Source: an uncultured Pseudomonadota bacterium
GTDB taxonomy: Bacteria; Pseudomonadota; Gammaproteobacteria; Burkholderiales; CAIKXV01
Assembly: GCA_903831455.1 (NCBI GenBank)
Contig: CAIKXV010000057.1
Location: forward strand, 1 to 37,874
Reading direction: 5' to 3'
DNA length: 37,874 nucleotides
Of this stretch, positions 1 to 37,874 are shown piece after piece. The position numbers and the translations under genes are program-made. The notes beneath the pieces were generated by a model, which was not told the origin of the DNA, did not search any database, and worked only from the letters and a program-made list of their open reading frames with translations. Numbering within the stretch: position 1 is the first letter of the stretch; the number at the start of each line of letters is the position of its first letter.

Positions 1-1
1 C

Positions 2-262
2 CACCATGCCGAGATGCGCGAGGTCGAAGGCGTGCTCTACTGCAACGACGGCGACTGGGTGGAGAGCCTCAGCGCGCTCGTCGAGCACCCGGACGGGCGC
101 CTGGAGATCATCGATCGCGCCTACAGCCGCCGCGGGGCGGGTGCCCCGGTGCGCGAGCCGGCAGCCGCGCCGTCGATGCCGGAGCGGCACCCGGATCCGG
201 TGCACCTGCCCGCGCCCGGCGTGCTGCTGCCCGTGACGCGCACCCGGCTGCCCGAACGCTAG
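2..262 (+). CDS. LpxH/PlcP-like metallophosphoesterase, C-terminal fragment
   Basis: The gene is cut by the left window edge; the reading frame enters at base 2 and ends at TAG 260-262. The visible 86 residues begin with HHAEMRE and continue with YCNDGDWVES and ALVEHPDGRLEII. The first His residues would be the end of the calcineurin-like GHxHH metal-binding motif. This ending is typical of proteins annotated as UDP-2,3-diacylglucosamine diphosphatase (COG2908) and unlike classical E. coli LpxH. From family knowledge, rhizobial PlcP, an intracellular phospholipase C induced by phosphate starvation, belongs to this same group. Nearby psd and glycosyltransferase genes and the Pho-like boxes at 3632-3691 favour a PlcP-like role in releasing diacylglycerol from phospholipids. 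The N-terminal catalytic half is outside the window, so LpxH activity cannot be excluded. The stop codon overlaps that of the convergent psd gene. Confidence 0.8.
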   Translation, partial: HHAEMREVEGVLYCNDGDWVESLSALVEHPDGRLEIIDRAYSRRGAGAPVREPAAAPSMPERHPDPVHLPAPGVLLPVTRTRLPER

Positions 263-1152
263 TCCGGCGACCCGCGCGCCGAAGCGGGCGGGGTGCGGAC
301 CAGCAGCGGCTCGCCGGCGCGAAGCCGATCCCCCGGCCGCGCCGACTGCGCCAGCGAGTATCCGGGCGGCGCCAGCACGATGATCGTGGAGCCGTGCTCG
401 AACCAGCCCATCTCCTGGCCGAGTTCCAGGGGCACGCGGCAGTGGACCCGGGGCGGACGCGCGCCGCGCAGCGCGGGCTGCCCGGGCAGGCAACTCAGTC
501 GCAGGCTCGCCACCAGGATCGCCGCGACCGGCACCAGCAGCAGCGGGGGGGAGCCGTCGGCCGGCGCGAGTTCGAGCACGGCCCGCTCGTTGCGGCAGAA
601 GAGCCGATCGACCCGGGCAAGCGCCGGTGGATTGACGTTCCAGGCATCGCCGTCGATCCAGTCGATCCGGCGCAGTTCGCCTGCGAGCGGCGAGTGGAAG
701 CGGTGGTACATCGCGGAGGTCAGGCGCAGCGTCGCGTAGAAGCCGCCCGCCAGCCAGCGCGAGGGCTCCTCGCGGGTGCAGAGCTCGGCCAGCGTGTAGG
801 GCATGCCCTTCGCCTGCAGCAGCGTGTCGTGCTCGATCGGGCCGCATGCCCCCACGATCGCATCGCAGGGGCTGGGCAGGATGCCGGCGGTTCGGTCGAA
901 CGGACGGGCGCCGGGCCGCAGTTCGCGGGTAAAGCATTCATGCAGGCTCGCGAACGCGGTGGCCCTGGCATCGGACAGGTCGAGATCGGTGAACAGGCGC
1001 CACAGCGCGAGGCCCGCGCGCGTGAACATGGGACTGCGGATGCGGCTCAGTCGTCCGAACAGCCGCGTCATCGTCACCCGCGGCAGTCGATTGGTCAGCA
1101 GGAAGTTGAGGTCCTCGCGCAGCAGGAGCTGCCTGAGCAGGCGTCTGTTCAT
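259..1152 (-). CDS. psd: Phosphatidylserine decarboxylase
   Basis: This pyruvoyl enzyme converts phosphatidylserine to phosphatidylethanolamine at the inner membrane. With ATG at 1152 it has 297 residues, close to the usual length. All three expected catalytic elements are visible: Asp97 in PCDAIVG, His153 in YHRFHSP, and the Gly254-Ser255 self-cleavage site in HGST. The residue before GST is His rather than the common Leu of LGST, but the Gly-Ser pair that is cleaved and forms the pyruvoyl group is intact. The frame stays open upstream to about 1479, but that stretch is low-complexity Arg-rich and antisense to the aminotransferase, so I chose 1152. No strong ribosome binding site precedes it. 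The gene is divergent from the class III aminotransferase and convergent with the PlcP/LpxH-like gene, with which it shares a palindromic CTAG stop. Confidence 0.9.
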   Translation of the reverse strand: MNRRLLRQLLLREDLNFLLTNRLPRVTMTRLFGRLSRIRSPMFTRAGLALWRLFTDLDLSDARATAFASLHECFTRELRPGARPFDRTAGILPSPCDAIVGACGPIEHDTLLQAKGMPYTLAELCTREEPSRWLAGGFYATLRLTSAMYHRFHSPLAGELRRIDWIDGDAWNVNPPALARVDRLFCRNERAVLELAPADGSPPLLLVPVAAILVASLRLSCLPGQPALRGARPPRVHCRVPLELGQEMGWFEHGSTIIVLAPPGYSLAQSARPGDRLRAGEPLLVRTPPASARGSPD

Positions 1153-1217
1153 ATGGGTGTCAAGCGGGAGGCGTACATCGGTCACGGATGTTTCGACATG
1201 TTCCGGTGAGGTCACAC

Positions 1218-2879
1218 ATGGATGCAGCACTCGTACTCGGTCTCGCGGCGGCAGGTGCGGCGGGCGCCGTGATTCCCGCCGCCCGCAGGCGCCTGATGCT
1301 CTCGCGCGCCAAGCACCCGTCGCTGGCGGGTCATTCGCGCATGGCGCGTCGACTCGCACGGCTCCTGCCGGGTTACGAGTTTCGCGGCGACGCCTTCTAC
1401 GCCAGCGACGGCGCGGACGACGCGCTCGCGCACCGGCGCAGGAGCGGTCTCGCGCGGCTCTCCGCGGGGCTGCACGCACGATCGCCCAAGGGCATCGCGC
1501 TCACCGAGGAGGCCCATGCGCTGATCTCCGACCTGCGCTTCACCCGGCGCTACCGGGTGCCCTTCCAGTACTCGGCCGAACTGGAGGCCCTCCTGCCCGG
1601 CAGCGCGTTCGCCACCGGCACCGACGGGGCGTGGATCACCGACGTCGACGGCAATCGGCTGCTCGACGTGTCCGGCTCCTACGGCGTCAACCTGCTCGGG
1701 CACGAGTTCTACAAGCGCTGCATCGCGCGCGGCCACGAGCAGGCGGCGGCGATGGGCACGCTGCTCGGCAGCTATCACCCTTGCGTGCTGGACAACGTGC
1801 GCCGGCTGCGGGAGATCTCCGGGCTGGACGAGGTGTCCTTCCACATGTCGGGCACCGAGGCGGTGATGCAGGCCGTCCGCCTGGCCCGCTATCACACCGG
1901 TCGCAGCCATCTGGTCCGATTCTGCGGCGCGTACCACGGGTGGTGGGACGACGTGCAGCCGGGTCCCGGGACTCCGATCGCCCCCGCCTATACCTACACG
2001 CTGCGCGACATGGACGAGCGCACGCTGGAGGTGCTGCGCAGCCGCCGCGACATCGCCTGCGTGCTCGTCAACCCGTTGCAGGCGCTGCATCCGAACCGCC
2101 AGGCGCCGGGCGACTCCTCGCTGGTGGACGGCTCGCGGCAGGCGGGATTCGACCGGCAGGCGTACGCCCGCTGGTTGCAGGCGTTGCGCGAGGTATGCAC
2201 CGAGCGCGGCATCGTGCTGATCATGGACGAGGTGTTCCTCGGGTTCCGGCTCGCGCCGCGAGGGGCCCAGGAGTACTTCGGCGTCAGGGCGGATCTGGTG
2301 ACCTACGGCAAGACGCTCGGTGGCGGCCTTCCCGTGGGCGTGCTCTGCGGGCGAGCGGACCTGATGAAGCGATACCGCGAGGATCGGCCCGCGGACATCT
2401 GCTTCGCCCGGGGCACCTTCAACAGCCATCCGCTGGTGATGGCCGCGATGAACGCCTGGCTGCACGAGTGGTCCACTCCCGAGGTGCAGTCGCTCTACCG
2501 CGACCTCGACTCGCGCTGGACCGGCCGGCAGGACCTCCTGAACCGGAGGCTCTCCGAGGCCGGGCTGCCCGTCAGCGTGGCGGGCATGTCCACCGTCTGG
2601 ACGGTGCTCTACGGTCGGCCGTCGCGCTACCACTGGATGTTCCAGTTCTATCTGCGCGAGCAGGGACTGTCGCTCAGCTGGGTCGGAAGCGGCCGGATGA
2701 TCTTCAGCTTCGACTTCGACGACCCGCTGTTCGAGGAGTTTGCCGGGCGCTTCGTGGAGGCGGCCCGACGCATGGAGGAGGACGGATGGTGGGACTGTCC
2801 GCTCCCCACCAACCGACGGATCCGGCGCCGGGTCCTGGAGGAACTCTCCGCGCGTCTGCTGGGGCGCCAGGCTGCCTGA
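1218..2879 (+). CDS. Class III PLP-dependent aminotransferase, glutamate-1-semialdehyde aminomutase-like
   Basis: This is a 553-residue PLP enzyme of the class III aminotransferase fold. The PLP-anchoring Lys365 lies in YGKTLGGGLPVG and the Asp337 that contacts the pyridine nitrogen in IMDEVFLGFR. MSGTEAVMQAVRLAR is the phosphate-binding segment and AYHGWWDD resembles glutamate-1-semialdehyde aminomutase. It is about 120 residues longer than HemL, with a hydrophobic N-terminus (residues 3-20) and basic stretches before the catalytic domain; this suggests membrane association. ATG 1218 follows a GAGG box; an in-frame ATG at 1188 has no such box. It sits between psd and an Mpo1-like membrane gene in a lipid-related neighbourhood, so the substrate may be a lipid head group or precursor. 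That is inference, and true HemL function is unlikely given the extension and context. Confidence 0.8.
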   Translation: MDAALVLGLAAAGAAGAVIPAARRRLMLSRAKHPSLAGHSRMARRLARLLPGYEFRGDAFYASDGADDALAHRRRSGLARLSAGLHARSPKGIALTEEAHALISDLRFTRRYRVPFQYSAELEALLPGSAFATGTDGAWITDVDGNRLLDVSGSYGVNLLGHEFYKRCIARGHEQAAAMGTLLGSYHPCVLDNVRRLREISGLDEVSFHMSGTEAVMQAVRLARYHTGRSHLVRFCGAYHGWWDDVQPGPGTPIAPAYTYTLRDMDERTLEVLRSRRDIACVLVNPLQALHPNRQAPGDSSLVDGSRQAGFDRQAYARWLQALREVCTERGIVLIMDEVFLGFRLAPRGAQEYFGVRADLVTYGKTLGGGLPVGVLCGRADLMKRYREDRPADICFARGTFNSHPLVMAAMNAWLHEWSTPEVQSLYRDLDSRWTGRQDLLNRRLSEAGLPVSVAGMSTVWTVLYGRPSRYHWMFQFYLREQGLSLSWVGSGRMIFSFDFDDPLFEEFAGRFVEAARRMEEDGWWDCPLPTNRRIRRRVLEELSARLLGRQAA

Positions 2880-2949
2880 GCAGGCGACCTGGCGCGCGTT
2901 TCCTTCGCAACCACGCCAGCGGCGAGCGCGACTGACGTGGGTCGGTGAC

Positions 2950-3558
2950 TCAGTGCCGCCGCACGTGGGACATCGGGTCGATCAGCTCGCCCCGCATCAG
3001 TGCGAGGGGTGCGCGGTAGTAGAGCGCGAGGTCGTGGAACGGATCGGTGAGGATCTTGGCCGCCCACGCAAGGCCGGTGAGTGCGCCGCGCGTGAAGCAC
3101 AACTGGATCACGCGGACCAGCAGCCCCGACACGCCCAGGGCGAGCCATGCCATGCCCACGTCGTCGATGTATTCGCGCGCGGTGGTGGCCGGCACGATGA
3201 GACCGGCGAGATCGGGCGAGAGCCAGAGCGCGACCGGCGCCAGCGCCCAGGCGGCCATCAGCACGACCTTGCGGCGGATGTTGTAGCCGACCTTGACCTC
3301 TTCCTTCAGGGCATCGCTCATGTCGTTCACATGGTCGTAGCCGCGCGGTTCGAAGAAGAAGTGCCCGGCCTGGCGGCTGGTCATCGAGACGCACCAGGCG
3401 AGGATGGCGGCGGCGGCGGGGTCGATGAACAGCAGCACGTAGGCCGCGATGAAGCTCGAGGCGCTCAGCGCGTGAAGGGACTGGTTGATGCGACTGTGGT
3501 GGTACAGCCGATGGTCGTCCCAGCGCTGCAGGCGAAGTTCGGCGAGGAATCGATTCAT
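2950..3558 (-). CDS. Small multi-pass membrane protein, Mpo1-like
   Basis: A 202-residue protein with about four hydrophobic segments (roughly residues 30-60, 95-130 and 140-165). Two motifs stand out: HHSRINQSLH near residue 20 and RQAGHFFFEPRGYD near residue 65. The pattern H..N..H followed by GH...E is what I expect of Mpo1/DUF962 proteins, integral membrane iron-dependent fatty-acid alpha-oxygenases first described in yeast. The spacing is shorter than in yeast Mpo1, so the family call is tentative. ATG 3558 is preceded by GGAGA at a good distance. Upstream lies a Pho-box-like triplet on the same strand with a -10 element exactly 10 nt downstream, suggesting induction by phosphate limitation together with the divergent glycosyltransferase. 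It is convergent with the aminotransferase. A role in fatty-acid or membrane-lipid turnover would fit, but is inferred. Confidence 0.65.
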   Translation of the reverse strand: MNRFLAELRLQRWDDHRLYHHSRINQSLHALSASSFIAAYVLLFIDPAAAAILAWCVSMTSRQAGHFFFEPRGYDHVNDMSDALKEEVKVGYNIRRKVVLMAAWALAPVALWLSPDLAGLIVPATTAREYIDDVGMAWLALGVSGLLVRVIQLCFTRGALTGLAWAAKILTDPFHDLALYYRAPLALMRGELIDPMSHVRRH

Positions 3559-3584
3559 GGTACGGGTCTCCAGACGCACCGGGT

Positions 3585-3638
3585 TTGACTGCTGTCCGTC
3601 GACAGGCTCGTGGCGATCATGCAGATGCAAGGTGACTC
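3585..3638 (-). promoter_or_regulatory. Pho-box-like triplet and -10 for the Mpo1-like gene (wider promoter zone)
   Basis: Read leftward, three 7-bp units occur: CTGTCAC (3660-3654), ACGTCAC (3649-3643) and GAGTCAC (3638-3632). Each pair is separated by 4 bp, giving an 11-bp repeat like the PhoB-binding Pho box (CTGTCAT repeats). Exactly 10 nt after the last unit comes CATGAT (3621-3616), a 4/6 match to TATAAT, at the spacing known for E. coli Pho promoters where the box replaces the -35 hexamer. The predicted transcript starts near 3609 and has a leader of about 50 nt with a ribosome binding site. The first two units lie at 3643-3660, just outside this entry's coordinates. Confidence 0.7.
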
Positions 3639-3691
3639 GGTGGTGACGTTCCCGTGACAGGGGTGTCACGCAGTCGTCATCGGCCTGTCGC
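3632..3691. promoter_or_regulatory. Back-to-back Pho-box-like array, six half-sites at 11-bp steps
   Basis: Half-sites GTGAC start at 3632, 3643 and 3654. GTCAC, GTCAT and GTCGC start at 3665, 3676 and 3687. All steps are exactly 11 bp and the orientation flips in the middle, so the two triplets point to the two divergent genes. The centre is a perfect palindrome, CGTGACA and TGTCACG around GGGG (3653-3670). The 7+4 bp unit matches the direct-repeat architecture of PhoB boxes from established work in enterobacteria and rhizobia. Six in-register sites on one face of the helix could bind PhoB oligomers cooperatively. Confidence 0.75.
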
Positions 3692-3707
3692 GTCGCGGCG
3701 GCACCAT
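3663..3707 (+). promoter_or_regulatory. Pho-box-like triplet and -10 for the glycosyltransferase gene
   Basis: Rightward units GTGTCAC (3663-3669), TCGTCAT (3674-3680) and CTGTCGC (3685-3691) are separated by 4 bp each. Ten nt downstream lies CACCAT (3702-3707), a weak -10 (3/6). Transcription would begin within a base or two of the ATG at 3715, and no ribosome binding site precedes that ATG, so a leaderless or nearly leaderless mRNA is predicted. Confidence 0.6.
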
Positions 3708-3714
3708 CGCCGCC

Positions 3715-4950
3715 ATGGATACTGCGTCTGCCGCCGCATCGATCGAAGTGCAGTCGTTGCCTGCCCGGAACAGGACCCTCCGCATCGCGGTCGTCACCGA
3801 GACCTACCCGCCCGAGGTGAACGGCGTGGCGCTCACCCTCGCGCGACTGGTCGAGGGGGTGAGGAGCGCGAACCACGACGTCCAGCTGATCCGGGTGCGC
3901 CGCGATGCGAGCGACCAGTCCGATCCCGACGACAGCCGGGAAATCCTGATGCGCGGGATCCCGATCCCTCGGTATCCGAGCCTGAGGATGGGCATGCCGG
4001 CCCGCCGGGCCCTCACCCGGTTGTGGCGCGTGGATCGCCCGGATGTCGTCCACATCGCGACCGAAGGTCCGCTGGGGTGGTCGGCGCTCAAGGCGGCACT
4101 GCAGTTGCAGCTGCCGGTGTCGTCGGATTTCCGGACCAACTTCCACGCCTACAGCGGCTACTACGGCATCGGGTTCCTGCATCGGCCGATCATGGCCTAT
4201 CTCAGGCGCTTCCATGCACTCGCCCACCTGACGCTGGTGCCGACCGAGGCGTTGCGCGAGACGCTGGAGGATGCGGGCTTCCGCGGGCTGCGGGTCGTCG
4301 CCCGCGGGGTGGACACCGCCCTGTTCTCGCCGAGTGCGCGCAGCGAGCAGCTTCGCGCCGGGTGGGGGGTGTCCGGGGATGACCTCGTCGTCTGCTGCGT
4401 GGGACGCCTGGCGGCCGAAAAGAACCTGCAACTGGTGATCAGGTCCTGGCGAGCCATCCAGCGCGTGCAACCCCGGGCGCGGTTGCTGCTGGTCGGCGAC
4501 GGGCCGCAGCGGCAGGCCCTGCAGGCCGAATGCCCGGACGCGATGTTCGCCGGGCAGCGCTCGGGCGAGGATCTCGCCGCGCACTATGCGTCGTCCGACC
4601 TGTTCCTGTTTCCCAGCCTGACCGAGACCTTCGGCAACGTCACCCTCGAGGCGATGGCCTGCGGCCTGCCGGTGGTGGCGTTCGACGGCGCCGCGGCCCA
4701 GGCGCTGATCAGCTCGGGGGTCAACGGCCTGAGGGTGGCGCGAGGCGACGAGCAGGCGTTCGTCGATGCAGCCGTCCTGCTGGCGGGCGAGCCGCCGCGC
4801 CGGCAGGCCATCGGCGCACGGGCGCGGCTCAAGGCGGAGGAATCGGACTGGGCGTCGATCACCGAGCGGTTCACCTCGGAGCTGTCCCGGCTGATTGCCT
4901 CGCGCAAGTCGCTGGAGTCCGCGCGCGCCCTGAGGCTGGCCCGTTCCTGA
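3715..4950 (+). CDS. GT4-family glycosyltransferase, probable glycolipid synthase
   Basis: A 411-residue GT-B enzyme. The N-terminal acceptor domain shows RIAVVTETYPPEVNGVALT with the glycine-containing acceptor loop. The C-terminal donor domain shows VGRLAAEKNL and the EX7E pair Glu304/Glu312 in TETFGNVTLEAMACGLPVV. These are features of retaining GT4 enzymes, and the N-terminus resembles GDP-mannose-dependent alpha-mannosyltransferases (PimB/MgtA type). There is no signal peptide; peripheral membrane action is expected. Pairing of a PlcP-like phosphoesterase with a COG0438 glycosyltransferase (Agt) is known from marine and soil proteobacteria, where phospholipids are replaced by glycosyl-diacylglycerols under phosphate limitation. 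The Pho-like triplet directly upstream fits that role. ATG 3715 lacks a ribosome binding site, but no better start is present before the conserved N-terminus. The donor sugar cannot be told from the sequence. Confidence 0.85.
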   Translation: MDTASAAASIEVQSLPARNRTLRIAVVTETYPPEVNGVALTLARLVEGVRSANHDVQLIRVRRDASDQSDPDDSREILMRGIPIPRYPSLRMGMPARRALTRLWRVDRPDVVHIATEGPLGWSALKAALQLQLPVSSDFRTNFHAYSGYYGIGFLHRPIMAYLRRFHALAHLTLVPTEALRETLEDAGFRGLRVVARGVDTALFSPSARSEQLRAGWGVSGDDLVVCCVGRLAAEKNLQLVIRSWRAIQRVQPRARLLLVGDGPQRQALQAECPDAMFAGQRSGEDLAAHYASSDLFLFPSLTETFGNVTLEAMACGLPVVAFDGAAAQALISSGVNGLRVARGDEQAFVDAAVLLAGEPPRRQAIGARARLKAEESDWASITERFTSELSRLIASRKSLESARALRLARS

Positions 4951-4974
4951 TCGATGCCGGCCGTCGTGCGCGGG

Positions 4975-5003
4975 CGCAGGTCGCAGGCTTGGGCGCGACT
5001 GCG
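4975..5003. terminator. Possible bidirectional hairpin between convergent genes
   Basis: CGCAGGTCGC (4975-4984) can pair with GCGACTGCG (4995-5003), giving nine pairs with one bulged G. It lies between the stops of the convergent glycosyltransferase and TAXI genes. There is no T-tract, so it is only a candidate. Confidence 0.3.
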
Positions 5004-5014
5004 GGACGGATCGG

Positions 5015-6349
5015 TCAGCGATCTTCCAGTCGTCTCCGCACCAGCTCGATGTGCGTACGCAGCGTGTAGGCCTCGCTGCCGTAGGCAGGAGGAATGCGCT
5101 GGCGATTGATGCGTGCCTCGATCTGCGCGAGCCGGGCGAGCAGCGCGTCGCGGCTGCCGTGGCCCGCGGCGACCGCACGCTCGACCAGTACGAGCTGGTC
5201 GTACCAGCGATAGATCCTCCGCCGGATCGCCCAGCGGTAGACCGCGGGGGTCAGGCGCGCGAGCGGGATGCCGACGGCCAGCAACGGCAGGCCGAAGAAG
5301 ATGAACCGCTCGATCCACACCACCGCCCAGAAGGGCAGGTAGCGGCGCAGGGCCGAGGGGCCGCGCTTGTAGTAGCGCTCCGCCTCGGCGGAGGCGGGGT
5401 ACTCGGAGGCGTCGAGCGAGGGAAACTCCCCGGGCCTCTGGATGACGCCGCCGCCGGAGTGCACCTCGCGTGCCGCGTCGAGCAGCAGGTCGACCAGCAC
5501 CGGATGCAACTGCTCGCGGGCGACGAGATTGGCCTTGACCGAGACCAGGGTCGCCGAGCGCCGCGGCAGGTTCGAGCGCAGATCGGCTGCGCCTTCGGGG
5601 ATCTCGATCCGGGTGAGCACCGGGAACTGGCGCACGTAGGCGTCCGCGTGGCGCATGCTCCACAGGTCGACCCCCTCCGCCGCGAGCAGCCTGCGCACGG
5701 CGGCCCCCTCGGGCGCGGAGACGATGAACGCCGCGTCGACCTCGCCGCGTTCGAGGGCATCGGCGGCCTTGAGCCCCGACAGGGGAAGCAGGGAGGTGCC
5801 GGCGGGATCGATGCCGTGCCGCTGGTAGAACTGCTCGGCCAGCAGCCGCGTGCCGCTGCCCGGGGCACCGGCGGCCACGCGCAGGCGGGCCAGGTCGCCG
5901 AAGCGCTCGAGCCGGATACCTGCGCGGTGGAACACCCAGACCGGCTCGTAGGCAACGGCGCCCAGCGATACCAGTCCCCCGATCGCCTCGGGGTCCGCCA
6001 GGCCACCCTGCACCAGCGCGACCGACACCCCGCTGGCGGGGTCGCGCAGCCGCTCCAGGTTCTGCACGGCACCGGCCGAGGGCTGCAGCACGAGTTCGAC
6101 CCCGGCGCGCGCGAGGGCCGCGCGGTAGCGCTGCGCGAAGGCGTGGTAGGCCCCGTCCTCGGCCCCCGTGCTCATGATCACCCTCGACGGTGGACCCGGC
6201 TGCCAGAAGGCTGCGATCAGGGCGATCACCAGCAGCCCGGCGATCGCGAAGATTCCGGCGGCGATCAGCCGCTCGCGGCCCGTGAGGCCCAACCCCATCG
6301 GGGCGGCGGTCTCGGATGTCGATGCGTGCGGCGGATCGTCGTCTTTCAT
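5015..6349 (-). CDS. TAXI-family (TRAP-type) solute-binding protein with membrane anchors
   Basis: This 444-residue protein has the TAXI signature order: MSTGAEDGAYHAFAQRY (ligand loop after the anchor), LQPSAGAVQNLERL, VALVQGGLADPE and GAPGSGTRLLAEQFYQRHGI. TAXI proteins normally deliver organic acids to TRAP permeases. Here a hydrophobic segment near residues 28-50 acts as a signal anchor. A second one near residues 338-365 (WAVVWIERFIFFGLPLLAVG) is followed by an Arg-rich, probably cytoplasmic tail of about 75 residues. Such C-terminally extended TAXI proteins occur in beta- and gammaproteobacteria; they may be sensors or tethered receptors rather than free binding proteins. No TRAP membrane subunit is in the window. 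It lies 30 bp downstream of the AsmA-family gene on the same strand, with GAGG before ATG 6349, so co-transcription is likely. Confidence 0.85.
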   Translation of the reverse strand: MKDDDPPHASTSETAAPMGLGLTGRERLIAAGIFAIAGLLVIALIAAFWQPGPPSRVIMSTGAEDGAYHAFAQRYRAALARAGVELVLQPSAGAVQNLERLRDPASGVSVALVQGGLADPEAIGGLVSLGAVAYEPVWVFHRAGIRLERFGDLARLRVAAGAPGSGTRLLAEQFYQRHGIDPAGTSLLPLSGLKAADALERGEVDAAFIVSAPEGAAVRRLLAAEGVDLWSMRHADAYVRQFPVLTRIEIPEGAADLRSNLPRRSATLVSVKANLVAREQLHPVLVDLLLDAAREVHSGGGVIQRPGEFPSLDASEYPASAEAERYYKRGPSALRRYLPFWAVVWIERFIFFGLPLLAVGIPLARLTPAVYRWAIRRRIYRWYDQLVLVERAVAAGHGSRDALLARLAQIEARINRQRIPPAYGSEAYTLRTHIELVRRRLEDR

Positions 6350-6379
6350 GGCAGAGGCCTCGAGGGCGAAGCCCGGAGA

Positions 6380-9300
6380 TTAGCGGAACGAGGTGACCGA
6401 AGGCGCTGTCGGACGCATCGCGCCGGTGCAGACGTCAGCTCCGTCGGCGGGCAGTGGGTCGCGCAGCAGCCACTCGATCGGCGTGGTGACGAGCGAGCCC
6501 AGGAAGCGCGCGACGGTCGCGGGAATCGAGCCGTCGGGCAGCCCGATCCGGAAGTCGTCGACGCGGCCGGAGACTTCCACCGGGGTCTGCAGGCTGAAGA
6601 ACTGCGCCTGCTTGGGCCTGGGCTGCATGCGCAGGGCCAGTGATCCGTTGCGCAGGTCAACGCTCGCGCGACCGCGGGCGCGCAGCCGCGTGCTGTCGAC
6701 GACCATCAGTTCCTCGCGCAGCCGTCCCGCGCGCAGGTCGAAGTGTCCGACCGCACAGTTGATCCTCGAGGCGGCGGCCGGGTCCAGCGCCGGGAGCATC
6801 GCGACGAAGACGTTGACGGCCCAGAGGTCGAAGAGGCCCGCCATGAGGTCGACCGGCCACACCGCCACGTCGATGCGGCCGTCGCCCTGCGCGAGCAGCC
6901 GGTCGAGGGGCGCGGTGGATACGAGGTCGGCATGGACGCTGAAGCGCCCGTGCGCATGGGCGTCGGGCCGAAGTCGCCGCGCCAGCACGCCGTAGTCGAA
7001 GCGATCGATCCGCACCCGCGCGTCGACCCGGGCATCCACGTCGCCGGGCAACGGCTCGTAGTCCACGGCGATGCGGGCCTCGCCGCCCGGAAGGGCCACG
7101 CGCACGGGATCGACCCGCAGTCGTGCCGAGTCGAGGTGGATCGAGACCTCGCCGCGACCCAGGCGATCGGAGCCGGAACGCACCTCGTCGACGCTCACGC
7201 GCACGCGTGCGTCCTGGCGCATCAGTGCCGACCTGGAGAGCAGGCGCTGGCCTTCGCGAGCCGCCGCGGCGGCCTCCTCGAGCGCGTGCGTGGCGGTCTT
7301 CTCGTCGGGTCGGGCGGTGACCTTCGTCGCGCCCGCGGGCGCCCGAGGACTGCGGTGCGTGGCCTGCCACTTGCCGATCGGGAAATCGTCGAGATCCAGG
7401 ACCGGGGCGCGAAGCTCGAACCGGATGCGCGGGCGCGCCGCCGCGAGATCCAGTTCGCCGGAACCCTGCAGTCGGGTCGACCCCCGGGTCACCGCGAGCG
7501 AATCGAGCCGGTAGCCCCCGGCTGCGGCCGACAGCTGCGCGTCCAGCGACCATGGGCCCCAGGGCGGCAGCGCTACCCGGGCGAGCGGGTCGAGGCGATC
7601 GAGGCGAGGACCGGAGGCACGCAGGGTCAGGCGGGCCGCGCCGCGACCCATGGGGGCCTGCGCGAGACCCTCGAGGTCGAGGCGGGAGTCGAGCGCGGTG
7701 GCCGACAGTGCGAACGGAAGCGCTGCGCCGGGGCGCGCGAACTGCTCGAGGGTGGCGCTGCGCATCTGCACCTCGACCGGCGTGCGGTCGATCGCCGCTG
7801 CGAGCCGCACCAGCAGCGGCGCGCCCGGCGCGACGGCAAGGGTGCCACGCTCGAGCGCCAGCCGGGCGAGCACGGCACCGGTGTGCGATCGCGGCGCCCA
7901 CTCGCCGCCGCGCAGCTGCGCGTGCACGGAGGAGTGTGCGAGCAGCTCGGACAGCGTCGAGCCGCGCAGGGAAGCTTCGGCCTCGACGTCGTCGATGCGG
8001 GCGTGCTGCCCCTCCGCCACGCCCAGGCGTGCGAGCAGCGCCCCTGCGTCCAGCTGCCGGGTCGAGAGCTGCAGGCGCAGGTCCGGGAGCGGGCCCCGGA
8101 GGTTTGCCGACAGCTGGCCCGTGAACGGAACGCTCGCGAGCGTGAAGGCCAGCGGGGTCGGTGCGATCCGGCCATCGTGCAGGCGTGCGCGCAGGTGCAG
8201 GTCGTCGACCTGTACCGGCCCGACCCGTGCGCGGGCGAGTGCGAGGTCCACCTCGGCGTCGACCAGCGGTACCTCGCGCGGGAGCAGGGGCAGCCTCAGT
8301 GCGGCCTCGAAGCCGGCGCCCGGTGCACGCGGGGGGCTGGGCGGCAGCAGCGAGCGCAGTTCGTCCACGTCGAGCGACTGCACCTTCAGGCGCGCCTGCA
8401 GCCGGTGGTGGGGGGAGCCCGGAGCGCCTTCGCGGCTCGCCTCGCCCGTGGCGTGCAGGGATCCCAGCGTCAGCAGCAGGTCGTGCAGGTCTGTCCGGTC
8501 CGCCCGGGTGTCGACACGGCCCCGGAGGTCGAGCGGCACCGACGCGTCCGGCGACAGGCCGAGCCAGCGACCGACGCGACCGGCCCGCGGCGCGCCCAGC
8601 GCGAAGCGCAGCGACAGCGCGTGGTTCTTCGCCTCCCCGGCACCCAGTCCCGACCACTCGCCCACCAGCGAGGCGCGCGCGCCCGAAGCGTCGGCCTGCA
8701 GGTCGAACCGCGCGCGTCCTTCGTGCGCGAGGGTCCCGAGGTCGCTGCCCTCCAGGCGCGCGGTGAAGGGCTCGGACAGCAGCGCGCCGCGCGCCTGCCC
8801 GCTCACGCCGCGGCCGGAGGGCTTCGCCACCTCGAGGCGGTCGAGCCGCAACTGGACCGGGCGACCGCCCTCGAGGTTGCCGTAGGTGAGTTCTGCCGCC
8901 TCGACCTCGAGCCGTGCCGAGAGGTCGCGGGCGATATCGCCTACGGTCGCCCCGCGTCCCTCCAGCTGGACGGCCAGTCGGCCGACCCGACCGTCCAGCC
9001 CTTCGATGCCGGTCAGCAGCGCACCGAGCGCGCCCAGCGGGCTGTCCACCGTGCCGAGTCGCAGGCGCATGTGCGGGCGCGTGCCCGACGCGTCCGCGAG
9101 GAACTCGCCGGTCAGTCGTGCTCCCGCCAGCGTGGCCTCCACCGGCGTGTGGAGTCGACCGCCGCCCAGGCGCAGCCCCAGCTTCGCGTCGCGCGCCTCT
9201 CCCGGCAGGCTCAGCCATTGCCCGACCGCGAGGGTGACGTCGGCGTCCAGGTCGCGCAGCCGCGCGAGGTCGACCGTTGTCCGGGAGAGTTCGCGCCAGG

Positions 9301-10468
9301 TGTCGAGCAGGGAGCGCGGCGCCTGCGTGGTCTCGGGGCGGCCGAGGAAGGGACGCAGGTCGAGCGTGGGTAGCGTCAACTCGCCGCTGATCCGCGGCCT
9401 TGCCCCCCGGGTGTCCACGTGCAGTTGCCCGTCGAGGGTGGTCGCACCCATCGCGCCGCTGATCGCCTCGATGGCGACCGTGCCCGGGGCCTGCCGCAGC
9501 CGGAAGGCGAGGCGAGTGGCGCCGACGGGCGGGAATCGGGTCTGCAGCAGGCGCTCGAGTTGCGACAGGTCTGCCGTCCGAAGCGATACGGACAGGTCGG
9601 TGTGCATCCCGGTCTCGCCCGGGGCGAGCAGGCCCCGCACGGCGCCGTCCAGTCGCAGGTCGGTGCCGGCGAAAGACAGCGCGAGGGCGAAGGGCCACTG
9701 GGCATCCGGGCTCGAGAGTCGGGCGAGCGGACCGCCGTCGATCCGCATCGAGTAGGGAAAGCTCTCGTCGACCCGTCCGACGACACGGATCGACAGCGGG
9801 CTCTCGCCGCTTCCGGTGGCCTCCAGCCGGTCGAGGTCGAACGAGCGCTCGTGGCCCCGCGGGTCGACCATGCGCAGTTCGATCCTCTCGAGCAGGACGC
9901 GCTCGAGCCGAAGGGCAGCGACGGCCGAGCCGACCGCGGCTGCATCGTCCGGTGCGCCGGGCGCTGTGCCCGGCGCGCTTGCGGCCGCCCGCGAGGGGGG
10001 ACTCGCAGGGGCGGGGGTGGCGCGGATGTCGGTCCGTTGCCAGTTGCCGAGGCCATCGGCGCGCCGCACCAGCCGGACCTGCAGGTCTCGGGCACTGAAG
10101 TCGCGGACGACCAGCACCCGGCGCAGCAGCGGCAGCAGGTCGAGTTCGAGGCGAGCGGCGCCCAGCACCGCGAGATCCGGGCCGTCGAAGCCGGGCGGAT
10201 TGCCGATGCGCAGGCGCGACAACTCGGCGGACGGACGCAGCGACAGGTGGAGCCGTGCATCGCCGTCGATGCTGACCGGCCGCCCCAGGGTCCGGGCGAT
10301 GGATGCGGCCAGCGGCTCGCGCAGTAACCCCGCGTCGAACGACAGGCCGGTCCAGGCGAACGCCAGCAGCCCGCCGGTCAGCGCGAGCAGGATCGCGGCG
10401 CGTCGCCGCCAGCGACGACGGGGCGGGCCGGCGGGGGCTGCGGTCGGGGGGCGGGAAGCAGGGGTCAC
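6380..10468 (-). CDS. AsmA-family inner-membrane protein (very large)
   Basis: About 1,362 residues with a single N-terminal signal anchor (AILLALTGGLLAFAWTGLSF) preceded by an Arg-rich stretch. A long periplasmic body of beta-repeat character follows. The N-terminal segment has GRPVSIDGDARL and RIGNPPGF, typical of AsmA. The C-terminal AsmA domain has GHFDLRAGRL, VVDSTRLRARGRASVDLRNGSLALRM and a GLPDGS-type ending. AsmA-like proteins are thought to form periplasmic bridges that move phospholipid between the membranes, from studies of TamB, YhdP and relatives. The start is uncertain: GTG 10468 is chosen, but the frame is open to GTG 10498 and TTG 10540, none with a good ribosome binding site. 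The TAXI gene follows 30 bp later. The gene is divergent from phnA. Confidence 0.88.
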   Translation of the reverse strand: MTPASRPPTAAPAGPPRRRWRRRAAILLALTGGLLAFAWTGLSFDAGLLREPLAASIARTLGRPVSIDGDARLHLSLRPSAELSRLRIGNPPGFDGPDLAVLGAARLELDLLPLLRRVLVVRDFSARDLQVRLVRRADGLGNWQRTDIRATPAPASPPSRAAASAPGTAPGAPDDAAAVGSAVAALRLERVLLERIELRMVDPRGHERSFDLDRLEATGSGESPLSIRVVGRVDESFPYSMRIDGGPLARLSSPDAQWPFALALSFAGTDLRLDGAVRGLLAPGETGMHTDLSVSLRTADLSQLERLLQTRFPPVGATRLAFRLRQAPGTVAIEAISGAMGATTLDGQLHVDTRGARPRISGELTLPTLDLRPFLGRPETTQAPRSLLDTWRELSRTTVDLARLRDLDADVTLAVGQWLSLPGEARDAKLGLRLGGGRLHTPVEATLAGARLTGEFLADASGTRPHMRLRLGTVDSPLGALGALLTGIEGLDGRVGRLAVQLEGRGATVGDIARDLSARLEVEAAELTYGNLEGGRPVQLRLDRLEVAKPSGRGVSGQARGALLSEPFTARLEGSDLGTLAHEGRARFDLQADASGARASLVGEWSGLGAGEAKNHALSLRFALGAPRAGRVGRWLGLSPDASVPLDLRGRVDTRADRTDLHDLLLTLGSLHATGEASREGAPGSPHHRLQARLKVQSLDVDELRSLLPPSPPRAPGAGFEAALRLPLLPREVPLVDAEVDLALARARVGPVQVDDLHLRARLHDGRIAPTPLAFTLASVPFTGQLSANLRGPLPDLRLQLSTRQLDAGALLARLGVAEGQHARIDDVEAEASLRGSTLSELLAHSSVHAQLRGGEWAPRSHTGAVLARLALERGTLAVAPGAPLLVRLAAAIDRTPVEVQMRSATLEQFARPGAALPFALSATALDSRLDLEGLAQAPMGRGAARLTLRASGPRLDRLDPLARVALPPWGPWSLDAQLSAAAGGYRLDSLAVTRGSTRLQGSGELDLAAARPRIRFELRAPVLDLDDFPIGKWQATHRSPRAPAGATKVTARPDEKTATHALEEAAAAAREGQRLLSRSALMRQDARVRVSVDEVRSGSDRLGRGEVSIHLDSARLRVDPVRVALPGGEARIAVDYEPLPGDVDARVDARVRIDRFDYGVLARRLRPDAHAHGRFSVHADLVSTAPLDRLLAQGDGRIDVAVWPVDLMAGLFDLWAVNVFVAMLPALDPAAASRINCAVGHFDLRAGRLREELMVVDSTRLRARGRASVDLRNGSLALRMQPRPKQAQFFSLQTPVEVSGRVDDFRIGLPDGSIPATVARFLGSLVTTPIEWLLRDPLPADGADVCTGAMRPTAPSVTSFR

Positions 10469-10589
10469 GGCCGGTGGAGACGAGGGTTGCCGGTGCACCC
10501 GGGCGGCTCGGCCCCGGGGGGCGCTCCCCCCGGAGGCCAAGCGGGGAAAAAGGCTACCATGCGCGGGTCGGGGACAGGGTCGGCAGGGG

Positions 10590-10623
10590 CCGTCATGAGG
10601 GTGTCACCCGGCCGCCTCATGCT
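10590..10623 (+). promoter_or_regulatory. Pho-box-like pair and -10 for phnA
   Basis: CCGTCAT (10590-10596) and GTGTCAC (10601-10607) form an 11-bp-step direct repeat with a 4-bp spacer. CATGCT (10618-10623) follows exactly 10 nt later as a possible -10. The layout is the same as in the two Pho-like promoters near 3.6 kb, though with two units instead of three. The predicted start near 10630 is only about 6 nt before the phnA ATG. A second possible -10, TACCAT at 10555-10560, lies upstream without a recognisable -35. Confidence 0.55.
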
Positions 10624-10635
10624 CGGGTCATACAC

Positions 10636-11859
10636 ATGGATACGCAGATCGAAGTGAACGGGCGGCGCTATCGCGCCCCGGACCGACCCACCGTCGTGGT
10701 GTGCATCGACGGATGCGAGTTCGACTACATCACGCACGCGGCGCAGGCCGGGGTCGCGCCCTGGTTCGCGCGCGTGCTGGCCACGGGGACGGCACTGCGT
10801 GCCGACAGCGTGGTTCCCACCTTCACCAACCCGAACAACCTGTCCATCGTCACCGGCGTGCCGCCGGCGGTCCACGGCATCTGCGGGAACTACTTCCTCG
10901 ACCGCGAGGCGGGTGTCGAGACGATGATGAACGACCCGCGGTTCCTCCGGTGCGGGACGATCCTCGCGGCCTTCGCCGATGCCGGCGGGCGCGTGGCGGT
11001 GGTCACGGCCAAGGACAAGTTGCGCGGCCTGCTGGGGCATCGCATGAAGGGGGTGTGCTTCTCGGCCGAGCGTGCCGACCGGGTGACACCCGAGGAGAAC
11101 GGGATCGACGACGCGCTGTCGCTCGCCGGCATGGCGGTGCCGTCGGTCTACAGCGCCGAACTGAGCGAGTTCGTGTTCGCGGCGGGCGTCGGCCTGATGA
11201 AACGGATGCGACCCGACATCATGTACCTGTCCACGACCGACTACATCCAGCACAAGGCCGCCCCCGGAAGCGCGACCGCCAACGCCTTCTACGCGATGAT
11301 GGACCGCTACCTCGGAGAACTGGAGGCCGCAGGGGCGCGCATCGCGGTGACGGCCGACCACGGCATGAACGCCAAGACCCGGCCGGATGGCGAGCCGGAC
11401 GTCATCTACCTGCAGGACCGCCTCGACGAGGCCTTCGGGTCGCAGTCCACCCGCGTGATCCTGCCGATCACCGATCCGTACGTGGTGCACCACGGAGCGC
11501 TCGGCTCGTTCGCGACCGTCTACACCCGGACGCCCGACGCCGCCCGCGAGGTGCTCGGTTTCATCGAGCGCCTGCCCGGCGTCGACTCCGCCCTCGATCG
11601 CGACACCGCCTGCGCCCGATTCGAACTGCCGCCCGACCGCGTCGGCGATGTCGTCGTGGTCTCGGCCCGCCATGTCGTCATCGGCACCAGCCGCAGCCGT
11701 CACGACCTGTCCGGCCTCGATGAGCCGCTGCGGTCCCATGGCGGGATCACGGAGCAGGAGGTCCCGCTGCTCGTGAATGCGCCGGGCGGGGCGATTCCCG
11801 GTCGCGAGCGCCATCGCAACTTCGACATCTTCGATGTCGTGCTCAACCACGCCCGCTGA
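10636..11859 (+). CDS. phnA: Phosphonoacetate hydrolase
   Basis: This zinc enzyme of the alkaline phosphatase superfamily cleaves the C-P bond of phosphonoacetate to give acetate and phosphate. The 407-residue length equals that of the Pseudomonas enzyme as I recall it. The metal ligands and nucleophile are visible in order: Asp25 (VVVCIDGCEFD), Thr64 (PTFTNPNNLS), Asp202 and His206 (STTDYIQHK), Asp241-His242 (TADHGMN) and His368 (LRSHGG). The frame is open further upstream, but ATG 10636 gives the family N-terminus. No ribosome binding site precedes it. A Pho-box-like repeat lies just upstream, and a Bug-type binding protein follows 40 bp downstream, probably in the same operon. No LysR-type PhnR regulator or PhnB transporter is adjacent. 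Other phosphonopyruvate/nucleotide-hydrolase relatives share the fold, but the length and motif match is good. Confidence 0.9.
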   Translation: MDTQIEVNGRRYRAPDRPTVVVCIDGCEFDYITHAAQAGVAPWFARVLATGTALRADSVVPTFTNPNNLSIVTGVPPAVHGICGNYFLDREAGVETMMNDPRFLRCGTILAAFADAGGRVAVVTAKDKLRGLLGHRMKGVCFSAERADRVTPEENGIDDALSLAGMAVPSVYSAELSEFVFAAGVGLMKRMRPDIMYLSTTDYIQHKAAPGSATANAFYAMMDRYLGELEAAGARIAVTADHGMNAKTRPDGEPDVIYLQDRLDEAFGSQSTRVILPITDPYVVHHGALGSFATVYTRTPDAAREVLGFIERLPGVDSALDRDTACARFELPPDRVGDVVVVSARHVVIGTSRSRHDLSGLDEPLRSHGGITEQEVPLLVNAPGGAIPGRERHRNFDIFDVVLNHAR

Positions 11860-11899
11860 TGAGCGGGCGATCGTGCATTGCCGACCAGGGAGATCCCGC

Positions 11900-12898
11900 G
11901 TGAGAGCCAGCCGCCTGCAGCCATGTCTACGTGTCGCGTCCGTCGCCGGGCTCCTGCCCGCCCTGCTGTTGCCGGCGTGCGCGTGGTCGCAGGACTGGCC
12001 TGCCCCCAATCGTCCGCTGCGGCTGCTCGTGGGTTTCCCGCCCGGCGGGTCCACCGACCTGCTCTCGCGCAACCTCGCGGCCAAGCTGTCGGAGCAGACC
12101 GGAGCCCAGGTGCTGATCGACAACCGCGCCGGCGCGGCCGGCAACCTCGCGTCCGAACTCACGGCCCGCGCGAATCCGGATGGCTACACGCTGCTGATGG
12201 CCACCGTGAGCAGCCATGCGATCAACCCGGCGATCTATCGCAAGCTCGCCTTCGATCCGATCCGCGATTTCACCCCGGTGTCGCAGGTTGCCTCGTATCC
12301 GCTGATCCTCGCGGTGAATCCCGCCGTCGGCGCCAGGACGGTGAAGGAACTGCTGGCGGTGGCGCGGGCCAAGCCGGGAGCGCTCAATTTTTCCTCGTCG
12401 GGCAACGGTTCGCCGGGCCATCTGGCTGGCGAACTGTTCAAGATGCTCGGCGGGGTGCAGATGACCCACGTGCCCTACAAGGGCGGCTCGCCGGCCACGG
12501 CGGCGGTGCTGTCCAACGAAGCGCAACTCATCTTCGCGACGCTGCCGGCGATGATCGGCTTCGTGAAAAGCGGGAAGCTGGTCGGCATGGGCATGACCAC
12601 GGCGCGCCGCTCGCCGGCGATGCCCGACGTGCCGACGATCGCCGAGGCGGGCGTGCCGAAGTTCGAGGTGAGTTCCTGGGCGGGCATCGTCGGCCCGGCC
12701 GGCATGCCGCGCGAGCGCGTCGCGCAGATCCACGCGGCGATCGTCCGTGCGCTGGGCGCCGCCGATCTTCGTGACCGGCTCGCATCGGAAGGGGCCGAGG
12801 CGATCGGCAGCGCGCCTTCGGCGTTCGCGGCCTTCATGAAGACCGAGGCCGCGCAGTGGGCTCGCGTGGTGCGCGAGGCCAAGGCACAGGTGGATTGA
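11900..12898 (+). CDS. Bug/TctC-family periplasmic binding protein (phnA-linked)
   Basis: A 332-residue tripartite tricarboxylate transporter receptor. A signal peptide (VASVAGLLPALLLPACAWSQ) precedes the mature start. Family motifs follow: RLLVGFPPGGSTDLLSRN, VLIDNRAGAAGNLAS, DGYTLLMATVSSHAINPAIY and THVPYKGGSPA. The start is GTG 11900 with GGGAG upstream; earlier in-frame starts overlap phnA and lack a signal sequence. The signal contains a Cys close to the cleavage site (LLPAC), so it could be a lipoprotein, though the lipobox is imperfect. Bug proteins bind carboxylic acids, and co-location with phnA suggests phosphonoacetate or another carboxylated phosphonate as ligand. No TctA/TctB membrane genes are nearby, as is common for this family in Burkholderiales. 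Confidence 0.9.
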   Translation: MRASRLQPCLRVASVAGLLPALLLPACAWSQDWPAPNRPLRLLVGFPPGGSTDLLSRNLAAKLSEQTGAQVLIDNRAGAAGNLASELTARANPDGYTLLMATVSSHAINPAIYRKLAFDPIRDFTPVSQVASYPLILAVNPAVGARTVKELLAVARAKPGALNFSSSGNGSPGHLAGELFKMLGGVQMTHVPYKGGSPATAAVLSNEAQLIFATLPAMIGFVKSGKLVGMGMTTARRSPAMPDVPTIAEAGVPKFEVSSWAGIVGPAGMPRERVAQIHAAIVRALGAADLRDRLASEGAEAIGSAPSAFAAFMKTEAAQWARVVREAKAQVD

Positions 12899-12961
12899 AA
12901 CCCGGCGGGGCTCCGGCCGGCCGGCTCGCCGGCTCGGCGGGCTGCCCGGGATTCTCGACGG

Positions 12962-13071
12962 CGCCCGCGCGCGGGCGAACGGCGGCTCGCTCCGGCAGAC
13001 GCCGTGCCGCCGCCGCCCGGGCAGTCGATGGCTCGCCGGGCGGGTCGCAGCAGCGAGCCCGCACGCGCGGG
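12962..13071. other. Convergent intergenic region with GC hairpins
   Basis: Between the stops of the Bug gene (12898) and the class II aldolase gene (13073) lie 174 bp without a convincing gene. A perfect 16-bp palindrome, CGCCCGCGCGCGGGCG, spans 12962-12977. A short hairpin, CCCGC with GCGGG around ACGC, spans 13058-13071 directly after the aldolase stop. Neither has a T-tract; they may act as weak terminators. Confidence 0.35.
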
Positions 13072-13072
13072 A

Positions 13073-13840
13073 TCAGTCGCGATACGACGGGTCGAGGCGG
13101 TCGGCCTGCCGGATGCAGGCGGCCCAGCTGCGGGCGCGGTTGGCCAGGCGATCCGGGGACTGCGCCTGGATGAGCGCGTGCCGGCAGACCTCCTCGTCGA
13201 TCAGCGTGACCTCGGATCCGCCCGCCAGCGCGTTGATCTGCCCCTTGCAGGCCATCTCCATGTAGTGGTGCTCGAAGAACGCGTCGGCCACCGACTCCCC
13301 GCAGACGAGCACGCCGTGGTTGCGCAGCAGCATGATCGACTGGCTGCCCAGGCTCTCCAGGAGCGGCGCCCGCTGCGCCATGTCGAACTCGAAGCCGCCG
13401 AAGGTGTGGTACGCGATGCGCCCGTAGAAGGTGGCGGCGTGCTGGTTGATCATCAGCAGCCCGTGCTTCTGCGAGGACACGCCCATGTTGGCGGGCGTGT
13501 GGGTATGGAATACCGCGTGGAGATCGGGCCGCGCCCCGAGCACCCCGGCGTGGATCACCAGGCCTCCGCCCCGCAGGCGCGGGCTGTCCTGCTGCGGATG
13601 GCCGTCGAAGTCGAACTTGAGCAGCGAGGACGCGGTCACTTCCTCGAACATCATGTTGGGCGGCTTGATCAGCAGGTGCTGCGGTTCCCCGGGGACGCGC
13701 GCGGACAGGTGGTTGAGTGCGAGGTCGTTCGCGCCGTAGTGGGCGAGCAGGCGGTAGCAGGCGGCCAGCTCGATGCGCAGGTCCCACTCCTCGCGCGAGA
13801 CGCGCTCGCGCACGGCGGATGGGTTGACGGGTGTATCCAT
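13073..13840 (-). CDS. Class II aldolase/adducin-family protein
   Basis: A 255-residue zinc protein of the fuculose-phosphate aldolase/adducin fold. The zinc histidines His112 and His114 lie in VFHTHTPANMG and His175 in LLRNHGVLVCG. The body matches the decarboxylase-like branch of the family (LALNHLSARVPG, IKPPNMMFEEV). Members cleave or decarboxylate hydroxy-keto acids; without the substrate-specific residues, the reaction cannot be stated. ATG 13840 follows GGAGGACCGA, a good ribosome binding site, and a -10-like TAGGAT lies at 13894-13889. It is downstream of the ABC exporter on the same strand, but with its own likely promoter. It probably acts in the cytoplasm on a sugar acid or short hydroxy acid. 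Confidence 0.88.
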   Translation of the reverse strand: MDTPVNPSAVRERVSREEWDLRIELAACYRLLAHYGANDLALNHLSARVPGEPQHLLIKPPNMMFEEVTASSLLKFDFDGHPQQDSPRLRGGGLVIHAGVLGARPDLHAVFHTHTPANMGVSSQKHGLLMINQHAATFYGRIAYHTFGGFEFDMAQRAPLLESLGSQSIMLLRNHGVLVCGESVADAFFEHHYMEMACKGQINALAGGSEVTLIDEEVCRHALIQAQSPDRLANRARSWAACIRQADRLDPSYRD

Positions 13841-13888
13841 TCGGTCCTCCGGACGGTGGCGCGGCCGACGGTCGCCACGCGCAGCCGC

Positions 13889-13894
13889 ATCCTA
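13889..13894 (-). promoter_or_regulatory. -10-like TAGGAT upstream of the class II aldolase gene
   Basis: Reading leftward, the stretch is GGTAGGATGCGGC. The hexamer lies 48 bp before the start codon, so the leader would be about 40 nt. No clear -35 is seen. It resembles the other TANNAT elements with GC-rich discriminators in this window. Confidence 0.35.
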
Positions 13895-13953
13895 CCGCCA
13901 CCGGCAGGGGGACGACAGAGGCTCCCTGCCTCGGGTGTCCTCGCCCCACCGCC

Positions 13954-15825
13954 TCAGGCGGGCGACTCGCTCGCGGGCAGGGTCTCGGGCAGGAAGCCGC
14001 CCGACTGATGGCGCCACAGCCGCGCGTAGTGGCCATCGAGGTCGAGCAGTTGCGCATGCGTGCCCTGCTCGACGATGCGGCCGCCGTCGAGCACGACCAG
14101 GCGATCCATGCGTGCGATCGTCGACAGGCGGTGCGCGATCGCGATCACGGTCTTGCCCTCCATCAGCCCGAGCAACTGCTCCTGGATCGCCCGCTCGACC
14201 TCGCTGTCCAGTGCCGAGGTGGCCTCGTCGAGCACGAGCACCGGCGCGTCCTTCAGGATCACCCGCGCGATCGCGATCCGCTGCCGCTGCCCCCCCGAGA
14301 GCTTGACGCCGCGTTCGCCGACATGCGCGGCATAGCCCTCGCGACCGTCGCGATCGCACAGCGCGAGGATGAACGCCTCGGCCTGCGCGCGGCTCGCGGC
14401 CCGGCGGACCTCGTCGTCGCTCGCTGCCGGTCGGCCGTAGCGGATGTTCGCGTCGATCGAGCGGTGCAGCAGCGAGGTGTCCTGCGTCACCATGCCGATG
14501 GCCGCGCGCAGGCTCTCCTGGGTGACGCCCGCGATGTCGGTGCCGTCGATCAGGATGCGCCCCTGCTCGAGGTCGTGGAACCGCAGCAGCAGGTTGACGA
14601 GCGTCGACTTGCCCGCGCCGGATCGTCCGACCAGCCCCACCCGCTCCCCGGGCCGGACGCGGAGGTTCAGGTCGTCGATCACGCGGTGGCCGCCGCCTCG
14701 CCCGTAGCTGAAGCCCACGTGCTCGAAGCGGATCTCGCCCCCGCGGGGGGCGGGCAGCACCGTCAGTTCGCGGGCGCCGGGTCGATCGACGTGGGAGTGC
14801 GGTACCGCGATGGTCTGCATTCCCTCCTGCACCACGCCGATGTTCTCGAAGATGCCGGTGACCTCCCAGCTCACCCACCCGGCGACGTTCGCGATCTGCC
14901 AGACCAGCGGCAGCGCGGTGGCCACCGCGCCGGCGCCGATGGTGCCCTCGCGCCAGAGGAGCAGTCCGATCACCGCGGTCGACACCAGCAGCAGGGCATT
15001 CATCGCGGCGAGCGTCGCCATGAAGCGCGTGATCACCCGCATGTGCGCGGCCATCGCGCCGGTGTGCGCGTCGACGGCTTCGCGCACGAAGGCGTCCTCG
15101 TCGCGGGCCCGCGCGAACAGCTTGACCGACAGGATGTTGGTGTAGCTGTCGACCACCCGTCCCATCAGCATCGAACGTGCCTCGGAGCTCGTGCGGGCGA
15201 GATCGCGCAGCCGGGGCACGAAGTGCCGGAGGAAGACCACGTAGACGGCGAACCACGCGAGCGTCGGCAGGGCCAGTCGCCAGTCGAGCGCAAGCAGCAG
15301 CGCGATGGCGGTCAATCCGTAGACCGCGATGTACCAGACCGCGCGGATGCTGCTCACCACGCTCTCGCGCAGCGCATTGGCGGTCTGCATGACGCGGTTG
15401 GCGATGCGCCCGGCGAAATCCTCCTGGAAGAACGGCCAGCCCTGGCGTACCACGTGCCAGTGGCTCTGCCAGCGCACGAGGCTGGTGACGCCGGGCAGGA
15501 CCGCGTTGTTGCGCAGCAGGCCGTCGAGCACCATCACCGCGGGGCGCAGCAGCACGACGACGAGGGCCATCGCGACGAGCGCCGGCAGGGCCTGCGCGAG
15601 TGCCGCGCCGCGCTCGGAGGTCTCCATCAGCGACACGAGCTTCCCGATGAACAGCGGCACCAGCGTGTCGATCAGGGCGACGGCGAGTCCGGTGGCCAGC
15701 AGCGCAAGGTACAGGCCGCGCGTCTGGCGAACGAAGTGCCAGTAGAACGCCAGCAGGCCGCCCGACGGGGGCGGCGCGTCCGGGGCTGCGGTGGCGTCGA
15801 CGCGGGATTCGAAGAATCGGAACAT
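13954..15825 (-). CDS. ABC transporter, fused permease and ATPase (exporter type)
   Basis: A 623-residue half-transporter of the MsbA/multidrug type that would work as a homodimer in the inner membrane. The membrane domain (about residues 20-330) shows six hydrophobic segments, including YLALLATGLAVALIDTLVPLF and VWYIAVYGLTAIALLLALDW. The ATPase domain has Walker A GRSGAGKST with Lys406, Q-loop MVTQDTSLLH, signature LSGGQRQR, Walker B VLVLDEATSALD and the H-loop IAIAHRLST. ATG 15825 is preferred over the GTG at 15861. The substrate cannot be deduced; lipid or drug export are the usual roles. The gene is followed by the class II aldolase gene on the same strand after 113 bp. Confidence 0.92.
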   Translation of the reverse strand: MFRFFESRVDATAAPDAPPPSGGLLAFYWHFVRQTRGLYLALLATGLAVALIDTLVPLFIGKLVSLMETSERGAALAQALPALVAMALVVVLLRPAVMVLDGLLRNNAVLPGVTSLVRWQSHWHVVRQGWPFFQEDFAGRIANRVMQTANALRESVVSSIRAVWYIAVYGLTAIALLLALDWRLALPTLAWFAVYVVFLRHFVPRLRDLARTSSEARSMLMGRVVDSYTNILSVKLFARARDEDAFVREAVDAHTGAMAAHMRVITRFMATLAAMNALLLVSTAVIGLLLWREGTIGAGAVATALPLVWQIANVAGWVSWEVTGIFENIGVVQEGMQTIAVPHSHVDRPGARELTVLPAPRGGEIRFEHVGFSYGRGGGHRVIDDLNLRVRPGERVGLVGRSGAGKSTLVNLLLRFHDLEQGRILIDGTDIAGVTQESLRAAIGMVTQDTSLLHRSIDANIRYGRPAASDDEVRRAASRAQAEAFILALCDRDGREGYAAHVGERGVKLSGGQRQRIAIARVILKDAPVLVLDEATSALDSEVERAIQEQLLGLMEGKTVIAIAHRLSTIARMDRLVVLDGGRIVEQGTHAQLLDLDGHYARLWRHQSGGFLPETLPASESPA

Positions 15826-15955
15826 GCGGCGCAGGGTCGGGGCCGGGGCGGGCAACGGCACGCCGGCGAAAGGGTCTTCGGACGCGCCGCATGCCGGGCG
15901 GCTGCGCGGCGATGGGCGAAGGTCGGCCCCCGGGAGGAGGCCGGGGACGGCCCGG

Positions 15956-16504
15956 TCAGGTCAGCACGCCGCGCGCCCTGGCGTCGTTGGCCCAGGCATC
16001 GATCAGGGTATGCAGCGCATCCTCCGGCCACGGCGCGGGACACAGCGCCGCATAGCAGGCGAGGTGGTCCGCAGCGGCCTCGCCCGAGGACGATGCCGCG
16101 AGTCCGCAACTGTGCGGCGGATAGAGCGTGGCGAGTGCATGCTGCTGCAGCTTCTCGGCGGCCAGTTCTGCACCCTTCACGCGGTCGCGCAGGGCTCGCG
16201 TGGTCGACGCCGCGAATGCCCCGATGTCCGAGCGCAGCTGGCGACGTACCTCGCGCAGCGCGCGCACGACGGTCTCGCGCCACGGCCGCACGGCCGCGTC
16301 GAGTGCGGCGATCGATCCGGCGTCGAGCCGGCGGCCGCAGTCGGCCAGGTAGAGCAGGAACAGCACCACGTTCACGTCGGCGCCGCCCTCGTCCTGGAGC
16401 GCGAGGCACGCCGGCGGCACGGCCGGCTGTCCGTAGATCCGCAGCGAGAACTCCCAGAAGCCGTCTGCGGAGGGTGCCGACTCCGCGCCGGTCGACTCGC
16501 TCAA
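15956..16504 (-). CDS. TIGR02444/DUF2390-family protein
   Basis: A 182-residue protein with the family opening FWEFSLRIYGQPAVPPACLALQ followed by DEGGADVNVVLFLLYLA. It then continues as a helical domain rich in Arg and Ala. The biochemical function of the family is unknown. No ATG or GTG lies near the conserved start. TTG at 16504 overlaps the ubiX stop as TTGA and is preceded by AGGAGG, so translation is probably coupled to ubiX. Another plausible start was not found. There is no signal peptide or membrane segment, so it should be cytoplasmic. Confidence 0.85.
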   Translation of the reverse strand: MSESTGAESAPSADGFWEFSLRIYGQPAVPPACLALQDEGGADVNVVLFLLYLADCGRRLDAGSIAALDAAVRPWRETVVRALREVRRQLRSDIGAFAASTTRALRDRVKGAELAAEKLQQHALATLYPPHSCGLAASSSGEAAADHLACYAALCPAPWPEDALHTLIDAWANDARARGVLT

Positions 16505-17076
16505 GACGCCTCCTGGGTGTCCTTCCAGCGCTTGACCATGCGGGTGTCGATCCCGAACAGATCCAGCGCGCGCCCCACCGTCTGGTTGACGATGTCGTCG
16601 AGCGTACGGGGGCGGTGGTAGAAGGCAGGCACCGGCGGCATGATGATCGCCCCGTTGCGGGTGGCCTGTTCCATGAGTGCGATGTGGCCTGCGTGCAGCG
16701 GGGTCTCGCGCAGCAGGAGGACGACCCGGCGTCGTTCCTTCAGGCAGACGTCGGCCGCGCGCACGATCAGCTCGTCGTCGAACGAATTCGCGATGCCCGA
16801 CAGCGTCTTGATCGAGCAGGGCGCGACCAGCATGCCTTCGGTGCGGAACGAGCCGCTGGAGATCGAGGCGCCGATGTCGCGGTAGTTGTGCTGCGCGCTC
16901 GCCAGGGACTTCACGTGGTCGAGGTCGTAGTCGGTTTCCTCGACCAGCGTGCGCGCCGCGGAAGGCGACATCACGAGGTGCGTCTCGACGTCCGGCAATC
17001 CGCGCAGGATCTCGAGCGCCCGGACGCCGTAGATGACGCCCGAGGCGCCGGTGATGCCGATGATGATCCGCTTCAT
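16501..17076 (-). CDS. ubiX: Flavin prenyltransferase UbiX
   Basis: A 191-residue enzyme that attaches a dimethylallyl group to FMN, producing the prenylated flavin used by UbiD-type decarboxylases in ubiquinone synthesis and aromatic acid metabolism. The N-terminal ITGASGVIYG motif binds FMN. SSGSFRTEGMLVAPCSIKTLSGIANSF carries the conserved Ser/Cys-Ser segment, and MEQATRNGAIIMPPVPAFYHRP the C-terminal substrate loop. ATG 17076 is preceded by GGAGG. The partner ubiD is not in this window. The stop overlaps the TTG start of the TIGR02444 gene, and pyrD diverges 91 bp away. Confidence 0.93.
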   Translation of the reverse strand: MKRIIIGITGASGVIYGVRALEILRGLPDVETHLVMSPSAARTLVEETDYDLDHVKSLASAQHNYRDIGASISSGSFRTEGMLVAPCSIKTLSGIANSFDDELIVRAADVCLKERRRVVLLLRETPLHAGHIALMEQATRNGAIIMPPVPAFYHRPRTLDDIVNQTVGRALDLFGIDTRMVKRWKDTQEAS

Positions 17077-17153
17077 GACTGGCCTCCGGCGCCACGGCGG
17101 CCCGGTCGTTTGTGGGATCGGCGAGGGTAACAGATGGCCGGCCCGGTCAGCGG

Positions 17154-17159
17154 TAGAAT
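17154..17159 (+). promoter_or_regulatory. -10 element TAGAAT for pyrD
   Basis: TAGAAT (5/6 match to TATAAT) ends only 8 bp before the pyrD ATG, and no ribosome binding site lies between. A start about 7 nt downstream would give a nearly leaderless transcript. The -35 region is not recognisable. Confidence 0.5.
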
Positions 17160-17167
17160 CCGACGCG

Positions 17168-18253
17168 ATGAACGAGAACGAGACGCCCCTGCCCTGGTCG
17201 CAGCGCCTGCTGCACCGGTTCGATCCCGAGGCCGCCCACCGGATCGCCCTCCTCGCCTTGCGACTCGGGCTGGTGCCGCGGCCCGAGCCCTTCGACGATC
17301 CCGTGCTGCACGCCCGGGTGTGGGACCTCGAATTCCGCAGCCCCGTGGGGCTTGCCGCCGGATTCGACAAGGACGCCGAGGTGGTCGACGCGATGCTCGG
17401 CCTGGGCTTCGGTTTCGTCGAGGCCGGCTCGGTCACGCCGCGCCCCCAGCCGGGCAATCCCGCGCCGCGACTGTTCCGCCTTGCCGAGGACCGCGGAGTC
17501 ATCAACCGCTTCGGCTTCAACAGCCGTGGCCTCGCGCCCTACGCCGCGCGTCTTCGCGCGCGACGGGTACGCGGGCCCGCCGGCGGAATCGTCGGGGCCA
17601 ATGTCGGGCGCAATCGCGACTCGGCCGATGGCGTGGCCGACTACGTGGCGGGGGTGCGGGTACTGGCCGGTCTCGCCGACTACCTGGTGTGCAACATCTC
17701 CTCGCCGAACACGCCCGGCCTGCGTGCAATGCAGCAGCGGGAGGTGATCGCCGAACTGCTCGCGCGCGTGATCGCGGCCCGCGACGAGGCGACGCCACCC
17801 GGCGCACGGCGTCCGCCGCTGCTCGCGAAGGTCGGCCCCGACCTCTCCGCCTCCATGGTCGAGGACATCGCGGAGGTGGCGCTCGCCACCGGGGTGGACG
17901 GCCTGATCGTCGGCAACACCACGATCGATCGGCCCGCGACGCTGCGCAGCCGCCACGCCGCCGAGGCGGGGGGCTTGTCCGGCGCGCCGCTGCTGGGCAA
18001 GGCCGATGCGTGCCTCGAGGCCTTCGCCCGCGTGCTGCGCGGCCGCCTGCCCATCGTCGGTTGCGGCGGCGTGTCGACGGGCGAGCAGGCCTACGGCAAG
18101 ATCCGCGCGGGCGCGAGCCTCGTCCAGCTCTACTCGGCCCTGGTCTACGGCGGGCCCGGGCTGGTGGCGACCATCAATCGCGACCTGGCCGCACGGCTGC
18201 GCAGGGACGGCTTCTCGAGCGTGAGCGAAGCGGTGGGCAGCGGGTTGCGGTGA
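17168..18253 (+). CDS. pyrD: Dihydroorotate dehydrogenase (quinone), class 2
   Basis: This 361-residue FMN enzyme oxidises dihydroorotate to orotate with quinone as acceptor, the fourth step of pyrimidine synthesis, at the inner face of the cytoplasmic membrane. Class 2 is shown by the N-terminal amphipathic extension (QRLLHRFDPEAAHRIALLALRLG). SPVGLAAGFDKDAE and the catalytic NISSPNTPGLR (Ser178/179) follow, then GNTT and the FMN-phosphate loop VGCGGVSTGEQAY. ATG 17168 is chosen because it begins the conserved quinone-site helix; the upstream frame is non-conserved. It is convergent with the EamA transporter, the two stops lying only 7 bp apart. Confidence 0.95.
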   Translation: MNENETPLPWSQRLLHRFDPEAAHRIALLALRLGLVPRPEPFDDPVLHARVWDLEFRSPVGLAAGFDKDAEVVDAMLGLGFGFVEAGSVTPRPQPGNPAPRLFRLAEDRGVINRFGFNSRGLAPYAARLRARRVRGPAGGIVGANVGRNRDSADGVADYVAGVRVLAGLADYLVCNISSPNTPGLRAMQQREVIAELLARVIAARDEATPPGARRPPLLAKVGPDLSASMVEDIAEVALATGVDGLIVGNTTIDRPATLRSRHAAEAGGLSGAPLLGKADACLEAFARVLRGRLPIVGCGGVSTGEQAYGKIRAGASLVQLYSALVYGGPGLVATINRDLAARLRRDGFSSVSEAVGSGLR

Positions 18254-18260
18254 GGCGGCC

Positions 18261-19148
18261 TCAACGCGGCGACAGGCGGGTCATGTAGATCCCCACGCCG
18301 ACGATGATCGCCGCGCCGGCGAGCAGCCAGGCGTCGGGCCAGTCGCCCCACACCACGATGCCGACGAGCAGGGCCCAGACCAGTCCCGTGTACTTGAATG
18401 GCGACACCAGGGCGGCGGGCGCCAGCCGCAGGGCTTCGATCATCGTCCACTGGGCCGCGACGTAGAACACGCCGGCGAGCAGGAACCACACCGTGGCCGG
18501 GGCGGTGACCGGGACCCACTCGAAGGGCATGGCCAGCAGCCCGCCGGCTCCGACGATGGCGGTCGACCAGAACAGCGTGGAGATCGAGTGGTCCGTGCGC
18601 GACAGGCGACGCGTCACGATGTCGCGCATCGCGTTGAGCAGGGCTGCGCCGATCGGCAGCAGCAGCGCGAGGCTGAAGGCGCCGCTGCCCGGCCGCACGA
18701 TGAGCAGCACGCCGACGAAGCCCGCCACGATCGCGAGCCACACCCGCAGCGGCACCCGCTCCCCGAGCAGCGGTGCCGAGAGCAGGGCGACGAACAGGGG
18801 GCTGGCGAAGACGATCGAACTCACCGTCGCGATCGGCAGCAGGTGCAGGGCGGTCATGATCGTCCAGGTGCCGGCGAGCAGCAGGGCGCCACGCATCGCC
18901 TGCAGCCGCCCGTGGCCGATCCGCAGCATGCGGGGCCCGCCCAGCGACAGCGCCCAGGGCAGCACGATCGCCAGCGCGATGGCCTGGCGCACGCCGATGA
19001 CCTGCCCGATCGGCCAGGTCTCCATCAGGTGCTTGGAGATCGCGTCGCCCAGCATCAGGAACAGCGCTGCGGCGCACATCGACAGCACGCCCAGCCGGTG
19101 CGAGGCGCGCGCGCTGCGCGCCGCGGTCGAGCCCGGCGCGTCGGTCAA
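18261..19148 (-). CDS. EamA/DMT-superfamily transporter
   Basis: A 295-residue protein with about ten transmembrane segments in two EamA repeats. The first repeat starts at LGVLSMCAAALFLMLGDAISK and the second at LALLLPIGAALLNAMRDIVTRR. Members export metabolites such as amino acids or related small molecules; the substrate is unknown. The start is TTG 19148, which overlaps the dusA stop as TTGA; the first ATG would truncate the first membrane helix. The ribosome binding site is weak (GGGCGGC), so translation is probably coupled to dusA. Confidence 0.87.
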   Translation of the reverse strand: MTDAPGSTAARSARASHRLGVLSMCAAALFLMLGDAISKHLMETWPIGQVIGVRQAIALAIVLPWALSLGGPRMLRIGHGRLQAMRGALLLAGTWTIMTALHLLPIATVSSIVFASPLFVALLSAPLLGERVPLRVWLAIVAGFVGVLLIVRPGSGAFSLALLLPIGAALLNAMRDIVTRRLSRTDHSISTLFWSTAIVGAGGLLAMPFEWVPVTAPATVWFLLAGVFYVAAQWTMIEALRLAPAALVSPFKYTGLVWALLVGIVVWGDWPDAWLLAGAAIIVGVGIYMTRLSPR

Positions 19149-20155
19149 GCCGCCGCCCTGCCCGGGGTCACGTGCTCGAGCGCTGCATGGATGACCTCGA
19201 GCCCGGCGCCGCGCCGCGGCGCGCGCTCGCTGAGCGTGCGCCGCCAGCCACGCGCCCCGGGCACGGCCTGGTACAGACCGAGCAGGTGGCGGGTCATCGC
19301 GGACAGCGGGGTGCCCTGCGCGAGCTCGCGCTCGACGCAGGGCAGGTACTGCGCGATCGCGCCGGCCCGGTCCGACACCGGGGCCGCCTCGCCGAAGAGC
19401 GCGGGGTCGACGCTGGCGAGCAGCCACGGGTCGTAGTAGGCGGCACGCCCGAGCATCACCCCGTCCACGTGCGCCAGCTCGCGCTCGCAGTCGGCGATCG
19501 AGGCGAGGCCGCCGTTGATCACGATCGTGAGGTCGGGCCAGGTGCGCTTGAGCGCGTGCACCACCTCCGGCCGCAGGGGCGGGATCTCCCGGTTCTCGCG
19601 GGGGCTGAGCCCATCGAGCCAGGCCTTGCGCGCGTGCACGATCAGCGTGCGGCAACCCGCGGCCACCACCGCCTCGACCAGGCGATCCAGCCGCTCGGTC
19701 GATTCGTCTCGGTCGATGCCGATGCGCGTCTTCACGGTCACCGGGATGTCGACCTCGGCGATCATGGCGGCCACGCCGTCGGCGACCCGCGCGGGCTCGG
19801 CCATCAGGCAGGCACCGAAGCGACCGGACTGGACGCGGTCGCTGGGGCAGCCGACGTTCAGGTTCACCTCGTCGTAGCCTGCGTCCTCTGCCATCCGCGC
19901 GCACGCGGCCAGCTCGCCCGGCTCGCTGCCGCCCAGCTGGACGGCCAGCGGATGCTCGGCCGGATCGTGGCGCAGGTGTCGTGCCGCATCGCCATGCAGC
20001 AGGGCGCCGGTCGTGATCATTTCGGTGTACAGCCGTGCCCGCCGCGACAGCAGCCGCAGGAAGCGCCGCGCGTGACGGTCGGTGAGATCCATCATCGGCG
20101 CCACGCAGAAGCGGTGCGGGCTGGGGACGGCGGGCACGGGCGGGGCGAGGGGCAC
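19145..20155 (-). CDS. dusA: tRNA-dihydrouridine(20/20a) synthase DusA
   Basis: A 336-residue FMN- and NADPH-dependent enzyme that reduces U20/U20a in the tRNA D-loop. It begins with RFCVAPMMDLTDRHARRFLRL and has NLNVGCPSDRVQSGRFGACL, the DusA-specific catalytic region with the proton-donating Cys. VKTRIGIDRDES and VINGGLASI complete the TIM barrel and FMN phosphate site. The start is taken as GTG 20155, which has AGGA about 9 nt upstream; GTG 20137 is an alternative, and the frame is open further upstream. A -10-like GATACT lies at 20242-20237. The stop overlaps the EamA gene start. Confidence 0.92.
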   Translation of the reverse strand: MPLAPPVPAVPSPHRFCVAPMMDLTDRHARRFLRLLSRRARLYTEMITTGALLHGDAARHLRHDPAEHPLAVQLGGSEPGELAACARMAEDAGYDEVNLNVGCPSDRVQSGRFGACLMAEPARVADGVAAMIAEVDIPVTVKTRIGIDRDESTERLDRLVEAVVAAGCRTLIVHARKAWLDGLSPRENREIPPLRPEVVHALKRTWPDLTIVINGGLASIADCERELAHVDGVMLGRAAYYDPWLLASVDPALFGEAAPVSDRAGAIAQYLPCVERELAQGTPLSAMTRHLLGLYQAVPGARGWRRTLSERAPRRGAGLEVIHAALEHVTPGRAAA

Positions 20156-20314
20156 GAGGGGTTCCTGGGGGCGGCGCGCTCGATGCCGCAGAGCGGCGGG
20201 GCGCGCGGACGCGAAGCGGCATCGGACCGGCTGCCGAGTATCCCACCGACGGCGACCCTCGCGTTCGACCGCGTCCCCTGGCCGTGCCCTGCGCGCGCCC
20301 CGCGGTCGACGCGC

Positions 20315-20320
20315 TACCAT
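20315..20320 (+). promoter_or_regulatory. -10-like TACCAT in the dusA/FAD oxidase divergent region
   Basis: Within the 237-bp divergent region, GCTACCATGGCGCG lies 73 bp before the FAD oxidase ATG. It matches the TACCAT element before the cupin gene (37218) and the one at 10555. No -35 is recognisable. Nothing else is seen in this GC-rich gap. Confidence 0.35.
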
Positions 20321-20392
20321 GGCGCGGGTGGCGCCCGTGCCCGGGCGCGACTGCCGCACCGCGACCGCCTACCCACGCACCGAGGGGCTCCG

Positions 20393-21772
20393 ATGATTGC
20401 CGCCGATACGCTCGACCATCTGCGCTCGCTGCTGGGCGAGCGCCTGCAGACCGCCGCGTCGGTTCGGGAGCATCACGCCCGCGACGAATCCGGCCATCCC
20501 TCCGCGCTGCCCGATGCGGTCGTCTACGCCGAATCCACCGACGATGTCGCGGCCATCCTGAGGCTGGCGAACCGGTGCCGGCTGCCGGTAGTGCCCTTCG
20601 GTACCGGCACCGGGATCGAGGGCGCCGCGATTCCGGTCCGGGGCGGCCTGTCGCTCGACCTGTCGCGGATGAATCGCGTGCTGGAGGTCAATGTCGACGA
20701 TCTCGATGCCCGCGTCGAGGCGGGGGTCACCCGGCTGGCCCTGAACGAGGCCGTGCGCGGCCACGGACTGTTCTTCCCGATCGATCCGGGGGCCGATGCC
20801 TCGCTGGGCGGCATGGCTGCCACCCGAGCCTCGGGTACCAATGCGGTCCGCTACGGCACCATGCGGGAGAACGTGCTCGGACTCACGGTCGTGACCGCCG
20901 CGGGGGAGGTCGTTCGCACCGGGGGACGCGCGCGCAAGTCGTCGGCCGGCTACGACCTCACGCGACTGTTCGTCGGCTCCGAGGGTACGCTTGGCGTGAT
21001 CACCGAGGTGCACCTGCGCCTGTACGGGATGCCCGAGCGGATCGCCGCCGCGGTGTGCGCGTTCGACACCCTCGAGGGGGCCGTGCGCAGCGTCATCGAG
21101 ACCATCCAGGCGGGCATCCCGGTCGCGCGCATCGAACTGCTCGACGAGTTGCAGATGCAGGCGAGCATCGCCTACTCGAAGCTCGAGGGGCTGCAGCCCC
21201 GGCCCACCCTCTTCTACGAATTCCACGGCAGCGAGGCGGGTGTCGAGGAGCAGGCGAACGCGGTGGCCGCGATCGCCGAGGCCCACGGGGGTGGCGCGTT
21301 CGCCTGGGCGCACCGCACCGAGGAGCGCAACCGGCTGTGGAAGGCGCGGCATGCAGCCTACTACGCGGCGCTGGCGCTGGCCCCGGGGTCGGGCAGCCTG
21401 GTCGCCGACGTGTGCGTGCCGATCTCGCGGCTGGCCGAGTGCGTGCTGGCCGCGCAGGCCGACGCCCGGCGCGAGGGCCTGCTCGCGGCGATCGTCGGAC
21501 ACGTCGGCGATGGCAATTTCCATGTGCTCTACCTGATGCGCGACGAGCGCGAGCGCGAGGCGGTCGGACGCCTGCATGCATCGCTGGTCGAGCGCGCGAT
21601 CGCCGCAGGCGGCACCTGCACCGGCGAGCACGGCATCGGCATCGGCAAGCGGCGCTACCTCGAGCGCGAGCACGGCGCGACGGCCGTCGGGCTGATGCGT
21701 GCGCTCAAGTGCACGCTCGACCCGCACGGCATCCTCAACCCCGGCAAGGTACTGCCGGAGGTCGACGCGTGA
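20393..21772 (+). CDS. FAD-linked oxidase, D-lactate/glycolate dehydrogenase type
   Basis: A 459-residue flavoprotein. The FAD-binding PCMH domain shows PVVPFGTGTGIEGAAIPVRGG, GLFFPIDPGADASLGGM and TRASGTNAVRYGTM. The C-terminal oxidase domain has HVGDGNFHVLY (metal/substrate His) and CTGEHGIGIGKRRYL. It should oxidise a D-2-hydroxyacid (lactate, glycolate or 2-hydroxyglutarate type) to the 2-oxoacid. ATG 20393 follows GAGGGG. The stop overlaps the GTG start of the D-aminoacylase by four bases, so the three genes to 23781 form an operon. It might handle a D-hydroxyacid derived from D-amino-acid breakdown, but this is inferred. Confidence 0.9.
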   Translation: MIAADTLDHLRSLLGERLQTAASVREHHARDESGHPSALPDAVVYAESTDDVAAILRLANRCRLPVVPFGTGTGIEGAAIPVRGGLSLDLSRMNRVLEVNVDDLDARVEAGVTRLALNEAVRGHGLFFPIDPGADASLGGMAATRASGTNAVRYGTMRENVLGLTVVTAAGEVVRTGGRARKSSAGYDLTRLFVGSEGTLGVITEVHLRLYGMPERIAAAVCAFDTLEGAVRSVIETIQAGIPVARIELLDELQMQASIAYSKLEGLQPRPTLFYEFHGSEAGVEEQANAVAAIAEAHGGGAFAWAHRTEERNRLWKARHAAYYAALALAPGSGSLVADVCVPISRLAECVLAAQADARREGLLAAIVGHVGDGNFHVLYLMRDEREREAVGRLHASLVERAIAAGGTCTGEHGIGIGKRRYLEREHGATAVGLMRALKCTLDPHGILNPGKVLPEVDA

Positions 21773-23268
21773 GCGCGCCGCCCTCGGGCTGCCTGCTCTT
21801 TCGCGGCGGTCGGCTGATCGACGGCACCGGGGCACGTGCGCGGCTCGCCGACGTGCTGGTCGAGGACGACCGGATCGCTGCGGTGGGGGAGATATCCGGG
21901 GGGACGGGCGCACGCGTGATCGACATCGAGGGACTCGTCATCGCCCCCGGGTTCATCGACGTGCATACCCACGACGACCGCCTGCTGCTCGCGGAGCCGG
22001 CCATGGCCCCGAAGGTGAGCCAGGGCGTCACCACGGTGATCGTCGGCAACTGCGGGCTCTCGCTCGCGGGCCTGGTCACTGCCGGCCGCGCGCCCCCGCC
22101 GCTGGACCTGCTGGATCCGGCCGGCGGCGGATTCCGATTCGAGCGCTTTGCGGAGTACGTCGATGCGCTGGCCGCCCGCCCTGCGGCGACGAACGTGGCG
22201 ATGCTGGCCGGCCACAGCACGCTGCGCGTGGCGGCGATGGGCGGGCAGACCGATCGGCCCGCCAGCGCCGAGCATCGCGCCCGGATGATCGCGGCGCTGG
22301 ACGAGGCCATGGATGCCGGCGCGCTGGGGCTGTCGACCGGCACCTTCTATCCGCCGGCTGCGGCGGCCGACACCGGAGAGCTGGTCGAACTGTCGTCGCG
22401 GGTCGCCGATCGCGGCGGGCTCTACGTCACCCACATGCGCGACGAGGGCGACCGCATCGACGCGGCGATCGCCGAGACGCTGCACATCGGGCGGGCGTGT
22501 GCGATGCCGGTGGTGGTCTCGCACCACAAGGTCGCCGGCACCCGCAACCACGGGCGCACCGAGCAGACCCTTGCGACCCTTGCCGCGGCCATGGCCTGCC
22601 AGCCGGTGGGACTGGACTGCTATCCCTACAGCGCGTCCTCGACGATGCTCGATGCAGGACGGGTCGGCCTGGCGAGCCGGGTGCGCATCGCGTGGTCCGC
22701 ACCGCACCCGGAGGTGGCCGGTCGGGATCTGGACGCCGTGGCCGAGGCCTGGGGAGTGGACGTCCAGGAGGCCGTGCGGAGGCTGCAGCCGGCCGGCGCG
22801 ATCTACTTCATGATGAGCGAGGCGGATGTCCGGCGCGTGCTCTCCTTTCCGCACACCATGATCGGCTCCGACGGGTTGCCGCACGACGCGAGTCCCCACC
22901 CCCGACTCTGGGGTACCTTCCCGAGGGTGCTGGGACACTACGCGCGCGACGTGGGGCTGTTCGCGCTGGAGGAAGCCGTTCGGAAGATGACCGGGCTGCC
23001 GGCCGAGCGCTTCGGGCTGCAGGGGCGCGGGAGGCTGGACGTGGGCGCATGGGCGGACCTGACGGTGTTCGATCCCGGGTCGATCATCGACCGGGCCACC
23101 TGGGACCGACCGACCGAGCCCGCGGCGGGCATCCGCATGGTGGTGGTCAACGGGCGACCGGTGTGGCGCGACGGCGCACCCACCGGGGAACGTCCCGGCC
23201 GCTTCATTCGACGAGGCCTGGCGGCCGGTGCACGGCGCGAGTCCGTGCCGGTCGCGGCGCGGGCCTGA
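21769..23268 (+). CDS. D-aminoacylase (N-acyl-D-amino-acid deacylase)
   Basis: A 499-residue amidohydrolase-superfamily zinc enzyme that hydrolyses N-acyl-D-amino acids. The ligands sit almost exactly where they do in the Alcaligenes enzyme as I recall it: His66 and His68 in GFIDVHTHDD, Cys95 in VGNCGLS, His222 in VTHMRDEGD, His252/253 in SHHK and Asp368 in IGSDGLPHD. The N-terminal small beta-domain LIDGTGARARLADVLVEDDRIAAVG and the C-terminal WADLTVFDP are typical. It begins at GTG 21769, overlapping the FAD oxidase stop (GTGA). The MaoC-like gene follows after 15 bp. The acyl and amino-acid preferences are unknown. Confidence 0.92.
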   Translation: MSAPPSGCLLFRGGRLIDGTGARARLADVLVEDDRIAAVGEISGGTGARVIDIEGLVIAPGFIDVHTHDDRLLLAEPAMAPKVSQGVTTVIVGNCGLSLAGLVTAGRAPPPLDLLDPAGGGFRFERFAEYVDALAARPAATNVAMLAGHSTLRVAAMGGQTDRPASAEHRARMIAALDEAMDAGALGLSTGTFYPPAAAADTGELVELSSRVADRGGLYVTHMRDEGDRIDAAIAETLHIGRACAMPVVVSHHKVAGTRNHGRTEQTLATLAAAMACQPVGLDCYPYSASSTMLDAGRVGLASRVRIAWSAPHPEVAGRDLDAVAEAWGVDVQEAVRRLQPAGAIYFMMSEADVRRVLSFPHTMIGSDGLPHDASPHPRLWGTFPRVLGHYARDVGLFALEEAVRKMTGLPAERFGLQGRGRLDVGAWADLTVFDPGSIIDRATWDRPTEPAAGIRMVVVNGRPVWRDGAPTGERPGRFIRRGLAAGARRESVPVAARA

Positions 23269-23283
23269 ACGGGAGGGAACAGC

Positions 23284-23781
23284 GTGTCGGAGCGCACGGA
23301 CGTGGCGGCGGCGGAGCCGTTGTATTTCGAGGACATGCAGGTCGGTCGCCACTTCAACACGGGCAGCATCGTCCTCGAGGAAGCCCGGATGATCGAATTC
23401 GCCCGCGAGTTCGATCCGCAACCCATGCACACCGATCCCGAGGCGGCCGGGCGATCGATCTTCGGGGGGCTGATCGGCAGCGGCTGGTACACCGCTGCGC
23501 TGACCATGCGCCTGGTCATCGGTGGCGAAATGAAGCCGGACGAGCGCGGCCGCGTCGGTCTTGGCATCGAACTGCTGCGCTGGCCCACGCCCACCCGCCC
23601 GGGGGACGTCCTGACCGCGGTGACCGAGGTACTGGAGGCCAGGCCGTCCGCCTCGCGTCCCGACCGGGGCATCGTCAAGTTGCGCACCCTGACCTACAAC
23701 CAGCGGCGCGAGGTGATGCAGGAACTCGTGGCCAACGTGCTCGTGCCCAGGCGGCCTGCGGGCGACCCGCCCGGCGCCTGA
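23284..23781 (+). CDS. MaoC-like hot-dog hydratase
   Basis: A 165-residue single hot-dog domain protein. The R-specific hydratase signature is present in FAREFDPQPMHTD with Asp44 and His49, and FGGLIGSGWYTAAL contacts the substrate tunnel. Such enzymes add or remove water on enoyl-CoA or related thioesters; some have non-CoA substrates. GTG 23284 follows GGGAGGGAAC, a strong ribosome binding site. It is the last gene of the three-gene operon and is followed by a GC-rich hairpin at 23794. A combination with D-aminoacylase is unusual and its substrate is not clear. Confidence 0.9.
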   Translation: MSERTDVAAAEPLYFEDMQVGRHFNTGSIVLEEARMIEFAREFDPQPMHTDPEAAGRSIFGGLIGSGWYTAALTMRLVIGGEMKPDERGRVGLGIELLRWPTPTRPGDVLTAVTEVLEARPSASRPDRGIVKLRTLTYNQRREVMQELVANVLVPRRPAGDPPGA

Positions 23782-24150
23782 GGCGCTTCGGTTCGCGGCG
23801 CAGGGCGCCGCGGGATTTCGGTCGGGTGCCCGGTCGCAGGCCGTCCGCACGGGCGATCGGCGTCCGCCCCGTGTCACCCGGGCAACAGATCCCGTCCTGC
23901 AGGCCGTTCGCGCCGGTCATCGACCCTACAGAACCCGACCGGACAGCCGTTACTCCTGTCGGGCGGCGAGTGCTGCCCGCAGGCCGACCCGCGGGGCCAG
24001 CCGGATGCAGGCGAGGATCCGCTCGCGCGGGCCTGCGCCGCCCCCGGTCCGCACCCGCGGGGCACGGCCTGCGCTCCGTTCGCCCGGGCGGGGCCGCACG
24101 CCTGCCGCAGCAGTCCGTGCGGCACCCTCGCTCTCCGCCGAGTCTCCGCC
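23782..24150. other. 369-bp intergenic region
   Basis: Apart from the hairpin at 23794-23812, I see no convincing gene here. The frames are open on both strands because of high GC, but they lack conserved-looking protein sequence. Short T/A-bearing stretches (for example CCTACAGAACC near 23924) could hold the cyclase promoter, but no clear -35/-10 pair is visible. Confidence 0.5.
23794..23812 (+). terminator. Hairpin after the MaoC gene
   Basis: CGCGGCGC (23794-23801) pairs perfectly with GCGCCGCG (23805-23812) around AGG, 12 bp after the stop codon. ATTT follows three bases later rather than a full T-tract, so termination strength is uncertain. Confidence 0.45.
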
Positions 24151-25155
24151 ATGCCCGACATCCCGCTCCCCCGACTCCCGGTCGAGCCGAAGAACGTGCC
24201 CGACACGCGCCCGTGGTTGACCGTGCTGGTGGCGGACGTGAGCGACCGGTCCGCGCTGTTCGCGCAACTCGGCGACCAGAAGGCCAAGGCCGCGATTGCC
24301 CGCTGCCTCTCGCAGGTCACGCGTGTCCCGCCCCGCTTTGGCGGTCGGATCGTACGCGCCACCGGCGACGCGCTGATGTGCGTGTTCGCCGAGCCCGGCT
24401 CGGCCGCGCTGGCTGCCGGCCGGATGCAGGCCCAGGCGGCCGATCCCGACGACCCGCGCCTCGGTCTTCACATCGGCATCCACCACGGACCGGTGACCGC
24501 CGACGGGATCGACCTGTTCGGGGACACCGTGAATGCGGCCAGCTACCTCACGGCGGTGGCCGACGTCGGCGAGATCGTTGCGAGCCAGGGGGTCGTGGAT
24601 GCGATGGCGCCGGCGATGCGCAGCCTCGCCGGCCCCCTGTCGCGGGTCGTCCTGAAGGGCACGCCGGGGGAGACCACGATCTACCGCATCCAGTGGTCGG
24701 AGGCCGACGCGCTGGTCACCCACCCGCGCCCGCTGGCGCCGGTGCGCGTGGACCCCGATCCGGGCGCGCTGCTGCTCGAGTGGGGAGGAAACATCCGGGT
24801 GGTCGATGCGGCGCGCCCGGTGGTGCGGATCGGGCGTGCCCCGGGCAACGACCTGGTGATCGATCGACCGAACGTGTCGCGCGAGCACGCGCTGGTCGTG
24901 CTGCGACGGCTGCGCTTCCACGTGATCGATCGCAGCGTGAACGGCAGCTGGCTGGTGGCCGGCGACGGGGCGATCAGCGAACTGCTGCGCAGCGAGGCCG
25001 CGCTGCCCGGCGCGGGCCTGCTGTGGGTCGGGTCGCGTCCGGGCAGCGAGACGGGGCACTGCGTGCGGCTGCGCATGGACCGCCGCTCGGCCTTCCGACC
25101 GCGCGCAGCCGAGCCTTCGCCGGTCCGCGCGGTCCGCGAGGTCACGGTGCGCTGA
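24151..25155 (+). CDS. Class III adenylate/guanylate cyclase-like domain fused to FHA domain
   Basis: A 334-residue cytoplasmic signalling protein. The cyclase homology domain (about 20-190) has the first metal Asp29 (VLVADVSD), the second Asp73 (RATGDALMCVF), LHIGIHHGPV and GDTVNAASYL. Asn128 is present, but the Arg normally four residues later, which stabilises the transition state (VNxAAR), is Tyr132. The domain may therefore be weak, inactive or a ligand sensor. A C-terminal FHA domain (about 220-300) has RIGRAPGNDLVI, NVSREHALV and DRSVNGSWL, the expected GR, SxxH and NG residues for phosphothreonine binding. No ribosome binding site precedes ATG 24151; GTG 24196 is an alternative. No Ser/Thr kinase or phosphatase gene is nearby. 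It is convergent with the MmgE/PrpD gene. Confidence 0.88.
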   Translation: MPDIPLPRLPVEPKNVPDTRPWLTVLVADVSDRSALFAQLGDQKAKAAIARCLSQVTRVPPRFGGRIVRATGDALMCVFAEPGSAALAAGRMQAQAADPDDPRLGLHIGIHHGPVTADGIDLFGDTVNAASYLTAVADVGEIVASQGVVDAMAPAMRSLAGPLSRVVLKGTPGETTIYRIQWSEADALVTHPRPLAPVRVDPDPGALLLEWGGNIRVVDAARPVVRIGRAPGNDLVIDRPNVSREHALVVLRRLRFHVIDRSVNGSWLVAGDGAISELLRSEAALPGAGLLWVGSRPGSETGHCVRLRMDRRSAFRPRAAEPSPVRAVREVTVR

Positions 25156-25197
25156 TCGGCCCGGTCGATCGGCGCACACGAACGGCTCCGAGGGCGA

Positions 25198-26556
25198 TCA
25201 GGTCGCCGCGGCGGCCCTGGCGACCTCGTCGGCGCGAGCGAGCTCGCCCACCTTCCACGCCAGGCCGACCAGTCGGTCGATCTGGGCGGACGGGAGGATG
25301 TCCTGGGCGAGGCCCCGGAACTTGCGCTCGATGTCCGCATCCGAGAGCGGACGAGCCAGGCTGCCGATCGCGTTGTCGACGCGACAGGTGAGCACGCGAC
25401 CGTCGCGCAGGCGGATATCCACCTCGGTCTGGTCCTCGTGCATCGAGTCGTCGATCGTCGCGGTGACCCGGTCGCGCAGCGCGACCACCTTCGGGTCGCG
25501 GACCACGGAATCGCTGTATTCGCGCTCGCCGGCCGCCCCGTGGATGATGCCCACGGCCGCGGAGTGGTAGACGCTGAACTTGCCTTCGAGGCCGGTGCGC
25601 GGCGTCTTCTTGCCGGTCAGTTCGATCACCAGCGGATGGACGCGTGCCTCGATCGATTCGATCTCCTCGCCCGTGAGGCCGTGGGCCTCGCGCAACTGGA
25701 CGCAGGCATCGATGATCGGGTGGATCACGATGCCGCAGGCGAACGGCTTGTAGGTGTTGATGTCGATCTCCCAGCTCTCGCCCAGTCCCGAGGTGATCTG
25801 GGTCGGGTCGAAGCGGGTGGACATCACGTGCGCGAAGCCGCGCGGGGCCTCGATGCCGCGATCCGAGCTGGTGAATCCCTGTGCGCCCAGCAGCGCCGCC
25901 ATGAGGCCGTTGCGCGCGGCGTTGCCCGGATGGAAGGGCTTGCACATCGTGCCGAACATCTCGCGAAGTCCGGAGGACTGGGTGGCCGCGATGCCCAGCG
26001 CCCAGGTCATGCGCTGCTCGTCCAGGCCGAGCAGTCGGCCGCAGGCCGCGGCCGCGCCGAAGACGCCGGCGGTGCCGGTGATGTGCCAGCCGCGGTCGTA
26101 GTGGTCCGGGTAGACCGAGTTCCCGATGCGGCACTCGACCTCGACCCCCAGCGTGAGCGCATGGATGAACTGCTCGCCGGTCACCGGCCGGTGCTCCGCG
26201 AGGGCGAGGATGGCCGAGCACACCGGCCCCGCGGGGTGAATGATCGTCTTCAGGTGCGTGTCGTCGAAGTCGAACATGTGCGAACTGATGCCGTTGAGCA
26301 GCGCGGCGTGCAGGATGTCGAGCCGCTCGCTTCGTCCGAGCACCGTGGCCTGCGCGGGGCCCGCCATCGGCGAGAGGGCGGCGATCGCGATGTCCATGGC
26401 CTCGTGACGGGCGCCTCCGACCGCGCAGCCGAGCCAGTTCACGAAGGTGCGCGTCGCGTGGTGGCGGGTCGGCCCTGGAACGTCCGAGGGCTGGGAGGCG
26501 GTGACGAAGCGGGCGAGGGTGCGGGTGACTTCGGCGGGCTGCGCGGCGTTGCTCAT
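25198..26556 (-). CDS. MmgE/PrpD-family protein
   Basis: A 452-residue protein of the 2-methylcitrate dehydratase/iminodisuccinate epimerase/cis-aconitate decarboxylase fold. Family segments include FVNWLGCAVGGARHEAMD, HMFDFDDTHLKTIIHPAGPV, GWHITGTAGVFGAAAACGRLLGL counterparts and the C-terminal lid region. True PrpD cannot be claimed: no prpB/prpC genes are present. In Burkholderiales many MmgE/PrpD paralogues sit beside Bug genes and act on unknown carboxylates. ATG 26556 follows GGAGACC. It lies at the end of the long leftward gene series, 168 bp after the VOC gene and behind a terminator, so it probably has its own promoter. Confidence 0.88.
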   Translation of the reverse strand: MSNAAQPAEVTRTLARFVTASQPSDVPGPTRHHATRTFVNWLGCAVGGARHEAMDIAIAALSPMAGPAQATVLGRSERLDILHAALLNGISSHMFDFDDTHLKTIIHPAGPVCSAILALAEHRPVTGEQFIHALTLGVEVECRIGNSVYPDHYDRGWHITGTAGVFGAAAACGRLLGLDEQRMTWALGIAATQSSGLREMFGTMCKPFHPGNAARNGLMAALLGAQGFTSSDRGIEAPRGFAHVMSTRFDPTQITSGLGESWEIDINTYKPFACGIVIHPIIDACVQLREAHGLTGEEIESIEARVHPLVIELTGKKTPRTGLEGKFSVYHSAAVGIIHGAAGEREYSDSVVRDPKVVALRDRVTATIDDSMHEDQTEVDIRLRDGRVLTCRVDNAIGSLARPLSDADIERKFRGLAQDILPSAQIDRLVGLAWKVGELARADEVARAAAAT

Positions 26557-26617
26557 CGCGGTCTCCAGGGACGTTTCCGGCCGGCGCGGCCGGAGCGCCG
26601 CGCAGGTCGCGGGGCGC

Positions 26618-26648
26618 AAAAAAGCCGCGATTCTACCGAACCGCGGCT
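26618..26648 (-). terminator. Rho-independent terminator after the VOC gene
   Basis: Read leftward, AGCCGCG (26648-26642) pairs with CGCGGCT (26629-26623), and six T residues follow (26623-26618, the first of which closes the stem). It is the clearest intrinsic terminator in the window, 76 bp after the VOC stop. Its loop contains TAGAAT (26635-26630), which looks like a -10 element for the downstream MmgE/PrpD gene. Confidence 0.75.
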
Positions 26649-26724
26649 CCGGGGTGAGTCACCGCCTCCGCGCCCGGGCGCGAGGGCTGCGCGCGAACCG
26701 TCGCGATCCGCGGGCAGCGCCGCT

Positions 26725-27213
26725 TCAGGCCGCGGCCTTGGCCTTCGCCTTCGCCTGGTCCGGGAACTGGGACACGGACATCGTGCCCTCGGGCACGCCG
26801 TCCTCGACCGATTCGCCGGGCGGGAAGTTCAGTTCGATCTTGTTGCCGACCGGGTCGACCGCGAACAGCTGGTAGCCGGCGTTCTTGACGTTCTGCTCCT
26901 CGTAGGGAACGCCCATCTCCTTGAAGCGACGTCGGTACTCGTTGACGTTGGAGACCCAGTAGGCGGTGTGGTCGTAGCCGCAGCGGGAGTGATCGATGCC
27001 CGCCCAGTCCTCGGGGAATCGCACCACCACGTGGATCAGCGGATGGTCGCCGTCGTAGAGCCAGATGCCGCGCGAGGCGAAAGGCGGCCGGTAGCCGATC
27101 TTGAAGCCGAACAGCCGGCCGTAGAACTCCTCGATCTTCGGCAGGTCGGACTCGCGGCAGCCGAAGTTGATGTGGTGGATGTTGACTGCGCGATTGTTGC
27201 CGGGACTCTCCAC
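26725..27213 (-). CDS. VOC-superfamily (glyoxalase/dioxygenase-like) protein
   Basis: A 162-residue protein with two beta-alpha-beta-beta-beta units. Candidate metal ligands are His13/14 (IHHINFGC), His82 (YDHTAYWV) and Glu127 (GNKIELNF), the usual pattern of glyoxalase I and related lyases or dioxygenases. FAVDPVGNKIEL is a typical family stretch. The C-terminus ends in an Ala/Lys-rich tail (AKAKAKAAA) that is probably disordered. GTG 27213 follows GGGGAGG. It lies 82 bp downstream of a Bug gene on the same strand and may handle the same compound; the substrate is unknown. Confidence 0.88.
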   Translation of the reverse strand: MESPGNNRAVNIHHINFGCRESDLPKIEEFYGRLFGFKIGYRPPFASRGIWLYDGDHPLIHVVVRFPEDWAGIDHSRCGYDHTAYWVSNVNEYRRRFKEMGVPYEEQNVKNAGYQLFAVDPVGNKIELNFPPGESVEDGVPEGTMSVSQFPDQAKAKAKAAA

Positions 27214-27295
27214 GTCTGCCTCCCCTGTCGATGTGGCGTGCGCCTGATGGCGTCGAAGCCGGACCCGTGCACTCTACTCCCGTGCGGGCCGCGGC

Positions 27296-28297
27296 TCAAT
27301 CGACCTTGATGCGGGCGGCGCGCACGACCTTGGCGAGCTTGTCGATCTCGTTCCGGATGAGCGTGCCGAACTGCTCCGGGCTGCTCGCGACGATTTCCGC
27401 CCCCACCGCGCCCAAGCGCTCGCGCGTGTCCGCGAGCTGGAGGATGCGCGCGAGTTCGCCGTTCAGGCGCATCACCAGGTCGCGCGGCGTGCCTGCCGGC
27501 ATCAGCATGCCGTTCCAGGAATTGTTGGAGTAGCCGGGCAGGCCGGACTCGGCCACCGTCGGCACGTCGGGCAGCACGGGCGTGCGGGTGGCCGTGCTGA
27601 CCGCCAGCGCCCTCAGCCGACCGCTGCGCACGTGCGGGGTCGCGCTGATCGTGTTCTCGAACAGCATCGAGATCTGGCCCCCGAGCAGGTCGGCCAGCGC
27701 CGGGGCCGCGCTCTTGTAGGGCACGTGCACCATGTCCAGCCCGGCCATCTGGCGGAACATCTCGCCCGAGATGTGCCCGAGGCCGCCGGAGCCCGAGGAT
27801 CCGAAGGTCAGCTCGCCGGGGCGCTTGCGTGCGAGCGCGATCAGTTCGCGCACCGACTTCACCGGCAGCGAAGGGTGAACCACCAGTACGGCCGGCGAGT
27901 TGGTGAGGTGCATCACGGGCGCGAAGTCGCGCACCATGTCGAACGGCAGCCGGTAGAGGGTCGGGTTGACCGCGATCGTGCCCACGGTGGCGATCACCCA
28001 GGTGTAACCGTCGGCGGGCGCCTTGACCGCCTGCTCCATGCCGATGTTGCCGTTGGCACCCGCGCGGTTCTCGATGACGATCTGCTGTCCCCACGACTCG
28101 GTGATCTTCTGGGCGAGCAGGCGAGCGGTCTGGTCGGTCGGGCCTCCGGGCGCGAAGGGCACGATGAACCGCACGGGCTTGATCGGCCAGGCCGGCTGGG
28201 CCAGCAGCACGGTTGGCGCGGCGGCCAGCGCGACCAGCACGCCGACGCGGGCAAGGGCCGAGGGACGGACCCGGGACAGGGGCATGGGCAGGGGCAT
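27296..28297 (-). CDS. Bug/TctC-family periplasmic binding protein
   Basis: A 333-residue receptor with a signal peptide (VGVLVALAAAPTVLLAQPAW) and the family motifs VRFIVPFAPGGPTDQTARLL, VIENRAGANGNIG, DGYTWVIATVGTIAVNPTLY and HVPYKSAAPALADLL. It should capture a carboxylate in the periplasm. ATG 28297 follows GGAGGAG, a strong ribosome binding site. Its leader contains TACAGT (28354-28349) flanked by GCGC, a likely -10. It is clearly different in sequence from the Bug proteins at 31079 and 36097. It may be co-transcribed with the VOC gene. Confidence 0.92.
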   Translation of the reverse strand: MPLPMPLSRVRPSALARVGVLVALAAAPTVLLAQPAWPIKPVRFIVPFAPGGPTDQTARLLAQKITESWGQQIVIENRAGANGNIGMEQAVKAPADGYTWVIATVGTIAVNPTLYRLPFDMVRDFAPVMHLTNSPAVLVVHPSLPVKSVRELIALARKRPGELTFGSSGSGGLGHISGEMFRQMAGLDMVHVPYKSAAPALADLLGGQISMLFENTISATPHVRSGRLRALAVSTATRTPVLPDVPTVAESGLPGYSNNSWNGMLMPAGTPRDLVMRLNGELARILQLADTRERLGAVGAEIVASSPEQFGTLIRNEIDKLAKVVRAARIKVD

Positions 28298-28348
28298 GTC
28301 GACACTCCTCCGGACAGGGTCGGGCTTCGTGCAGCCCGGTCGCCGCGC

Positions 28349-28354
28349 ACTGTA
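28349..28354 (-). promoter_or_regulatory. -10-like TACAGT for the Bug gene at 27296
   Basis: Leftward, GCGCTACAGTGCGCGG occurs 52 bp before the start codon in a 144-bp gap. The hexamer with GCGCG discriminator resembles those at 37218 and 20315. No -35 is recognisable. Confidence 0.4.
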
Positions 28355-28441
28355 GCGCGCCTGCGGCCCGGAGGGGAGCGGGCGAACTCCGCGGGGCCGC
28401 CCGCCCACGCGCCGGCGCCGCGCCGCGGCCGCGAGACGCGT

Positions 28442-29140
28442 TCAGCGCGGCGTGAAGCCTGCCCGCTCGATCTCTGCGCGACCCTCCGGCGAGGCCAGCA
28501 CGTCGAGCACCGCCTGGCCGAAGGCGCGATTGCCCTTCGCCGCCAGCCCGGCGCCGTACGCGGTGATGACCTGCAACGAGCCGGGCATCTCGGCGATCAG
28601 CGTGATGGTCGGGATCGGCCGGATCTCGCTGATCTGGGTCACCCCGATCGAGCCGGCCAGCCGTTGCTCGCCCAGCCAGGTCATCGAGACGTTGCCGTTG
28701 GGAAAGTGGCGGATCCGGTCGGCGAGTTCGTCGCGCAGACCCAGTCGACGCAGCGCGTCGTCGCAATGGCGCCCGGCGGAGGCGATCTGCGGGTCGGGAT
28801 AGACGACCAGGCTCGCGGCCCTCATCGCGGCGGCGAAGGCCTGCTCGGTGGAGACGTCCGGCGCAGGATGGCCGAGCGGTACCACCACGCCCATGCCGAC
28901 CTCGCCCAGCGTGCGTTGCGAGCCGGGCACGATCCACCCCGAGCCGGCCAGTTCGTCGAGCATCGCGGGCGTCAGCAGGATCGCATCGGCGCTCTCGTCC
29001 GCGAGCACGCGCGCGCGCTGCTGCCCGACCGCGCCGAAGGTGGCGGCGACCTTCGCGCCGGTTGCGCGTTCGATGGCCGGCACGAGCGCGGTGATCACCG
29101 CCTGCATCGCCCCGGCACTGATGATGTGGACGGTACTCAT
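28442..29140 (-). CDS. ModA-like substrate-binding domain protein without signal peptide
   Basis: A 232-residue protein resembling molybdate-type periplasmic binding proteins: MSTVHIISAGAMQAVITALVPAIERATG, ADAILLTPAMLDELAGSG and a type II fold ending YGAGLAAKGNRAFGQAVLDVLASPEGRAEIERAGF. The mature-like domain starts at residue 1, so there is no export signal. It should therefore be cytoplasmic and may act as a sensor or carrier rather than a transporter receptor. No earlier start is possible without entering the dehydrogenase gene. ATG 29140 overlaps that gene's stop by one base (TGATG) and has GAGG upstream. Such proteins are frequent in Burkholderiales next to catabolic genes; the ligand is unknown. 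Confidence 0.82.
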   Translation of the reverse strand: MSTVHIISAGAMQAVITALVPAIERATGAKVAATFGAVGQQRARVLADESADAILLTPAMLDELAGSGWIVPGSQRTLGEVGMGVVVPLGHPAPDVSTEQAFAAAMRAASLVVYPDPQIASAGRHCDDALRRLGLRDELADRIRHFPNGNVSMTWLGEQRLAGSIGVTQISEIRPIPTITLIAEMPGSLQVITAYGAGLAAKGNRAFGQAVLDVLASPEGRAEIERAGFTPR

Positions 29141-30165
29141 CAGGCGGTCACCTCGTTGACGAAGCGCTCGCCCTTGAGCCAGCGCTCGACGTTGCCCAGG
29201 AAGATCTCGGCCGCGCGGCGCTCGTTGCCGTCGGAGGCCGAGGAATTGTGCGGGGTGCAGATCACGTTGGGCATGTCCCACAGCGGCGAGCTGCCCGGCA
29301 GGGGCTCCTGCTCGTACACGTCGAGGTAGGCGCCTCCGAGGTGCCCGGAGCGCAGGGCCTCGATGAGGTCGGTCTCGACCACCACCGGGCCGCGAGCGAC
29401 GTTCACCAGGCAGGCGCCACGCCGCATCAGGCCGAACCTTCGGGCATTCATGAGCCCGCGGGTCTCGGGCGTGAGCGGACAGCAGAGCATCACCCAGTCG
29501 GCGGTGGGCAGCAGGTCGTCGAGACGGGACGGGTGGACGATCTCGTCGACGACGTCGCCGTCGCGCCGCGGCGAGCGACGCACGCCGATCACTCGCAGCC
29601 CGAGCGCGCGGGCGATGGGGGCGGTGTAGCCCCCGATCGCCCCGACGCCGACCATCACCATCGTCTGGCCGCGAAGGTCGTGCGGAGCCTCGGCGTCGCG
29701 CAGCGCATGCCAGCGGTGCTCCCGCTGCGCCTGCTGCCAGCGCAGGAAGCCGCGCGAGAGCATCAGGATCGCGCCGATCACCGTCTGCGCGATCGGCTCG
29801 GCGTGGGTGCCGGCGCCGGTGGACAGCCGGATGCCGCGTGCGAGCAGTTCGTTGTAGATCGGCCGGTCGATGCCCGCGCTGGGGATCTGCAGCCAACGGA
29901 AGGCGCTCGCCTTGTCGATCGCCGAGAAGAAATGCGGACAGGCTTCGGGCACCGGCTCGTAGTGGCCCGCGTGGGACATCGAACCGAAGCGGATGTCGCG
30001 CGAGAGGAAGGCCGCATCGACACGCGCCGCAGCCTCGTCGGGCAGGTACTCGACCTTCGTGCTGATGGGCAGCAGTTCGAACGTGGTGCCGGCGGCGGCG
30101 GCGATCGCGTGCAGGCGCGACCCGTGGTCCTGGATGAAGCCGGGCGAGAGCATGATCGTGGGCAT
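29140..30165 (-). CDS. D-2-hydroxyacid dehydrogenase
   Basis: A 341-residue NAD(P)-dependent enzyme of the D-isomer-specific 2-hydroxyacid dehydrogenase family. The nucleotide-binding loop GVGAIG spans 173-178. Catalytic residues are Arg258 (NVARGPVV), Glu287 (VYEQEPLP) and His306 (TPHNSSA). After the second beta strand the sequence reads VIGVRRSP instead of an acidic residue, which points to NADP(H) preference (GhrA/glyoxylate reductase-like). It reduces a 2-oxoacid or oxidises the D-hydroxyacid. ATG 30165 follows GGAGCCC. It lies 14 bp after the lyase gene and overlaps the ModA-like gene, in one operon with the Bug gene at 31079. Confidence 0.92.
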   Translation of the reverse strand: MPTIMLSPGFIQDHGSRLHAIAAAAGTTFELLPISTKVEYLPDEAAARVDAAFLSRDIRFGSMSHAGHYEPVPEACPHFFSAIDKASAFRWLQIPSAGIDRPIYNELLARGIRLSTGAGTHAEPIAQTVIGAILMLSRGFLRWQQAQREHRWHALRDAEAPHDLRGQTMVMVGVGAIGGYTAPIARALGLRVIGVRRSPRRDGDVVDEIVHPSRLDDLLPTADWVMLCCPLTPETRGLMNARRFGLMRRGACLVNVARGPVVVETDLIEALRSGHLGGAYLDVYEQEPLPGSSPLWDMPNVICTPHNSSASDGNERRAAEIFLGNVERWLKGERFVNEVTA

Positions 30166-30179
30166 GGAGGGCTCCGGTG

Positions 30180-31079
30180 TCAGGCCTGGTCGGCCGGTGG
30201 CAGGTAACGACGCTCCCATTCGACGATCTCGCCGAGCCTGATCGCGTCGTTGTATTCCTGGAACGAGAGCATCCGGTCTCGCACCGGCATCGTGCTGCCC
30301 TCGGTGCGCAGCGCCTCGAGCGCGGCGCGGATACCGAAGCCGGCCGCGTAGCGGGCGAGCCCGGGGTAGATCGCGAGGCGGAAGCCCAGTTCCTCGAGCT
30401 GCGCGGTGGTGAGCTTGCCCAGCGGTCCGAACTCCTCGACGTTGACCAGCGCGGGTGCATCGACGGAGGCGGTGATGCGACGGGCGTCGTCGAGCAGCGT
30501 CGGGCTGGTCTTGGTCTCCACGAAGATCACGTCGGCACCCGCCGCGCGGTAGGCGCGCACGCGGGCGATGGCCTCGTCGAGCCCGTGACCCGCGGCTGCA
30601 TCGGTGCGCGCGATGATCAGGAAGTCCGGGTCGCGCCGCGCGGCGACTGCAGCCTCGATCTTGCGTGCATGCTCGAGCAGCGAGACCACGGGGCGGGCAC
30701 CGGGGATGTGCCCGCACTTCTTCGGCATGACCTGGTCTTCGAGATGGATGGCCGCCACGCCCGCGGATTCGAATTCCTCGACCGTGCGGCGGACGTTGAC
30801 CGCGTTGCCGTAGCCGGTATCGGCATCGCAGATGAGCGGAATGTCGACCGCTGCCGCCGCCCGGTGGGCATGTTGGGCGAACAGGGTGAGGTCGATGAGG
30901 CCGACATCGGCCCGTCCCAGCAGCGAGGCCGATACCCCGTTGCCGGTCATGTAGACGGCTTCGAAGCCGGCCATCTCGGTGAGTCGGGCGCCGTAGGCGT
31001 CGTAGATGCCCGGGGCGATGACGAGGGGACCGGACGTGAGCCGCGCGCGCAGGCGGCGTCGTGCATCGGGGGCAGCCAT
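30180..31079 (-). CDS. Isocitrate lyase/PEP mutase-family protein (methylisocitrate-lyase-like)
   Basis: A 299-residue TIM-barrel lyase. Magnesium-binding Asp85 and Asp87 (CDADTGYGN) and Glu114 (HLEDQ) are present, followed by the catalytic-loop motif KKCGH (120-124) that marks lyases cleaving 2-alkyl malate- or isocitrate-like acids. PEP mutases lack that Cys motif, so C-C cleavage or oxaloacetate/dimethylmalate-type chemistry is more likely. The C-terminal tail after LSFQEYN is typical for the oxaloacetate decarboxylase/dimethylmalate lyase branch. ATG 31079 overlaps the Bug stop by one base (TGATG). It is second in the operon Bug, lyase, D-2-hydroxyacid dehydrogenase, ModA-like gene; a lyase product such as glyoxylate or pyruvate could be the dehydrogenase substrate. 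Confidence 0.9.
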   Translation of the reverse strand: MAAPDARRRLRARLTSGPLVIAPGIYDAYGARLTEMAGFEAVYMTGNGVSASLLGRADVGLIDLTLFAQHAHRAAAAVDIPLICDADTGYGNAVNVRRTVEEFESAGVAAIHLEDQVMPKKCGHIPGARPVVSLLEHARKIEAAVAARRDPDFLIIARTDAAAGHGLDEAIARVRAYRAAGADVIFVETKTSPTLLDDARRITASVDAPALVNVEEFGPLGKLTTAQLEELGFRLAIYPGLARYAAGFGIRAALEALRTEGSTMPVRDRMLSFQEYNDAIRLGEIVEWERRYLPPADQA

Positions 31080-32080
31080 CAGTCGACCTTCACGTTCGCC
31101 GACTTGACGATCTTCGACCATCGCGCCAGCTCGGACTTCACGAGGCTGGCCAGATCCTCGGGCGAGCCGCCGACGGGGATGGCGCCCAGCGAGGCGAAGC
31201 GCTCGCGTGCCTCGGCGGTCGTGATCCCGCGCGCGACGGCGCGCGAGAGCGTGTCGACCACGTCGGCAGGCGTGCCCGCCGGTGCGAACACCGCGTACCA
31301 GTTGGTGACTTCCCACCCGGGCAGTCCGGCCTCGGCTGCCGTGGGCAGTTCGATGCCGGGCACGCGTTTCGCGGTGGCCAGGGCCAACGGCCGCAGCTTG
31401 CCCGCCTTGATCATCGGCAGCGCGGGTGCGTACTCGATCGACATCCACTGCACCTGGCCCGAGACGACGTCGGCCATCGCCGGGCCCGCCCCCTTGTAGG
31501 GGACGTGGACGAACTGCGTGCCGGTCATCGAGCGCAGCATCTCCGCGGCCAGGTGGTGGATGGTGCCGGTACCCGAGGATGCGTAGGTGAGGCCGGGACG
31601 GGAGCGGGAGTACTGCAGGAACTCCTGCAGGGTCGAGACCGGAAGCGCCGGATTGACCACCAGGACATGCGGCACGAAGGACACCACCGAGACCGGCGCG
31701 AAGTCGCGGATCGGGTCGTAGGGCAGTTTCTGCAGCACCGGGTTGATCCCGTGCGTGCCGGCTGCCCCGAGCAGCAGGGTGTGTCCATCGGCGGCCGCAC
31801 GCGCGACGAACTCGGTGCCGATCACCCCGGAGGCACCGGCGCGGTTCTCCACCACGGCCGGTTGCCCGAGCTGCTCCTGGATGGCCTGGGCGGCGATCCG
31901 GGCGTTGAGGTCGAGTGCCCCCCCTGGCGCGAAGGCGGCGACCATGCGCACGGTGCGCGAGGGGAACTTCGCGCCCTGGGCGAGGCCGGTGGCGGGAAGC
32001 AGGGGGGCGAGGGCACCGGCAGCCGCCAGACGGAGGGCGGCACGCCGGGCGAGGTGCGTGCGGGGGTGCTCGACGGGCAT
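31079..32080 (-). CDS. Bug/TctC-family periplasmic binding protein
   Basis: A 333-residue receptor. The N-terminus has ARRAALRLAAAGALAPLL, a signal with a twin Arg that might be Tat-dependent. Motifs follow: VRMVAAFAPGGALDLNARI, VVENRAGASGVIG, THGINPVLQKLPYDPIRDFAPVS and VHVPYKGAGPAMADV. It is strikingly similar to the Bug protein at 36097, with many shared blocks (HGINPVLQKL, PHVLVVNP, SGQ/AGQ, WYAV, PAGTP), so the two are close paralogues on either side of the hydroxylase operon. ATG 32080 follows AGGAGAA. It leads the operon with the lyase, dehydrogenase and ModA-like genes and probably captures their substrate. Confidence 0.92.
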   Translation of the reverse strand: MPVEHPRTHLARRAALRLAAAGALAPLLPATGLAQGAKFPSRTVRMVAAFAPGGALDLNARIAAQAIQEQLGQPAVVENRAGASGVIGTEFVARAAADGHTLLLGAAGTHGINPVLQKLPYDPIRDFAPVSVVSFVPHVLVVNPALPVSTLQEFLQYSRSRPGLTYASSGTGTIHHLAAEMLRSMTGTQFVHVPYKGAGPAMADVVSGQVQWMSIEYAPALPMIKAGKLRPLALATAKRVPGIELPTAAEAGLPGWEVTNWYAVFAPAGTPADVVDTLSRAVARGITTAEARERFASLGAIPVGGSPEDLASLVKSELARWSKIVKSANVKVD

Positions 32081-32269
32081 CGGGGTTCTCCTGCGGCCAA
32101 TGGCGGCGACAACCCTCGTCCGTGTGGCCGACTGCGTGCCGACGCGGTTTCGGGATCGACGGCTGCGCCGCCCCGCGGGCGCGGGTACCGGCGCGGTCGC
32201 CACCGAGCGGATGCGCCGACGGGGGGCGGCGCGGGTGGGTGATTCCGCCGGCGGCGGGCGCCTGCGGGA

Positions 32270-32308
32270 CTGGGCGGATTCGCCGGCGCGTGCCCGCGAA
32301 CCGCCCAG
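32270..32308 (-). terminator. Long hairpin after the molybdenum hydroxylase operon
   Basis: GCGAACCGCCCAG (32308-32296 on the reverse strand view) pairs with the 14 bases at 32270-32283, giving 13 pairs with one bulged A and a 12-nt loop. It starts four bases after the stop of the large subunit gene and sits in the 231-bp gap before the next Bug gene. There is no T-tract. The rest of the gap is GC-rich with no recognisable gene. Confidence 0.5.
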
Positions 32309-32311
32309 AGC

Positions 32312-34663
32312 TTACTTCACTGTGCTGCGGGCCGCCTCGATCGTCTCCCACAGGCGCGAGGGCGAGAGGGGCAGGGATACCGGGTTCACGCCGAACTCGC
32401 GCAGCGCGGCGGCGATCGCGTTCACCATCACCGCTCCGACGACGATGGTCCCGCCCTCGCCCGCCCCCTTGGCGCCGATCGGGTTGATCGGCGACGGATA
32501 GGCTTCGAACGTGAGCCCACGGATGCGCGGATAGTCGGTGGAGGTGGGCAGGAGGTAGTCCGCAAGCGTTCCGGTAAGCATCTGCCCGTCGCCGTCGTAC
32601 ACCATCTGCTCGAGGCAGACCCCGCCCATGCCCTGCACCGTTCCCCCGATCAGTTGCCCGTGCACCAGCAGCGGGTTGATCGCGCGGCCGACGTCCTCGA
32701 CCACCAGGTAGTCGAGCAGCTCGACATGGCCGGTGCGGGGGTCCACCGCCACGTGGGCGCAGGCGGCGCCGTAGGCGTAGGTGTGGTGGTGGTTCGCGAA
32801 GCTGCCGTCCACGCCGATGCTCTCGTGGCGTGCGAGTTCGGCGAAGCTCATCGCCCGTCCGCGCGGCGATCGCGCCTCGGTACCCGCCAGTTCGACCTGT
32901 TCGGGCAGGCACTCGAGGTAGGTGGCCGCCAGTTCGCGCAGCGCGGCCTTGAATTTTCCGGCCGCATCGACGATCGCCGAGCCGCCCATCACCGTCGAGC
33001 GCGAGTGGTAGGACCCGAAGCCTTCGGCCAGAAGGTTGGTGGAGCCGTGGAGCATGTCGATCGCCGACATCGGGACGCCGAGCGCGTCGGCGGCGATCTG
33101 CCCGAGAGAGGTCTCCAGCCCCTGTCCGACGGAGGTCGAGCCGACGATGAGGCGGATGCGACCATCGCCGGCCAGTTCGATGCGGGCGTTCTCGCGCGGC
33201 CCGGCGGCTCCGCCCTCGATGAAGCAGGCGCTGCCGATGCCGTGGTAGCGCCCGTCGGGCTGGCGACCCTGCCGCGCCTGGCGGGCGACCCAATCGAATT
33301 CCGCGAGGCAGCGCTCGTACAGTTCGAGGTAGTCGCCGCTGTCGGTCTCGGTCTGTCCCGACGAGGGCGGAGCGGACGGCGAGCAGTCGGCGAAATGCCA
33401 GGGCATGTCGGCGGCGGTGAGCAGGTTGCGACGGCGCACCTGCACCGGGTCCAGGCCGAGTGCCTGCGCGCCGCGCTCGAGCAGGCGCTCGCAGAACAGC
33501 GCGGTCTCGAACCGCCCCGGGGCGCGGTAGGTGCCGGCGGGCCCCTTGTTCGTGAACAGCACGTGCGAGGCGATGTCGACGGCGGCGATGCGGTACGGGC
33601 CGGTCAGGAACTGGGGGATGTTGCGCGGCTGGATCAGGCCGTTCGTGCGCGGGTAGGCGCCCAGGTCGCACCATGCGGTGCCGCGTACGCCCAGGATGGT
33701 GCCATCGGCCGCGAAAGCCATCTCGAGCTCGGCCTCGGACTCGCGCGACTGCGCCATGGTCATCAGGTCTTCGCGCCGGTCGCTGATCCACTTGATCGTG
33801 CGGCCCAGGTGCCGGGCGGCGAAGGGAACGAGGAAGTCCTCGACGTAGAACTCCCCGCGCGCGCCGAAGCTGCCCCCGGTGTCGCCCTCGAGGAAGTCCA
33901 TCTTCGAGGCATCGATGCCGAGCATCGAGGCGCAGGCCCGGCGATTGAAGAAGGGCACCTTGGCCGCGCCGTGCACGACGATGCGCTCGCCGTCGGCCAG
34001 CCATTCGGCCACCACGCCGCGCGCCTCCATCGTGACCGGCGCCTGGCGTTGCATCGAGAAGCGCTCGCGCTGCACGTGCGCGGCCGAGGCGAAGGCCGCC
34101 GCGGCGTCGCCCCGGGTGGCGCGGAAGGTGACCCCGCGGTTGGTCTGCGTGCCGTCGAAGAGCAGGCAGTCGCCGGAGTCGGCGCTCCGCCAGTCGGCCA
34201 CCGCCGGCAGGGTCTCGAGGTCGACCTCGATGCGTTCGAGCGCATCTTCCGCGATGGCCAGCGAATCGGCGACCACGACCGCCAGCACCTCGCCGACATG
34301 GCGGACGCGGTCGGCCACGATGGCCGGCTGCCGGTAGGGCTCCATGCACTCGAGCGGCTGCAGCCTGAGCGGCACCCGGGGTACCGCGCCGCCGCAGGCG
34401 CGCGCGACGTCGGCCCCGGTGATCACCGCATGCACGCCGGGCAGCGCGAGGGCCGCCGAGGCGTCGATGCCGCGCAGCCGGGCGTGCGCGACCGAACTGC
34501 GCAGCATGGCGGCATGCAGCATGCCGGGCAGCGCGACGTCGTCGGCATAGCGCCCGCGGCCGCGCAGCAGCCTCAGGTCCTCGACCCGCTGGACGGGTCG
34601 GCCGACGAAGGGGCGTCCGTCCGCCGCGCTCTCCGGCAGGAGGTCGGGTGCTCGTTCGCCCAT
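32312..34663 (-). CDS. Molybdenum hydroxylase large subunit (xanthine/CO dehydrogenase family)
   Basis: A 783-residue molybdopterin-cytosine-dinucleotide-type subunit, CoxL/XdhB-like. It has FVGRPVQRVEDLRLLRGRGRY at the start, VGEVLAVVVAD, GGSFGARGEFYVED and the catalytic Glu736 in GAKGAGEGG. The active-site loop reads GTYRAPGR (around Arg380). This differs from AYRCSFR of true CO dehydrogenase (form I) and from the common AYRGAGR (form II), so CO oxidation is unlikely and hydroxylation of an organic substrate is expected. It is the third of three overlapping subunit genes (TGATG overlap with the 2Fe-2S gene). No dedicated maturation gene (CoxD-, CoxI- or MocA-like) is present in the window. 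The substrate cannot be predicted. Confidence 0.92.
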   Translation of the reverse strand: MGERAPDLLPESAADGRPFVGRPVQRVEDLRLLRGRGRYADDVALPGMLHAAMLRSSVAHARLRGIDASAALALPGVHAVITGADVARACGGAVPRVPLRLQPLECMEPYRQPAIVADRVRHVGEVLAVVVADSLAIAEDALERIEVDLETLPAVADWRSADSGDCLLFDGTQTNRGVTFRATRGDAAAAFASAAHVQRERFSMQRQAPVTMEARGVVAEWLADGERIVVHGAAKVPFFNRRACASMLGIDASKMDFLEGDTGGSFGARGEFYVEDFLVPFAARHLGRTIKWISDRREDLMTMAQSRESEAELEMAFAADGTILGVRGTAWCDLGAYPRTNGLIQPRNIPQFLTGPYRIAAVDIASHVLFTNKGPAGTYRAPGRFETALFCERLLERGAQALGLDPVQVRRRNLLTAADMPWHFADCSPSAPPSSGQTETDSGDYLELYERCLAEFDWVARQARQGRQPDGRYHGIGSACFIEGGAAGPRENARIELAGDGRIRLIVGSTSVGQGLETSLGQIAADALGVPMSAIDMLHGSTNLLAEGFGSYHSRSTVMGGSAIVDAAGKFKAALRELAATYLECLPEQVELAGTEARSPRGRAMSFAELARHESIGVDGSFANHHHTYAYGAACAHVAVDPRTGHVELLDYLVVEDVGRAINPLLVHGQLIGGTVQGMGGVCLEQMVYDGDGQMLTGTLADYLLPTSTDYPRIRGLTFEAYPSPINPIGAKGAGEGGTIVVGAVMVNAIAAALREFGVNPVSLPLSPSRLWETIEAARSTVK

Positions 34664-35178
34664 CAGCGCTGCTCCCCGTCGCCGTGGTGGGCGTGAGCCT
34701 CCCCGGTCCATGCGGGACCACCGTAGGCCACGCGCGCGTCGAGCACCGCATGGACGATCGGGATATAGCCGGTGCAGCGGCACAGGTTGCCCGAGAGGAC
34801 CTCGCGCACTCGCGCCTCGTCGGCGTGGGGCTCCTCGGTGAGCAGCGCGTGCGCGGTGGTGAGCATGCCCGGCGTGCAGAAGCCGCACTGCAGGGCGTTG
34901 TGCCGGCGGAACGAGGCCTGCAGCGGGGAGAGGTCTTCGCCGTGCGCGAGTCCTTCCACGGTGGTGATGCTGCGACCCTCGACCTGCACCGCGAGCGTGA
35001 GGCAGGAGCGGACGGCCTCGCCGTCGATGATCACGGTGCAGGCTCCGCAGACCCCGTGCTCGCAGCCGACGTGGGTGCCGGTGAGGCGCAGGTGATCGCG
35101 CAGGCAGAGCGACAGGGTGGTGCGTGGCTCGACTTCGGCCGAGACCGGCTTGTCGTTGACGGTGAACCGGACCTTCAT
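34663..35178 (-). CDS. Molybdenum hydroxylase 2Fe-2S subunit
   Basis: A 171-residue CoxS-like electron-transfer subunit with two 2Fe-2S clusters. The plant-ferredoxin-type cluster uses Cys39, 44, 47 and 59 (GCEHGVCGACTV, SCL). The second uses Cys98, 101, 133 and 135 (CGFCTPGM, LCRCTGY). All eight ligands are intact. It passes electrons from the molybdenum centre to FAD. ATG 35178 overlaps the FAD subunit stop (TGATG) and has GAGG upstream; GTG 35181 is possible but less likely. A His-rich C-terminal tail (EAHAHHGDGEQR) extends beyond the core. Confidence 0.95.
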   Translation of the reverse strand: MKVRFTVNDKPVSAEVEPRTTLSLCLRDHLRLTGTHVGCEHGVCGACTVIIDGEAVRSCLTLAVQVEGRSITTVEGLAHGEDLSPLQASFRRHNALQCGFCTPGMLTTAHALLTEEPHADEARVREVLSGNLCRCTGYIPIVHAVLDARVAYGGPAWTGEAHAHHGDGEQR

Positions 35179-36062
35179 CACGCAGCCTCGCGACGGTTGA
35201 ATGGGGGAGGGCAGGCCCGCGCGATCGCGCGCTCGACCAGCACGCCGACGAGGTTGCGGCGGTAGGCCGCGGAGGCATGCAGGTCGTCGGCCGGATCCAC
35301 CTCGGCCGAGGCAGCCGCGGCCGCCTCGGCGATTGCGCGGGCGTCGACGGTCCGCCCGTCCAGGGCGGACTCGGCCGTGCGCAGGCGCAGCGGCCGGTCG
35401 GCCGCGCCGATGGCGGCGATGCGGGTACCCGTGGCGCGCGCGTTCCCGTCGAGTTCGAAGCCGACCGCGACCCCCGCCATCGCGAAGTCGCCGCGCCGCC
35501 GGGAGAGTTCCTCGAACGCCGCATGCCGCCGGGCGGGCCAGGGGGGCAGCACGAGAGCGGTGATCAACTCGTCGGGCTCGAGCGCGGTACTGAGCGCGCC
35601 CAGGAAGAAGTCGCCGGCGGCGATGGTGCGCTGCCCGCGCACGCTCGCCACCTCCACGAGGGCGTCGGAGGCCACTGCGATGCCCGGGAGTTCGGCGGCA
35701 GGGTCGGCGTGGGCCAGGCTGCCCCCGACCGTTCCGCGGTTGCGGATCTGGTAATGGGCGACATGGCCGATCGCCTCCGCGAGCAGGGGGGCCGCCGTGC
35801 AGAGGCGTGCGTCGCGCTCGATGTCGCGCCAGCGGACACGGGCACCCAGGCGCACGCCGTCGGGGCCGATGTCGATGCGGTCGAGCCCGGGGACCTGGCG
35901 CAGGTCGACGAGCAGCGCCGGTGCGGCGAGCCGGAAGGCGAGCACCGGCATCAGGCTCTGCCCCCCGGCGAGCGGGCGCGCTTCGCCCTGGCCCCGGGCG
36001 AGCAGTTCAAGCGCCTCCGCGAGGGAGTCCGGCGACGCATAGTCGAACTTGGGTGGTTTCAT
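35178..36062 (-). CDS. Molybdenum hydroxylase FAD subunit
   Basis: A 294-residue CoxM-like flavoprotein. The FAD pyrophosphate-binding motifs are AGGQS (32-36) and TVGGSLAHADPAAE (111-124), with QIRNRG before the second. The C-terminal CO_deh_flav_C-type domain follows. It accepts electrons from the 2Fe-2S subunit and passes them on to an unknown acceptor. ATG 36062 follows AGGAGGC, a strong ribosome binding site, 34 bp after the Bug gene. Order Bug, FAD, 2Fe-2S, Mo indicates a four-gene operon from 37074 to 32312. Confidence 0.94.
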   Translation of the reverse strand: MKPPKFDYASPDSLAEALELLARGQGEARPLAGGQSLMPVLAFRLAAPALLVDLRQVPGLDRIDIGPDGVRLGARVRWRDIERDARLCTAAPLLAEAIGHVAHYQIRNRGTVGGSLAHADPAAELPGIAVASDALVEVASVRGQRTIAAGDFFLGALSTALEPDELITALVLPPWPARRHAAFEELSRRRGDFAMAGVAVGFELDGNARATGTRIAAIGAADRPLRLRTAESALDGRTVDARAIAEAAAAASAEVDPADDLHASAAYRRNLVGVLVERAIARACPPPFNRREAA

Positions 36063-36096
36063 GAACAGCCTCCTGCTTGCTGCGGCGAGGATCGCC

Positions 36097-37074
36097 TCAC
36101 TCCGGCTTGACCCCGGCGGTCTTGATGACCTTCGACCAGCGGGCGAGTTCTGCGGCCTGGTGCGAGGCCAGTTCCGCGGGCGTGCTGCCGATGGCCACGG
36201 CGTTGAGGGCGGCGAGCTTGTCGCGCGCATCGCCCGAACCGAGCCCGCGCGCGATGGCCCGCGACAGGGTGTCGACGATCGTCGTCGGCGTTCCTGCCGG
36301 CGCATAGACCGCGTACCAGGCGGTCACCTCGAAGCCCGGCACGCCGCCTTCGGCGAAGGTGGGCAGGTCGACGCCCGGCACCCGCCGGGCGGTGGCGATC
36401 GCGATCGGGCGCAGCTTGCCGGCCTTGATCTGGGACACCGCGGCGGTGAGTTCGATCGACATGAACTGCAGCTGTCCGGCGATCACGTCGCTCATCGCGG
36501 GCGCGGAGCCCTTGTAGGGCACGTGCGTGAGGTTCAGGCCGGAGGCGATGCGGAGCATCTCGCCGGCGAGATGGTGGGGCGAGCCGGTGCCTGCGGAGCC
36601 GTAGTTGAGGCCCGGTTTCGCGCGCGCGTACTTGATGAATTCCGGCAGGGAGGTGACCGGGAGCGAAGGGTTGACCACCAGCACGTGCGGAATGGTGGCG
36701 ACCAGGGATACCGGCGCGAAGTCGCGCACCGGGTCGTAGGAGAGCTTCTGCAGCACCGGGTTGATGCCGTGGGTGGTGGTCGCCCCGAGCAGCAGGCTGT
36801 ACCCGTCGGGAGCTGCACGGGCGACGAGTTCGGAGCCGATCGCGCCCGCGGCGCCGGCACGGTTGTCGACGATCACCGGCTGGCCGAGCTGCTCGGTGAG
36901 CACCTGCGCCGCGACGCGGGCCACCAGGTCGAGGGCGCCGCCCGGGGCGAACGGGGCCACCATGCGCATCGACTTGACCGGGAAGGCCGGCTGCTGGGCT
37001 GCGGCGGGAAGGCCGGCCGCTGCGGTGGCGAGGCCGGCGGCGAGTACCGCAAGGTTGGAACGTCGTGTGCGCAT
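36097..37074 (-). CDS. Bug/TctC-family periplasmic binding protein leading the hydroxylase operon
   Basis: A 325-residue receptor with a clear signal peptide (NLAVLAAGLATAAAGLPAAAQQ). Family motifs are MRMVAPFAPGGALDLVARVAAQ, VIVDNRAGAAGAIG, THGINPVLQKLSYDPVRDFAPVS and LTHVPYKGSAPAMSDV. It is a close paralogue of the protein at 31079. As the first gene of the operon it most likely binds the hydroxylase substrate or its precursor in the periplasm. ATG 37074 has a modest GGAA box. A -10-like TAAGAT lies at 37112-37107 without a clear -35. It diverges from the cupin gene. Confidence 0.92.
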   Translation of the reverse strand: MRTRRSNLAVLAAGLATAAAGLPAAAQQPAFPVKSMRMVAPFAPGGALDLVARVAAQVLTEQLGQPVIVDNRAGAAGAIGSELVARAAPDGYSLLLGATTTHGINPVLQKLSYDPVRDFAPVSLVATIPHVLVVNPSLPVTSLPEFIKYARAKPGLNYGSAGTGSPHHLAGEMLRIASGLNLTHVPYKGSAPAMSDVIAGQLQFMSIELTAAVSQIKAGKLRPIAIATARRVPGVDLPTFAEGGVPGFEVTAWYAVYAPAGTPTTIVDTLSRAIARGLGSGDARDKLAALNAVAIGSTPAELASHQAAELARWSKVIKTAGVKPE

Positions 37075-37106
37075 GTGAGAAATTCCGGTCGCAGGTCGGA
37101 CTGGGG

Positions 37107-37112
37107 ATCTTA
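37107..37112 (-). promoter_or_regulatory. -10-like TAAGAT for the hydroxylase operon
   Basis: Leftward TAAGAT lies 33 bp before the Bug start codon in the divergent region with the cupin gene, which is AT-richer than its surroundings (ATCTTAAGG). It matches 4/6 of TATAAT. No good -35 is seen, so activator dependence is possible. Confidence 0.4.
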
Positions 37113-37193
37113 AGGCATGCACCGGTCGGTTGCGAGCCTGCACGAGGCTGGCGACACCCCTGCCCGAGACCGGCCGCCGATGCGGGCGTTCGG

Positions 37194-37223
37194 TTGCCAG
37201 CGGTGCGCGGCGCGGCCTACCAT
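37194..37223 (+). promoter_or_regulatory. Sigma70-type promoter for the cupin gene
   Basis: TTGCCA (37194-37199) and TACCAT (37218-37223) are separated by 18 bp, followed by a GCGCGCG discriminator. The predicted leader of about 44 nt carries AGAGGAGA before ATG 37274. This is the best -35/-10 pair I find in the window. Confidence 0.6.
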
Positions 37224-37273
37224 GCGCGCGCAGCGAGCCTGCATCGACCATCGGATCCAAGAGGAGAATCACC

Positions 37274-37801
37274 ATGTCCGCAGCGCGCCACCCCATGCCC
37301 CCCGACATCGCCAGCCTGTCGCTCGAGGAGGTCATGCAGAAGTTCGTCGGCCGCTTCCGCGACAAGACCCCGGACTGGGCCGCCTTCGAGGACGCGAAGA
37401 TCGAGGGCTGGAAGCGTGCGCAGCACCGCTTCATCGGTGCGGGAGGCTCGGGCAAGCACGATGATCCCTCGGTCATCCCCGCCCGCAACTTCACGCTGTC
37501 GATCATGTACGTCGAACCCGGCCAGGGCAACGCGGCCCACACCCACGAGGTGGAGGAGGTGTTCTTCGTGCTCGACGGATTCCTCGACGTGTTCGTCGAG
37601 GACGAGAGCGGACGCCGCCTGACCACCCGGCTGGGCAAGTGGGAATGCGCGGCCTGTCCGCCCGGGGTGATCCATGGCTACGACAACAACAGCCTCGAGC
37701 CGGTGTACTTCCAGGTGATGCTCGGGCGTGCCCGCCCCGAGACCATGGGGTACGCGGACGACAAGCTGTACCAGCGCCGCGACGCCCACCTCAAGGGCTG
37801 A
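37274..37801 (+). CDS. Cupin-domain protein
   Basis: A 175-residue single-cupin protein. Metal ligands His89, His91 and Glu95 (AAHTHEVEEVFFVLDG) and the second-motif His134 (PPGVIHGYDNNS) are all present, so it can bind a divalent metal. This could make it a dioxygenase, isomerase or a small-molecule-binding protein; the sequence alone does not decide. The N-terminal 50 residues are helical and include FRDKTPDWAAFEDAKIEG. ATG 37274 follows AGAGGAGA. It diverges from the hydroxylase operon and may share its inducer or pathway. Confidence 0.88.
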   Translation: MSAARHPMPPDIASLSLEEVMQKFVGRFRDKTPDWAAFEDAKIEGWKRAQHRFIGAGGSGKHDDPSVIPARNFTLSIMYVEPGQGNAAHTHEVEEVFFVLDGFLDVFVEDESGRRLTTRLGKWECAACPPGVIHGYDNNSLEPVYFQVMLGRARPETMGYADDKLYQRRDAHLKG

Positions 37802-37836
37802 GCCGGCGCCTCCGCGCCGACGCCCGGGGCGCCGGC
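37802..37836 (+). terminator. Hairpin after the cupin gene
   Basis: GCCGGCGCC (37802-37810) pairs perfectly with GGCGCCGGC (37828-37836) around a 17-nt loop. It begins directly after the TGA stop codon. There is no T-tract. The last 38 bases of the window are GC-rich and hold nothing recognisable. Confidence 0.45.
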
Positions 37837-37874
37837 CCGCCGGCAGGCGTGGCGTCCGGCGCGCGGTCGGCGGG

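Follow-up and report, generated by a model that had tools for sequence, protein, structure and literature searches.

The divergent locus

We analyzed a stretch of 37,874 nucleotides (the window), which carries between positions 259 and 4950 a phosphatidylserine (PS)-decarboxylase homolog, a class-III aminotransferase-like protein, an Mpo1-like protein, and a GT4 glycosyltransferase, in an order that is conserved among relatives. The features discussed below are as follows.

259 to 1155, minus strand: PS-decarboxylase homolog (PF02666; TIGR00163 143.5 bits against a cut-off of 111.75)
1146 to 1165, plus strand: weaker Pho-like box before the aminotransferase gene (rank 21 of 75,710 positions; TACATC at 1174-1179, at +15)
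1188 to 2879, plus strand: class-III aminotransferase-like protein (PF00202; the start may be 1218)
2953 to 3558, minus strand: Mpo1-like predicted membrane protein of 201 aa (PF06127, below cut-off)
3616 to 3621, minus strand: -10-like element CATGAT, at +15 from the last minus-strand half-site
3632 to 3658, minus strand: putative Pho array of three half-sites directed toward the Mpo1-like gene (GTCAC at 3658-3654, 3647-3643, and 3636-3632)
3653 to 3670, no strand: perfect 7-4-7 palindrome joining both arrays (CGTGACA-GGGG-TGTCACG), not conserved in relatives
3665 to 3691, plus strand: putative Pho array of three half-sites directed toward the GT4 gene (starts at 3665, 3676, and 3687)
3702 to 3707, plus strand: -10-like element CACCAT, at +15 from 3687 and 7 nt before the GT4 ATG
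3715 to 4950, plus strand: GT4 glycosyltransferase of 411 aa (Pfam), probably with a leaderless mRNA
10590 to 10609, plus strand: putative Pho box before the phosphonoacetate hydrolase gene (rank 3 of 75,710 positions; 46 bp before the ATG at 10636)

A preliminary description of this DNA had reported six half-sites in exact register, and on re-reading of the letters its coordinates proved exact: GTGAC at 3632, 3643, and 3654 and GTCAC, GTCAT, and GTCGC at 3665, 3676, and 3687 all keep 11-bp steps, the orientation switches at the 18-bp palindrome, and a CAnnAT element lies 10 nt past each triplet (CATGAT at 3621-3616 on the minus strand, CACCAT at 3702-3707 on the plus strand). The pattern GTCRY-N6-GTCRY-N6-GTCRY occurs seven times in the 4.1-Mb genome, against once for a reversed control pattern; two of the seven are the arrays at 3632-3691, and the other five lie on five different contigs. 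Triplets alone are not special to the Mpo1-GT4 gap, since a triplet with GTCGC as its third site and a -10 element at +15 also precedes the genes for PhoD and an OlsB homolog in the same genome. What is special to this gap is the back-to-back placement of the triplets.

Predicted Pho boxes in the window and in the genome

A 20-bp matrix, seeded with the Pho consensus and fitted, with one best site each, on the genome's own phoB upstream region and 34 pstS upstream regions (eight from the same genus, the other 26 from elsewhere in the order), was used to score all 75,710 positions on the two strands of the window. The array at 3632-3691 was outside this training set, which may include some regions without a true box (one, L178, scored only 7.8). 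The five top positions were 3641 on the minus strand, 3663 on the plus strand, 10590 on the plus strand, 3630 on the minus strand, and 3674 on the plus strand, the four overlapping 20-bp boxes of the array thus taking ranks 1, 2, 4, and 5. The box at 10590 is followed by CATGCT at 10618-10623, again at +15, and the hydrolase behind it, PhnA, scored 582 bits against an NCBIfam cut-off of 407.55.

PMC8528852 gives the PhoB-dependent Pho-box consensus as CTGTCAT-N4-CTGTCAT. The window shares with promoters of this kind the 7+4 direct repeats and their position upstream of a -10 element, as before pstS, phoB, PhoD, and phnA; it differs in that its two triplets keep the 11-bp register without a break across a palindrome, and in that transcription would be expected to start at the GT4 start codon itself. 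The Pho-box architecture that had been proposed for the repeats is borne out by the matrix ranks, the 11-bp direct repeats, the -10 offset, and conservation in orthologous divergent regions.

A PhoB is encoded in the genome (350.9 bits against a family cut-off of 296.2), and the promoter of its gene, CTGTCACGCATCCGTCAC, is close to the window's TGTCACGCAGTCGTCAT. Across the genome, GTCAY-N6-GTCAY was found 14 times, compared with five times for the reversed control, and a phosphate or lipid gene follows in eight cases. Three of these eight are the array at 3632-3691, and the other five lie one each before phnA, phoB, PhoD, the OlsB homolog (a label given below the NCBIfam cut-off), and a PlcP-like metallophosphoesterase. 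The remaining pairs comprise one before an ArsR-type gene, one before an ORF without a family, and four without a convincing gene start. As separate observations, the PlcP-like gene (L199, contig C222), the OlsB homolog (L202, C256), and PhoD (L196, C83) have a similar Pho box with a -10-like element at +15, and a Pho-like repeat lies directly upstream of the ArsR-type regulator gene (L201, C234).

The arrays might be used not by PhoB but by a different response regulator of the OmpR family whose site is a similar direct repeat. The genome encodes six further full-length OmpR/PhoB-type regulators, all below the PhoB cut-off, and sequence alone does not name the binding protein. We nevertheless consider this improbable, as a matrix built from pstS and phoB promoters picks the array boxes and the phnA box out of the window, and the same box precedes PhoD.

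Conservation of the divergent pair

Of the 399 genomes of the order, 40 encode the Mpo1-like protein, and the genome collection has at least 566 contig stretches with it; the best 80 of these 566 relatives, Variovorax, Roseateles, and Rubrivivax strains among them, form our named loci. Divergent GT4 and Mpo1-like genes no more than 700 bp apart were found in 21 of 30 order-level loci and in 72 of the 80 named loci. Within the genus, five of seven GT4 loci examined have a divergent Mpo1-like neighbor (68-69% identity), and the five gaps align at half-sites 3632, 3643, 3665, and 3676, with 3687 degenerate. On the minus side of these gaps, 3632/3643 is kept as GTCAC-N6-TTCAT, and 3654 is replaced. 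The GT4 relatives L015 and L020 have no Mpo1-like neighbor. What orthologous gaps share with the window is a box of two half-sites on either side and the position of the -10 element; the unbroken sixfold register and the perfect palindrome of the preliminary description are not conserved in them.

Using dinucleotide shuffles (p ≤ 0.05), we scored 109 of 110 upstream regions, having excluded L071 with its 48 bp of upstream sequence. A box toward Mpo1 was significant in 98 and toward GT4 in 93 (both in 83, either in 108), leaving 11 regions without one on the Mpo1 side and 16 on the GT4 side; the loci are related and the rows not independent, so these counts overstate independence. The anonymous and named sets also overlap, some loci evidently being one place (for example L244 and L150, with an identical gap). 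Boxes in both directions, conserved in orthologous divergent regions, agree with the earlier proposal that the Mpo1-like and GT4 genes are a divergently controlled pair, as far as this can be predicted from promoter sequence.

In 61 of 80 loci, where length alone predicts 2.2, the highest score of the whole locus lay in the Mpo1-GT4 gap; after removal of similar gaps this held for 45 of 61 (1.8 expected). Chance repeats in a G+C-rich gap are scarcely credible against this conservation and the rank tests, even though the triplet occurs five more times in the genome, two of them before the PhoD and OlsB homologs. The box on the GT4 side also goes with the gene: it scored at least 8 in 62 of 72 loci with a divergent GT4 and in three of eight without (Fisher p = 0.005), the exceptions being ten of the 72 with a score below 8 and the three of eight above 8. 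In three loci without a GT4 beside the Mpo1-like gene (L060, L155, and L153), a strong Pho box yet faces away toward another gene.

Promoter anatomy and the GT4 start

In the genome's own phoB promoter and in same-genus pstS promoters, the -10 element lies 15 bp from the last half-site, as it does in both arrays, and this common offset supports the earlier reading of the CAnnAT elements as predicted -10 boxes. Elements of the CACGAT/CAAGAT type, counted by eye, stand at the CATGAT offset in the same-genus alignment. Among the 72 named divergent loci, a [CTG]ANN[AC]T hexamer was found at offset 28 from the start of the best plus-strand box in 63, with no other offset from 5 to 59 above five loci. 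An in-frame ATG or GTG follows at offset 38-44 in 62 of the 72 and at 49-55 in four more, with neither in six. The window has the same layout, its promoter-proximal box at 3674 having the -10 element at +28 and the GT4 ATG at +41, and the promoter-proximal pair 3676/3687 fits the cTGTCATcgaactGTTGC box that recurs among the named loci.

Given this spacing of box, -10 element, and start codon, there is hardly space for a leader, so the GT4 mRNA is probably leaderless. In front of the Mpo1-like ATG lies an SD-like GGAG, and a leader of about 50 nt would fit there. The fixed distance from -10 element to start points to leaderless messages within a Pho regulon. In the same genome, the genes for GT4 (3715), PhnA (10636), and the PlcP-like protein (L199) all start ATGGATAC, 6-12 nt from a -10-like element.

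The junction of the two arrays

The preliminary description had further proposed that one PhoB filament runs through the palindrome and controls both genes, and this part did not survive comparison with the relatives. In 60 non-redundant gaps, half-sites on one strand are most often 11 bp apart (96 pairs), followed by 22 (29), 24 (26), and 13 (12); no other spacing from 5 to 20 bp exceeds 12 pairs, and the secondary peaks are at 13, 24, and 35 bp. Chains of at least three sites at 11-bp steps are the longest found in four of the 60 gaps toward GT4 and in 19 of the 60 toward Mpo1. Longer arrays toward Mpo1 (L051, L055, L079, and others) often have one 13-bp step among the 11-bp steps.

The distance between divergent boxes was determined for 45 of the 60 gaps, those scoring below 8 on either strand being excluded. 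It ranged from -25 to 126 bp, with 34 bp the commonest value (seven gaps) and the window's 11 bp found once; the phase preference was weak (Rayleigh p about 0.014 at 11.0 bp, 0.04 at 10.0, and 0.17 at 10.5). Given this range, and with half-site 3654 replaced in the genus, one continuous PhoB filament is not a family trait, and the unbroken register between the arrays is not kept in orthologs. The perfect 7-4-7 palindrome might instead suggest the operator of a dimeric regulator, with the 11-bp register secondary. We find this very improbable and rejected a single palindromic operator at 3653-3670, as the palindrome is not conserved and relatives keep the flanking direct repeats instead. What the family is predicted to conserve is a pair of separate, divergently oriented promoters, and by the same comparison the gapless junction seen in the window is a local peculiarity.

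The gene cluster and membrane lipids

The Mpo1-like and GT4 genes belong to a conserved cluster. At 88 loci, within bounds set by the sequence length available per locus, the aminotransferase was found at 86, the decarboxylase homolog at 81, GT4 at 81, and a PlcP-like gene at 33. In 50 of 70 loci, a box in the gap between the decarboxylase homolog and the aminotransferase faces the aminotransferase, and in 17 of 70 one faces the decarboxylase (p ≤ 0.05, mononucleotide shuffles), the other 18 of the 88 being without a testable gap. In eight regions chosen for having PlcP-like and Mpo1-like genes on a shared contig, the decarboxylase homolog, the aminotransferase, and the Mpo1-like gene occur together in all eight, GT4 adjoins in six, and an OlsB homolog is present in two.

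The metallophosphoesterase, called PlcP-like from a motif and its neighborhood, is present in 35 of 40 Mpo1-positive genomes and in 162 of 359 others (Fisher p = 1.7e-7, uncorrected for kinship), leaving five Mpo1-positive genomes without it and 162 genomes that have it without an Mpo1-like gene. It lies on the same contig, 0.24-11.0 kb from the Mpo1-like gene, in at least 18 genomes. In G138, G266, and G349 it is within 0.3 kb, and no GT4 was found beside the Mpo1-like gene in these three. In the window's own assembly, the PlcP-like gene is on a contig other than the window, with a Pho box upstream. The labels PlcP, Agt, and OlsB are leads, given from weak or sub-cut-off matches.

Members of the Mpo1 family (PF06127) act in the alpha-oxidation of 2-hydroxy fatty acids. 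The window's protein resembles them in a weak profile match over residues 17-71 (20.2 bits, under the Pfam gathering cut-off of 24) and differs in a conserved extra C-terminal part of its 201 aa. All 38 aligned members match PF06127 at E ≤ 0.1 (best 2.6e-5), and the alignment has conserved histidines. The predicted model is of good local confidence (pLDDT 89.9); a fold search with it against solved structures gave no pointer to function: of 28 matches with E ≤ 10, the best had E 1.1 and none reached E ≤ 0.001.

For the GT4 protein, the top NCBIfam matches are lipid glycosyltransferases, far under cut-off, and among solved chains a phosphatidylinositol-mannoside mannosyltransferase comes closest (E 4.7e-16). 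The family is broad, however, and polysaccharide enzymes are also among the matches, all of them below cut-off. The arrays could be Pho boxes even if GT4 works on a polysaccharide or another glycan of the surface and not on a membrane glycolipid. We regard this as unlikely, though a more serious contender than the other alternatives, as the top family matches, the solved chain, and the lipid-type neighbors speak against it.

Glycolipid synthesis under phosphate control has precedents. According to PMC8528852, glycolipids are made in Pseudomonas aeruginosa under phosphate stress by PlcP and a pair of glycosyltransferases with Pho boxes, and PMC4796936 describes the PlcP-Agt combination in marine bacteria. 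The present cluster is alike in its Pho box before a glycosyltransferase and in the PlcP-like gene nearby in some genomes; it differs in adding the PS-decarboxylase homolog, the class-III aminotransferase, and the Mpo1-like protein, and GT4 is a candidate counterpart of Agt, its NCBIfam lipid-glycosyltransferase matches being below cut-off. In a literature search covering titles and the beginnings of abstracts, with subscription papers mostly outside it, we recognized no description of the Mpo1-like/GT4 pair or of the cluster under Pho control.

Taken together, the predicted boxes, their spacing, the -10 offset, their conservation, and the gene neighborhood argue for two back-to-back PhoB-activated promoters in a Pho-controlled cluster that most likely remodels membrane lipids under phosphate scarcity, a reading to which we assign a probability of about 0.85. 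From these features we infer that PhoB dimers would bind the 11-bp-spaced direct repeats of each strand in place of a -35 element, with the -10-like element 15 bp past the last half-site. Phosphate starvation would then induce both the Mpo1-like gene, with its leader and SD-like site, and the probably leaderless GT4 gene, both of them members of a cluster with the PS-decarboxylase homolog and the aminotransferase. The PlcP-like phosphoesterase, encoded nearby or elsewhere in the genome, would release diacylglycerol for GT4 to glycosylate. On this analysis, the cluster most likely does the PlcP-Agt kind of work with extra steps. A bolder proposal, which we hold at somewhat short of even odds, is that the PlcP-like protein, the decarboxylase homolog, the aminotransferase, the Mpo1-like protein, and GT4 form one PhoB-controlled pathway to an undescribed phosphorus-free amino- or glycolipid in Betaproteobacteria, in which the Mpo1-like protein might act on acyl chains and the GT4 and PlcP-like messages might be leaderless transcripts from Pho promoters.

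These predictions would tie an uncharacterized membrane protein, an aminotransferase, and a decarboxylase homolog to the phosphate-starvation response and lipid remodeling in a large bacterial group. They also open to direct test the question of which lipid takes the place of phospholipids in that group.
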